Virus record (IMG/VR): IMGVR_UViG_3300025669_000070
Span: 1-42,988 of that record
DNA length: 42,988 bases
Strand: one strand, 5' to 3'
DNA from: a virus
Part shown: positions 1 through 42,988 of the stretch, one piece after another
Numbering within the stretch: the stretch's first letter is position 1
Layout of the letters: each line of letters opens with the position of its first letter
Program-made: the position numbers and the translations under genes
Notes under the pieces: generated by a model
Databases searched by the model: none
Told to the model about the DNA's origin: nothing
What the model saw: the letters and a program-made list of their open reading frames with translations, nothing else

Positions 1-126
1 TTCATCTTGAGTTCATACTGCCTCCTTGTTTCCGCTTCTCTTAATTTACGTTCATTCTCGGAAGCAATTAACGCATCTTCACGATTCCTATCCTCAGTTC
101 TCTGAGAATCTTCACGTTTATTCTCA
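1..126. repeat. Direct terminal repeat, left copy (contig circularity)
   Basis: The first 126 bases are identical to positions 42860-42985. The last three bases of the window (42986-42988) no longer match position 127 onward. The repeat lies inside an open reading frame that is complete only when the ends are joined. This fits an overlap left by assembly of a circular or circularly permuted genome better than a true packaged terminal repeat, which would split the gene. Confidence 0.93.
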
Positions 127-233
127 GCACGACGAGTTATCCCACCGGCGATAGCAGACCCAGCGCGTTCAATTCCTCGACTTAGCGGGTTTTCTCTTGG
201 TGCCGGTAATACTGTTATAGGCATTGAAGGCAT
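1..233 (-). CDS. N-terminal part of a 347-aa virion-type helical protein (continues at the right end)
   Basis: The start is the ATG at 231-233, preceded by AAAGGAG inside the end of the flanking gene, whose stop begins one base away. These 77 codons are rich in Arg, Glu and Lys, especially after residue 25, and look like a charged helix or coiled coil. Through the 126-bp terminal repeat the frame runs on without a break into the gene at 42049-42864, so the full product is 347 aa. I do not recognise a family. Its place between an S74-domain protein and the 2231-aa polyvalent protein suggests an internal virion or ejection protein, as in other podoviruses; that role is inference. Confidence 0.85.
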   Translation of the reverse strand, partial: MPSMPITVLPAPRENPLSRGIERAGSAIAGGITRRAENKREDSQRTEDRNREDALIASENERKLREAETRRQYELKM

Positions 234-234
234 A

Positions 235-2562
235 TTATAATACTCCTTTTAATAGTAAGTTATAATTTATAGCCAGATAACCGTTTTGTTCTATTACGGC
301 TTCAGGCACTATTTCTTGAATATCTTGGGCAATCAGGCCAAAACTCTTGCCAAACAAGCCTAAATCTTCTGCTTTTTTATTCCATTCCCAAATAGCACCC
401 TTACCCGCCAGTTCAGGTATGAAATCAAACATGCTTGGCACATACTCTATATTGAATTTTAATCGTCTATCAGATGCCGCAATAGCAGCAGCAGCAGCCT
501 GGCCACCAGCGCTAATCAATGAACCAGCAATACCGCCAGTCCCCTGTACCGCTACACCCGTCTGTGTATCAGTATTAACAAATCCAGACAGACCGGAGAT
601 AACACTCGGTAGGGTCGGGTTAGCTTCAATCCATTCCTGAATCTGAGCGTTAAGCTCATTCTGGTCCTGGCCCTGCTCGATACCAGCGACATTAATTAAG
701 CTGGAGAGATTATTAATCTGTTGAGTTAATATCTCCTGTTCGCCCTTCCTCAAGTTCTGAGCTGCTTGTACGGATGATAAATCAATTCCAGCCGTTGACG
801 CTTCCATCTTATCGATAGCCGCTGTAGTCAGACCTCTATCCTGTAGCAGATTGCGAGTCTCCTGTGATATCTTACCAGTTTCGGCTACATCTTGAATTAT
901 CTTACCCTGTGTCTCAACTACTTGAGCGTTAGTTAGGCCAACATTAGCCATCTGTTGTGCTAGGGTTCCTTTAAGTGTCGATATCTCTGTCGATGTATCC
1001 GCTTGGGTGGATGCTATGTTAGCTGCCGCCTGCATCTGTGCCAATGGGTTATTTTGGGCAGTAATTGAAGCTGGTACCGCCTGTAACGCTCGGTCAGCCG
1101 CATTTTCAGCTAGTTGCCTTCTCTGCTGCTCGTCAGACATTCTCGCCTGAGCGCCCAGTGAATTAATCTGCGATTCAACGTCACCACGCCCTCTAGACTC
1201 AGCCATTGCCCTGGCAGAGCTTGAAAAACCTGAACCAGCGAACGAAGATTTAATCTGCTGTAAAGTGTTTAGGTCAAAGTTTCTACGGGCAGGATCAGCA
1301 ATGGATTCCTGTATAAACCTATCAGTAGTTTCCTTATTTATAGTAGTTGATGGATTACCAGACAACGAACGAGATAACGCTGCGTTAGTCTCACCCTGTA
1401 AAGGAGATGATAATGGATTAACCGTTGGTGCGTTCAAAACAGGGTTAGCAGGGTTTGTCGTTATGTCACTTGCAGACTTTTTGATAACATCTGTGTCAGC
1501 TTGAGTTACGGCATCTGCCGCTGCCGCTGGTACGTCACCTGCTGTGCCGCCACCTGTTGCTACTGCTCCAGGGGCGGGAGTAGCGTTTACGTCACCTGCG
1601 GGTAATGTAGCTGCGGCTGTTATTTCACTAGAAGTACGATTCTCTGTTGGATCACCACCTGCCGCTATGTTTGTTCTTACAGATGTATCTTCAGCGACCA
1701 GTGGGTTGATTGGTGCAGACTGCCCAGTACCAGCGGTTAGCTGAGTACCGCCCTTGAACATCTTCTCTTGGCCTCTTGAGTTAGTCAATACTTCAGGTCC
1801 ATCTTCGCCAACGACAACTGAATCACCTCTACGGACAGGACCGCCTTCAACCAAGCCTTGTAATCCCGTCAAACCTAACAGCACATTAGGGTCAACATTC
1901 TGCTGATTCTGTTCTACTGCTAATGGGCTATTCTGGCTATTATCAATAACACTACCTTCAAATGTTTGGGGAACGACATTCAAATCCTGACTAGCTGTTA
2001 TTACTTCAGGGCCATCCTCGCCAACCACTTGCCTGGTTAGTTTATCCTGCATTGTCTGTGCCTTATCATCTCGCTTTTGTCCCAGCAAGTCTAATATAGG
2101 GTTAGGCGTATCGCCAAATGACACATTCTCACCAGCAGGCTGAGTGGTACTCACGCCGGGAGCGATAATAGACGGGTCGCTAGTAATCGGGGATGGGGTA
2201 CTGCCCAGATTGATGCCTCGCCGCGACAATATATCAGCCGCCGCTGTACTCTGCTGTGGACCAGCCATTACCTTATCCTGCAAGCTGGGTACTGTTCCCA
2301 GTAAATTCCTTTGTGTTTCAGTTAAATCAGCAACTCGATCACCCTGGAAGCCAGTAGCGAATGATTCTATTAAATCATCTAAAGCGCCACTTCTCACTAG
2401 CTGTCTAATATTAGAGTTGGAAGCCAGAAGGCTGGGGTCTATCTCACCGCCAAAAATAGCAGATAGAAGTAAGGGGTTAAGCTCCCTCTGTTTTACGTTC
2501 TGTGTTGGTAGAGTTTCAACCTTAGACTCGCTACCAAACAAAACATCGCCTATATTAGCCAT
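235..2562 (-). CDS. 775-aa virion protein with C-terminal S74-type chaperone domain
   Basis: The last ~80 residues look like the peptidase S74/endosialidase chaperone domain: SDRRLK near residue 697, then a WEWNKKAEDLG stretch, FGLIAQDIQE and a terminal NYN. In that family the domain helps trimerisation and cuts itself off at the Ser of the SD motif. The rest is low-complexity, rich in Ala, Gln, Thr and Pro, with a helical Gln/Ala segment from about 430 to 640. The phrase VVGEDGPEV occurs twice, near residues 185 and 250, and resembles GEAGPE motifs known from phage tail proteins. It may be a tail fibre or an internal virion protein. It starts with ATG at 2562. Confidence 0.75.
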   Translation of the reverse strand: MANIGDVLFGSESKVETLPTQNVKQRELNPLLLSAIFGGEIDPSLLASNSNIRQLVRSGALDDLIESFATGFQGDRVADLTETQRNLLGTVPSLQDKVMAGPQQSTAAADILSRRGINLGSTPSPITSDPSIIAPGVSTTQPAGENVSFGDTPNPILDLLGQKRDDKAQTMQDKLTRQVVGEDGPEVITASQDLNVVPQTFEGSVIDNSQNSPLAVEQNQQNVDPNVLLGLTGLQGLVEGGPVRRGDSVVVGEDGPEVLTNSRGQEKMFKGGTQLTAGTGQSAPINPLVAEDTSVRTNIAAGGDPTENRTSSEITAAATLPAGDVNATPAPGAVATGGGTAGDVPAAAADAVTQADTDVIKKSASDITTNPANPVLNAPTVNPLSSPLQGETNAALSRSLSGNPSTTINKETTDRFIQESIADPARRNFDLNTLQQIKSSFAGSGFSSSARAMAESRGRGDVESQINSLGAQARMSDEQQRRQLAENAADRALQAVPASITAQNNPLAQMQAAANIASTQADTSTEISTLKGTLAQQMANVGLTNAQVVETQGKIIQDVAETGKISQETRNLLQDRGLTTAAIDKMEASTAGIDLSSVQAAQNLRKGEQEILTQQINNLSSLINVAGIEQGQDQNELNAQIQEWIEANPTLPSVISGLSGFVNTDTQTGVAVQGTGGIAGSLISAGGQAAAAAIAASDRRLKFNIEYVPSMFDFIPELAGKGAIWEWNKKAEDLGLFGKSFGLIAQDIQEIVPEAVIEQNGYLAINYNLLLKGVL

Positions 2563-2573
2563 ATTAAATACTC

Positions 2574-2882
2574 CTAAGTAAGTGCTACTTTAACCAGCAC
2601 GTCATTCACTCTCGCTACGTGATAAACAGCGTTGCTATCACTTGTATCAACATATAATTTCATCTGGCCTTCGTCAAACTCAGTAACAGTATCCTGCAAT
2701 AGAGTTCCAACCGCGATCCCTGCGATATCAATAATGGGCAGCGTCATTGCCCCGTTATCAAAATCATTCCGAATCTTTAATACTAAAGAAGATAGCAATG
2801 ACGCTAAATCCGTTAAGTACATTTCTATATTACCACTGAAAATAGGTGGCCTAAACGATAGAGGCGTTTGCTTTACTGTCAT
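2574..2882 (-). CDS. Small virion-region protein, unknown function (102 aa)
   Basis: A 102-aa acidic protein with mixed alpha/beta character. It has no recognised motif, Cys pair or membrane segment. It overlaps the stop of the upstream nozzle gene by four bases, so the two are probably translationally coupled. It is followed after 11 bases by the S74-domain protein. Position suggests a minor tail component or a chaperone for the fibre-like protein downstream. Confidence 0.7.
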   Translation of the reverse strand: MTVKQTPLSFRPPIFSGNIEMYLTDLASLLSSLVLKIRNDFDNGAMTLPIIDIAGIAVGTLLQDTVTEFDEGQMKLYVDTSDSNAVYHVARVNDVLVKVALT

Positions 2883-4696
2883 GTTGCCGCTCCTCTCGGT
2901 ATTAATTTGATATTATAAGCCCGCATGGAGAAGTTACTTTCCAAGGAATTATTTAAGAACCTGAACCGTATCTTCTGTCCCGAAATTGTGAAGTTCTGCT
3001 TATACCACGCCCATACCCCGGCTATTGTTTGTGTTCCTATATTAACCCATGTAGCACCGCCGTCTAGTGAATAATCAACTTCAACTGACCCACCCTTCAG
3101 TTCAAGTTCAATCCCCATATACCTAAACCATCGTGACTGATATTCACTACCGTCCGGCACAAAATCAGGAGTTACGTGATATTGATTAATAGCCACGCCG
3201 TTATCGTTTAATGACGCAGAATCCTGCTGATAAGTATTCCCGTCCTCGTCACCTTGCAGTAATATATCCTGACCGACACTAGCTTGATACTCTTCATAAG
3301 TCTGGACACCCATCGTAGCGTAAGTGTCAGCAGCCTCAAAATCAGCATAAGCAAAGCCAGTTACGTTTGACCAGATACCAGTAGCAGTAACCTCAGTAGC
3401 ATACTCATCAATCGACCACCATCCTTCTCGATAGTCATAAACATATGCTCTATCAGCGTAGGTACTTGACCCTGACGGTATGAAGAATGTTACATGCGCT
3501 CTTACTTTATCGACTACAGATCGACACGCACTAACTGCCTCCCAGTTGATATTGTCAAGGAAATCCTGGAAGATTGGATCACCGATAGGTGTGGGGCTTG
3601 GGCCACCAGCCCATCTGAACACGTTATTCTTACTTATGTATATATGCTCACCCTCAATAACTGCGAGTAATCCTGGTGATAATAAGCCTGGCCCACGGAC
3701 TACTGTATCGTATCTAAACAACGTAGTTCCAGCCGTATAGCTTAAAAGTGCTATTGAATCGTCTTTATATAAGGCTATATTATCGCCTAGCTGCCCAGAC
3801 CAGACCAAGTGGCCGGGGGTGTCGTATAGGTTAATGAACCCGGCGTTGGTGGTAGCAAAATTAAGGTTATCAATAGTACCAGTCTGACTCCAATATATTT
3901 GTTGGGGGAAGGTATCGCTATCGTATGTTGGCGCAAGGTAAAATACACTTGATTTATATGTGAATACTTGTTTTGCTATAATGTCAGCGTAAGCGTCAGG
4001 TACAACCTCGATAGCCGCACCCGTACCCTTCCATACAAAAACAGGGTCAACGCCATTACTGACGACTATATACCATCCTAATTCTATCGTTCCAGCTGCC
4101 CCTTGGTCGAAGTGGCAAGTGCTAACTGGATTACTTATCGTACCAGTTAAAGGGGTGTTAGTCAGTGCGTTAATATTTATCGCTCCCCATGTGTCAGGAG
4201 AGGTAGCGTATGAATAAACCGCTTCGTCCGTGACAGCCATGAGGATATCTACGCCGTCCAGTCCCTCAAATTTAGGGAGGTCTAGGACGATACCGGCTGA
4301 TAATACCACTGAAGAAGGTGTTACCGTAGCACCACCAGCACCAGTTATTTCTTCTGATATAACAAACGTACCAGTTAATACAGCGATTACCAATACTGTT
4401 GTTGACGTTACTTCAAGAACCGTACCAGTTGCCAAACTCGTTTCTTGGGATACAGCCTCACCGACAACAAACGAACCAGAACTCGGACTACCGGATGTAG
4501 CAGTAACAATCCTCAGCGGTAAAGTATCCCCGCCAATCTCAGCCGTACCGTCCCTTGGACTAATCCTCCCATAGTCATATCGAGTGTTCCTAGCGTCAGG
4601 CGACTGGGTGGGATCAATAAACGTAGATGGCCTGTCGGTATTAACGCCACCCGTCGGCATGGGTACTTGTATTGATTTTGTTCGTTTTTTAGGCAT
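2879..4696 (-). CDS. Tail nozzle / beta-propeller tail protein (605 aa)
   Basis: The N-terminus (PMPTGGVNTDRP, then SPDARN and GRISPRDG) and a long run of beta-rich repeats with QIYWSQTG and FRWAGG resemble the propeller tail proteins of podoviruses (T7 gp12 / P22 gp10-type roles). These close the tail tube below the adaptor. I chose the ATG at 4694-4696, which forms a TAATG overlap with the upstream stop. Residues 68-130 form an inserted Thr/Val/Gly-rich module (FVVGE, VTSTTV, TGAGGAT) that is also present in the adaptor gene at 5923. The nozzle assignment is inferred from size, position and composition. Confidence 0.65.
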   Translation of the reverse strand: MPKKRTKSIQVPMPTGGVNTDRPSTFIDPTQSPDARNTRYDYGRISPRDGTAEIGGDTLPLRIVTATSGSPSSGSFVVGEAVSQETSLATGTVLEVTSTTVLVIAVLTGTFVISEEITGAGGATVTPSSVVLSAGIVLDLPKFEGLDGVDILMAVTDEAVYSYATSPDTWGAININALTNTPLTGTISNPVSTCHFDQGAAGTIELGWYIVVSNGVDPVFVWKGTGAAIEVVPDAYADIIAKQVFTYKSSVFYLAPTYDSDTFPQQIYWSQTGTIDNLNFATTNAGFINLYDTPGHLVWSGQLGDNIALYKDDSIALLSYTAGTTLFRYDTVVRGPGLLSPGLLAVIEGEHIYISKNNVFRWAGGPSPTPIGDPIFQDFLDNINWEAVSACRSVVDKVRAHVTFFIPSGSSTYADRAYVYDYREGWWSIDEYATEVTATGIWSNVTGFAYADFEAADTYATMGVQTYEEYQASVGQDILLQGDEDGNTYQQDSASLNDNGVAINQYHVTPDFVPDGSEYQSRWFRYMGIELELKGGSVEVDYSLDGGATWVNIGTQTIAGVWAWYKQNFTISGQKIRFRFLNNSLESNFSMRAYNIKLIPRGAAT

Positions 4697-5703
4697 TATG
4701 GAGTCAATGTCCCACAAGGTATATATTTTGTAGTTCCATTAATTCTTATACGTATATAATTGGTTGTTGCGTAGGTATCAGCGGAAGTGATTGTGGTTAA
4801 GTCATTTGCAGCGAAGTCGAACACAAATGGAGTTGTCCCTCGTATATCCAGGTAGGCAAAAGCCATATTGGACGTACTGGAAAAGTCGTCGATATTAACA
4901 GCCTTAATAATAGCTGCTGGAGTGGTGGAGTTCATACCTGCCACATAATCTATATCTACATCTATCGCACTGAATGTTGCATCAGAAATAACACCACTGA
5001 CTTCCACGGCATTACTTCCAGAAGTTTGACCACCTACTGCCTGTGCTGTATAAGAAAGCCCTACATGGGCATCGGTCGCTTCAATAGCCTTACCAGCACC
5101 TGCATATTTCATTCCTCTATCATTAGCAGTACCGGCGGCAATAATATTAATACACCATGTAGTATTGTTGTCATTTGTGTTTATTTCTATACCAGTGCAT
5201 ATTCCGCTCGCACCGTTTAACTTCATATCAATAACTGGAATGGTAGATGTTGTTGTTTCGCTGGTCAGATCAAACAAAGATGTAGCCGAGCTACTCATTG
5301 CCAATGTACAATAATCACTAGCGTCCGTATGTGTGTCGTTACGTAACACAACATTCGCTTCAGGAACATATACGCCAGTATGATTATGAGCAGTTAAAGC
5401 CCAACCAATAGCCTTCCATTCGCCATCATAAACTTCTAACACATAATTAGCATCAGACTTAGCATATATCCGTCCCGACTCGAATCCTGCCTGTGGCGTA
5501 GGATCACCTGTAGCAACAAAACACCTGGCTGACCCTACTGCATGCTCCCCACCAGCACCAGCACCAGCAATAGTCACATGCTCCTTATCAAGCCGATCCT
5601 TAACAGCAGCACGCAGGTTCCGTATCTCGTCATCTGCCTTGGATACCTGATCCGTATTCGCGGGGGAGGCAACCTCCCAGTCTTGTTCGTCGTCATTAGA
5701 CAT
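4696..5703 (-). CDS. Tail appendage or fibre-like protein (335 aa)
   Basis: The acidic N-terminus is followed by a short helical stretch (EIRNLRAAVKDRL). Next comes a segment like many receptor-binding phage proteins (FESGRIYAKSD, TAHNHTG near residue 100), then Ser/Thr/Ala-rich repeats typical of beta-helical shafts. The last ~20 residues (IRIRINGTTKYIPCGT) match an ending I associate with phage appendage proteins. It lies between the holin-like gene and the nozzle gene, and its stop shares bases with the nozzle start. A tail fibre or a decoration protein are both possible. Confidence 0.6.
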   Translation of the reverse strand: MSNDDEQDWEVASPANTDQVSKADDEIRNLRAAVKDRLDKEHVTIAGAGAGGEHAVGSARCFVATGDPTPQAGFESGRIYAKSDANYVLEVYDGEWKAIGWALTAHNHTGVYVPEANVVLRNDTHTDASDYCTLAMSSSATSLFDLTSETTTSTIPVIDMKLNGASGICTGIEINTNDNNTTWCINIIAAGTANDRGMKYAGAGKAIEATDAHVGLSYTAQAVGGQTSGSNAVEVSGVISDATFSAIDVDIDYVAGMNSTTPAAIIKAVNIDDFSSTSNMAFAYLDIRGTTPFVFDFAANDLTTITSADTYATTNYIRIRINGTTKYIPCGTLTP

Positions 5704-5714
5704 TATATATCACC

Positions 5715-5921
5715 TTATTTCAAAATTATTGTAAGTAGAACACCGATCATAGTCACACAACCAGTTAGGAAAAAAACCACCATCCAAGGCGGTCGGTTCA
5801 ACAATTTATCCTTTATTTCTTTTATATCAGTTGACATGCCTTTGAAATCGTCCTTTAATTTTGTTATATCCGATCTATTCAAATTGCCCAAAACACATGG
5901 GCTTTCAATTTTATCTGGCAT
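5715..5921 (-). CDS. Holin-like small protein (coiled coil plus one membrane helix)
   Basis: A 68-aa protein. Residues 17-42 look like a charged amphipathic helix (KLKDDFKGMSTDIKEIKDKL). Then comes PPW and a single hydrophobic segment, residues 48-67 (VVFFLTGCVTMIGVLLTIIL), ending in Lys. This layout is that of the XhlA / haemolysin-like phage holin family, where the coiled coil lies on one face of the membrane. It sits in the tail operon, not beside a lysin. A second holin-like gene exists at 22761, so the lysis role is not certain. Confidence 0.6.
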   Translation of the reverse strand: MPDKIESPCVLGNLNRSDITKLKDDFKGMSTDIKEIKDKLLNRPPWMVVFFLTGCVTMIGVLLTIILK

Positions 5922-5922
5922 A

Positions 5923-6759
5923 TTAATATATCTCCGGTGTAAATGCTTGTTCTGCCCCCCAAGCCTCGTTGATTAGAGCCTCAGATTTATTGGCCCAATA
6001 GTTAGCCGTATCTTCCTCTTGTAGAAACTCAAACATCATCGAAGCTGCTAGATACACAATTGCAGGATCGAGACTTCTATCCAAGCTAGAGGTTGTTGTG
6101 TCGTTTGTTAGGGTCGCTGCCCACTTTTGGCCTATGAAGTGCAGGGTGTATGTTTCGACGTTAGCTACTGACGTTGGTGTCATAGTAGCTCCGCCAGCTC
6201 CTGTTAATAATCCAGTAGCATTAAATGTTCCTGATGTTACGGTTATTACAACAACTGTCGTTGATGTTACTGACGCTACGGTACCAGCGGCACCGCTACC
6301 AGTTTGGTCTATTACTTCGCCAACAATGAATGTTCCTGAGCTTGCAATCGCCGCTGTAGCAGTTATGTTAGCTGAAACATTAGGGATCGGATGCAAAATA
6401 ACATTACCACCGAATATCGTATAATAATACGGCCTGGACTCAGCCTGACCTTCGGCATATGGATAGTCATCATAAAACTGATCCGTTTCCTTAAAGCCAA
6501 GATACGCGCCAACCGCAGCCGTAGACTCCGACCAGCGAAGTGACTCCACTGTCCTAAGCGTGGTGGGGATAGCGTAGCTCTTAGTACCGTCCACTAAAGT
6601 TAGGGACGTATCCTCAGTCCGAGTAACCTGCCAGGGAAACTTACCGGCAATCTCATCTACTGCCCATTGCAGGCGGGTGTTCACTGCCGAAGACTTATCG
6701 GTTCGATCAATAATCGACTCGACTTCATCTCTCATCTCTGATTTTTGTAATGTTCCCAT
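5923..6759 (-). CDS. Head-to-tail adaptor / tail tubular A-like protein (278 aa)
   Basis: N-terminal helices (EMRDEVESIIDR, RLQWAVDEIAGKFPW), a middle beta region (LVDGTKSYAIP, GGNVILHPIP) and a C-terminal helical part (AASMMFEFLQ, YWANKSEALINEAW) match the layout of podovirus adaptor proteins (T7 gp11 / P22 gp4 role) that join portal to nozzle. The start is the ATG at 6757-6759: any start further upstream would lie inside the terminator hairpin at 6780-6806. Residues 137-198 hold the same inserted module as the nozzle gene at 2879. Assignment rests on position and fold-like pattern. Confidence 0.6.
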   Translation of the reverse strand: MGTLQKSEMRDEVESIIDRTDKSSAVNTRLQWAVDEIAGKFPWQVTRTEDTSLTLVDGTKSYAIPTTLRTVESLRWSESTAAVGAYLGFKETDQFYDDYPYAEGQAESRPYYYTIFGGNVILHPIPNVSANITATAAIASSGTFIVGEVIDQTGSGAAGTVASVTSTTVVVITVTSGTFNATGLLTGAGGATMTPTSVANVETYTLHFIGQKWAATLTNDTTTSSLDRSLDPAIVYLAASMMFEFLQEEDTANYWANKSEALINEAWGAEQAFTPEIY

Positions 6760-6779
6760 GATGTAAAAACCTAAAAGGC

Positions 6780-6806
6780 GGGTGCCAGGCACACTGCCCG
6801 ACACCC
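6780..6806 (-). terminator. Intrinsic terminator after the capsid gene group
   Basis: On the minus strand, GGGTGTCGGGCA and TGCCTGGCACCC form a 12-bp stem with two G-T wobbles and a 3-base loop, followed by GCCTTTTAGGTTTTT. It lies just after the minor head gene that ends at 6828 and before the adaptor gene. Partial read-through would lower tail-gene expression relative to capsid, as known for the T7 terminator after gene 10. Confidence 0.72.
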
Positions 6807-6827
6807 TAAGTCAGATGGTAAATTTAA

Positions 6828-7475
6828 TTAATCAACACCAATCAAAGTGTAGTAGACACCCTGAGCTGATACAGGTGCGCGATTAGCACTGAGGGTCAAA
6901 GACGATCCATACGGGCCAGAACCAGTTCCACCAGTAGTATTAGCACGAACAATGTCACCACTACTAATAGCGGTTGAAGCAAAAGTGCTAAACGTAGTTG
7001 TAACTAAAGTTGTAACCGTAATAGCCTGTGCGTCAATAAACTCAACAGGATCAGTAGAAGTAGTTCCTACATTTAATACTGGAGAACCAGTAAATACTCC
7101 GATAGAATTTGACCACTTAGCTGACGCTATAGTCATATCATAAGGCGCCGTAAACAACACTCTTTCGATAAGATCGTTATTAGCAGTGAAATCGTCAATA
7201 CCAAAAGTATCTGATATATTAAATACTTCACCTGATCGAGTCAGTGTCAAACTAGTTAAGGCTGATGCGTCAATCTCACCAGTAGCGGAAACTGTCTCAT
7301 TGATATAGTAAAACTCAGTTGATGCCGTAGCAGGCTGAATTTGATAACTATATATCCGAGACAGTGTAGTAAACAACTCTACAGTTAAAGCAGTTGTAGC
7401 AAATGGAATATAACCAGTATCAACGGCATATCCATTATGCTGAAATCGCTTCTGTTTGTTGTAGTCTCTAGCCAT
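6828..7475 (-). CDS. Capsid-associated or minor virion protein, unknown (215 aa)
   Basis: A 215-aa beta-rich protein, very high in Thr, Ser and Ala, with few charged residues after the first 15 (DYNKQKRFQ). No catalytic motif is visible. It is the second gene after the capsid gene and directly precedes the terminator, so it belongs to the strongly expressed head group. A capsid decoration or head-completion protein is the likely role. ATG start, with TTTCTTGGGTT and AAAGGAGTC upstream. Confidence 0.65.
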   Translation of the reverse strand: MARDYNKQKRFQHNGYAVDTGYIPFATTALTVELFTTLSRIYSYQIQPATASTEFYYINETVSATGEIDASALTSLTLTRSGEVFNISDTFGIDDFTANNDLIERVLFTAPYDMTIASAKWSNSIGVFTGSPVLNVGTTSTDPVEFIDAQAITVTTLVTTTFSTFASTAISSGDIVRANTTGGTGSGPYGSSLTLSANRAPVSAQGVYYTLIGVD

Positions 7476-7497
7476 TATTCATGACTCCTTTCTTGGG

Positions 7498-8100
7498 TTA
7501 AACGCCCCAGCCGGAACCGATTAGTTTAACTTCACCGCAAGCGATTGTACCGCCAGCCTCAGAACCAGAACTAATTGCATGACCAGCGGGAATAGCTACG
7601 TCAGTTTCCAGATACTCATCAATCTCACCAGCCGTAGCTGCAAAGAAAGATTCTCCAGCAGTCAGATTAACACCAGAAATAATGCTGATAGTAGCGGCTG
7701 AATATTTAGCACTAGCACTGGTATAGAAGTCAGGGCATACACCCTTAACCCAGAACCAACCATAATACTCATCAGTAATTGAACTAAGAGCTACAGCAGC
7801 AGGAGCGCATCCAATCGCCATACCACCAGTCAGAGTGATCTGAACAGCAGTATGGGAAGTAGCTAGACTGGTAGCAACTAAGCCAATAGTCAAGGCTTCT
7901 TTTGCCTGTAAATAAGCACAGACACCATATCCGCCAATAGTGGAATTAAAATAACCAATGCACGTACCCAACGGATACACACCAGCATAATCACTCGTAC
8001 TGGCTACATTATGTGTAGTAGTAAGCGAAGCTACAGTGAACCCACTCGCTCCACCCCTGCCGGTAAAACCGGACTTCGGAATTGCATAAGGTTGCAACAT
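7498..8100 (-). CDS. Probable capsid decoration protein (200 aa)
   Basis: A 200-aa protein of low charge, rich in Ala, Gly, Ser and Thr, predicted mostly beta strand, with six Cys scattered through it. It follows the major capsid gene after 33 bases and is preceded by AAAGGA. Small, neutral, Gly/Ala-rich proteins in this position are often head decoration or cement proteins. I cannot name a family. Confidence 0.62.
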   Translation of the reverse strand: MLQPYAIPKSGFTGRGGASGFTVASLTTTHNVASTSDYAGVYPLGTCIGYFNSTIGGYGVCAYLQAKEALTIGLVATSLATSHTAVQITLTGGMAIGCAPAAVALSSITDEYYGWFWVKGVCPDFYTSASAKYSAATISIISGVNLTAGESFFAATAGEIDEYLETDVAIPAGHAISSGSEAGGTIACGEVKLIGSGWGV

Positions 8101-8133
8101 AATAATAAAATCCTTTCTTTCTTCTTTTTTAGT

Positions 8134-9153
8134 TTAAGCCATAACAGGGGAAAAATAATTAACTCTAGGTTTCCAGCAGATCATACCACTATGGGCCAGA
8201 AGCACACGGGCAAGATATTCATCGATACCATTATTCTGCTCACCCTGCCATTTGAACGGGGTAGTCTTAAAGTTACGTTTCGGGTTAATACGCCATTCCC
8301 AACTTGACAAGTCAAGCATGAAGAAGTAGCTGTCAGGACAGTTATCGTCCAAGACAATCTCAACTCCGTCAATACTAAAGGAGGCAAAGCCAGCCTTAGC
8401 CAAGTCACCGGAAATATCAATAGTAGACTCATTGGCACGTACCAACGATTTCCACTTACGGTAAATTTTGGAACCGCAAATAGCCAGAAGGTTCTTTCGA
8501 TTACCTTTATACTGCAAGCATTTATCTACCATAAAGTCCCACTGGCTGAAATTAACAGGAACAGCAGTAGCCATAGCTGAACTAGCGTCACTACCTGAAT
8601 TACCATCCCACCAGTCGCCAGCAGTATCACGTTTAATCCCGCCGTAAGATTCCGTACCACCATACGTAGTAGCACCGCTATAGAAAGCAGCGTTAAGACT
8701 CAGTGGGTCGTCGGCACCAGGTACGGATACGCTTGAGCTTCCGCCGTACAGGCCGAAGAAATTCTCCGACAGGCGATCTACCATATCATCCTGGGCAGCC
8801 TTAACTTCCTCAGAGATGGTATCGACGATCATTTCCTCGCCATTATTCATAATCTCGTCATCGACATCATACTTAATGGGAGTCTGTGTGTACTTCCAAC
8901 CAAACTTAGCTGCGGTACGTTTATCTTCAGTACCACTCTCAAGGGGTTCGCCCTTAGAATAATTCTGGGTAAGCGTATTCTTAGCATAGCGTACTGGTTT
9001 AGTAATCTTTGTGCCACCTTTAGTGACAACCCTATTCATGCGTTTCAATTTGAAAATCAGGGGTATTCTATCGTGAACCTGATCTTCTACGGTTCGTAAA
9101 TATAGTTCTTGGGTATCAGCGTTAAGCTGAGCCACATCAATCGTTACACTCAT
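8134..9153 (-). CDS. Major capsid protein (339 aa)
   Basis: The position directly after the scaffold gene, a length of 339 aa and the sequence pattern all fit an HK97-fold capsid protein. There is an N-terminal helix region (LYLRTVEDQVHDRIPL), a beta-rich E-loop-like part (TKITKPVRY, SKGEPLESG), a long acidic helix (MIVDTISEEVKAAQDDMVDR) that could be the spine helix, and a C-terminal strand region. There is no obvious prohead-protease site. It follows the scaffold gene after 22 bases and has an AAAGGAT ribosome site. Confidence 0.85.
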   Translation of the reverse strand: MSVTIDVAQLNADTQELYLRTVEDQVHDRIPLIFKLKRMNRVVTKGGTKITKPVRYAKNTLTQNYSKGEPLESGTEDKRTAAKFGWKYTQTPIKYDVDDEIMNNGEEMIVDTISEEVKAAQDDMVDRLSENFFGLYGGSSSVSVPGADDPLSLNAAFYSGATTYGGTESYGGIKRDTAGDWWDGNSGSDASSAMATAVPVNFSQWDFMVDKCLQYKGNRKNLLAICGSKIYRKWKSLVRANESTIDISGDLAKAGFASFSIDGVEIVLDDNCPDSYFFMLDLSSWEWRINPKRNFKTTPFKWQGEQNNGIDEYLARVLLAHSGMICWKPRVNYFSPVMA

Positions 9154-9175
9154 AATGATTTATCCTTTCGTAGTT

Positions 9176-9832
9176 TTAATCATCGCTATAATAATTAGCA
9201 AATCCACCTTTGGCCTTCATGTCGGCCATGACTTCTTCGTGACTTCCTTTGAAGCCCGCCTTCTTAGTGGGTGCTGATCCCGTTTTACCAATATCAGCTT
9301 TTGTTCTCTTAGTAGCTGTTTTAGTAGGTGGTGCTGACCGTGAAGAATCGGCATAGCCCATCTCAATGTAAAGCATAGTATCTCTGTCAGGAGGAAAGTC
9401 ACTACCTATACAGGTGTATCCTTCCTCAATAGCTTTCGCTTTAGCAAATACTAACGCTTCATTCCTATGGGACGCGCCATACTTCCTGTCACACTTATCG
9501 AAGTTTCGGGTGTAAGCCTCTTTTATCTTAGAGCTTTGTGACTCGCCAATCAGACTTTCGTTAGTCTGTTCCAGCTTATCCACCTTAACCTGTAATTTCT
9601 TTAGCAACTCATATGGATCATCGTCACTGTCTGGTGCTGGCGGTGACACGTGTGAAGCAATTAACTTAGCTTCAAGCTCGTTCACCTTCTGATTAACATT
9701 AATCAGATTTCTTTCAGCATTAGCTCTCCGCTGCTGTTCCTGCTGCAATACCTTATCAAACTGAGGCTTTTTTTCTTCTTCTTCTACTACTACTTCTTCG
9801 ATTTCTTCTACTTCTTCAATTTCGTCACTCAT
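9176..9832 (-). CDS. Capsid scaffold protein (218 aa)
   Basis: Very acidic N-terminus (runs of EE and VVVEEEE), then a long predicted coiled coil from about residue 25 to 110 (FDKVLQQEQQRRANAERNL, VNELEAKL), then a basic C-terminal part rich in Lys, Thr and Ala. Such charge layout, coiled coil and position just before the capsid gene are typical of phage scaffold proteins, whose basic tail contacts the capsid shell. ATG start with GAAAGGAAG upstream. Confidence 0.8.
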   Translation of the reverse strand: MSDEIEEVEEIEEVVVEEEEKKPQFDKVLQQEQQRRANAERNLINVNQKVNELEAKLIASHVSPPAPDSDDDPYELLKKLQVKVDKLEQTNESLIGESQSSKIKEAYTRNFDKCDRKYGASHRNEALVFAKAKAIEEGYTCIGSDFPPDRDTMLYIEMGYADSSRSAPPTKTATKRTKADIGKTGSAPTKKAGFKGSHEEVMADMKAKGGFANYYSDD

Positions 9833-9968
9833 AACAATAAACTTCCTTTCAGGTTTGGCTTTTAGTTAGCCCTCTCTGTCTATTTTTAACCGACTCACTG
9901 TTTGGCCACACGGCCCTTTAGCTATCAGTTACTATTTTTAATATATCTATCGGAGATCAACCCGACAG
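9833..9968. other. 136-bp intergenic region before the scaffold gene
   Basis: No gene found. On the minus strand it carries a short perfect hairpin (GGCC, loop GTGT, GGCC) and AT-rich tracts, among them TTGATC followed at distance by AAATAG. It is one of the largest gaps inside the late unit and sits just before scaffold and capsid, so it could hold an extra promoter. I see no convincing -35/-10 pair. Confidence 0.4.
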
Positions 9969-10199
9969 TTATTTCTTAATTATACTATTAGGCGGTCTAA
10001 CTATCTCAACCGCTGGTTTCTTATCAAATCCTTCACAGCGACTAAAATGGGCAGTAACAACACCATACGGTGCCATCTCATCTTCTGCGTTTGCACACGC
10101 TCCTGCCGCCATTTTCGACTGCTGGTTAGCCATAAATAATATCCAATACCTACACTCTTGGCATACTTTCAACCGTTCTTTAAGTTCCTTGTCCGACAT
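9969..10199 (-). CDS. Small Cys-containing protein, unknown (76 aa)
   Basis: A 76-aa protein with CxxC at residues 13-16 (VCQECRYW) and two more Cys near 35 and 54, a possible metal-binding set. Its first 20 bases overlap the end of the portal gene, so it is translated in tandem with it. I do not recognise a family. A small zinc-binding protein between portal and scaffold could be a minor head or assembly factor. Confidence 0.6.
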   Translation of the reverse strand: MSDKELKERLKVCQECRYWILFMANQQSKMAAGACANAEDEMAPYGVVTAHFSRCEGFDKKPAVEIVRPPNSIIKK

Positions 10200-12132
10200 C
10201 TGACTGTACTCCTTGTAATGCTACCTGAACGGCAGCTTGTACGTTTGGATCGTTTAATACAGGCTGTAACTGCATAAACATCTGCCACTGTTGGTTAGTT
10301 TGTAAAACTAATGCTTTATCCTTAACCTCATAAGCGTCAAGAACCTGGGGTAGATACGATCCCTGTAATATATTATTTAACTCCACTGCATCCTGTTTCT
10401 TACGATCCTTATCGAAAGGTAATGTAGAGCCAGCCTCAACTTGAACATCATACAAAATTTCCTTATGATGCTGGGTTATTGTTATCACAGCCGTTTCGTT
10501 AGTCTCACCCACAACCCTAATAATCTGACCAGGCGAGTAATTCTTTTGAATAACCTGTCCCATCAGTAGATACACTCTTGATATAAACTCATCGAATATC
10601 GCCGACATCATACCAACCCGACCCTGCCCGGCACGTTCTAAAGCGGCAATCTCAGTAGCAGAGGAAGTCTTAGTTGGCGTTCTGCCCATCACAACGCCAC
10701 TCATACCACTGGCGTTCTCCATATCAGCGTTATTAAGCTCATACGCTCGATAAACGTCACCAGAGATAGACGTGGGTGGCATGGTCTGTACTCTACCCAT
10801 TCCACCGTTATTCAACCAAGTAATACTGTTCGGTGACGATTTAATCTTCTTATGATCCTTAACGGCACCAATCTCAGCTAATGTCCGGGGGAACAACGCG
10901 CTATCAGTATGATCCTGAAGCGCAGATATTAAATCGTTCATCACATCCTGCCGACCGGCAAGCTGCTCCGTTTCGTTCATACCATACCACCTATGTGGCA
11001 GGATATTACCGGAACCGATAACCACTGGCCATAACCCTGACCACGGTTCGTCTACTAAAATAATATCGCCCACCTTAATAGTAAACCTACCGTCTGGATA
11101 TGCAGGCTCAAAGGTTGTGGTCTTTGGCCCTTCCAACGGGTCATATACCTCGCCCGATTCCTGATACACCCACTGGCCAGCTATATTTTCTACAAGCGTA
11201 CCGTCATTTTTCAAAACTTCAAACGGGGTACTAATCTCGTATTCCTGTTCAGTATAATCACGATACCACATACTAACCAGCTTAACCTGCGGCCTGTCCT
11301 GTTTCGGGTCTTCTGATTCTGTGTATGTACGCCTGTCAGTTGTAACGCCCATCTCTCTATCTAAAGGACTAACAACGCTCTGGACGGAGTCAAATGTATC
11401 AGTCTTACTGGAATCGATATTTTCCTGTAACCGTTCGGCATGTTCTGGCCATCGCCATTTAACATACTCCAAGTCACGTAATACTTCATAGCCAACATAG
11501 GAACCGTCCTCAACATTCGTATCAGTTAATGACGGGTCAACTATCAACTCCTGCGGGTCAATCAGTCTAACATTAGCGTCAGGCTTACCGGGCAGTGAAT
11601 CGTCCCAAAAGACATACATCGCCTGATATCCCATAATCAACATATCATGACAGCCACGGATCAGTTTGGTTCTCATATTAATCCGCCTGGCACGCCAGAG
11701 GACCAACTCTTCGATATCCTTAGCAAAGCTCAAGTCATTGTCGTTCTGTGGCAGGAACACCCCTTTAGGGTTATTCTGCGTCAGCATAGCAATCTTCTGC
11801 TCAATTATCGGGAATATACGATTAACAACAGCCTGATTTCTATTCTTACCACGCCTGGCTTTAGAGTTTTTTGTATCTGACCCGCTCCGATTATCGCTAC
11901 GAAGATTAGTACCCTGCCTGGCAAGCCACTGGTCGCCAAGCCAATACCTTATAGCGTCAACCTGAACACCTTGTAACTTTGTCCGCTGCTCACGGCTATC
12001 GTCAGCCATAGAGTCGATCCGCTTACATAACTCCCGTTCAGCCTTCTCTCTAGCCTCATCTTCAGGAGAACGCTTCTGTGGATCAAACTCGTCCAGTTCT
12101 TCAGTTGTCGTAAAATCTGCCAAGTCAGGCAT
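10180..12132 (-). CDS. Portal protein (650 aa)
   Basis: A 650-aa protein with an acidic N-terminus, RNQAVVNRIFPIIEQKIAMLTQNNP near residues 97-121 (interrupted here only by my count), GMNETEQLAGRQDVMND near the middle, and helical NASGMSGVVMGRTPTKTSSATE typical of large podovirus portals. The Gln-rich C-terminal helix could form the barrel. It follows the terminase and fibre genes and precedes scaffold and capsid. In the virion it would form the dodecameric DNA channel that docks terminase during packaging. No frameshift or truncation is seen. Confidence 0.82.
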   Translation of the reverse strand: MPDLADFTTTEELDEFDPQKRSPEDEAREKAERELCKRIDSMADDSREQRTKLQGVQVDAIRYWLGDQWLARQGTNLRSDNRSGSDTKNSKARRGKNRNQAVVNRIFPIIEQKIAMLTQNNPKGVFLPQNDNDLSFAKDIEELVLWRARRINMRTKLIRGCHDMLIMGYQAMYVFWDDSLPGKPDANVRLIDPQELIVDPSLTDTNVEDGSYVGYEVLRDLEYVKWRWPEHAERLQENIDSSKTDTFDSVQSVVSPLDREMGVTTDRRTYTESEDPKQDRPQVKLVSMWYRDYTEQEYEISTPFEVLKNDGTLVENIAGQWVYQESGEVYDPLEGPKTTTFEPAYPDGRFTIKVGDIILVDEPWSGLWPVVIGSGNILPHRWYGMNETEQLAGRQDVMNDLISALQDHTDSALFPRTLAEIGAVKDHKKIKSSPNSITWLNNGGMGRVQTMPPTSISGDVYRAYELNNADMENASGMSGVVMGRTPTKTSSATEIAALERAGQGRVGMMSAIFDEFISRVYLLMGQVIQKNYSPGQIIRVVGETNETAVITITQHHKEILYDVQVEAGSTLPFDKDRKKQDAVELNNILQGSYLPQVLDAYEVKDKALVLQTNQQWQMFMQLQPVLNDPNVQAAVQVALQGVQSDVGQGT

Positions 12133-12144
12133 AATTCATAATCC

Positions 12145-12663
12145 TTAATAGAATTTATAGTAAGCGATAGCGTCAGCGCCGGTACCAAGTGCAAAGTCAA
12201 CGTACATCTCGTTCATACCAACCAGGTCGAACCTCAACTCAGCGATACCATTAGCTGTGCCGACCACCGTAGCAACAGCATTGTTTTGAGTGATAGTGAG
12301 CGTGTCGGCGTAGAAGAAGCCAGTCAATGCTGAGCCATCCTCTAAGTCAAGATCACATATCGACGTACCAGCGATAGCGGTAAGCGTAACCATGTCAAGT
12401 GGGCCAGCGTTGGGACTATCCTGCCCCCATACGGTAGCGGTAACGGTTTCATCCGCAGCGTTAGATACTAAGAATCTAAACCTGGCACCGTTAGCCTCCA
12501 GGGGGATATCGTAAGCACCTGCCGAACCGACATCTGGCCAGTTAGTAGGATTCTGCCCAGCAGTCGCCCAGTTGCCAGTACCAGCGTAAGCCAGATCAGT
12601 GCTGTTAGTGAAGTTCCGGTTTACCTTAATCCACTCACCTTGTATTGTATAATCCATTCCCAT
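12145..12663 (-). CDS. Probable minor virion protein (172 aa)
   Basis: A beta-rich 172-aa protein with low charge (GARFRFLVSNAADETVTATV, GMNEMYVDFALGTGADA). Such small beta-sandwich proteins beside portal or capsid genes are often head fibres or decoration proteins. It ends 12 bases before the portal start. No motif names a function. Confidence 0.6.
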   Translation of the reverse strand: MGMDYTIQGEWIKVNRNFTNSTDLAYAGTGNWATAGQNPTNWPDVGSAGAYDIPLEANGARFRFLVSNAADETVTATVWGQDSPNAGPLDMVTLTAIAGTSICDLDLEDGSALTGFFYADTLTITQNNAVATVVGTANGIAELRFDLVGMNEMYVDFALGTGADAIAYYKFY

Positions 12664-12667
12664 AATC

Positions 12668-12838
12668 TTATTCCTTTTCTATTTCTTTAGGAAACTGAGC
12701 CAAAATCTCCTGTAATCTGGCAATCTCTGACTCAAGCCATTCTTTCCTATATGTCTTACTAACGGGTCTTGACTCTGCGACCTCGATAACATCATTTTCT
12801 GTTGCGTCCGTTTTTACTGTGAAAATTTTATCTACCAT
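12668..12838 (-). CDS. Small helical protein, unknown (56 aa)
   Basis: ATG at 12836-12838 after TAGGAGTTAATAAG (GGAG, good spacing), stop at 12668-12670. The 56 codons give a protein with a basic middle (SKTYRKEWLESEIARLQEIL) that looks like one amphipathic helix ending in acidic and basic residues. It fills the gap between the tail fibre gene and the 172-aa gene exactly and ends 5 bases before the latter, which supports it as real. Confidence 0.7.
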   Translation of the reverse strand: MVDKIFTVKTDATENDVIEVAESRPVSKTYRKEWLESEIARLQEILAQFPKEIEKE

Positions 12839-12849
12839 CTTATTAACTC

Positions 12850-15507
12850 CTATTTAGTAATAATTGTATCACTTCCTATTGCATCAATCTGATAATGAAT
12901 ATCAAAATCTAAAATAGCAACGCCGCCAGCATAAGGATTCGTTGAACCGGCAACTCTCTTTATACGACATAATAATATGGACGACAAACCATGTCCCGTA
13001 CCAGAAATTCCAGAGGCTGTTATATTACCCAATTGATGCTTATCATCACTATTAACACCAGTAGGCAGGTCAACAGTCACAAGGGTCGAGTTTGCTGAGA
13101 AGTCTTCACCAATATCACACCATGTATATTCAAACTCAATGCCTATATTATCTGACGGATCTACATCGCTCAAGCACATAAAATGAACATGAGGATATAT
13201 CGTTGACTCTAATAACCATTTATGCGGCATTTGTACTGTAACTAAAGCCTCGTCACCAACAGACCAAACATAACCATAAACTCCCTGACTTCCAGAACCG
13301 TCATCAAACAATTTTGTCAGTGTTGGGTTATTGGACGATCCATTCCAGTTATTAGGGCCAATCGGTGTAACGTAGTCATCCCACACTGTCGCATCACCAA
13401 CAAGAGTCAGCTTGCCATAAGCATCAATATTAGTATAATTACCGGCACCACCTGACAGACCAAGTTTTAGATTGTTTCTTATGGAAAAATTAGCATCATC
13501 CCCGTCACTATAAAGGATTATATCAGAACCAGCACCAATCGTGATATACTTATTATCCACAAGAAAATCAATATCACTATCGAAGACGTATGAGGCTGCA
13601 CCAAGAAAAGACAAAGTATCTACACCAACTAAGTATGTTATTGTAGCATAAACTGTTCCGTCACTCCCAGACATAAATATTTGTGACGTTATATTATTAG
13701 ACGCTCTAACAAACAAAGTATCTTTTAATGACACAATATTTGAACTGCTACTAAATTCCGGAAGTTTGATAGTTGTGAAAACAGTTATTTCATCAACATA
13801 CATATTAGAATTAGCTAAAGCTACTTCTAAATCCCCAACAGTTGCCTTGCCTGTAGTTGTCAGAGCAAAATTACCAGTCTTGTCACCTGTAAGTCCTGTA
13901 TCCGCGGCATCTGATTGCCAATAATTTGTAACGGCCGCTATCGGAGGATCAAGAGTCGTATAGTGTAATTCATCACATGTCATATCCCCTGTTGTTGTTA
14001 AATTTCCATTGCCAAAAGAAATATCTCCACCAGAGGCAGTTATAACAAGATCATTCGTCCCCCAAGCATCTATCGTAACAGTCCCAGCACCACTCTCATA
14101 GGAAATGTCTAAACCACCATTATCAAATGATGACGTAGTCTGATTAGGAATTATCCTATGCTTTCCTGTCGAAAACCAACTTGCAAAATTTGAAACTTTA
14201 TCCCACCAAAAAGCAGCAAGATTATTAGCATCTTCCTTAACTCTCACAGACACAGCCTCAACACTATTAGAGATAAACTCAAAAGCTCCTGTGTGTCCAG
14301 TGTCAGCCTTAACAATATTAAAACCACTCACATTAGAAGATGTCTGGATACTTATATAATCCCCGACGTCTCCATTTGGTTTTATGTCAATCTCATGAGC
14401 TGACGATATGACAGATGTATCACCAGTTAAGATCAAAGCATTAGCAGAAACATTCGTCGCCGTTGTCAAATTCGCAGAGGCATCTATCGTCAACCCATTA
14501 ATATTCAGATTCCCAGTTGTCGTAATCACCCCATGAGTACCATCGGAATATATTCTAAGATCGGTCGGGTCTAAGCCAAGATAAATGCTTTTATTAGCCG
14601 TATCAAGATACAAATCACCAGCATCAATATTAACGTCACCAGAGAAGTACCCTGCCCAATTCGTTAGGCCGTTCTGAGCCGCACCATAGACACCTATATT
14701 CTTAGTAGCTGAAACTTCATCAACATAAGTTCCGGAAGCCTCACCATAGACGCCAACATTCAAATATGCATTAGAGACATCCGCTGTAAAAGATCCACCG
14801 TACGCCTGATCTCTGTCGAATACAGGATCATCACCAGTTTGATAGCCAATAACAGATGTTCGAACAAACGGGGCATCATCATCAACCCTAGTCATTACAA
14901 CTGACGCGCCATAAGCATTATCGGAAGAAGTAGCAATCGTTAGGGAGTCACATGATACTATATCATTATCACCCATATCTAAATCGCCAGACATGGCTTG
15001 AGAACCGCTGGTTAGGAATAACTTCCCATCGGCATCAGGTACAGTTAATACGCTAGTAGCACCAGAAGATATTCCCGACAATTCAAAGTTTAGTTTCTTA
15101 GTGTTATCGTCATTATCTGAAAACACCGCCTCGTTATCTAATACTTGAAACGTAGCGTTCGATAACCGTTCCCACGTAGCCCCATCCGATTCATACAATC
15201 CCCTGCGCCTATCCCACAATAACCCAGTAGTCTCTTGAACTAAATATATCGCACCAGCATTAGCAGCAGCACTAGGCAGGGCAGCAAAATTAAGAACCAC
15301 GCCAGTCCACCCAGCACCTAAAACTGTCTCCTTACCGGCACTGTCACGATAACACATAACAGTCGTACCGGCAGCAGCTTTAGAATACAACCGTGCATGA
15401 TCTGCGTCAGGATCGCCAGGCGAACCGTTCTCCTTATAGTCCAGAAAACCCGTTACCGGAACTGAACCGTCAGGTCGCAAATCAGTACGATATCTACTTC
15501 TATTCAT
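12850..15507 (-). CDS. Large tail fibre / receptor-binding protein (885 aa)
   Basis: The N-terminus (DLRPDGSVPVTGFLDYKENG) is followed by a phage fibre-like GLLWDRRRGLYESDG region and long repetitive beta-rich segments with Asp, Asn, Gly and Thr (GDVNIDAGDLYLDTANKSI, DLRIYSDGTHG), as in beta-helical fibres and spikes. The C-terminal ~130 residues are less repetitive (WLLESTIYPHVHFM) and may be the receptor-binding head. There is no S74 motif at this C-terminus. Unusually for a podovirus, it lies between terminase and portal. ATG start at 15507. Confidence 0.72.
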   Translation of the reverse strand: MNRSRYRTDLRPDGSVPVTGFLDYKENGSPGDPDADHARLYSKAAAGTTVMCYRDSAGKETVLGAGWTGVVLNFAALPSAAANAGAIYLVQETTGLLWDRRRGLYESDGATWERLSNATFQVLDNEAVFSDNDDNTKKLNFELSGISSGATSVLTVPDADGKLFLTSGSQAMSGDLDMGDNDIVSCDSLTIATSSDNAYGASVVMTRVDDDAPFVRTSVIGYQTGDDPVFDRDQAYGGSFTADVSNAYLNVGVYGEASGTYVDEVSATKNIGVYGAAQNGLTNWAGYFSGDVNIDAGDLYLDTANKSIYLGLDPTDLRIYSDGTHGVITTTGNLNINGLTIDASANLTTATNVSANALILTGDTSVISSAHEIDIKPNGDVGDYISIQTSSNVSGFNIVKADTGHTGAFEFISNSVEAVSVRVKEDANNLAAFWWDKVSNFASWFSTGKHRIIPNQTTSSFDNGGLDISYESGAGTVTIDAWGTNDLVITASGGDISFGNGNLTTTGDMTCDELHYTTLDPPIAAVTNYWQSDAADTGLTGDKTGNFALTTTGKATVGDLEVALANSNMYVDEITVFTTIKLPEFSSSSNIVSLKDTLFVRASNNITSQIFMSGSDGTVYATITYLVGVDTLSFLGAASYVFDSDIDFLVDNKYITIGAGSDIILYSDGDDANFSIRNNLKLGLSGGAGNYTNIDAYGKLTLVGDATVWDDYVTPIGPNNWNGSSNNPTLTKLFDDGSGSQGVYGYVWSVGDEALVTVQMPHKWLLESTIYPHVHFMCLSDVDPSDNIGIEFEYTWCDIGEDFSANSTLVTVDLPTGVNSDDKHQLGNITASGISGTGHGLSSILLCRIKRVAGSTNPYAGGVAILDFDIHYQIDAIGSDTIITK

Positions 15508-15517
15508 ATATGACGTT

Positions 15518-15733
15518 CTAAGCTATTAAACCAAGTTCTTGTAGTCTATCTATTACTTCATTAAGTCTTGCTATCGCAGACGCAGCATCTGTTGCATCTG
15601 CAACTGTTGCCGGCTGGTCAACTGGAGTAGTGTTATAAAAACCTAATAAAGTATCACTAGAGCTTATGGTTCCATTACTTACTGACGTAGCTATACTAGG
15701 AAATCTTCCTCTTAACATATTAATAAACCTCAT
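15518..15733 (-). CDS. Small tail-associated protein (71 aa)
   Basis: A 71-aa protein with GFYNTTPVDQPATVADATDA and a C-terminal helix (AIARLNEVIDRLQELGLI). The pattern TTPVxQP..ADATDA..L..L..LGLI is one I know from small phage genes and fibre ends next to tail-fibre genes; the exact role there is unclear. It is directly upstream of the 885-aa fibre gene (10-base gap), so a fibre accessory or shaft end is likely. Confidence 0.65.
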   Translation of the reverse strand: MRFINMLRGRFPSIATSVSNGTISSSDTLLGFYNTTPVDQPATVADATDAASAIARLNEVIDRLQELGLIA

Positions 15734-15902
15734 TCAAATCAATTTCTTCTTCATCGTCATCAATAATCTCAACAGGAAGATCGCTAATATCCTCTTGAAC
15801 TATGGAATCGTTAGGTCGCATACACTTCCAACATATAAAAAACGTAAGTAGGGACTGCGCCAGCATCCCAACTGTCACTAATAGTATATCAATCTGATTC
15901 AT
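15720..15902 (-). CDS. Small membrane protein (60 aa)
   Basis: The start is the ATG at 15900-15902, after GGAGTTTGATAATA. Residues 5-25 are hydrophobic (DILLVTVGMLAQSLLTFFIC), followed by WKCMRPND and a very acidic tail (EIIDDDEEEIDLNE). One transmembrane segment with a cytoplasmic acidic tail is likely. The stop overlaps the start of the 71-aa gene. It could belong to lysis or superinfection exclusion; nothing in the sequence decides. Confidence 0.65.
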   Translation of the reverse strand: MNQIDILLVTVGMLAQSLLTFFICWKCMRPNDSIVQEDISDLPVEIIDDDEEEIDLNEVY

Positions 15903-16062
15903 TATTATCAAACTCCTTGTTTTTATCACCGTAAGTGTGGTTATCTCGTATATCAATTACACCAACAGTGATACACTTAATCGCCCTTCGTATCATATGC
16001 TCTCGTAACTCTTCCTCCGCCTCCTTAACTCTCTGGGCTATATATATATCAATTCCAACCAT
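15889..16062 (-). CDS. Small charged protein, unknown (57 aa)
   Basis: The start is the ATG at 16060-16062 with GGAGAT eight bases upstream; longer frames would run deep into the terminase gene. The sequence has a helical first half (QRVKEAEEELREHMIRRAI) and an acidic, Asn-rich tail. It overlaps the large terminase end by 14 bases and the next gene start by 14. No family recognised. Confidence 0.6.
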   Translation of the reverse strand: MVGIDIYIAQRVKEAEEELREHMIRRAIKCITVGVIDIRDNHTYGDKNKEFDNNESD

Positions 16063-17767
16063 CGTCGTCATCTCCTTCTTCCATATCTTCCATATAATCC
16101 TTAGCGTCATTATACGCCAAATTATCAGCGTAACTACCATCCCTATCAGGCTTAACAACAAACGCATCACTCACCGTAGCAACATAATCACCCACCATCT
16201 GACACCCCGCCGCCTGGATCATCATCTGCAACGTTATACCCAACGACATAACGTCATCGTCATGCTCTCCTGGCTGAGCTACCGGCTTACCGTTCTTATC
16301 CCTCACGAATACCCGCAACTCATGTATCGTCCTACCACAGGGAACATCCAGCCAGCCATCCCGTATCGCCTGAATTAAATCATTGACTAAAATCTCACGT
16401 GTCACCTTATCAGTCATCCAGCCTATCTCCTGGCTGTAATCGTCGCCATGTTTCTTATACCGCTTCCTCATATATAAGTTAGGATATCCACTGGCTTTAA
16501 GTAACTCCCGCACCGCACCACCCATCGTGTTATTAACCTCAAATCCCAGCAGAGCCGTTCCATACCATCTACCCAACTGGTCCATCTGATCCGAAAACTC
16601 GTCCGTATCCAACTGCCCATGTAGCTTCGCAACCACACACTTACCATTAACATTACCCACGTGGGCAGAACTCGCGTCCGGGTCGTCAGCCTCGTCAGGC
16701 TTCAACCCCTGTGAGGGGTCGCCACCCAACACATATACCTGATCCTCAACCGGCTTCTGCCATATCCTCACGGGGCCACGCAACTCCTCAACGAAACTAC
16801 CACCAACCATCCTACCCACAAAACGAGGCGGGATAGCGTCCTTCTCCATCTGAGATAACCGGCCAGCATGAAATACCGGCCTGCCTGATACCAAAAACGC
16901 CTCGTCAGCACACGATGGATACTCCTGATGGAACATATCCAAGTCACCGCCACACTCATCAGCTATCGTCATCCGCCGCCACATTATCTGTCCATCGTTC
17001 AATCCATACAACTCCCGCTCCAACCGCTCCTCCTCCGTTATCGCCATACCCTTGGGGGCAGGTAATACATACTCAGGAAAATTATGCCAGGCCAGAAACA
17101 ACGGATAATAATTACTGTTCCCCTTAACCGCCGCCTGCCACCTGTCGTAAAACTCACCCCCAAGCCCGTTAGCGGTAGATTCAAGCAATACAGATGTGTC
17201 CTTACCCTTGGGAACACATTGCAGGACCGACAGTAAGGTTGCCTTTGCATTATCCCAAAATGCCACCTCGCTACCATGAAAACAATGTATCGTTGAACCC
17301 CTACCAAGGTTCTCCTTACCAGCAGTTTTCACTAACATACTCGACCGCCAGGGACTCTTATAAGTAATCTCCTTGCGAGTGCTATACTGCTCCGGTCTAC
17401 TCTCAGGGTCAGCCTCCTGGTACATCTTAATCTTACGGAATATATCCGTCGAAGCGTCATCGTCATGGGCAGAGATCAAAGCGTTCTGGTTAGCCTTCTT
17501 ATTACACCAGAAGTACTGACAGGCCGCTCCCCACGTTGTTATCCCCTGCTGACGTGCTTTCAGTATCAATACCCGCACAGGCTTACCAGCACGCTGCTGG
17601 GCGTTAATAACCGCCTGCAACTTGAGCTGAGCAGTGTTAGGCTTCAACCGAACAAACTCGACACTCTTATTAGTAATCCAACAATGATCCGCTATCCACT
17701 GATGAGCCATCAACTCAGCTATTCGGCCAGCCTCAATGACACGCGGGGGAAGGGGGTTACTGCTCAT
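16049..17767 (-). CDS. terL: Terminase large subunit (572 aa)
   Basis: The packaging motor. With the start at 17767, an ATP-site motif ARQQGITT lies at residues 71-78 (a variant Walker A with a Lys just upstream), a Walker B-like HCFHGSEVAFW at 161-171, and the RNase H-type nuclease acids follow: D350 in GGDPSQG, E410 in GFEVNN and the D503-D505 cluster in HDDDVM. The start at 17767 makes an ATGA overlap with the preceding small gene. An upstream ATG at 17791 would add eight residues and cannot be excluded. The three small genes at 17764-18397 separate it from the small subunit, which is unusual. Confidence 0.92.
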   Translation of the reverse strand: MSSNPLPPRVIEAGRIAELMAHQWIADHCWITNKSVEFVRLKPNTAQLKLQAVINAQQRAGKPVRVLILKARQQGITTWGAACQYFWCNKKANQNALISAHDDDASTDIFRKIKMYQEADPESRPEQYSTRKEITYKSPWRSSMLVKTAGKENLGRGSTIHCFHGSEVAFWDNAKATLLSVLQCVPKGKDTSVLLESTANGLGGEFYDRWQAAVKGNSNYYPLFLAWHNFPEYVLPAPKGMAITEEERLERELYGLNDGQIMWRRMTIADECGGDLDMFHQEYPSCADEAFLVSGRPVFHAGRLSQMEKDAIPPRFVGRMVGGSFVEELRGPVRIWQKPVEDQVYVLGGDPSQGLKPDEADDPDASSAHVGNVNGKCVVAKLHGQLDTDEFSDQMDQLGRWYGTALLGFEVNNTMGGAVRELLKASGYPNLYMRKRYKKHGDDYSQEIGWMTDKVTREILVNDLIQAIRDGWLDVPCGRTIHELRVFVRDKNGKPVAQPGEHDDDVMSLGITLQMMIQAAGCQMVGDYVATVSDAFVVKPDRDGSYADNLAYNDAKDYMEDMEEGDDDDGWN

Positions 17768-17967
17768 CTGGAACTCTCGTTCATTAAACACGTTATTAAC
17801 TTACACATAGAATCATATCTGTCACGACTTATAGCTATAACGCCAGTAACTAATCTGCCGCCGGGTGGCTGAGCCTCACAGTACTTACAGAAATCCTCCA
17901 ATACGTTCCTATTACCATAATCGCCCTTGTAACTCTCGATAAAACCTTCAATATACTTACTCATCAT
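17764..17967 (-). CDS. Small protein of a tandem family in the packaging region (67 aa)
   Basis: A 67-aa protein with GFIESY near residue 9 and LEDFCKYCE near residue 23, then a basic tail. It overlaps the terminase start (ATGA). Its leader and first codons (GGAGTTAGATGATGAGTAAG) are nearly the same as those of the gene at 18128-18397, which points to tandem duplication. Function unknown; a packaging accessory or a host-directed protein are possible. Confidence 0.65.
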   Translation of the reverse strand: MMSKYIEGFIESYKGDYGNRNVLEDFCKYCEAQPPGGRLVTGVIAISRDRYDSMCKLITCLMNESSR

Positions 17968-18127
17968 CTAACTCCTTCCGCTTACGAGCAATATACTCGC
18001 AAAACTTCTCCAATGAATCACGTAACGACCAACCATCGTAACCACGAGTAGACATGAATCCAGATATATACTGCTTATTGTCATTCAAATACTCTGACTC
18101 GTAGCCGTCTTGGATTCCTTTTAACAT
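17957..18127 (-). CDS. Small protein of the same tandem family (56 aa)
   Basis: ATG at 18125-18127, stop at 17957-17959, 56 residues. It contains YISGFMSTRGYDGW and SLEKFCEYIARKRKEL, which line up with GFIESY...LEDFCKYCE of the next gene. The stop overlaps the start of that gene by 11 bases, and its own ATG lies directly at the stop of the gene upstream. Packing and similarity support it as real. Confidence 0.68.
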   Translation of the reverse strand: MLKGIQDGYESEYLNDNKQYISGFMSTRGYDGWSLRDSLEKFCEYIARKRKELDDE

Positions 18128-18397
18128 CTATTTAATATACTCCGATAACTTCTCAACGGCATGTGTTAAACACCTAGTACCCTTATTCATCATGTTCGCA
18201 CGGATGTCCATAGCAGCACGGTCGACTTCTTCAAGTAAACTACTGGGGACGTAAGCTAAGTTATCTGATTCGTACATATCTTCCATATACGAAGCAAAAC
18301 TCCTTATTAACTTCAAATCCTTCTGGGTTTTAACATTCTGGAATGCTATAAAACCATTCATCCACTCAGTCATTCTTTCGTTTTCTTTACTCATCAT
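18128..18397 (-). CDS. Small protein of the same tandem family, longest member (89 aa)
   Basis: An 89-aa protein starting ATGATG after AAGGAGTCAG. It has WMNGFIAF and LIRSFASYMEDMYE, the counterpart of the GF...F..Y pattern in the two smaller neighbours, then an extra helical C-terminal part (EVDRAAMDIRANM). Function unknown. Its place between the two terminase subunits suggests coupling to packaging timing, but small cargo genes are also common here. Confidence 0.65.
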   Translation of the reverse strand: MMSKENERMTEWMNGFIAFQNVKTQKDLKLIRSFASYMEDMYESDNLAYVPSSLLEEVDRAAMDIRANMMNKGTRCLTHAVEKLSEYIK

Positions 18398-18502
18398 CTG
18401 ACTCCTTAAAAAAATAATTAACTAAATTACTAAATTACCTATCTTAACATGCTCCGAGACTTCATTTTTTGTGAGATTTAGTGGGGGGTATGGTACCTAT
18501 TC
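18398..18502. other. 105-bp gap between small terminase and the next small gene
   Basis: AT-rich, with a direct repeat TAAATTAC on the plus strand near 18423-18440 and a G-rich/C-rich tract at 18480-18530. I see no gene and no clear terminator. It could hold a packaging site, since such sites often lie in or beside terS, but there is no sequence proof. Confidence 0.4.
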
Positions 18503-19135
18503 TCACCCCTCCCCCCCCTCATTTTCCGGACCCCCTTTGGGATAGTCGTCAGGCAGCCAGGGGGGGCGTTCATCCTTAATGACCTGCTCCACCTGCTCCG
18601 CCTGTTGTATATCAATTTGATCTACATCGATCACGTCATCGTCGTCTATGCTTGATAGGTCAAGCCCGTCGGCCGCGTCTTGTATGGCACTATAGCCGGC
18701 TTGTAGCTCCTCAAGGCGAAGGTGCTGCTCTTCAGCTGGGAGCGTGTGGATGTGTTCAATTTCTCCCTGTGTGGTCGTGTGTTGGTCGATCATCTGCCTG
18801 GAGGCGTACTTAGCTGGGCGGTTGGCCTCCAAGAGCTTGATGAGGAGCGTATCGGAGTACTTCAATCGATGACCGCAAATCTCCCCTTTATAAAAAACCG
18901 GATCGTTCATCCCCAACGAAGCGCGACGGACGGCCTCACATTCCAGATTATCACGAAAAAGCTCGATAGCCTCGTTAGCTCTATCTTGTAATTCCGGGCG
19001 ATCTTTTATCCATCCTTCAATGGTCTGTCTGGCAACAGTGGAAGATTTGCAAGCGGCGTAGTGAGTGCCTGTGAGAGAGAGCGCTGATAAATACGCCGTA
19101 AATTTGGCCAACTGATTATTTTTTAATGGTTTCAT
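18503..19135 (-). CDS. terS: Terminase small subunit (210 aa)
   Basis: The N-terminal half reads as a helix-turn-helix type DNA-binding domain (LSLTGTHYAACKSSTVARQT then IEGWIKDRPEL), followed by YSDTLLIKLLEANRPAKYAS, a phrase common to phage small terminases before the oligomerisation region. The C-terminus is acidic (SSIDDDDVIDVDQ) and ends in a Gly-rich tail coded by a G-rich tract. It is the first gene after the late promoter at 19156-19184. In packaging it would recognise the phage DNA and feed it to the large subunit. Confidence 0.82.
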   Translation of the reverse strand: MKPLKNNQLAKFTAYLSALSLTGTHYAACKSSTVARQTIEGWIKDRPELQDRANEAIELFRDNLECEAVRRASLGMNDPVFYKGEICGHRLKYSDTLLIKLLEANRPAKYASRQMIDQHTTTQGEIEHIHTLPAEEQHLRLEELQAGYSAIQDAADGLDLSSIDDDDVIDVDQIDIQQAEQVEQVIKDERPPWLPDDYPKGGPENEGGEG

Positions 19136-19155
19136 AACACCCTATTATATGACTA

Positions 19156-19184
19156 TTTATAACAAAACTCAAAACTCAGATCAA
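19156..19184 (-). promoter_or_regulatory. Late-unit promoter (TTGATC - 17 bp - TATAAA)
   Basis: On the minus strand TTGATC (19184-19179) is followed after 17 bp by TATAAA (19161-19156). Transcription would start near 19149, about 14 bases before the terS start. The -10 element is part of TATAAATA (19154-19161), identical to the T4 late-promoter core. This is the only large gap upstream of the late genes, so it is the natural late promoter. Confidence 0.7.
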
Positions 19185-19212
19185 AATAATATTATTATAA
19201 TTGGATTAATTA

Positions 19213-19241
19213 TTGCATTATACCGATTAATGTTGTATAGT
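19213..19241 (+). promoter_or_regulatory. Early plus-strand promoter (TTGCAT - 17 bp - TATAGT)
   Basis: TTGCAT at 19213-19218 and TATAGT at 19236-19241 are 17 bp apart, giving a start near 19248. It faces away from the late promoter, 28 bp away between -35 boxes, and drives the small plus-strand genes. The predicted start lies after any GTG at 19249 could be used with a ribosome site, which supports the ATG at 19285 for the first gene. Confidence 0.72.
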
Positions 19242-19284
19242 TAATATAGTGAAGAAATTAAACATTAAATCGAAAGGGAAAATC

Positions 19285-19455
19285 ATGTCAGAACTAAAGA
19301 AAGTATTAATTGACCGCGACGAAATGACCAGTCAGGAAGCCGACGAAGTTATTGCAGAATTAAACAATAGACTTATTAATGATGGTGAAGATCCTCAAGA
19401 AGTGTTAATGAGCGTAGGACTAGAGGAGGATTATATATTCGACCTATTATACTAA
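19285..19455 (+). CDS. Small acidic protein, first gene of the plus-strand unit (56 aa)
   Basis: ATG at 19285 with GAAAGGGAA at good distance. A longer frame from GTG 19249 would begin at the predicted transcript start and has no ribosome site. The 56-aa acidic product (TSQEADEVIAELNNRLINDG, DPQEVLMSVGLEEDY) looks like two helices. Small acidic proteins made first after infection often target host proteins; no family is recognised. Confidence 0.7.
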   Translation: MSELKKVLIDRDEMTSQEADEVIAELNNRLINDGEDPQEVLMSVGLEEDYIFDLLY

Positions 19456-19465
19456 CCAGGCCGAA

Positions 19466-19502
19466 ACGCTCCCCCTCGGAGCGTCTAACGGTTAATCCGT
19501 TA
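19466..19502 (+). promoter_or_regulatory. Tandem hairpins between first and second plus-strand genes
   Basis: Two perfect stem-loops lie side by side: ACGCTCC/GGAGCGT with loop CCCTC (19466-19484) and TAACGG/CCGTTA with loop TTAAT (19486-19502). No U-run follows, so this is more likely an attenuator, RNA-processing or stability element than a simple terminator. The CCCCCT-GGAGCGT core recurs at 20110-20121. Confidence 0.6.
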
Positions 19503-19553
19503 CTGAAGAGGCCAGCACGCCGGATATATATTATTAGAAGGGAACATGTTATT

Positions 19554-19733
19554 ATGACGACAGATCAGATCAGATACAGAACGTTAGAGTTGGAGCCTGT
19601 ATTGGAAGCAGCAAAGGCCAGCGAATACAACGCAACGATTAAAATTAATTGTGAAGGCAAGGCAACTAAGCATTTGTCAATCAATTACACCGAGCTGGCG
19701 AAGATTGCCAGCGTATTAGTTGAAGGGAAATAG
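19554..19733 (+). CDS. Small protein, unknown (59 aa)
   Basis: ATG at 19554, stop TAG at 19731-19733. An earlier ATG at 19546 stops after three codons. The product has EPVLEAAKASEYNATIKIN and SINYTELAKIASVL, a helix-strand-helix pattern like a small beta-alpha protein. It ends five bases before the next ATG. Function unknown. Confidence 0.68.
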   Translation: MTTDQIRYRTLELEPVLEAAKASEYNATIKINCEGKATKHLSINYTELAKIASVLVEGK

Positions 19734-19737
19734 GATT

Positions 19738-20097
19738 ATGAAAACTATTATTGAAACAGCATTAGAGCAGGAAGTTATGGATTGGCTAGAAGATCAAGGC
19801 CATGACTACGACGACGGCGAGCAGGGAGCTTATGATGACTTACAACAAGGTGGTTGTCAATCTGGTATTGTATCTAAAATGACTTACTATTGTGACACAA
19901 TCAAATTTTATGAGAATCATCAACGCGAGATTGATACAATGCTTGCTGATTTCTGTGATGATTGCGGTTGCGATCCTGCTGGTCTGTTTGGTGATAAGTG
20001 GGACAGTGACGACCCATTCGCCTGCTTTGGTATAAATAAAAACCTGCTTGCATGGTTTGGTTTTGAGGAGACTGCCAGACGTATCATGGAACAATAG
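19738..20097 (+). CDS. Acidic protein of a phage/plasmid family (119 aa; DUF7222-like)
   Basis: The start is the ATG at 19738; the six codons upstream lie in the previous gene. Strongly acidic, with a C-rich patch (DFCDDCGCDP) near residue 80 and QGGCQSGIVSKMTYYCDTI near 40. The pattern GCQSGIV..L/MTYY.DT..FY is one I recall from a family of unknown function in plasmids and phages (DUF7222). Strong acidity in an early protein fits a DNA-mimic or antirestriction role, but that is inference. Confidence 0.65.
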   Translation: MKTIIETALEQEVMDWLEDQGHDYDDGEQGAYDDLQQGGCQSGIVSKMTYYCDTIKFYENHQREIDTMLADFCDDCGCDPAGLFGDKWDSDDPFACFGINKNLLAWFGFEETARRIMEQ

Positions 20098-20109
20098 ATT
20101 AACCCTTCC

Positions 20110-20147
20110 CCCCTGGAGCGTTACCCGTATTCGCAATCGGGCAGGGG
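20110..20147 (+). promoter_or_regulatory. Intergenic hairpin with the CCCCCT-GGAGCGT core
   Basis: CCCCT (20110-20114) can pair with AGGGG (20143-20147) and CCCG (20124-20127) with CGGG (20138-20141). The tract CCCCCCTGGAGCGTTA resembles the one at 19471-19486. TTATTGTTT follows, so weak termination is possible. Two related structured spacers in the same operon suggest a shared RNA-level control. Confidence 0.5.
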
Positions 20148-20190
20148 CTTATTGTTTATTAGTTATTAGTTATTACTAGAAAGGGAAGTC

Positions 20191-20388
20191 ATGCAAATTA
20201 AAATTAAATGTATAGAATGTCAGAAGGTTTACGGGCTAGATGTAGATGATACTGGATATGATGCTTGGCGGGAGGGTATGTTAATACAGAAAGCATTGCC
20301 AGAAATGTCTAAAGATGATCGGGAGTTATTAATCAGCAGTATATGCGGCACGTGTTTTGATGCGATATTTGCATCGGAAGGGGAATAG
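20191..20388 (+). CDS. Small Cys-pair protein, possible zinc-binding (65 aa)
   Basis: ATG after AGAAAGGGAAG. CIEC at residues 7-10 and CGTC at 53-56 form two CxxC pairs about 45 residues apart, as in a zinc-ribbon-like protein. The stretch between is helical and charged. Function unknown; it belongs to a run of small early genes with metal-binding-like Cys pairs. Confidence 0.68.
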   Translation: MQIKIKCIECQKVYGLDVDDTGYDAWREGMLIQKALPEMSKDDRELLISSICGTCFDAIFASEGE

Positions 20389-20393
20389 TAGTC

Positions 20394-20636
20394 ATGACAA
20401 CGATTAAAGAAAAAGAGTTATTAGCAGAATATCGTCATAATCGCATGTTTATTAAAGATTTTTCAGCCAGTCAAGCTGCTGAAAACATCAAGGACATTAT
20501 TTTATTTTACAGCAAGCACGGCATGACTAGGACTGCTGATGACATTGCAACTATGATAACTGAATATTGTTACGATGGAGAAATCAAAAAGGCAATGGAA
20601 ATAACGGCCTTAATTTGTGAGGACATTGTAACATGA
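20394..20636 (+). CDS. Small helical protein, unknown (80 aa)
   Basis: An 80-aa, mostly helical protein (KEKELLAEYRHNRMFIKDF, MEITALICEDIV). ATG five bases after the previous stop, and its TGA overlaps the next ATG (ATGA). No motif recognised. Confidence 0.68.
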   Translation: MTTIKEKELLAEYRHNRMFIKDFSASQAAENIKDIILFYSKHGMTRTADDIATMITEYCYDGEIKKAMEITALICEDIVT

Positions 20637-20836
20637 GTAAAGATACCGTCATCTGCACCCGTTGCGACAATTACCAGATCAGCCCTGGCGGATGTTGTGA
20701 GAGTTGCGCTTCCCATAAGAGTAACCCTCACTATCTCACCTGCGGTTATTATGAGTCGCGATTATGGGGTATATATGATTATTGTAAGGATTTTAAGGCT
20801 ATTAAACAGGAACATAAAATAAGGAGTTTCAGATGA
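20633..20836 (+). CDS. Cys-rich small protein, probable zinc finger (67 aa)
   Basis: Cys at CTRC (residues 8-11) and GGCCESC (about 20-25), plus TCGYYE and YCKDF, give six or more Cys in 50 residues. The phrase CxxC...G.CCxxC, then a basic KQEHKIRSF end, resembles small phage zinc-finger proteins. It is ATGA-coupled on both sides. Likely binds zinc; the target is unknown. Confidence 0.7.
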   Translation: MSKDTVICTRCDNYQISPGGCCESCASHKSNPHYLTCGYYESRLWGIYDYCKDFKAIKQEHKIRSFR

Positions 20837-21135
20837 TTATCAAAAGATGTAACGATTGTGGCGGGCGGTTCAGTACTGCCCATGACGCTAAATACTGTCC
20901 GGTCTGCGTGACTGCCAGGTTGGACGACGACCGGCTTGAGATCGCCCTGAGCCGCCATGAGATGCTCTTGGCTGTATCGGCCATTGATAGTGTGGCTGAC
21001 GCTATGCGACCTGCTGACCAGGCTGTATCGATGAGTATGCGGGCCAGGATGTATATGATGCTGCGGGTGCACGATGATATGACAGTTGAGAAGGCATTAA
21101 GAGGAAGGAGGCCGATCCATGAAGCGAAAGATTAA
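20833..21135 (+). CDS. Zinc-ribbon protein with helical C-terminus (100 aa)
   Basis: N-terminal CNDCGGRFSTAHDAKYCPVC (residues 6-25) is a compact four-Cys ribbon. A helical, Met-rich region follows (SRHEMLLAVSAIDSVADAM, MRARMYMMLRVHDD). It overlaps the HTH-like gene by 17 bases. A small nucleic-acid or protein-binding regulator is likely; the partner is unknown. Confidence 0.7.
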   Translation: MIIKRCNDCGGRFSTAHDAKYCPVCVTARLDDDRLEIALSRHEMLLAVSAIDSVADAMRPADQAVSMSMRARMYMMLRVHDDMTVEKALRGRRPIHEAKD

Positions 21136-21379
21136 AACTATTGCCAATAGTGAGGTGCGCAAGCATATCCGCAAGCGTATGACTATGATGGGCCGTTCTC
21201 AGTATTGGGTAGCTATTCATAGTGGCATGAGTCCTACGGTATTTAGTCGCTATATGAAATGCAAGCAGGACATTCACGCTGAGAAGTTATGGGATATCAT
21301 GATATCTTTGGACATTAAGTTTAAAAACTATGATGGTTATTACACTAACGATTTGCGAAGGGATGGTTTTAAGATATGA
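21119..21379 (+). CDS. HTH-type DNA-binding protein (86 aa)
   Basis: Basic 86-aa protein. Residues 15-55 read as a Cro/CI-type helix-turn-helix: RKHIRKRMTMMGRSQYWVA, then HSGMSPTVFSRYM, where SPTVFSRYM would be the recognition helix. It probably binds operators in this genome. The divergent promoter at 19156-19241 and the inverted repeat at 35284-35332 are natural candidates, but this is inference. ATGA-type overlap with the next gene. Confidence 0.7.
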   Translation: MKRKIKTIANSEVRKHIRKRMTMMGRSQYWVAIHSGMSPTVFSRYMKCKQDIHAEKLWDIMISLDIKFKNYDGYYTNDLRRDGFKI

Positions 21380-21759
21380 AGTATTATTATTTAAGAGTTG
21401 ATTTGATTAGTGGTCATAATGAACCGGAGGTTTTTAGGTGTATTAAATGTTCCCGCAATCGAGATGACGAGGAAAAGCGGATGCGGGATACTGGCTGGTT
21501 TCGGATTGGCGACGAAGTTTATAATCTGCGTGCTTATCGTAAGTTTAAGGTTACTGATGTTAGAATTACTTATGGCGGTAGTTTTGGTTATTTCCTTGCC
21601 TATGATATTCGTCAGATATTGCAATCCAATGGTATTACTTATCTTTATGAATTAATGGCTGCTGATATGGATGATATTGCTGAATTTAGTGGTATTGGCG
21701 AGAAGCGATTGACTGATATTCTAAAATACCGTGGTTATATCTACAGTTTACACTATTAA
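21376..21759 (+). CDS. Protein with C-terminal helix-hairpin-helix-like motif (127 aa)
   Basis: The last ~40 residues (LMAADMDDIAEFSGIGEKRL, then DILKYRGY) match a helix-hairpin-helix with the typical GIGEK turn, which binds DNA backbone without sequence choice. The first 80 residues contain CIKC and several Arg/Tyr-rich strands. Last gene of the plus unit: its TAA and that of the sigma gene on the other strand share the bases TTA A at 21756-21759. Confidence 0.68.
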   Translation: MKYYYLRVDLISGHNEPEVFRCIKCSRNRDDEEKRMRDTGWFRIGDEVYNLRAYRKFKVTDVRITYGGSFGYFLAYDIRQILQSNGITYLYELMAADMDDIAEFSGIGEKRLTDILKYRGYIYSLHY

Positions 21760-22307
21760 CCCTCCACATCATCCATCTCTAACTCCATTCGGTTTGCTGC
21801 TGATTGGAGTTTTTTTATGGCTGCATTTTGGAGTTGTCTGGCTCGTTCTTTGGTTCTGTTGATTGCTTCCCCTGCTGCCTGGAGTGTCAGGTTATTTTTG
21901 AATCTAAGTATTATTATAAGTTTTTCATTTGGTTTCAGGTTGGCATAGTGGATGAGTCTAAACATTTCTGCCCATTGCACGGTTTTGGGTTGGACTATCC
22001 TTTGTACGGTTTTGAAATGTTGCTGGCAATCTGTGATGCAGAGTGGTTGCCATTTATGGACGGATGATCTGTAAGTTGCATATTTGAACGCTTGATAGCA
22101 GTAGGTGGAGAATTTATTACCTAGCTCTGGTTTGAAGGCTCTAACGCATCTGATGAGGGTATCGGTAAGGGTATTATAGTAGTTATCTCGTAGATATATT
22201 TTATATTTATCGCAGTGTTGGCTGTAGTAGGCTCCGACCAGTTCTATATTATCGGCTACCATCTTGGCTTGTTTGGTTGTTAGTGGCGTTTTATTGGTTG
22301 GGCTCAT
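21756..22307 (-). CDS. Small RNA polymerase sigma factor (183 aa)
   Basis: Residues 47-80 resemble sigma70 region 2 (LTDTLIRCVRAFKPELGNKF then STYCYQAFKYATYR, the aromatic promoter-melting helix). Residues 126-168 resemble region 4 (KPNEKLIIILRF, then LTLQAAGEAINRTKERARQL, a clear HTH). Regions 1 and 3 are lacking. It would redirect the host RNA polymerase core. As the last gene of the early unit it is made shortly before late genes are needed, so it probably switches on late transcription. The promoter with TATAAATA at 19154-19161 is the first candidate target. Confidence 0.8.
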   Translation of the reverse strand: MSPTNKTPLTTKQAKMVADNIELVGAYYSQHCDKYKIYLRDNYYNTLTDTLIRCVRAFKPELGNKFSTYCYQAFKYATYRSSVHKWQPLCITDCQQHFKTVQRIVQPKTVQWAEMFRLIHYANLKPNEKLIIILRFKNNLTLQAAGEAINRTKERARQLQNAAIKKLQSAANRMELEMDDVEG

Positions 22308-22470
22308 TAGTTGTTATTATCTCCCAGACGTTAGTGGTAATGATTGTTGTGTATAGGTCAGGTGGCTTGGTATTAGTCCTGGTATCCCACCCGCAGTTAA
22401 GACATTCATATATAGGCGGGCATTGTGGCAGCATGGTTACTTGTTCGCTGTGGCATTGGGGGCAGGTCAC
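22291..22470 (-). CDS. Small zinc-ribbon protein (59 aa)
   Basis: GTG start at 22468-22470 overlapping the previous stop (GTGA), stop at 22291-22293 inside the start of the sigma gene. It has CPQC at residues 3-6 and CLNC at 23-26, a four-Cys ribbon, then a Thr/Ile-rich tail. The 17-base overlap with the sigma gene implies coupled translation. It may modify transcription together with the sigma factor; this is only positional. Confidence 0.65.
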   Translation of the reverse strand: MTCPQCHSEQVTMLPQCPPIYECLNCGWDTRTNTKPPDLYTTIITTNVWEIITTNEPNQ

Positions 22471-22658
22471 TCGAACACCTCCATCAGATCGGAAGCAGGT
22501 ACACAGATATAATCAGGCGGTATATTGGGATCGTTGGCCATAAACCAATCACTCCCCGCTGTTTCTATTTTTTCGCAGTTGCAGCAGCCATTGTTTACGA
22601 GCATCAGCCAGGCGATTATGATCCAGGTTATAAGTGAATAGGTTGCGTTCTTTTTCAT
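22467..22658 (-). CDS. Small exported Cys protein, o-spanin-like candidate (63 aa)
   Basis: N-terminal KK, then a hydrophobic segment (LITWIIIAWLMLV, residues 8-21) and NNGCCNCEK, then a Pro/Asp-rich tail. The lipobox is poor, but the start lies 110 bases inside the upstream membrane-protein gene in another frame. That is the embedded Rz/Rz1 arrangement known for spanins. It would sit in the outer membrane or periplasm and act in the last step of lysis. Moderate confidence in function, better in the gene. Confidence 0.55.
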   Translation of the reverse strand: MKKNATYSLITWIIIAWLMLVNNGCCNCEKIETAGSDWFMANDPNIPPDYICVPASDLMEVFE

Positions 22659-22764
22659 TTTTTTTGAACTCTCTTATTTTGGTTTGACGTGGTGACAGGT
22701 ACCAGCGGAGGAGGAGGACCCCCCCGCTGATGGCTGCACCGATTAGGGTTAGGTAGGTTTTCAC
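22549..22764 (-). CDS. Small membrane protein, i-spanin-like candidate (71 aa)
   Basis: GTG start at 22762-22764 coupled to the previous stop (GTGA). One N-terminal hydrophobic segment (residues 4-21, LTLIGAAISGGVLLLRWYL), then a highly charged helix (KIREFKKNEKERN, DARKQWLLQLRKNRN). A membrane anchor plus charged helix fits a short i-spanin. It overlaps the next gene, which could encode the outer partner. Confidence 0.6.
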   Translation of the reverse strand: MKTYLTLIGAAISGGVLLLRWYLSPRQTKIREFKKNEKERNLFTYNLDHNRLADARKQWLLQLRKNRNSGE

Positions 22765-22919
22765 GCGTTAGCATCTCTGGCGGCTATTCCTAGTAGCAGG
22801 CCACCTGCTGCGGCGAGTATCACGCCTGCCGTTTTGTAGATACCTTCCCCTGCTGTTGCTAGGGGCGTTCCGATGCCGAGCATAATGCCGGCTACTGTGG
22901 TGATCCATGATTTTTTCAT
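22761..22919 (-). CDS. Holin-like small membrane protein (52 aa)
   Basis: ATG at 22917-22919, stop TGA at 22761-22763. Two hydrophobic stretches (residues 5-22 and 29-46, the second Ala/Gly/Leu-rich) end in ARDANA. The pattern 'two short Gly/Ala helices plus (F/A)A(K/R)D.N' is familiar from small membrane proteins in lysis regions of phages of Gram-negative hosts. Followed by two GTGA/overlapping membrane genes, it would start a lysis cassette. Confidence 0.65.
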   Translation of the reverse strand: MKKSWITTVAGIMLGIGTPLATAGEGIYKTAGVILAAAGGLLLGIAARDANA

Positions 22920-22971
22920 AATCGTGGTTCTCCGTTTCTGCCCGCTGTGGGGCTGTTAGATTGTTTATTTT

Positions 22972-23139
22972 TCAGTCTCCCCCGTCTGGTAAAGGCACGA
23001 AGACTGATGTTGGTAGGTTTATATAGGTATATATCCATCCTCCTGGCACCCTCATTACTTCTATCCCTAGCCACACATATTTTTCACCTGTCTTCATACG
23101 TTCTAGTTCACATTGTTTATTCAGCATTGACTTCATCAT
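22972..23139 (-). CDS. Small protein, unknown (55 aa)
   Basis: The start is taken as the ATG at 23137-23139, which has AGAAGGA seven bases upstream; ATG 23157 has no ribosome site. Product: basic helix (SMLNKQCELERMKTGEKYVW), then beta-rich IYTYINLPTSVFVPLPD. It is the first gene after the candidate origin. Function unknown. Confidence 0.6.
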   Translation of the reverse strand: MMKSMLNKQCELERMKTGEKYVWLGIEVMRVPGGWIYTYINLPTSVFVPLPDGGD

Positions 23140-23213
23140 TTCACATCCTTCTTTCATATTGGGCAGGTTGCTGCCTGTTAAGTTTAGTACATATAGGGGG
23201 TCCCACCCCCACA

Positions 23214-23455
<242 letters not shown>

Positions 23456-23486
23456 AGTATGGGTGGGTGGGGTAGTAGGGTGTATA

Positions 23487-25364
23487 CTAAGCATCGTTAG
23501 CCTCATTTCTCGGCACAGGCGGAGCATAAGTCAGCGACCACTTGCACTGCGAACCCTCGCCCCGTCCGTCCCGAAACATAGATATCCGGTTCTGTTCCTT
23601 GAGTTCTTTCCTGGCCCTGCGGATAGTTGCTGTCGAGTGACCTTCCTCTTTGGCCATATTATCCATCTCCACTGACCACACTGCCCCATCGTGAAGTATT
23701 TCAAGTATCCATTCCTTAGCATCTTCTCTGGGCTTGGGGTTAAACGTAGATTCAACCGCCTCAAAATGATCCTGGGCAGTAGTGTCGACAGGTACATTCT
23801 CCCAAGCTACCGCGCCGTCGAGTATCCGATAGGCCAGTCCATTGGTATCCTGAGCGATATTATTTTTGGCTGGTAGCATGAGTCTGCGTGATCGATCTTC
23901 AGTATCGGCTGTAACCATCCAAACGGTTCTGGCTGCTGCTACGAATGCCAGACTGCCCATCGCTCTATACAAGGGGTTGGTGCCGCCACCCTTATTTAAG
24001 TGGGTTACGCCGACCAGTGCTACTTCAAACCTGGATGCCATATCCGCGAGTGGCTTGAGAACTGCTCGGATATCGGAGTTAGAATGGCCATCGGTTTTTC
24101 CCAGGTATGCGGTTATGGGGTCGATAATGATTAGTTTACAATCGTCAAGTTTTTGTACTGCCCGTTCGATTGCCATGAGGTCGGTTACGAGGTTGACGAA
24201 TGTCTCCTGCCCTTCGACGGTTTTAATCATGCTTATATGGTTTACTTTAGAGAAATCAGCCCCCATCGCTTCTAATCGTGGTTTAATAGTATCTTCAGGG
24301 TCATCTTCGGCGCTGAGCATGATAACGCTGCCGATATCGGATGTATTACCCCGTTCGCAGGGCCATCCCGAACCTGTTGATACTGTTGAAGCCATTGATA
24401 TTGACACGAAGGACTTACCTAACCCTGGGTCGCCGGCTATGAGCGAGAGTTTACCGAGAGCGAACCGCTGGTCCCAAAGCCATTTAATTGGTTTAGAGAC
24501 TACATCAGCGAAGTTTACCATAATACACTCGTTGTACTTAGCTGGCTCACCGGCTACTACTGGTGCTGTTGGCAGTGCCCGTGGCTTACCTTCCCCTGCT
24601 GTCATACCGCTCCGTATAGTCTTGCGAGCCTCCGCCTCACCCAACCCTGCATCCATAGCAGCCATGAGAAGCTCGTAGGAGGCCGCTGACGGGTCTAACC
24701 CATGAGAGCCGATAAGAGTTCCTAAAGTATGCGATGATGTATTGAGAACGTGGTTCCGTTCGCCGTGGACTGCTTGCCTGACGTTGCGACACTCACAGGA
24801 TATGATATTTCTGAGATAAGGCTGGGTATTGGTTGGGCAGGGAGGGAGTTTCGGCTTCGGTGGCTTGAGTATATCCAGCAGTTCTTGGGGCAGATCAGCG
24901 ATAGGCGTGCCGTTACTGGCCCACACGTACTCCCCGCCGTCGGGATGCTTTGAGCCTGGGAACACACACTGCCCACCCTCGCCCCTGGTATCAACATGGG
25001 CAGACAGCTTACCACTGGAGTTGCCCAGCTTAACATTGGTGTAGAAGTAGTGATGACTGCCGTTGTGGGTTGTGACAGTCATGGTTTCAGGGAGTTCAAT
25101 AACACCACCCTCGTCCACGTCTACGATTAGAAGGTATTTACCCTTAGGTGCCGATACTGCCCCGCACCTCACGCCTACGTTACCTATCGCGGCGTAGTCC
25201 ATGGCTTCAGAGAGATTGGCTTTGGGTGCTTTTTGCCAGCCGGTGAGGATGGGTACTTTTTGGTTTAAGGGTGTAAATCCAAAACCCATTTCATAGCCAA
25301 TCCTGATGTTTTTCTTTAGTGTCGATTCTTCCATAATATTATTATACCTATTTCTTCGCTTCAT
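23487..25364 (-). CDS. Primase-polymerase / RepA-type helicase fusion (625 aa)
   Basis: N-terminal archaeo-eukaryotic prim-pol domain: VDVDEGG (81-87, metal acids), SHHYFY (103-108) and DTRGEGGQCVFPGS (125-138). Then a RecA-like AAA_25/RepA helicase domain: Walker A GDPGLGKS (311-318), Walker B LIIIDPITAY (411-420), VALVGVTHLNKGG, and a C-terminal winged-helix-like part (GHSTATIRRARKELKEQ). It would prime and unwind DNA at the origin. No DNA polymerase gene is present, so host polymerase is needed. The candidate origin begins 32 bases after its stop. The start could be 25364 or ATG 25334; neither has a strong ribosome site. Confidence 0.88.
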   Translation of the reverse strand: MKRRNRYNNIMEESTLKKNIRIGYEMGFGFTPLNQKVPILTGWQKAPKANLSEAMDYAAIGNVGVRCGAVSAPKGKYLLIVDVDEGGVIELPETMTVTTHNGSHHYFYTNVKLGNSSGKLSAHVDTRGEGGQCVFPGSKHPDGGEYVWASNGTPIADLPQELLDILKPPKPKLPPCPTNTQPYLRNIISCECRNVRQAVHGERNHVLNTSSHTLGTLIGSHGLDPSAASYELLMAAMDAGLGEAEARKTIRSGMTAGEGKPRALPTAPVVAGEPAKYNECIMVNFADVVSKPIKWLWDQRFALGKLSLIAGDPGLGKSFVSISMASTVSTGSGWPCERGNTSDIGSVIMLSAEDDPEDTIKPRLEAMGADFSKVNHISMIKTVEGQETFVNLVTDLMAIERAVQKLDDCKLIIIDPITAYLGKTDGHSNSDIRAVLKPLADMASRFEVALVGVTHLNKGGGTNPLYRAMGSLAFVAAARTVWMVTADTEDRSRRLMLPAKNNIAQDTNGLAYRILDGAVAWENVPVDTTAQDHFEAVESTFNPKPREDAKEWILEILHDGAVWSVEMDNMAKEEGHSTATIRRARKELKEQNRISMFRDGRGEGSQCKWSLTYAPPVPRNEANDA

Positions 25365-25419
25365 GATTAATAAAAATCCTTACCTTACCTTACTGGAGCT
25401 TATTGCATCATCACGTATT

Positions 25420-25644
25420 TTATTCATCCTTCATATACCTCCAGGGTTCTTCGACCCACCGCTGGGCAGAGAGTGGATGATCGTTAGTTCCATACGGCAT
25501 ATACGCCTTCCCGTCCCGCACGGCTTGATAGTATCCTGCCCACCCGTTCGGGTCGTTTGGCATGGGGTATCCGGTGTTCCGCCAGGGGTCGTGGGACTGG
25601 CAGCCGGTCAGTAGTAGGATTATGATTATTGTTTTAAGTTTCAT
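25420..25644 (-). CDS. Small lipoprotein (74 aa)
   Basis: Signal peptide KLKTIIIILLLTGC with a perfect LTGC lipobox: cleavage before Cys15, with Gln at +2, which in Gram-negative bacteria favours the outer membrane. The mature ~60 residues are rich in Trp, Pro, Tyr and Asp. ATGA overlap with the methyltransferase stop. It could be an o-spanin or a superinfection-exclusion lipoprotein; it does not lie next to the lysis-like genes. Confidence 0.7.
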   Translation of the reverse strand: MKLKTIIIILLLTGCQSHDPWRNTGYPMPNDPNGWAGYYQAVRDGKAYMPYGTNDHPLSAQRWVEEPWRYMKDE

Positions 25645-26624
25645 TCTATAATCCCATCAAATATGCCCATTTTGTCTTTTTCCTCCCGTATCCGCTTTTG
25701 TGATATTTCAACATAATCGGCGTTTAGCTCAATGCCGATGTAATCCCTATTGAATCTTTCGGCAATCATTCCTGTAGTCCCTGCGCCCGAAAATGGGTCG
25801 AGAACCGTGCCGCCTTCTGGGCATCCTGCTTTTATACATAAGGTCGGTAACTCTGGGGGGAATGTGGCAAAATGTGCCTCTTTGTATGGCTTGGTTGTTA
25901 TTGTCCATACGGAGCGTTTATTGCGGTATCCGTCGCCTGCAATCCTGCTGTCTACGCCTCTACTCTGTCGATCTTTTATGCTCTGAGCGTGACATGCAAC
26001 CTTGTCGTCTATGCCTGTGTTTTTCCCCCTTAATAATCCCAAATCCTTCCCCCCAACCGCATTCTCCCTTATCGCATCCGCATCATAATAATACTTAGCC
26101 GATTTAGTCAGCAGGAATATATATTCATGTGCTTTGGTGCATCTGTCGCGGACTGATTCCGGCATGGGGTTGGGTTTGTGCCAAATTATATCTTGACGCA
26201 AATACCAACCGTATGCCTGTAATTCCAACGCCACTCGCCATGGTATGCCGATCAAGTCTTTTTCTTTTAATCCTTTAAGTTTATTACCACGCCTACCGCA
26301 TTTTTGCGGTAAATCTTGGCCGGTAGAACTTACTGTCTGCTTGGACATTGCCTGCCCTTTGCCCGGTCGGTAATTGTAATAACTATCGCCCAAATTCAGC
26401 CACAAAGTGCCGTCCTTTTTCAATACCCGATGCACCTGATCGAATACCATAATCAACGATCTAACATATTCATCAGGCGTGGCCTCTAGCCCCATCTGTC
26501 CATCTTCGCCATAATCCCTTAACCCGAAATAGGGTGGAGAGGTTACGCAGCAGTTCACTGACTCATCATCTAATATTCTCAACACGTCTAAACAGTCACC
26601 TTGTATAATTTTACTGTTGCTCAT
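25641..26624 (-). CDS. DNA methyltransferase, beta class (327 aa)
   Basis: Catalytic TSPPYFGLRDYG (residues 28-39, motif IV) comes first and the AdoMet motif DPFSGAGTTGMIAERF lies near the C-terminus, so the order is that of beta-class N4-cytosine or N6-adenine methyltransferases. The SPPY form favours N4-cytosine but does not prove it. A DNA-recognition part lies between (IIWHKPNPMPESVRDR). No restriction gene is nearby, so it is probably an orphan enzyme that protects phage DNA or alters host control. Confidence 0.88.
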   Translation of the reverse strand: MSNSKIIQGDCLDVLRILDDESVNCCVTSPPYFGLRDYGEDGQMGLEATPDEYVRSLIMVFDQVHRVLKKDGTLWLNLGDSYYNYRPGKGQAMSKQTVSSTGQDLPQKCGRRGNKLKGLKEKDLIGIPWRVALELQAYGWYLRQDIIWHKPNPMPESVRDRCTKAHEYIFLLTKSAKYYYDADAIRENAVGGKDLGLLRGKNTGIDDKVACHAQSIKDRQSRGVDSRIAGDGYRNKRSVWTITTKPYKEAHFATFPPELPTLCIKAGCPEGGTVLDPFSGAGTTGMIAERFNRDYIGIELNADYVEISQKRIREEKDKMGIFDGIIE

Positions 26625-26625
26625 T

Positions 26626-26778
26626 CTATTCTCCTTCGGTATCCACCGTGTTATTTGTTTCGCATCCTGTCATTTCCCGTTTTACGCAAATAGGATCGTC
26701 GTTGTCATGAATCTTATTGTAGGTATCCGATAAGCCACATAGGAGAATCAGTAATAATATAAAATTGATAATTTCCAT
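26626..26778 (-). CDS. Small exported or membrane protein (50 aa)
   Basis: ATG at 26776-26778, stop TAG at 26626-26628. Residues 3-15 are hydrophobic (IINFILLLILLCGL), followed by a polar tail with Cys at two further places. Its leader lies in a 27-bp sequence repeated at 27561-27587. It fits the gap between two larger genes with no spare bases. Function unknown. Confidence 0.6.
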   Translation of the reverse strand: MEIINFILLLILLCGLSDTYNKIHDNDDPICVKREMTGCETNNTVDTEGE

Positions 26779-26805
26779 TATTCAGTATTCCTTAATGGTT
26801 CGATT
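26779..26805. repeat. 27-bp direct repeat carrying a ribosome site, copy A
   Basis: Same as 27561-27587 except for one base (T for C at position 18 of the repeat). On the minus strand both copies carry AAGGAATACTGAATA directly before an ATG. Copy A leads the 50-aa gene, copy B the PP-loop gene. It looks like a recent duplication of a translation leader. Confidence 0.7.
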
Positions 26806-27558
26806 TTACTCAAATAACACCGGCTGATCGTCCGCCTTTGCCGTCGCGTCACGATTTATCCACCATTGCCAGTATTCCTCTGGCGTGAAATCCATTCTAT
26901 TGTCGGGTTTCCATGTTGCCTTAATTGCCCGTTCCCACGCCTTTGCTATTCGCGGCCATCGATTCATGTCTCTCTCGACTTCTCGACTCATTGGACACAT
27001 CACGCAACCAAGGCGGGCAAAGCCCTCGTCATATAACTTACAATAATCTATCTGCTCTGAGCGGATATAATCCCACACGTCACTTGTGCGCCAGTCTATA
27101 ATCACGTTGAGGAAATGTTTACCTCTGCCCCTCATGCACGGTTCTAACATTTTCCGTTTGCTTCGCCTGGCAGATTCGCCCCACCTTACGCCTGTGATAA
27201 CGATTCGACCTTCGCCGCCACCTTCCTTCATGACTCGACAACAATAGCGGGCGTTCCGTCTGGGCGGCATCCCCTTCTTGCGTACCAAAGTCCACATTGT
27301 CATTTCGGGTTGTACTATTTCAACATCTGCCTGTTCTCGGACATGATAAACCAATTCGGGCGGATCGCAGGTTGTGTTATGGTAATGAGCCGTAAACTTC
27401 ACGCCACTTTTGCGGGTCAAGTTTAATATCACGTCAGAATCTTTACCGCCGCTATAGGCTAAATAATAGCCGTCCGAGTGACGGTCTATTGCAGACCGCT
27501 CAAATTCCTGTAATCGACTAATGGCGATTTCTTCAAGTTGCCCAAATAACGTTTTCAT
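26806..27558 (-). CDS. PP-loop PAPS-reductase-like protein (250 aa)
   Basis: SGGKDS at residues 36-41 is the PP-loop of the adenine-nucleotide alpha-hydrolase/PAPS reductase fold. Cys pairs RYCCR (near 105) and GCVMCPM (near 186) could hold an Fe-S cluster, as in DndC-like and many phage homologues. Reaction unknown: sulfur transfer to a nucleic acid is possible, since the methyltransferase is nearby, but the partner Dnd-type genes are absent. Start ATG 27558, with the repeated leader AAGGAATACTGAATA. Confidence 0.82.
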   Translation of the reverse strand: MKTLFGQLEEIAISRLQEFERSAIDRHSDGYYLAYSGGKDSDVILNLTRKSGVKFTAHYHNTTCDPPELVYHVREQADVEIVQPEMTMWTLVRKKGMPPRRNARYCCRVMKEGGGEGRIVITGVRWGESARRSKRKMLEPCMRGRGKHFLNVIIDWRTSDVWDYIRSEQIDYCKLYDEGFARLGCVMCPMSREVERDMNRWPRIAKAWERAIKATWKPDNRMDFTPEEYWQWWINRDATAKADDQPVLFE

Positions 27559-27560
27559 AT

Positions 27561-27587
27561 TATTCAGTATTCCTTAACGGTTCGATT
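27561..27587. repeat. 27-bp direct repeat carrying a ribosome site, copy B
   Basis: Partner of 26779-26805, one mismatch. It spans the end of the YopX-like gene and the leader of the PP-loop gene. Confidence 0.7.
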
Positions 27588-27957
27588 CCAAAAGCTCTGG
27601 GTTCTGATAGATGTCGCCGATGACCACATAACCCGTATTGTCTGGCTTGTTCCCAAGAGAAGTGCCAATCGGATTAAATTGCTTAATTGCGTCCAAAAAG
27701 CCAAACATGCCCCACTGGAATATAACCTCTCGATTGAATGATTTTTGCGTACAACTCCAATGCCGTACTATATCCCCCTCCCAAATCTCCTGTTTGTTCT
27801 TGTCGAGCAGGCCGGTGAACTGCATAATGCGTAATTTTGTGTAAAAATCGCCCGTATAACTAATCATGCTTTCTATCTTTGAGTAATCTTTTAACCCAAA
27901 GAAACTCATTAACTTACTAAAGTTGTCCCATGCTCTGAATCTAATTACTCTACTCAT
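27574..27957 (-). CDS. YopX-family protein (127 aa)
   Basis: Pattern IRFRAWDNFSKLM at the N-terminus, FTGLLDKNKQEIWEGDIV in the middle and GYVVIGDIYQNPELL at the end. These are the conserved blocks of the YopX family, common in phages and of unknown function (a ring-like assembly is known structurally). TAATG overlap with the gene upstream. Confidence 0.88.
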   Translation of the reverse strand: MSRVIRFRAWDNFSKLMSFFGLKDYSKIESMISYTGDFYTKLRIMQFTGLLDKNKQEIWEGDIVRHWSCTQKSFNREVIFQWGMFGFLDAIKQFNPIGTSLGNKPDNTGYVVIGDIYQNPELLESNR

Positions 27958-28274
27958 TATCGGTTCCTTTCTCGCGGGGGAGGATTGTTAGGTCTCCTTT
28001 TGTATTTTAGCTTCTCTACAAATTCAGAATACTCACTATCAGCCGATTCCCAAGCCTCAAATTTTTTACTAAATATAGAAGTCCCTAAAATCGCTTCTCG
28101 GCCATACGAACCTAATATCACTTGTTCAAAACACGGTTCGCCATTCCCTCCAGTCAGCGTCCGTTTATAAAGCCTGACACCCATTAGTCTGCTATTACTG
28201 TTATAATGCCTTTGCACCACATATATCGTTGGTTTATTGCTCATCCTTAGCCAGTATAGGATTCTTCTATTCAT
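27957..28274 (-). CDS. Basic protein, unknown (105 aa)
   Basis: The start is taken as ATG 28272-28274 with GGAG seven bases upstream; longer frames run 60 bases into the previous gene. A basic protein with beta-rich centre (VRLYKRTLTGG, EPCFEQVILGSYG) and a Pro/Arg-rich tail (RRPNNPPPRERN). No family recognised. Confidence 0.62.
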   Translation of the reverse strand: MNRRILYWLRMSNKPTIYVVQRHYNSNSRLMGVRLYKRTLTGGNGEPCFEQVILGSYGREAILGTSIFSKKFEAWESADSEYSEFVEKLKYKRRPNNPPPRERNR

Positions 28275-28461
28275 GGCCATGCTCCTGTATTTTATCGCTG
28301 AGTATTGCGTTGTATTTTTCTTGACTGTGTAGATATCTGGCAACGGCCTTGTTGATTGCTTCTTGCTTATCCATCCAAGTGTCTACCGTTTCCATCCAAG
28401 CAAGCACCATGAGGCATATCCACACAAAGATTACGCTCAGAGTTAATAATTCAGTCATCAT
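28267..28461 (-). CDS. Small membrane protein, paralogue of the next upstream gene (64 aa)
   Basis: The start is ATG 28459-28461, six bases after GGAGG. Hydrophobic residues 4-23 (LLTLSVIFVWICLMVLAW), then a charged helix with KQEAINKAVARYL. The 28451-28615 product has the same plan with DQESVNQDIAKRL, so the two are tandem copies. Function unknown. Confidence 0.68.
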   Translation of the reverse strand: MMTELLTLSVIFVWICLMVLAWMETVDTWMDKQEAINKAVARYLHSQEKYNAILSDKIQEHGHE

Positions 28462-28615
28462 CTTCAACCTCCTTGAGTCGTTTAGCTATATCTTGATTAA
28501 CTGATTCTTGATCTTCCTTACAACTATTAGCTTCTTTTTGGTATCGCCGAACTTCTAAAATAATGGCGAAAACTATAACCCATAACACCGCTATGTGCAT
28601 TCCTATGTAAATCAT
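28451..28615 (-). CDS. Small membrane protein, paralogue of the next downstream gene (54 aa)
   Basis: The start is ATG 28613-28615 with GGAGG at good distance and an ATGA overlap with the previous stop. Residues 2-22 hydrophobic (IYIGMHIAVLWVIVFAIIL), then a basic/acidic helix with DQESVNQDIAKRLKEVE. A membrane anchor with a cytoplasmic coiled helix is likely. Confidence 0.7.
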   Translation of the reverse strand: MIYIGMHIAVLWVIVFAIILEVRRYQKEANSCKEDQESVNQDIAKRLKEVEDDD

Positions 28616-29115
28616 CACACCCTCCTCAGCACGACGGCGGTTGGGTAGACGATGTTTTTGGACTCTGTTCCCATTGGTGCGGTACTCCACCAGTTAAAAT
28701 CTATGCCTTCAACTTGTTGCATCGCTGGACATATCTTGCCAACATGTACGCGACTGACATTTTTACCATCACTTCTATAGTTATACAGCCCGCCGACGAA
28801 GTCTGACCGTCTCAATGCAGTATCAATAAACGTATCTCCAAAGACAGGATGCATATAACACAAATCGCCAGCAGATTCGGTTATCTCACAATACACCAGC
28901 CCGTCCTCTTTCGGTTGCTCGTAATCGGGGCGGAGACGGTATGTCATATCTTCACAAAGAGAGTCTGTGGGTGCTGGCCTCCATTGATTACCAATGAAAA
29001 TTTCTAAATATCTTTGTTGTGAGTCGTTTAATATCGTACTCAACGCATCGCTCAGCAACCCCATTGGAATCTGATTATTCTTCAAAACGTCAATCTGTTC
29101 ATTCGTCAGTCTCAT
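28615..29115 (-). CDS. Protein of unknown function (166 aa)
   Basis: The start is ATG 29113-29115 after GGTGGCGAAGA. The first 30 residues are a helix ([20 protein letters not shown]), followed by beta-rich parts (YLEIFIGNQWRPAP) and the ending TAVVLRRV. The phrase W.PAPTD...DMTYRLRPDY is one I associate with phage accessory proteins of unknown role. ATGA overlaps on both sides. Confidence 0.65.
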   Translation of the reverse strand: MRLTNEQIDVLKNNQIPMGLLSDALSTILNDSQQRYLEIFIGNQWRPAPTDSLCEDMTYRLRPDYEQPKEDGLVYCEITESAGDLCYMHPVFGDTFIDTALRRSDFVGGLYNYRSDGKNVSRVHVGKICPAMQQVEGIDFNWWSTAPMGTESKNIVYPTAVVLRRV

Positions 29116-29282
29116 TCTTCGCCACCTTTCTCTGTTGTATCTAAACATCTACCTATTTCATTGATTAGTCTATCTTGCTTTTCGGTTGAGCATTCAATAT
29201 GCGGCAATGCCTCTGTTAATAATATCCGCAATTCCTTTGCCTCAAAGTAATATTTTTTATACAAGGCTTTATAGTCTTTCAT
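29112..29282 (-). CDS. Small helical protein, unknown (56 aa)
   Basis: ATG at 29280-29282 after GGTGGCGAAGG, stop TGA at 29112-29114; ATGA overlaps both upstream and downstream. Helical, with many Lys, Tyr and Glu ([19 protein letters not shown]), ending in EKGGEE. Position and coupling support it; function unknown. Confidence 0.68.
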
Positions 29283-29842
29283 CCTTCGCCACCTTCCTCT
29301 ATCATTTTAAGAATCTCAACTTCACCTATTCTGTGAAATTTATTAGCTTCTTTGATTAATTCTGGTGTCCTATATTCGGGGGCAACACTTAACAAATGAT
29401 ATAATAATTGCCGTTTAATTTTTTTATCTAATATTACCGAACAACTCCCGCACCATAACGGCCAACAGCTAAAATCAATATTGGCTCCAATCAGATTAGC
29501 TCCAGTCAGATTAGCTCCACGCAGATCAGCTCCACGCAGATTAGCTTCACGCAGATCAGCTTCACGCAGATCAGCTCCACGCAGATCAGCTCCACTCAGA
29601 TCAGCTTCACGCAGATTAGCTTCACGCAGATCAGCTCTACGCAGATCAGCTCCAATCAGATTAGCTCCACGCAGATTAGCTTCACTTAGATCAGCTTCAC
29701 GCAGATCAGCTCCACTCAGATTAGCTCCACGCAGATCAGCTCTACGCAGATTAGCTTCACGCAGATCAGCCCACTTCCCGCCTTTGCCGATCAGCCAGAC
29801 GGCGTGGTTTTTCAATATAAGATTAAGTTCTTTACTGGTCAT
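29279..29842 (-). CDS. Pentapeptide-repeat protein (187 aa)
   Basis: Residues 25-124 are 20 consecutive five-residue repeats of the form A(D/N)LxX, which fold into a right-handed quadrilateral beta helix. The helical N-terminus ([17 protein letters not shown]) and C-terminus ([22 protein letters not shown]) cap it. Known members of the family mimic DNA and bind gyrase (Qnr, MfpA); phage members are common and mostly untested. The repeats are coded by a 15-bp tandem repeat at 29471-29770. Confidence 0.9.
29471..29770. repeat. 15-bp tandem repeats coding for the pentapeptide helix
   Basis: Twenty in-frame 15-bp units of the type GCAGATCAGCTCCAC (plus strand) with third-base changes. The near identity of neighbouring units suggests recent expansion by slippage or unequal crossing over. 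Confidence 0.88.
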
Positions 29843-30131
29843 CCTTATCTCCTTCCGCCATCAGTACGGGACGATAACTAGTAACTGTTTTTTGGTATTC
29901 CTCAACCTCTATCAGTTTTGGTTCAGAATATTCAAAAGGACCATCTTCTACGTTTTCATTGGAGCTTTGTTGCCAATCCATCTGGTAAGTTTTCCCTGTT
30001 CCTATGTGAAGAAATATTCCCGTGTAACAATCCATCCATCGTCTTTTTGTTACGATGTGCGATTCTAGTTCCATCCATCCGAAAAGCTCATGATATACTA
30101 ATAACCTACCATCTTCTTTTGTTAGTTCCAT
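29832..30131 (-). CDS. Protein of unknown function (99 aa)
   Basis: The start is ATG 30129-30131 with AAGGAAG nine bases upstream. Aromatic N-terminal half ([15 protein letters not shown]) and an acidic second half ending in [13 protein letters not shown]. The VLMAE ending also appears in the -1 frame of the preceding gene. Function unknown. Confidence 0.65.
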
Positions 30132-30176
30132 CTTACTCACTTCCTTTCGTTTCGTTCTCCGCCATCAGCACGACGG

Positions 30177-30377
30177 CTATGATCTCGGCGGGGGAGAGTC
30201 CTGCAAGCCATTCGTTGACCAGACTTTTTTTGCGGCCCTATTCTCCAACGCCTTCCAGCCGTTCTCGCACGCTACCCGCCATTCTTTTGCATGTTGTATC
30301 AGTGGCGGCCCGTTCTGACTGTCAAGTAAATCCTTCAACGCTTTCCGCAACTCTTTTATTTGTTCGTCTTTAGTCAT
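30177..30377 (-). CDS. Small helical protein, probable -1 frameshift gene (66 aa; 81 aa if shifted)
   Basis: The start is ATG 30375-30377, ATGA-coupled to the VRR-NUC gene. In the zero frame it gives 66 aa ending in a Pro/Ser-rich, unconvincing tail (SPPPRS). At codons 49-51 the sequence is GCA AAA AAA: a -1 slip on A AAA AAA (30225-30231) yields SLVNEWLAGLSPAEIIAVVL and then MAENETKGSE, stop at 30133-30135, one base before the next start. The shifted tail looks far more protein-like and its end resembles the neighbours' ends. Either programmed frameshifting or a one-base homopolymer change. Confidence 0.68.
   Translation of the reverse strand: MTKDEQIKELRKALKDLLDSQNGPPLIQHAKEWRVACENGWKALENRAAKKVWSTNGLQDSPPPRS
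30225..30231 (-). promoter_or_regulatory. Slippery heptamer A AAA AAA (candidate -1 frameshift site)
   Basis: Seven T on the plus strand, A AAA AAA on the coding strand, in the X XXY YYZ register relative to the zero frame. Shifting extends the product from 66 to 81 aa and closes the gap to the next gene. Confidence 0.55.
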
Positions 30378-30745
30378 CTTGAATACCCTTCTTTCTCTAA
30401 TGCGGCCCATACGTCATCAACGCTACGAGCTAATATATAAACGCCACCATATAAAACTATATTTCTTTCAAATATCTCCTGGTTCTCTGACTGTCGGCCC
30501 TTCGGTGTCTTAACTTCTATTTCCAACCTACGTCCATTGGGGGCAAGGAGGCCGCTTAAATCTGCCTGCCCGATCATCCCGAACCGGACGTATCTTCCGT
30601 GGGTTTTTACCTGACCCGTATTGTTCCTCCAACATAGCAACCACTCCGGTCCGCCCTTGCCCATGAACGTCCGGAGTATCTCGTTTTGTATCTGCTGTTC
30701 TGAAGGTTCTATTGATCCAGATGTTGACGTTATGGATTTTTTCAT
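30374..30745 (-). CDS. VRR-NUC domain nuclease (123 aa)
   Basis: EPSEQQIQNEILRTF near residue 13, GQADLSGLL (Asp) around 60, then LEIEVKTPKGRQSENQ with the E-x-K pair and the conserved Gln. This is the stand-alone VRR-NUC fold (PD-(D/E)XK superfamily), known to cut branched DNA such as Holliday junctions. It follows the helicase and fits recombination or resolution of replication intermediates before packaging. ATG 30745. Confidence 0.86.
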   Translation of the reverse strand: MKKSITSTSGSIEPSEQQIQNEILRTFMGKGGPEWLLCWRNNTGQVKTHGRYVRFGMIGQADLSGLLAPNGRRLEIEVKTPKGRQSENQEIFERNIVLYGGVYILARSVDDVWAALEKEGYSR

Positions 30746-30836
30746 GACATTCCTGACAGTAGTATAATTTACGTAATCCTTTAAGGGTTACTTGAGTTAG
30801 GGTTACAGTTGCTTCATTTCGACATATACATTTCAT
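30528..30836 (-). CDS. Possible small zinc-finger protein overlapping VRR-NUC (102 aa)
   Basis: The N-terminal 36 residues have CIC (3-5) and YCQECHEKIHN (26-36), a plausible zinc site. The start overlaps the helicase end by 23 bases. The second half overlaps the VRR-NUC gene by 218 bases in another frame and looks like a shadow. The real gene may be only the first part, or the N-terminus may once have belonged to VRR-NUC. Kept with low confidence. Confidence 0.42.
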   Translation of the reverse strand: MKCICRNEATVTLTQVTLKGLRKLYYCQECHEKIHNVNIWINRTFRTADTKRDTPDVHGQGRTGVVAMLEEQYGSGKNPRKIRPVRDDRAGRFKRPPCPQWT

Positions 30837-32364
30837 TTATTCGTTCCAGCTTCCGTTCCGTCTTATCCTGATCGGACATAACCTTCCTCGGCCACACGCC
30901 GAAGATATTTTTATACTGATGACTCGCCCATCCATGTTTATAGTTTTTAGCCTTACGCAGCCGTTCGATCCCCCACCATATCTTCTTCTTATGCTCTATA
31001 TCTCCGTCAGCGTCTGGTACTATCCCAGCATATATGCCGCCATATGGGTAGTAAACTTTAACATCCGTACCAAACCGTTCAAAGTATTTACGCTTCGCCC
31101 ACATTGGCGGTTCACCAGACGCTACCCGCTGGGCATCAATCCAATCCCACCAGTCGGATTTATACTCATCACCTGTTTCGTCGAACTCCACCAACTCACC
31201 TGACGCTTGTCTAAGTAAATGCTTCTCTGGTATAAACGCATAATCGCATCCTGGGCAGTTATCCATTTTGGACTCTACCAGTAGATAGCAGTCGGGGCAG
31301 AGTTTAAGCCCCAGCGGTTCGCCTGGACGCTTGACGATTCCGCTGAGGCCGTACTCAATCTCTCTAGTAACTGACCCGTGGGTATGATGGTTCCCTGCAT
31401 GGTCCAAGACGATGGCGCCGTCCTTACCTATCGCTGCCCGCATAATACGTCCAATCATCTGGCGATGTAGGCATAGCGAGGCGGTAGGACGGGCGATAAT
31501 CGCACATTCAAGTTCCGGTAAGTCCCACCCTTCGGTGAGTACCATACAGTTACTTATAATCTGCGTATCGCCCGACCTGAGCCTTTCGAGCATGTCTTTT
31601 CTGATGTTTTTAGGAGTTTTCCCGTCGAGATGTTCTGCCCGAACACCTTGAGATAGAAACTTCTCAACTATATTACGACTATGCTCAATATCCACGGCGA
31701 AGCATACTGTTTTCATATCAAGAGCTTTGTCCTGCCATGTATCAATTATACTGCCCACTAACTGCGGGCGGTTGACTGCTACTGCCAGTTGTTTAACATT
31801 ATAGTCTCCAGCCGTTTTTTTCACACCCTGGAGGCTTGGGCGTGACCGGCTGAAGACTTTTGGTTCGCATAAATATCCCTGTTCGATTAACTCCCTTACT
31901 GATATGGAATCAACGATAGTGCCAAAAAAATCACCCAGCCCCCGACCGTCAAGACGGAAGGGAGTAGCTGTCAGGCCGAGAACTGGGCAACCGCAAAGGG
32001 AAATTACTTGTTGATATAGCTTTCCTGGTGCATGATGGCACTCATCTACTATAACTAAATCTACATCCGGTACGTCACGATTAGCTAGGGATTGCACTGA
32101 CGCTACTTGAATTGACCGTTCGGGTGTGAATGGCCTCCCTGCCATTATCACACCCGGTCGGGCGTGTTGGAACTGGATGAATGATCCAACAGCCTGGTCA
32201 ATTAGTTCCGTTCTATGTGCTAACCATAATACTCGCTTACAATACATCGCTATCGCTGTCCCCATGACCGTCTTGCCCGATCCCGTTGGTGCTACTAGGA
32301 TAGGATTGTCAGGTAGGCATGACAGGGTTTTGTTTATTGATGTTTTTTGGTATGGGCGTAGCAT
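30814..32364 (-). CDS. DEAD/DEAH-type superfamily 2 DNA helicase (516 aa)
   Basis: Motif I APTGSGKT (25-32), motif II DECHH (106-110), motif III LTATPFR, and the C-terminal domain with TEGWDLPELE and QMIGRIMRA (motif VI). Then a four-Cys zinc element (CPDCYLL...CPGCDYAF, near 355-375) and an unrelated basic C-terminal part (KHGWASHQYKNIFGVWP). It resembles UvsW/RecG-like helicases that unwind branched DNA and R-loops. It lies in the recombination module with the SSB, Sak4-like and nuclease genes. Confidence 0.9.
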   Translation of the reverse strand: MLRPYQKTSINKTLSCLPDNPILVAPTGSGKTVMGTAIAMYCKRVLWLAHRTELIDQAVGSFIQFQHARPGVIMAGRPFTPERSIQVASVQSLANRDVPDVDLVIVDECHHAPGKLYQQVISLCGCPVLGLTATPFRLDGRGLGDFFGTIVDSISVRELIEQGYLCEPKVFSRSRPSLQGVKKTAGDYNVKQLAVAVNRPQLVGSIIDTWQDKALDMKTVCFAVDIEHSRNIVEKFLSQGVRAEHLDGKTPKNIRKDMLERLRSGDTQIISNCMVLTEGWDLPELECAIIARPTASLCLHRQMIGRIMRAAIGKDGAIVLDHAGNHHTHGSVTREIEYGLSGIVKRPGEPLGLKLCPDCYLLVESKMDNCPGCDYAFIPEKHLLRQASGELVEFDETGDEYKSDWWDWIDAQRVASGEPPMWAKRKYFERFGTDVKVYYPYGGIYAGIVPDADGDIEHKKKIWWGIERLRKAKNYKHGWASHQYKNIFGVWPRKVMSDQDKTERKLERINEMYMSK

Positions 32365-32393
32365 TATATCTCCGTTATAAAATAAATAATAAA

Positions 32394-32500
32394 CTCCCGG
32401 CTAACCGTTAATCGCCGATTGCAGTTCACAATTAAGGAGTGGAGTCGAACCACCTTGGGTTAGGGACATATCTGCCTGCCCAGCGTGATGCCACGGGAGC
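32394..32500 (-). ncRNA. tRNA-like / structured RNA candidate 1
   Basis: In the gene-free stretch after the zinc-ribbon gene. On the minus strand GCTCCCG (32500 down) and CGGGAG (32399 down) can close a ~107-base structure. Inside is a T-arm-like GGTGG TTCGACT CCACT. I could not fold a full cloverleaf: the acceptor lies too far from the T-arm and no clear anticodon arm is seen. A decayed tRNA or another structured RNA. Confidence 0.35.
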
Positions 32501-32521
32501 TTATTAACTTTTTAATGGCCC

Positions 32522-32589
32522 ATGTCGGGAATCGAACCAGACCAGCGCGCCAGCAGGGCCGTAATGCCCGCCTACACCGGCGGGCTATA
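32522..32589 (-). ncRNA. tRNA-like candidate 2 (degenerate)
   Basis: On the minus strand, GCCC...GGGC at the ends (4-5 acceptor pairs), a D-arm-like TGTA/TACG with a GG-containing loop, and a T-arm TCTGG TTCGATT CCCGA (four of five pairs). The anticodon stem does not pair and the variable loop seems lost. The 5' part can also form a perfect 7-bp hairpin GCCCGCC/GGCGGGC. Probably a degraded tRNA. Confidence 0.4.
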
Positions 32590-32604
32590 TATATGCCGTA
32601 AGCC

Positions 32605-32775
32605 TTAGCTACAAGACTTACAGTTAGTAGTTTCTAAATCATAGCAATCGGGACACGCCCAACTGCTACACCACGGACACAGCATCATACAAGGGTGGCA
32701 AGTCCACGACCCGCAATTATCACAGCGGAGCAGGTCGATGTCTTCCGTTTCGCAATGTTCACATTTAACCATCAT
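32605..32775 (-). CDS. Cys-rich zinc-ribbon miniprotein (56 aa)
   Basis: ATGATG at 32775, a TAATG overlap with the SSB-like gene, stop at 32605-32607. It carries twelve Cys in five CxxC or similar pairs (CEHC, CDNC, CHPC, CPWC, CPDC, CKSC), enough for at least two zinc ribbons. It sits between the SSB-like and helicase genes in the recombination module. Probably binds nucleic acid or protein in that complex. Confidence 0.78.
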   Translation of the reverse strand: MMVKCEHCETEDIDLLRCDNCGSWTCHPCMMLCPWCSSWACPDCYDLETTNCKSCS

Positions 32776-33221
32776 TAGAACGGGGTATCTTCTGCTGCTA
32801 CTTTGGGTTTGGGCTGATACTTATACTTAGCAGCCAGTTTTCGTAATGATGCAGGTTCCGGTGCCGTGCGTTCGTGAGGCGTAAAAGTATATAACTCCCA
32901 CTTCGCTTGAGCCCTACCTTCATACGACTCTTCTTTACATTGCAACGTCACTGGCTCTGCCGATACTTCTGGTTTCTTGAAATCGCCGTTAAAACCAACG
33001 AAATCAAACCGTTCTTCAACCATCTCGGCGTACTTGGGCTTGGGGTCTTCTGGCAACCATATCGTCACCCGTCTACTAAATGGCTCTTCAAGGTCTACCC
33101 ACTCGCCGTCGATTGCTTCTTGAGTAACCTTATAGGTTATGTCAAGACCAGACGAGCCGGTAGCTGCTGTATCCATCCCGCACGACTCTGCTATTCCTAA
33201 GTAAATTCCTGCTTTATCCAT
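32775..33221 (-). CDS. Single-strand DNA-binding protein, DUF669-like (148 aa)
   Basis: Beta-rich core with EPFSRRVTIWLPED and AKWELYTFTPHE; size and position match the DUF669 group of phage SSBs that pair with Sak4-type annealing proteins. The last residues AAEDTPF resemble the acidic ...DDIPF tip of bacterial SSBs, the docking site for partner enzymes. Directly follows the Sak4-like gene. DNA binding itself is inferred. Confidence 0.75.
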   Translation of the reverse strand: MDKAGIYLGIAESCGMDTAATGSSGLDITYKVTQEAIDGEWVDLEEPFSRRVTIWLPEDPKPKYAEMVEERFDFVGFNGDFKKPEVSAEPVTLQCKEESYEGRAQAKWELYTFTPHERTAPEPASLRKLAAKYKYQPKPKVAAEDTPF

Positions 33222-33222
33222 C

Positions 33223-34053
33223 TTATTCTACTCCTTTCAAGAGTTTCGTCCATAGTTCTGGAACATCTTTTTCAAATACAATGTCTTCTTCGATAGTTGA
33301 CTTAGCTTCAAAGTGAGGCATAAGTGTAGTACGTATAATTCTAGCGGGTTCAGCTACAGCAGCCTTACCATCCGTTATGAACCGTTCGATTTCAAGGAAG
33401 AACAGGTGACGTATCCAGCCGATAAACTTGGAGCTTATATCACCCTTGCGTGGGTTGGGTAGTACCGGCATACTTGCAAGGTAATTCTCGCCACCAGCAT
33501 TCGATACATTTGTGTCAACCGAATGTAAGATAACAACTACATGGTGAGTTCTGTTTAATGCGTCCATGTCACCTAAAAACTGCAAGAACGTATCAAATAA
33601 ATGGCTATCACCTTCTGCCCATCCATAGCTTTTGAGATTGTCAACCTGATAGCCCTTGCTATTCTTAATGTTAGCTAGGGTCCACCTCTCGGCCAACTCC
33701 ACTACTTCAGTTGCAGTGTCAATAACAACGGCATTATAAGTAGAGAGAAGTTCTTTATTCTGCAAAACACCACGAAGCCCGTCAAAATCTTCGATCTCAT
33801 CCATTGAAATCCTGTCAACATCCAATTCGTCGGTGCCGTTATTTAGATCAATGAATAATGGATTAATGCCAACCAGCTTTAACTGCGCTGCCAGGGTAGA
33901 CTTCCCAGTGCCGCCCTTACCGTGAATAGCTACCTTAAAGAACCCAGTCTTGCGACCGCTTGTTATCTTAATATCTTTTCTAATCTTCGGCTCACTCTTA
34001 GGCTTGGCCGCTTTACCTGTAACTGATGCTGCGGGGGGGGGTGGTTTAACCAT
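33223..34053 (-). CDS. Sak4-like RecA-fold ATPase / annealing protein (276 aa)
   Basis: Walker A GKGGTGKST (45-53), Walker B NAVVIDTATE (107-116), and HVVVILHSVDTN as the motif after it. This is the AAA_24/Sak4 type of single-strand annealing protein found in many phages, which works with an SSB. Basic N-terminal 35 residues. TAATG overlap with the nuclease gene. Annealing activity is inferred from family and neighbours. Confidence 0.82.
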   Translation of the reverse strand: MVKPPPPAASVTGKAAKPKSEPKIRKDIKITSGRKTGFFKVAIHGKGGTGKSTLAAQLKLVGINPLFIDLNNGTDELDVDRISMDEIEDFDGLRGVLQNKELLSTYNAVVIDTATEVVELAERWTLANIKNSKGYQVDNLKSYGWAEGDSHLFDTFLQFLGDMDALNRTHHVVVILHSVDTNVSNAGGENYLASMPVLPNPRKGDISSKFIGWIRHLFFLEIERFITDGKAAVAEPARIIRTTLMPHFEAKSTIEEDIVFEKDVPELWTKLLKGVE

Positions 34054-35114
34054 TATTGTTCGTTCCCTTCAACTAATTCCTGGTGGACATCATCCACAAT
34101 TTCAAAACCTTCCGGTACGTTCGATTCAAAATCGAAACACGCAGTACACGGATCAAAGTACATACATTTACCGAACACTTTGCATGATCGGGTATTACGT
34201 GGGTAGCGATTATGTTTATGACATTCACGCATTATCTGCATATGCTGCCACAGGTCGAATCGAGCTTCTTCAATGTCAGAGGCGAGGCGGGGTATATCTT
34301 TACGTTGATAATACCAGTGGGGGTCAGCGAAGATTGCTTCTGTTACTCGTTCACCGTATTCGGGGGGGGTTTCCTGACGGGTAAGAATCTTACTGTCACC
34401 TGATGATGCTTGTTTCCACGTGCCGTTCTTATTCTCAACACGTTCACCTGTCTCGCTGTCGATAACCTGCTTCAGTCCTTCGTCGTCTAATACAGGCACC
34501 TGCTTGGGCCGTATCAATGGCTTACGAATAACATTATACATAACAGACTCAACATCATAGCCCATATCCAATGCCGCCATGAAGTATATTGATATCTGCC
34601 CATCAATGCGGAGTACCTTCCAGTAATCGGAGTCGGGCGATATATCCTCAGATGTAGTTTTATTCTCAAGGATTAATAACTTGTTAGTATTAATAATCCC
34701 ATCGGTCTTACCAGCTACGCTATGGGTAATAGACTTCCGACCAGTAGCAGGGTTGATTATGGGCAGGTCAAACTTCAGCTCAGAGGCGATAACCTCAAAG
34801 CAGTCATCCTGGTATCGCCACATATATCCCAGCAGCAGCCGTGATATAACCTCACGTTCAATCAGCCAGTTGTACATCCACTCCTCGCGGTCGGGCATGG
34901 TGGCATCATACTGGTCTAAGACGTACTGAACGACCTGTTCACCCGTCTCAGTGGGGTGAGTATTAATACGGTCGATACCCTCATGGATAGCCGAACCGAT
35001 CCTAAAGTAATCAGCAGTTCGTTTCGGTCTCAGTCCCTTGACATACGCAAGGTACCACTTCTTCGGACATGATCCGAACGTCTGTATCTCTGAGTTGGTT
35101 ATTTTCTTTTCCAT
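34053..35114 (-). CDS. Cas4/RecB-like PD-(D/E)XK exonuclease with Fe-S cysteines (353 aa)
   Basis: GKTDGI (135-140) and ILENKT (148-153) form the D and E-x-K of the PD-(D/E)XK nuclease. Cys16 (GSCPKKWYLAY) plus C317, C323 and C326 match the four-Cys iron-sulfur pattern of Cas4/AddB nucleases. The start is ATG 35114, seven bases after AGGGAAG; a longer frame would add an unlikely tail. It probably makes 3' single strands for the Sak4-like protein downstream. Confidence 0.88.
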   Translation of the reverse strand: MEKKITNSEIQTFGSCPKKWYLAYVKGLRPKRTADYFRIGSAIHEGIDRINTHPTETGEQVVQYVLDQYDATMPDREEWMYNWLIEREVISRLLLGYMWRYQDDCFEVIASELKFDLPIINPATGRKSITHSVAGKTDGIINTNKLLILENKTTSEDISPDSDYWKVLRIDGQISIYFMAALDMGYDVESVMYNVIRKPLIRPKQVPVLDDEGLKQVIDSETGERVENKNGTWKQASSGDSKILTRQETPPEYGERVTEAIFADPHWYYQRKDIPRLASDIEEARFDLWQHMQIMRECHKHNRYPRNTRSCKVFGKCMYFDPCTACFDFESNVPEGFEIVDDVHQELVEGNEQ

Positions 35115-35256
35115 CTGACGGCTTCCCTTTTCTAAAATATCCAAGCCCCAGGCCAATTAGAAAATTAACCTTAGCTTGCATGGTAGTTAGTTCGGCTGGT
35201 AACTTAGCCGATTCAATCTCTTTTACGTATTCACTTGCTATTCTTATAGGTTTCAT
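35011..35256 (-). CDS. First gene of the early unit, unknown; possibly leaderless (81 aa)
   Basis: ATG at 35254-35256 lies only about two bases after the predicted transcription start, so the mRNA would be nearly leaderless. The first 55 residues (SEYVKEIESAKLPAELTTMQ, KVNFLIGLGLGYF) look like a real helical protein. The last third overlaps the nuclease gene by 104 bases. Function unknown; it could be a small regulator. Its end may be wrong if a frameshift exists. Confidence 0.55.
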   Translation of the reverse strand: MKPIRIASEYVKEIESAKLPAELTTMQAKVNFLIGLGLGYFRKGKPSDGKENNQLRDTDVRIMSEEVVPCVCQGTETETNC

Positions 35257-35264
35257 ATGCTTTA

Positions 35265-35293
35265 ATATTACTCCATAAAAATACCCCTGTCAA
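35265..35293 (-). promoter_or_regulatory. Early promoter (TTGACA - 17 bp - TAATAT)
   Basis: On the minus strand a perfect -35 TTGACA (35293-35288), 17-bp spacer and TAATAT (35270-35265). It is the strongest sigma70-like promoter I see in the window and faces the replication genes. The -35 box lies inside the left arm of the inverted repeat 35284-35332. Confidence 0.85.
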
Positions 35294-35332
35294 CAAAAAT
35301 TATACTTTTTTTATACAAATTGTTTACAGGGG
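35284..35332. terminator. Inverted repeat: late terminator and/or early-promoter operator
   Basis: Arms CCCCTGTCAACAA (35284-35296) and TTGTTTACAGGGG (35320-35332), 13 bases with one mismatch, 23 bases apart, with TTATAC repeated directly between them. Read on the minus strand, the hairpin follows the last late gene after 19 bases and is followed by TATTTTTATG, as a terminator would be. The same arms could be an operator over the -35 box. Confidence 0.7.
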
Positions 35333-35351
35333 TGTGTAAGTGCTTGTTATT

Positions 35352-38300
35352 CTATAACTTATTAACTGCTCTGGCTCTGATTTTTCCTTCTTGGAAGGAT
35401 CGTTCTTTGCCTGATTTGGCACCGCCAGCTTTACGGCCAGTGGTTTGCGAGTCGTTTTTGAGGGTAGAATATGCTTTGGTTCTCTTGATTTGATCTATTA
35501 AAGTCTGCGGGTCGGTGGGCTTAATCCACCAGCCAGCGAAGTAAGCGTACAGGGCATCTTCAATAGTTCTCTTACCCTGGCCTGCTTCAATAAACTTCTT
35601 AGCATCTGCTCCGAGGATATCGAGAATGGCTCGTTTAAGGGCTTTAATACTACCCGCCTTAGCCACATGTTTAGCCTCCAGAGCGTCAGGAAATGCGGTC
35701 ATACCAAAAATAGCTGTACCCGGTGCCTTTAGGAACGGGTTCAATGACTGGATAACCTTATTAACTGGTGCTTTAGCGATAATCTTAGCTGCTTCCATAG
35801 CAAACTCACCTTGTGGTATGAATCCAGCATCTCTACGCCATTGCAGGGCAGCTAGTTCAGGAGCGTCAAACCATTCAGCGAAGTCAGATAGGGCTGTTTG
35901 GCCCCAAAGGGTTTTATTACCGATATTAATATGAGGAGTACCTCTTTTCCAAAATGCCAACGACTCTTCTTTATTCCTTGCCTCTTCGTCACGATTATTC
36001 CACCAATGGGCCGCAGCGTATCCCGCCAGAACTCTCACTGCCCACTTAGCCATATTCAAGCCGGCGACGACAGCTACCTTTTTACCGGCCTTCTTACCTT
36101 CAGCGGTACCTTCTTTAGTAGCGTTTATGAGCACCCTGGGCCAGAATGTCGCGTTTTTCTTCATCCATGAATAGAACGGGATAGCACCATTTCGCAGTAC
36201 ATTATTCTCCCACGGAGTGAAGTCGCCATAATCCACCATAGTCTCTCTGGATAGCTTAGCTGCCGCTCGTTCTGGATTAACTTCAGCTATAGCATTAATA
36301 TCCGCCTCATCGCCAGCCCAATGACGTAGCTTATTACCGGCTTTAATATTTTCTAGTGTCTCCAGGTATAATGCCATCCTCAATACATCTTCCCGGAACT
36401 GGGTTAGGTTTTGCTCCAGTGTGCCGACAAACGATGCCGCTTTGAATGGTGCAGTCATGACGAACTTAGTTGCGTCTTTAAACCCTTTAGGGGTTGTTAT
36501 ATTTTTGAACCGTTCAAATTCCTTTATTTTGGACACGTCACCCATTTCATGCCATAATGACGTACCAATAGTACCGTATTTAACGGCACCCTTAAACTCA
36601 GGGCTATCCTTCTTCATAAGATGCTCAATAGCTTTAGGGACCAACAACGCCGCTCTCATATGGCCTGAAGCGTTAAATCTCTCTAAATCGCCAAGCTGGT
36701 TACGGGAATTATATCGTAAGGGGTTGATCCGTAGATACCATCGTTTAATAGCCAATACAGCCGGTTTAGTAAACGACTCCACCATCATATTACTAACATG
36801 ATTTACAGGCAGATCATCTAGTTGGGCAGCAATATCAGCGGGAATGAATATCCCACTTCGCTTACCCATTACAAGTGCGTCCCGTATAGCTGACCGGGGT
36901 ATCTCCAATGTATCGCCCATCTCGCCACCGTTAGCCTCAACTATGGAGTTAATAACAGCTTCGTCCACCGTCTTGGCATGATATACTAGATTAGGGCGTT
37001 TAGTCCACCATTCAGCGTAACCCTTGAGCCTGGCCATATCTGCGGTAGTCCTAAAGTGTTTGCCTAACTGTTCATTAATGAATTTCTTCCGGTCGGAGAT
37101 AGCCTTGAATACTCCTCTGGCAGATAATGCGGCTTCAGTCTGTAACTTAGCTTCAGCGGCAAGCTCGGCCATTGTGATATCTTTGTTATCTATATCCTTG
37201 AGTTTAGCAAATTTGGACATATGTATTGCTATTCTCTGGCGGAACGGGCGGGTAGGGTCGAGTTCGTTTAGTTCGCCTATCCATTCTTTCCTCATTGCTC
37301 TTTCGTCAGATTTTTGGGCGTTACCACCTTCTAACGACTCAGCGACCTTGCCTTCCAGTTCGCGTATGCGTTTAACCATATCCTTACCGCCAACCAGTAT
37401 CTCAAAATTCTTATCCTTAGCGGCCTGCTTAAACTCAGCGGTTTTATCATGATACTCAGCTATCTCTATTTGAGCATCCTCAATGGCGTTATCGGCGTAA
37501 ATGTCAGACAATGCCTGCACCTCAACTGATAGGTAGTTAGTGGAGATATCCTTAATATTTTCTATCCTGCCGGTTTTATAAACGCGATAGGGTTCCTTCA
37601 GGCTTTTCCTGCCGCCTTTGAATATTTTGATACTATCCATATAGTCTAAGACGAAGTGGCGGATATATGTTTTATTATCATACCCTTCTTGATCTAATAC
37701 ACCACGATCCAGTAGGTCTTTACCTACATCGTCCCACAACTTCTGCCTGGCTTCAAATGCTTTCTTAACTGACGGAGTTAGGGCAATCTCCCCGTCCAGC
37801 CGTTTATTCTCTGCTTCCCACTGTTCGACGGTTATGCCTCTCGCTACCGACCGTTCCAAGTTAGCTTCATATAACTGATCCTGAGCAAACACCTTACGAC
37901 GAAGTAGTTCTAAGCCAGCTTTATCTAAAGCCTGAACCGATCCGTCACCGTTCAGGAAGTCAATAATATCCCTTATCGCCTGCTCCTTAGCTGCCCGCTG
38001 AATCTCTGGCAACGTCCTAATTATGTCTCTAGCGAGTGCGTTAGCGGGTGTTCTGATTATGTGGGGAGTATTTACAAACCTTTCGCGTATCCCGCCTTTA
38101 ATTTTGAAAACTATCTCACTAGCCTTATTCCTCATATCGTTGGGGGCTATATTGGTTTCTTCAAATAACCCCTCTATCTCAGCGTCAGGCGACTTAATCT
38201 TATCCATCGTGAGGCGTGGCACCTGTTTTTTGCCTTTAGGTCTACCCTTACCTGGTAGTGCTGCGAATCCGCCTGGGCCATCTATATCTTCTTCAGTTGT

Positions 38301-41300
38301 GGGATCGGGAGTGAACAGATCGCCTTCGTCGGGCTTTGATTCAGGAGCTTTCTTTTTGATTGGCGCTGGTTTCTTTTTAGTTACTCCAGATTCAAACAGC
38401 TTACTCTGTCCCTCAATATCACCAGCTTCATTAACCTCATCTTTAGTCTTATCAGTTTTGAAGTCTTCTATATCTAGGAACTCTTTTTGTTCACCTGTAG
38501 CACCTTCTTTAGCCAATGACTGATCGAATAAATCTAAATCTACTTCGCCGGTTTGGGCTTCTTCAAGTCCACCGAAGATGTCGTCAACGATTTCTCCTGA
38601 GTCGGCACGGAGGATTTCTTCTTCAACTGAAAGCGGTTGTGCCACTGTCTCCGCATCTCCTTCGCCAAGTCCTGTAGTTCCTTGCTCATCTCTATACTCC
38701 TGTATGAATTTCATTGCACCTGGGCCTGCGTCTGACATATTTAAATCAGGCTCACCCTCTATAATATTATTTAACACCTGACCTATATGATGATCCTGCA
38801 TTAATGGGTTCTTACGCTGTTGTGCTTTTAAGTTCAATAGATGATCGTTTATCTTCTGTTTTTTCGACCGTTCTGGAGCAGGATTACGAACAAACGCATC
38901 CTCGCCCAACTCGGCTCTAACTTCAGCTATAGCCTTCTTGGGCGCCAGCCAGTAGTTCTCACCCTTAGTATTCGTAATTTCCCATACCTCATCGGTCTTG
39001 ACTTTTAGAGCTTTAATAACGGCAGGCAAGCGAGTGGGCAGTCTATCCAACTCCTGCCGCCCTCTCATCCCTATCTTCGTCCTGTCAGCCGTTCCTTTAG
39101 GCATAAGTAGATTAGTGCCGGTGTCAACGAGTTTAGGTAACGCTACCCACTTCTTTTCTATAAAGGTATATGAACTCTTCTTAGCCGGGACAGGTTTAGC
39201 AATATTACGAGCAGACTTAACGGCTTCATTAAATGCTTTTCTCGCAGCAGCTTTGGTTGGGAATGACTTAACTGTAATAGTCTCGCCTGAATCAATATCA
39301 AACGTCCTAATGGATGGGCCTTTATGCCCTTTGAATATCTTAAATTCAATACCATCAACTACTTTAATGGTTTCGCCTTTGCGGAAGGCTTCGATTTTAT
39401 CGGTTTTCTGGCTCACTTCCGGCGATTTCTGATCCACAACGGGCTTTGTAGTTGCCTGTATAGCGGACTGTGTTGGTTTTTTGTCCGGCGTGGTGGTGAC
39501 TGGGTCAGCCACTTCAGGTCGCTTTAGGTCACTTTGGGTCACTTTAGGGGCAGTTTTGGTCGGTTTAGTGGTGAATTCCCTAACTGGCGTTAATTGGTTT
39601 ATATCAAAAACAGCCGTAGTTTTACCTAGCATAACATCATCTTGATAAGACAAACTGTCATAACCCAATTCTTTAAGCTGTGGAATTAAAACTTTGTCCC
39701 ATGCTTCTTGAGTGTGCGGTTTAGTATTAACCCACCATCCCAGTGTAGATTGATTTTTTACCTGTCTGAACATAGCATCGTTGATAATCTTTGATGCTTC
39801 TGGATCACCTTCAGAAGATAGTTTGGACAAGACCCCTAAAGCCTTATTATCAGTTATACTTAAAGTGTTTTTAGCATCAGCCTTTAATACTTGAACTTGA
39901 GATAATTCCTCTTCTACCTGTCCTGACTCAAAAGCATCCATCGCTTCTTCTTCGCTCGCGAAAGTACCTCCTCTAATAAACGCCGCCGCCGCATCTTTAT
40001 TCTCAGTAAGATTAATTAAGCCTGTAGTCCTTTTAGGGCCAGACTCGCCTCGGAAAAATATCTTATCTCCTTCTTTAGCCGTAGGTACTAAATCCCCCAC
40101 CCCAGCCGCATCAGCTTTAATTACTTCCTGTGGTGTTGTCTCTGATGGCTGGGGGGCGGGGGGTTGTATTGTGATATCAGCTATCCGCTTAGCGTTGTTT
40201 ACGGTATTCTTAAATTCTTTTTTAGCGACACTGGCAGATGGATGGTGGATAATCCCTATCACTTCGCCGCTTTCAACATCGCGGGCTTGTATGCCATGTC
40301 CCGTAGCATCTTTAATTAAAGTATATTCAGTTCCAGATATAACCTCTGTCTTGCCTAGTGACACCTGCACTGGTTCAGTTTCAGTTGGTTCTGTTTTTAC
40401 CCCATCGGCAAGATCGGAATCAATTTGTCTCTGCTTCTCTAGCGATGCCTGCCGCCGCTCAGCAGCACCCTTGCTCCGCAGATTCTTTTTCTGTTGTTTA
40501 GTTAGCTTCGGTTGTTTTTGAGTCTGTTCGTCTATAGTCTGCTGTGCCATAGCCTGTAAATCTTCAGTCTCAGTGGCGCGTTGCTCTTGAGCGAGATTAA
40601 AGTCGCGTTTCAAGTCTTCAACAACACCTACGGGTTGGGTTATGTCAGCTAGACTGGTTAATGCTCTCCGTTGACCTGTCTCAAATTCTTGCTGGAATTG
40701 CTTTCTCTTCTGACTATTTTGAGCTATATTAAACGCATCAACCGTTTGTTTAACCCGTTCACCTTGCTGATCCAGTTTTTGCCCATGTTCCACTATCTCT
40801 GTCGGACCACCAGACAGTCCACCAACTAAGTATCCTGAAGCCATGGAATTTACAATCTGGCTAACTTCTTCGTCAGTAAACCAATCAGCGTTTCTCTCAA
40901 CTACTCGCATAGCGGCTATGTTTATTATAGCCTGGCCACCTTCGGTTAATGATTCAAAGCCTCCCTGTATAGCCATACCTGTTGTTGTTTTTTTAATATA
41001 CCCCATAGCCGTAAGCTCTTTCACGACTGCGTTTTGAAATGCTTTTTTAGTTCCTGTTTTTTTAAGTAAGCGATTAATGGGTAGTAATTCTAAAGCACCA
41101 GCAATAGTGCCAAAGGTCGTTGACACCCAAGGAGCCGTTTCACCTGTCTTTTTATATATATTTAAGTATATATCACCCGTCTCCATCATGGAAGCGACTG
41201 CAAAACCACCCGCAGGACCAACAACGGTACTAGCACCTATAATAGAGGCGAGGACAGGTATTTGTTGTCCGATTACGCCATTAGCCCAACTGATCGCATC

Positions 41301-42047
41301 AACTGGGTTTTTAATATCTTCTACCGATGGAACCCTTGCTCTTAATTCTTCATGAGGTACAAACTTAGCAGCCTTGCCTATCCAAAAATCTCTAACTTTG
41401 CCTAAATATTCTTGCTCAGGCAAACCAAGTCCTTCAATAGTATCTTTCATTATGGCTGCCGCATTTGACATATTAGCCATAGCTCCGCTGCCTATTCCTA
41501 TCGTACCACTTACTACGCCTTTAGCTAATTCGGTACCCGAAGCAACCCTGGCACTAGGTTCAAACGGGTCAGACATGCCAGCGAATAACCCACCAGCCGA
41601 AGTCGGGCCAAGCTCCTGTACTAATTCTTCTTTACGTTTTTCGGGAGTAAATGACTGTGAATCTTGTGTTAAAAAACCACCGACACCCTCTGGTGATTCC
41701 AATGGCTTTCGCTGTGAAAAATCATTTATAGCGTTGGGTACCAAACCACCTTCAATAATACTTTGTAGATTTTTAATGTTTTGTGGGACAAACTTCTCGT
41801 TAGCTACTTCTGGCTCATCAAACACCTCACCGCCGCCAAAATCAAACTCAGCATTGGATGGATCATCCTTGCCAGCTATAAATGATTCTGCCGAACCTGG
41901 TAGGATGGAGGCGGGGGCTGGGGGTAAAACATTGCTAGCAGTAGACGTAGGTTCAAAATCAGCAACCGACAGTCCAGACGTTTTAGGCTCAAAATCATCT
42001 ACCGACAGTTTAAGAGACTTCGATTCAAAATCTTCAACAGTTAGCAT
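35352..42047 (-). CDS. Giant polyvalent virion protein with ADP-ribosyltransferase-like domain (2231 aa)
   Basis: The start is ATG 42047, five bases after GGGAG. N-terminus: three repeats of L(S/T)VxDFE(P/S) in residues 2-37. A hydrophobic helical part lies around 180-330. Two copies of a ~50-residue domain (GTEYTLI...NAKRIA near 569-623 and DGIEFKIF...ARNIA near 899-949) flank a segment at ~663-819 with FFRGESG, LGYDSLSYQDD and an ending VFDINQL. This is the ART-PolyVal type of ADP-ribosyltransferase-like domain. The C-terminal ~450 residues (NPLRYNSRNQLGDLE, IPFYSWMKKNATFWPR and a membrane-like helix near 2000) match large polyvalent-protein ends. Probably packed in the head and injected with DNA. 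Confidence 0.8.
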   Translation of the reverse strand: MLTVEDFESKSLKLSVDDFEPKTSGLSVADFEPTSTASNVLPPAPASILPGSAESFIAGKDDPSNAEFDFGGGEVFDEPEVANEKFVPQNIKNLQSIIEGGLVPNAINDFSQRKPLESPEGVGGFLTQDSQSFTPEKRKEELVQELGPTSAGGLFAGMSDPFEPSARVASGTELAKGVVSGTIGIGSGAMANMSNAAAIMKDTIEGLGLPEQEYLGKVRDFWIGKAAKFVPHEELRARVPSVEDIKNPVDAISWANGVIGQQIPVLASIIGASTVVGPAGGFAVASMMETGDIYLNIYKKTGETAPWVSTTFGTIAGALELLPINRLLKKTGTKKAFQNAVVKELTAMGYIKKTTTGMAIQGGFESLTEGGQAIINIAAMRVVERNADWFTDEEVSQIVNSMASGYLVGGLSGGPTEIVEHGQKLDQQGERVKQTVDAFNIAQNSQKRKQFQQEFETGQRRALTSLADITQPVGVVEDLKRDFNLAQEQRATETEDLQAMAQQTIDEQTQKQPKLTKQQKKNLRSKGAAERRQASLEKQRQIDSDLADGVKTEPTETEPVQVSLGKTEVISGTEYTLIKDATGHGIQARDVESGEVIGIIHHPSASVAKKEFKNTVNNAKRIADITIQPPAPQPSETTPQEVIKADAAGVGDLVPTAKEGDKIFFRGESGPKRTTGLINLTENKDAAAAFIRGGTFASEEEAMDAFESGQVEEELSQVQVLKADAKNTLSITDNKALGVLSKLSSEGDPEASKIINDAMFRQVKNQSTLGWWVNTKPHTQEAWDKVLIPQLKELGYDSLSYQDDVMLGKTTAVFDINQLTPVREFTTKPTKTAPKVTQSDLKRPEVADPVTTTPDKKPTQSAIQATTKPVVDQKSPEVSQKTDKIEAFRKGETIKVVDGIEFKIFKGHKGPSIRTFDIDSGETITVKSFPTKAAARKAFNEAVKSARNIAKPVPAKKSSYTFIEKKWVALPKLVDTGTNLLMPKGTADRTKIGMRGRQELDRLPTRLPAVIKALKVKTDEVWEITNTKGENYWLAPKKAIAEVRAELGEDAFVRNPAPERSKKQKINDHLLNLKAQQRKNPLMQDHHIGQVLNNIIEGEPDLNMSDAGPGAMKFIQEYRDEQGTTGLGEGDAETVAQPLSVEEEILRADSGEIVDDIFGGLEEAQTGEVDLDLFDQSLAKEGATGEQKEFLDIEDFKTDKTKDEVNEAGDIEGQSKLFESGVTKKKPAPIKKKAPESKPDEGDLFTPDPTTEEDIDGPGGFAALPGKGRPKGKKQVPRLTMDKIKSPDAEIEGLFEETNIAPNDMRNKASEIVFKIKGGIRERFVNTPHIIRTPANALARDIIRTLPEIQRAAKEQAIRDIIDFLNGDGSVQALDKAGLELLRRKVFAQDQLYEANLERSVARGITVEQWEAENKRLDGEIALTPSVKKAFEARQKLWDDVGKDLLDRGVLDQEGYDNKTYIRHFVLDYMDSIKIFKGGRKSLKEPYRVYKTGRIENIKDISTNYLSVEVQALSDIYADNAIEDAQIEIAEYHDKTAEFKQAAKDKNFEILVGGKDMVKRIRELEGKVAESLEGGNAQKSDERAMRKEWIGELNELDPTRPFRQRIAIHMSKFAKLKDIDNKDITMAELAAEAKLQTEAALSARGVFKAISDRKKFINEQLGKHFRTTADMARLKGYAEWWTKRPNLVYHAKTVDEAVINSIVEANGGEMGDTLEIPRSAIRDALVMGKRSGIFIPADIAAQLDDLPVNHVSNMMVESFTKPAVLAIKRWYLRINPLRYNSRNQLGDLERFNASGHMRAALLVPKAIEHLMKKDSPEFKGAVKYGTIGTSLWHEMGDVSKIKEFERFKNITTPKGFKDATKFVMTAPFKAASFVGTLEQNLTQFREDVLRMALYLETLENIKAGNKLRHWAGDEADINAIAEVNPERAAAKLSRETMVDYGDFTPWENNVLRNGAIPFYSWMKKNATFWPRVLINATKEGTAEGKKAGKKVAVVAGLNMAKWAVRVLAGYAAAHWWNNRDEEARNKEESLAFWKRGTPHINIGNKTLWGQTALSDFAEWFDAPELAALQWRRDAGFIPQGEFAMEAAKIIAKAPVNKVIQSLNPFLKAPGTAIFGMTAFPDALEAKHVAKAGSIKALKRAILDILGADAKKFIEAGQGKRTIEDALYAYFAGWWIKPTDPQTLIDQIKRTKAYSTLKNDSQTTGRKAGGAKSGKERSFQEGKIRARAVNKL

Positions 42048-42048
42048 A

Positions 42049-42985
42049 TTAACTCCCAAGTGTATCTATAAATGCTTGTTTTTCTTCTCTAGTAGCGTTT
42101 GGATTCTGCGATATGAACGCATCATATTTAGCCTGCTGGACAGGGGTAACGCCAGTTGCTTGTTTCTTTATGGGAGCCACTACTCCTACATTTTCTTCTT
42201 CAGATGGCTCATCACCTTCAAAGCTACCGCTAGCCTTCTTCCTGATATCATCATTAGCACGCTGAAGCTCACCCTTCCTCTGTGCTAAACGATTGAGAGC
42301 AGAGCTGGATAGATATTCAGGATCAGTTACGGTTTTTCCTCTCGACGCTTCTACCTTATCTTCAATGTCATTTATATTACTTAGGTTATCCCTGAAAGCG
42401 GTATGACCTAAAGCTAATGACTCCTTGGACATGCCGCCACCGCTACCACCCCGTCTGACTTTCGCTATATCCATCTTGTTCTTTTGCACCAAAGCATCAT
42501 GGGAAGCAATAGCATCCGCTCTCATCTTATAGAAGTTCAGGTTATTATCTTCTGGGGTAGCTAGTGGATTCTGTTCTATATCTGGAGTTCTCCCTGCAAA
42601 CTCTCTCAGGGTTTTATTATTATTTAAGCCGAAATTAACAATAGCATTGTCAATTACGCTATTTCCTTCTTGTCCTATCTTCTTCTTTGTTATAATATTG
42701 GTTATTTGGTTCTGTGCCTGGACTGGCGTTTTACCGTCTGGGTCCATTATACTCATACCCTGGCTTAAAAATCCAAAATACTTCTTCTGATCTGCGGGGG
42801 ACAGGGTTTGTCCGTGAGCGAGCATCATTGGCAATACTTTATTAAACTCTGCATTTTGTTTCATCTTGAGTTCATACTGCCTCCTTGTTTCCGCTTCTCT
42901 TAATTTACGTTCATTCTCGGAAGCAATTAACGCATCTTCACGATTCCTATCCTCAGTTCTCTGAGAATCTTCACGTTTATTCTCA
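42049..42985 (-). CDS. C-terminal part of the 347-aa virion-type helical protein (5' end at 233)
   Basis: The frame is open from the right edge to the stop at 42049-42051. The visible internal ATG at 42864 is residue 77 of the full 347-aa protein that starts at 233 on the other side of the contig join. Features: a Gly-rich linker (RRGGSGGGMSKE) after a helical region, a charged helix (RLAQRKGELQRANDDI) and an acidic stretch (EGDEPSEEEN), then a short C-terminal helix (TREEKQAFIDTL). Stop and next start lie two bases apart. Unknown function; likely an internal virion protein. Confidence 0.8.
42860..42985. repeat. Direct terminal repeat, right copy
   Basis: Identical to positions 1-126. The final three bases of the window differ from the continuation at 127. 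Confidence 0.93.
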
Positions 42986-42988
42986 TGC

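Follow-up and report, generated by a model that had tools for sequence, protein, structure and literature searches.

The window analysed here is the whole of IMG/VR record IMGVR_UViG_3300025669_000070, 42,988 bases from a short-tailed, podovirus-like phage, and the question it raises is what role a single chain of 2231 residues might play in such a virus. An earlier note, made from the sequence letters, had placed this protein at 35352-42047, given it about 16% of the genome, and read it as an ejected-type protein with an ADP-ribosyltransferase (ART)-like domain and a polyvalent-type C-terminus carrying a membrane helix.

The giant gene and its neighbours

The reading frame stands where the earlier note had put it and lies on the minus strand, running from an ATG at 42047 to a stop at 35352-35354; by our computation it takes up 15.6% of the 42,988 bases. 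A single base separates the ATG from the TAA of the upstream gene (42049), and GGGAG is found just 5' of the frame. With 2231 codons, and with C-terminal 950 residues that are 41-45% identical to two phage proteins (L002 and L003), this is no chance frame.

35352..42047, minus strand: candidate polyvalent/ejection protein gene, 2231 residues (ORF, start, Shine-Dalgarno; homologues in 32 contigs)
42049..42988, minus strand: 3' part of the adjacent upstream gene, a candidate internal virion protein (ORF and record-end evidence)

At both ends of the record stands one 126-base direct repeat, which on the right falls three bases short of the end, and the record was therefore taken to be a near-complete virus genome. 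The upstream gene starts at 233 and crosses the record ends, encoding 347 or 390 residues depending on the terminal repeat. On one side of the giant gene, PHROG matches identified terminase, portal, major head protein, virion structural and tail-fibre-like genes (the last at 235-2562), and on the other exonuclease, a Sak4-like protein, helicases and primase; the giant gene is therefore the last of the virion cluster or operon. It is on the same strand as the terminase, portal, capsid and tail-fibre-like genes and directly downstream of them across the record ends, and the recombination genes begin directly after it. Internal and ejection proteins are commonly encoded in just that position.

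A C-terminal module common to otherwise different proteins

No Pfam, PHROG or NCBIfam model matched the whole protein or its pieces, and tblastn with the whole protein found nothing significant among 50,697 phage and 72,556 plasmid records. None of the curated LPD, MPTase or ART models matched the giant protein, nor was an RNA polymerase domain found in it. LPD38 (PF18857) gave no match in the giant protein or four relatives, in a search where the control genomes gave no match either.

With the C-terminal ~950 residues as query, iterative searching of viral and genome contigs, checked with phmmer, revealed the same module in 32 other contigs, 20 viral and 12 from prokaryotic genomes. Apart from L002 and L003, these relatives were about 20-26% identical to the module. 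In every relative whose frame is complete to the stop codon, the module forms the C-terminal end; protein lengths go from 1,118 residues to above 4,341. The strongest signature of the module is IPF[YW]SW..N; across the 31 aligned sequences its P, F and S are invariant and its W nearly so.

35355..38195, minus strand: C-terminal module, residues ~1285-2231, distantly related to A4 pre-ejectosome chain A (iterated searches, profile comparison)
36165..36182, minus strand: IPFYSW, residues 1956-1961, the most conserved core of the module (31 aligned sequences)
36021..36077, minus strand: borderline hydrophobic segment, residues 1991-2009 (Kyte-Doolittle mean 1.36)

Pfam has no curated model that matches the module. 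The curated domains lying N-terminal to it in the relatives include ART-PolyVal, LPD3, ddrB-ParB, RadC, GGDEF, SNF2/strawberry-notch helicases and methylases, and further MuF_C, PBECR2, PBECR3, InPase, SLT and NlpC/P60. The polyvalent-type C-terminus of the earlier note is supported, being common to proteins with curated ART-PolyVal and other polyvalent domains. The ART-PolyVal domain PF18760 itself was detected in 4 of the 20 viral records with the module, and L003, which with L002 stands closest to the giant protein, was without it. As for the membrane helix, only a borderline candidate was found: the two highest 19-residue hydropathy peaks fall at residues 258-276 (mean 1.61) and 1991-2009 (mean 1.36), the first within the N-terminal hydrophobic/helical domain and the second within the module, where it would be the membrane helix of the earlier note.

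Four further features were located in the N-terminal half of the chain.

41949..42044, minus strand: three tandem 12-residue motifs, L[ST]V[AED]DFE[PS], residues 2-33 (sequence repeats)
40770..41351, minus strand: N-terminal hydrophobic/helical domain, residues ~233-426 (hydropathy and partial similarity to L008)
40179..40355, minus strand: first copy of a small repeated domain, residues 565-623, N-terminal to the ART-like block (alignment to the second copy)
39198..39377, minus strand: second copy of this domain, residues 891-950, C-terminal to the ART-like block (alignment to the first copy)

The tandem motifs are a putative docking or packaging signal; the motif was also sought in other proteins of the same contigs, with no convincing match. 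Residues 282-426 match the N-terminal region of L008 (E 3e-9). The two copies of the ~60-residue flanking domain align with a score of 99, compared to a mean of 24 and a maximum of 49 for shuffled sequences.

Relationship to the cyanophage A4 pre-ejectosome

PDB entry 9k3a contains two proteins encoded by neighbouring genes of Anabaena phage A-4L (cyanophage A4): chain A is A4L_26 (A4 gp26, 1114 residues) and chain B is A4L_27 (A4 gp27, 1717 residues). The paper on A4 describes the structure in its title as a pentameric pre-ejectosome in the capsid. A chain A family was assembled with A4L_26 homologues from five further cyanophages, and a chain B family with A4L_27 homologues from four of those.

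The module profile matched the chain A family with a score of 55.8 (P 2.7e-5, probability 74%), collinear over 349 columns, and the reversed and 20 block-shuffled control profiles scored at most 28.4. Against the chain B family the module profile gave P 0.82. A profile of the giant protein together with ART-PolyVals matched the chain B family with P 7.6e-7, shuffles giving 0.075 or worse. The link to A4 is made by way of the families, not straight from this sequence: taken alone, the giant protein sequence gives P 0.01 with chain B and, with chain A, 0.03-0.09, which is not significant. One chain B homologue is annotated as mono-ADP-ribosyltransferase-like and gave a weak match, far below cut-off, to the XopAI model. 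XopAI is a secreted effector.

By profile comparison, then, the C-terminal module is distantly related to 9k3a chain A, and the giant gene looks like a fusion of a chain A-like part with an ART-bearing chain B-like part. A limited literature search found neither such a fusion nor a link between the module and a pre-ejectosome.

A divergent ART-like block

39573..40070, minus strand: probable divergent ART-like domain, residues ~660-825 (hhalign tiles, AF2 and Foldseek, alignment)

The sequence blocks that had been quoted in favour of an ART-PolyVal domain are all present: FFRGES at residue 664, GYDSLSYQDD at 795 and TTAVFDINQL at 810. Read in order, the region contains FFRGE, LINLTENKDAA, LKELGYDSLSYQDD and then TTAVFDINQL. 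The giant protein was tiled and compared by hhalign with a profile made of four ART-PolyVal domains found in relatives, and only the tiles with the ART-like block (651-975) matched, with P 2-3e-4; all others gave 0.13 or worse. The hhalign matches of the block extend over just 32-44 columns. A candidate ART block in L002, 'RTLYRQGR...', was ruled out by hhalign (P 0.66). The curated PF18760 model did not match the giant protein even at E 10, nor anything else in its own genome, while the same search detected the relatives' domains.

An AlphaFold (AF2) model of the block was made from a small alignment that included ART-PolyVal sequences, so its likeness to ARTs carries a caveat of circularity. 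The model is of low confidence (pLDDT 52, pTM 0.46), with core strands at pLDDT 70-80. Searched against the PDB with Foldseek, it returned as top matches chain B of the cyanophage A4 pre-ejectosome, MbcT, AcrIF11, NatT and then tankyrases, the best with E values of 0.013-0.06 in a list reaching about 1, and none at E 0.001; the few matches outside ART folds were pantothenate kinases of negligible probability. The block as query had no match in the viral contigs, and in the PDB sequence search it had no match alone and chance matches only with the alignment. The best tblastn match in phage records, to Helicobacter cinaedi mosaic jhp1044-like proteins, was not significant (E 0.9). These Helicobacter proteins are a known polyvalent type.

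The ART-PolyVal (Tox-ART-HYD2) clade has an active site of H in strand 1, Y in strand 2 and D in strand 5 (PMC5512222). In the alignment the strand-1 His is replaced by R666 and the strand-2 Tyr is absent, and acidic residues, D797 or D803/D804, stand at strand 5 (GYD 795-797, QDD 802-804). Because the His and Tyr are missing, the catalytic activity of the block appears doubtful. The strand-1 Arg may be a clade variant, since the relative L033, whose ART pattern is otherwise good, also has YRGT instead of YHGT. A strand-1 Arg is normal in the R-S-E ARTs (PMC5512222); inspection by eye for the R-S-E site of the T4 Alt/ModA type found R666 in that place and no S-T-S or E-x-E motif.

Residues ~660-825 look weakly ART-like and are probably of ART fold. 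An ART-like block is what survives of the proposed ART-PolyVal domain, on the hhalign tiles, the Foldseek matches and the chain B family profile; membership of PF18760 does not survive, and we do not assign the block to that family. The C-terminal module is the firmer of the two results.

Proposed role of the giant protein

We consider it probable, judging from sequence comparison, that the giant protein belongs to the polyvalent class and is an ejection protein packaged in the virion, with a payload. Packaging and ejection are supported by the distant homology to the A4 pre-ejectosome, and the ejected type of protein that the earlier note had envisaged draws qualified support from this relative and from the position of the gene at the end of the virion cluster. 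The gene, its position, the domain order and the C-terminal homology are shown by the analysis; a docking role for the motifs, a channel role and delivery we infer. The protein would be made late in infection and docked inside the capsid, close to the portal, by its N-terminal repeated motifs, its C-terminal module or both. When the phage infects a cell, the protein would pass out by way of the tail, before the DNA or together with it, and the C-terminal module would join a trans-envelope ejection channel. The ART-like domain would thereby reach the periplasm or cytoplasm and, if still active, would modify an early target. That it may disarm the host or its defences before phage gene expression, as the earlier note had supposed, is an inference from the polyvalent class to which it would belong.

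The ART-like block allows more than one reading. It might be a degenerate, non-catalytic relic or a structural insert within an ejection or channel protein, which we regard as a real possibility, if rather short of an even chance. The replacement by Arg666 and the absent Tyr favour this, as do the failure of PF18760 and the frequent lack of a detectable PF18760 domain in relatives with the same C-terminus, but the acidic strand-5 residues are kept, and a strand-1 Arg has the precedents given above in L033 and the R-S-E ARTs. It is unlikely, in our estimate, that the domain instead enters with the DNA as a working anti-defence enzyme and, in the manner of AcrIF11 or T4 Alt, acts on a host immune or transcription protein. 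AcrIF11 (6kyf) is indeed among the top Foldseek matches (prob 0.94), and its essential acidic pair (D115/E116; D146/E147 in a homologue) lies in LG[YF]..[SG][VL]..[QE]D[ED], to be compared with LGYDSLSYQDD here; however, that match rests on the low-confidence model, and in direct alignment to AcrIF11, 262 and 317 of 1000 shuffles did as well, so that the sequence similarity is not significant.

A resemblance that is altogether a false lead, with residues 640-835 of another fold and the match a coincidence of short GYD...FD sequences, seems less likely still. The shortness of the hhalign matches and the ART homologues in the AF2 alignment would fit it, yet strand 1 ([FY]RG[ET]), the strand-2 region and strands 5-6 resemble ARTs in the right order, and curated ARTs occur in relatives that are the same kind of protein. 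That the giant protein belongs to the tail, as a fibre or an associated protein, instead of being an internal ejection protein seems to us very improbable: although cyanophage homologues are annotated as tail protein or tail fibre, two proteins so annotated appear in the A4 pre-ejectosome as its chains A and B, and the tail-fibre-like gene of this genome is elsewhere, at 235-2562.

The ejection protein that we favour may be one case of something wider. Tentatively, and with not quite an even chance of being right, the C-terminal module can be seen as a conserved ejectosome subunit that serves short-tailed phages and prophages as a general ejection vehicle, exchangeable payloads (ART, nuclease, methylase-helicase, peptidoglycan hydrolase) being fused to it or paired with it, and with a lineage-specific tandem N-terminal peptide as packaging address. 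Were this so, such polyvalent proteins would be parts of the ejectosome with cargo and not free cargo, and the same C-terminal end in proteins that otherwise have nothing in common would be explained. The database names tail fibre, host specificity and DNA-directed RNA polymerase would then be wrong for such entries. The injection of polyvalent proteins has been proposed from sequence; a module common to 33 proteins, the giant protein and the 32 others, and tied to a solved pre-ejectosome subunit offers a concrete and testable delivery route, in which the module would form the channel and bring the payload with it.

Comparison with known systems

Both the polyvalent-protein class and the podophage ejectosome are already known. 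The N4-type virion RNA polymerase differs from the giant protein, in which no RNA polymerase domain was found. The AcrIF11 anti-CRISPR ART resembles the block in Foldseek and in the context of its acidic pair; it differs in having the His, and its sequence similarity to the block is not significant. AcrIF11 is not known to be a virion protein. With ART-PolyVal PF18760 the block has in common the order and spacing of the strand-1, strand-2 and strand-5/6 blocks and GYD...FD.nQ, whereas it falls below detection by the curated model, with R for H and no Y.

Like the polyvalent proteins (Iyer et al. 2017, PMC5512222), the giant protein is very large and multidomain, stands in a late-gene context and has a C-terminal module found in proteins with curated polyvalent domains. 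Its domains are the ART-like block, the duplicated small domain and the C-terminal module, with no curated match in the giant protein itself; unlike the class, it has only one enzyme-like domain detected, and its C-terminal module is outside Pfam.

The A4 pre-ejectosome, like the system described here, is encoded after the head and tail genes, and the ART-like block appears related to the ART of its chain B, which has kept HGT and the strand-2 Tyr. In the Saffermanviridae (A4-type cyanophages) the ART-bearing protein and the ejectosome subunit of ~1100 residues are the products of two adjacent genes, in contrast to what looks like one fused chain of 2231 residues here.

Repeats in the 2231-aa protein and its relatives

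Many proteins sharing the C-terminal module of the 2231-aa window protein start with a short peptide repeated in tandem, in two to four copies, and the window protein also holds a domain of about 60 residues in two copies.

41949-42044: N-terminal tandem peptide, LxVxDFEP
N-termini of the relatives on contigs L003, L005, L010, L012, L017, L023, L025, L026 and L033: N-terminal tandem peptides
40179-40355 and 39198-39377: domain of about 60 residues, one copy on each side of the ART-like block

The peptide sequence varies by phage and includes, besides LxVxDFEP in the window, PxGFVLD, PRDLLA, FNPDFNPD, WNTDxETLxQL, FxFIDD, and a stretch of about 30 residues, FDxFKxDM. When the contigs of module-bearing proteins were searched, no clear carrier of the peptide was found among their other proteins. 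The tandem peptide has the appearance of a docking signal or address specific to the lineage. Alignment of the two 60-residue copies gave a score of 99, against a shuffle maximum of 49.

Other genes of the window

The window has four further features of note.

25641-26624: DNA methyltransferase-like gene
26806-27558: phosphoadenosine phosphosulfate reductase-like gene (phrog_424 match, E 8e-38)
235-2562: tail-fibre-like gene
1-126 and 42860-42985: 126-base direct repeat, within the gene spanning the record ends

The methyltransferase-like product is 53% identical over 340 residues to a counterpart from Sphingopyxis flava (L027), itself situated near the module-bearing gene of that organism, and this identity hints that the host is alphaproteobacterial. 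Several unrelated families of tail-fibre and baseplate proteins have ends that are matched by the C-terminal 100 or so residues of the tail-fibre-like product, as would be expected of an intramolecular chaperone end. The gene spanning the record ends stays in frame whether the repeat is read collapsed or in tandem (347 or 390 aa).

Pre-ejectosome proteins of cyanophages

Two ART-like regions appear to be present in the Plectonema phage Pbo-yong3 homologue of chain B (L038:4583-8995): one has an FHGTR block around residue 661, and the other, at 1265-1413, matches the XopAI model weakly. The A4L_26 and A4L_27 products of Anabaena phage A-4L (KF356198) and their homologues (H24-H42) are the cyanophage A4 pre-ejectosome chains A and B (9k3a) or homologues of these. 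Their database entries call them tail fiber protein/host specificity, DNA-directed RNA polymerase or peptidoglycan hydrolase.
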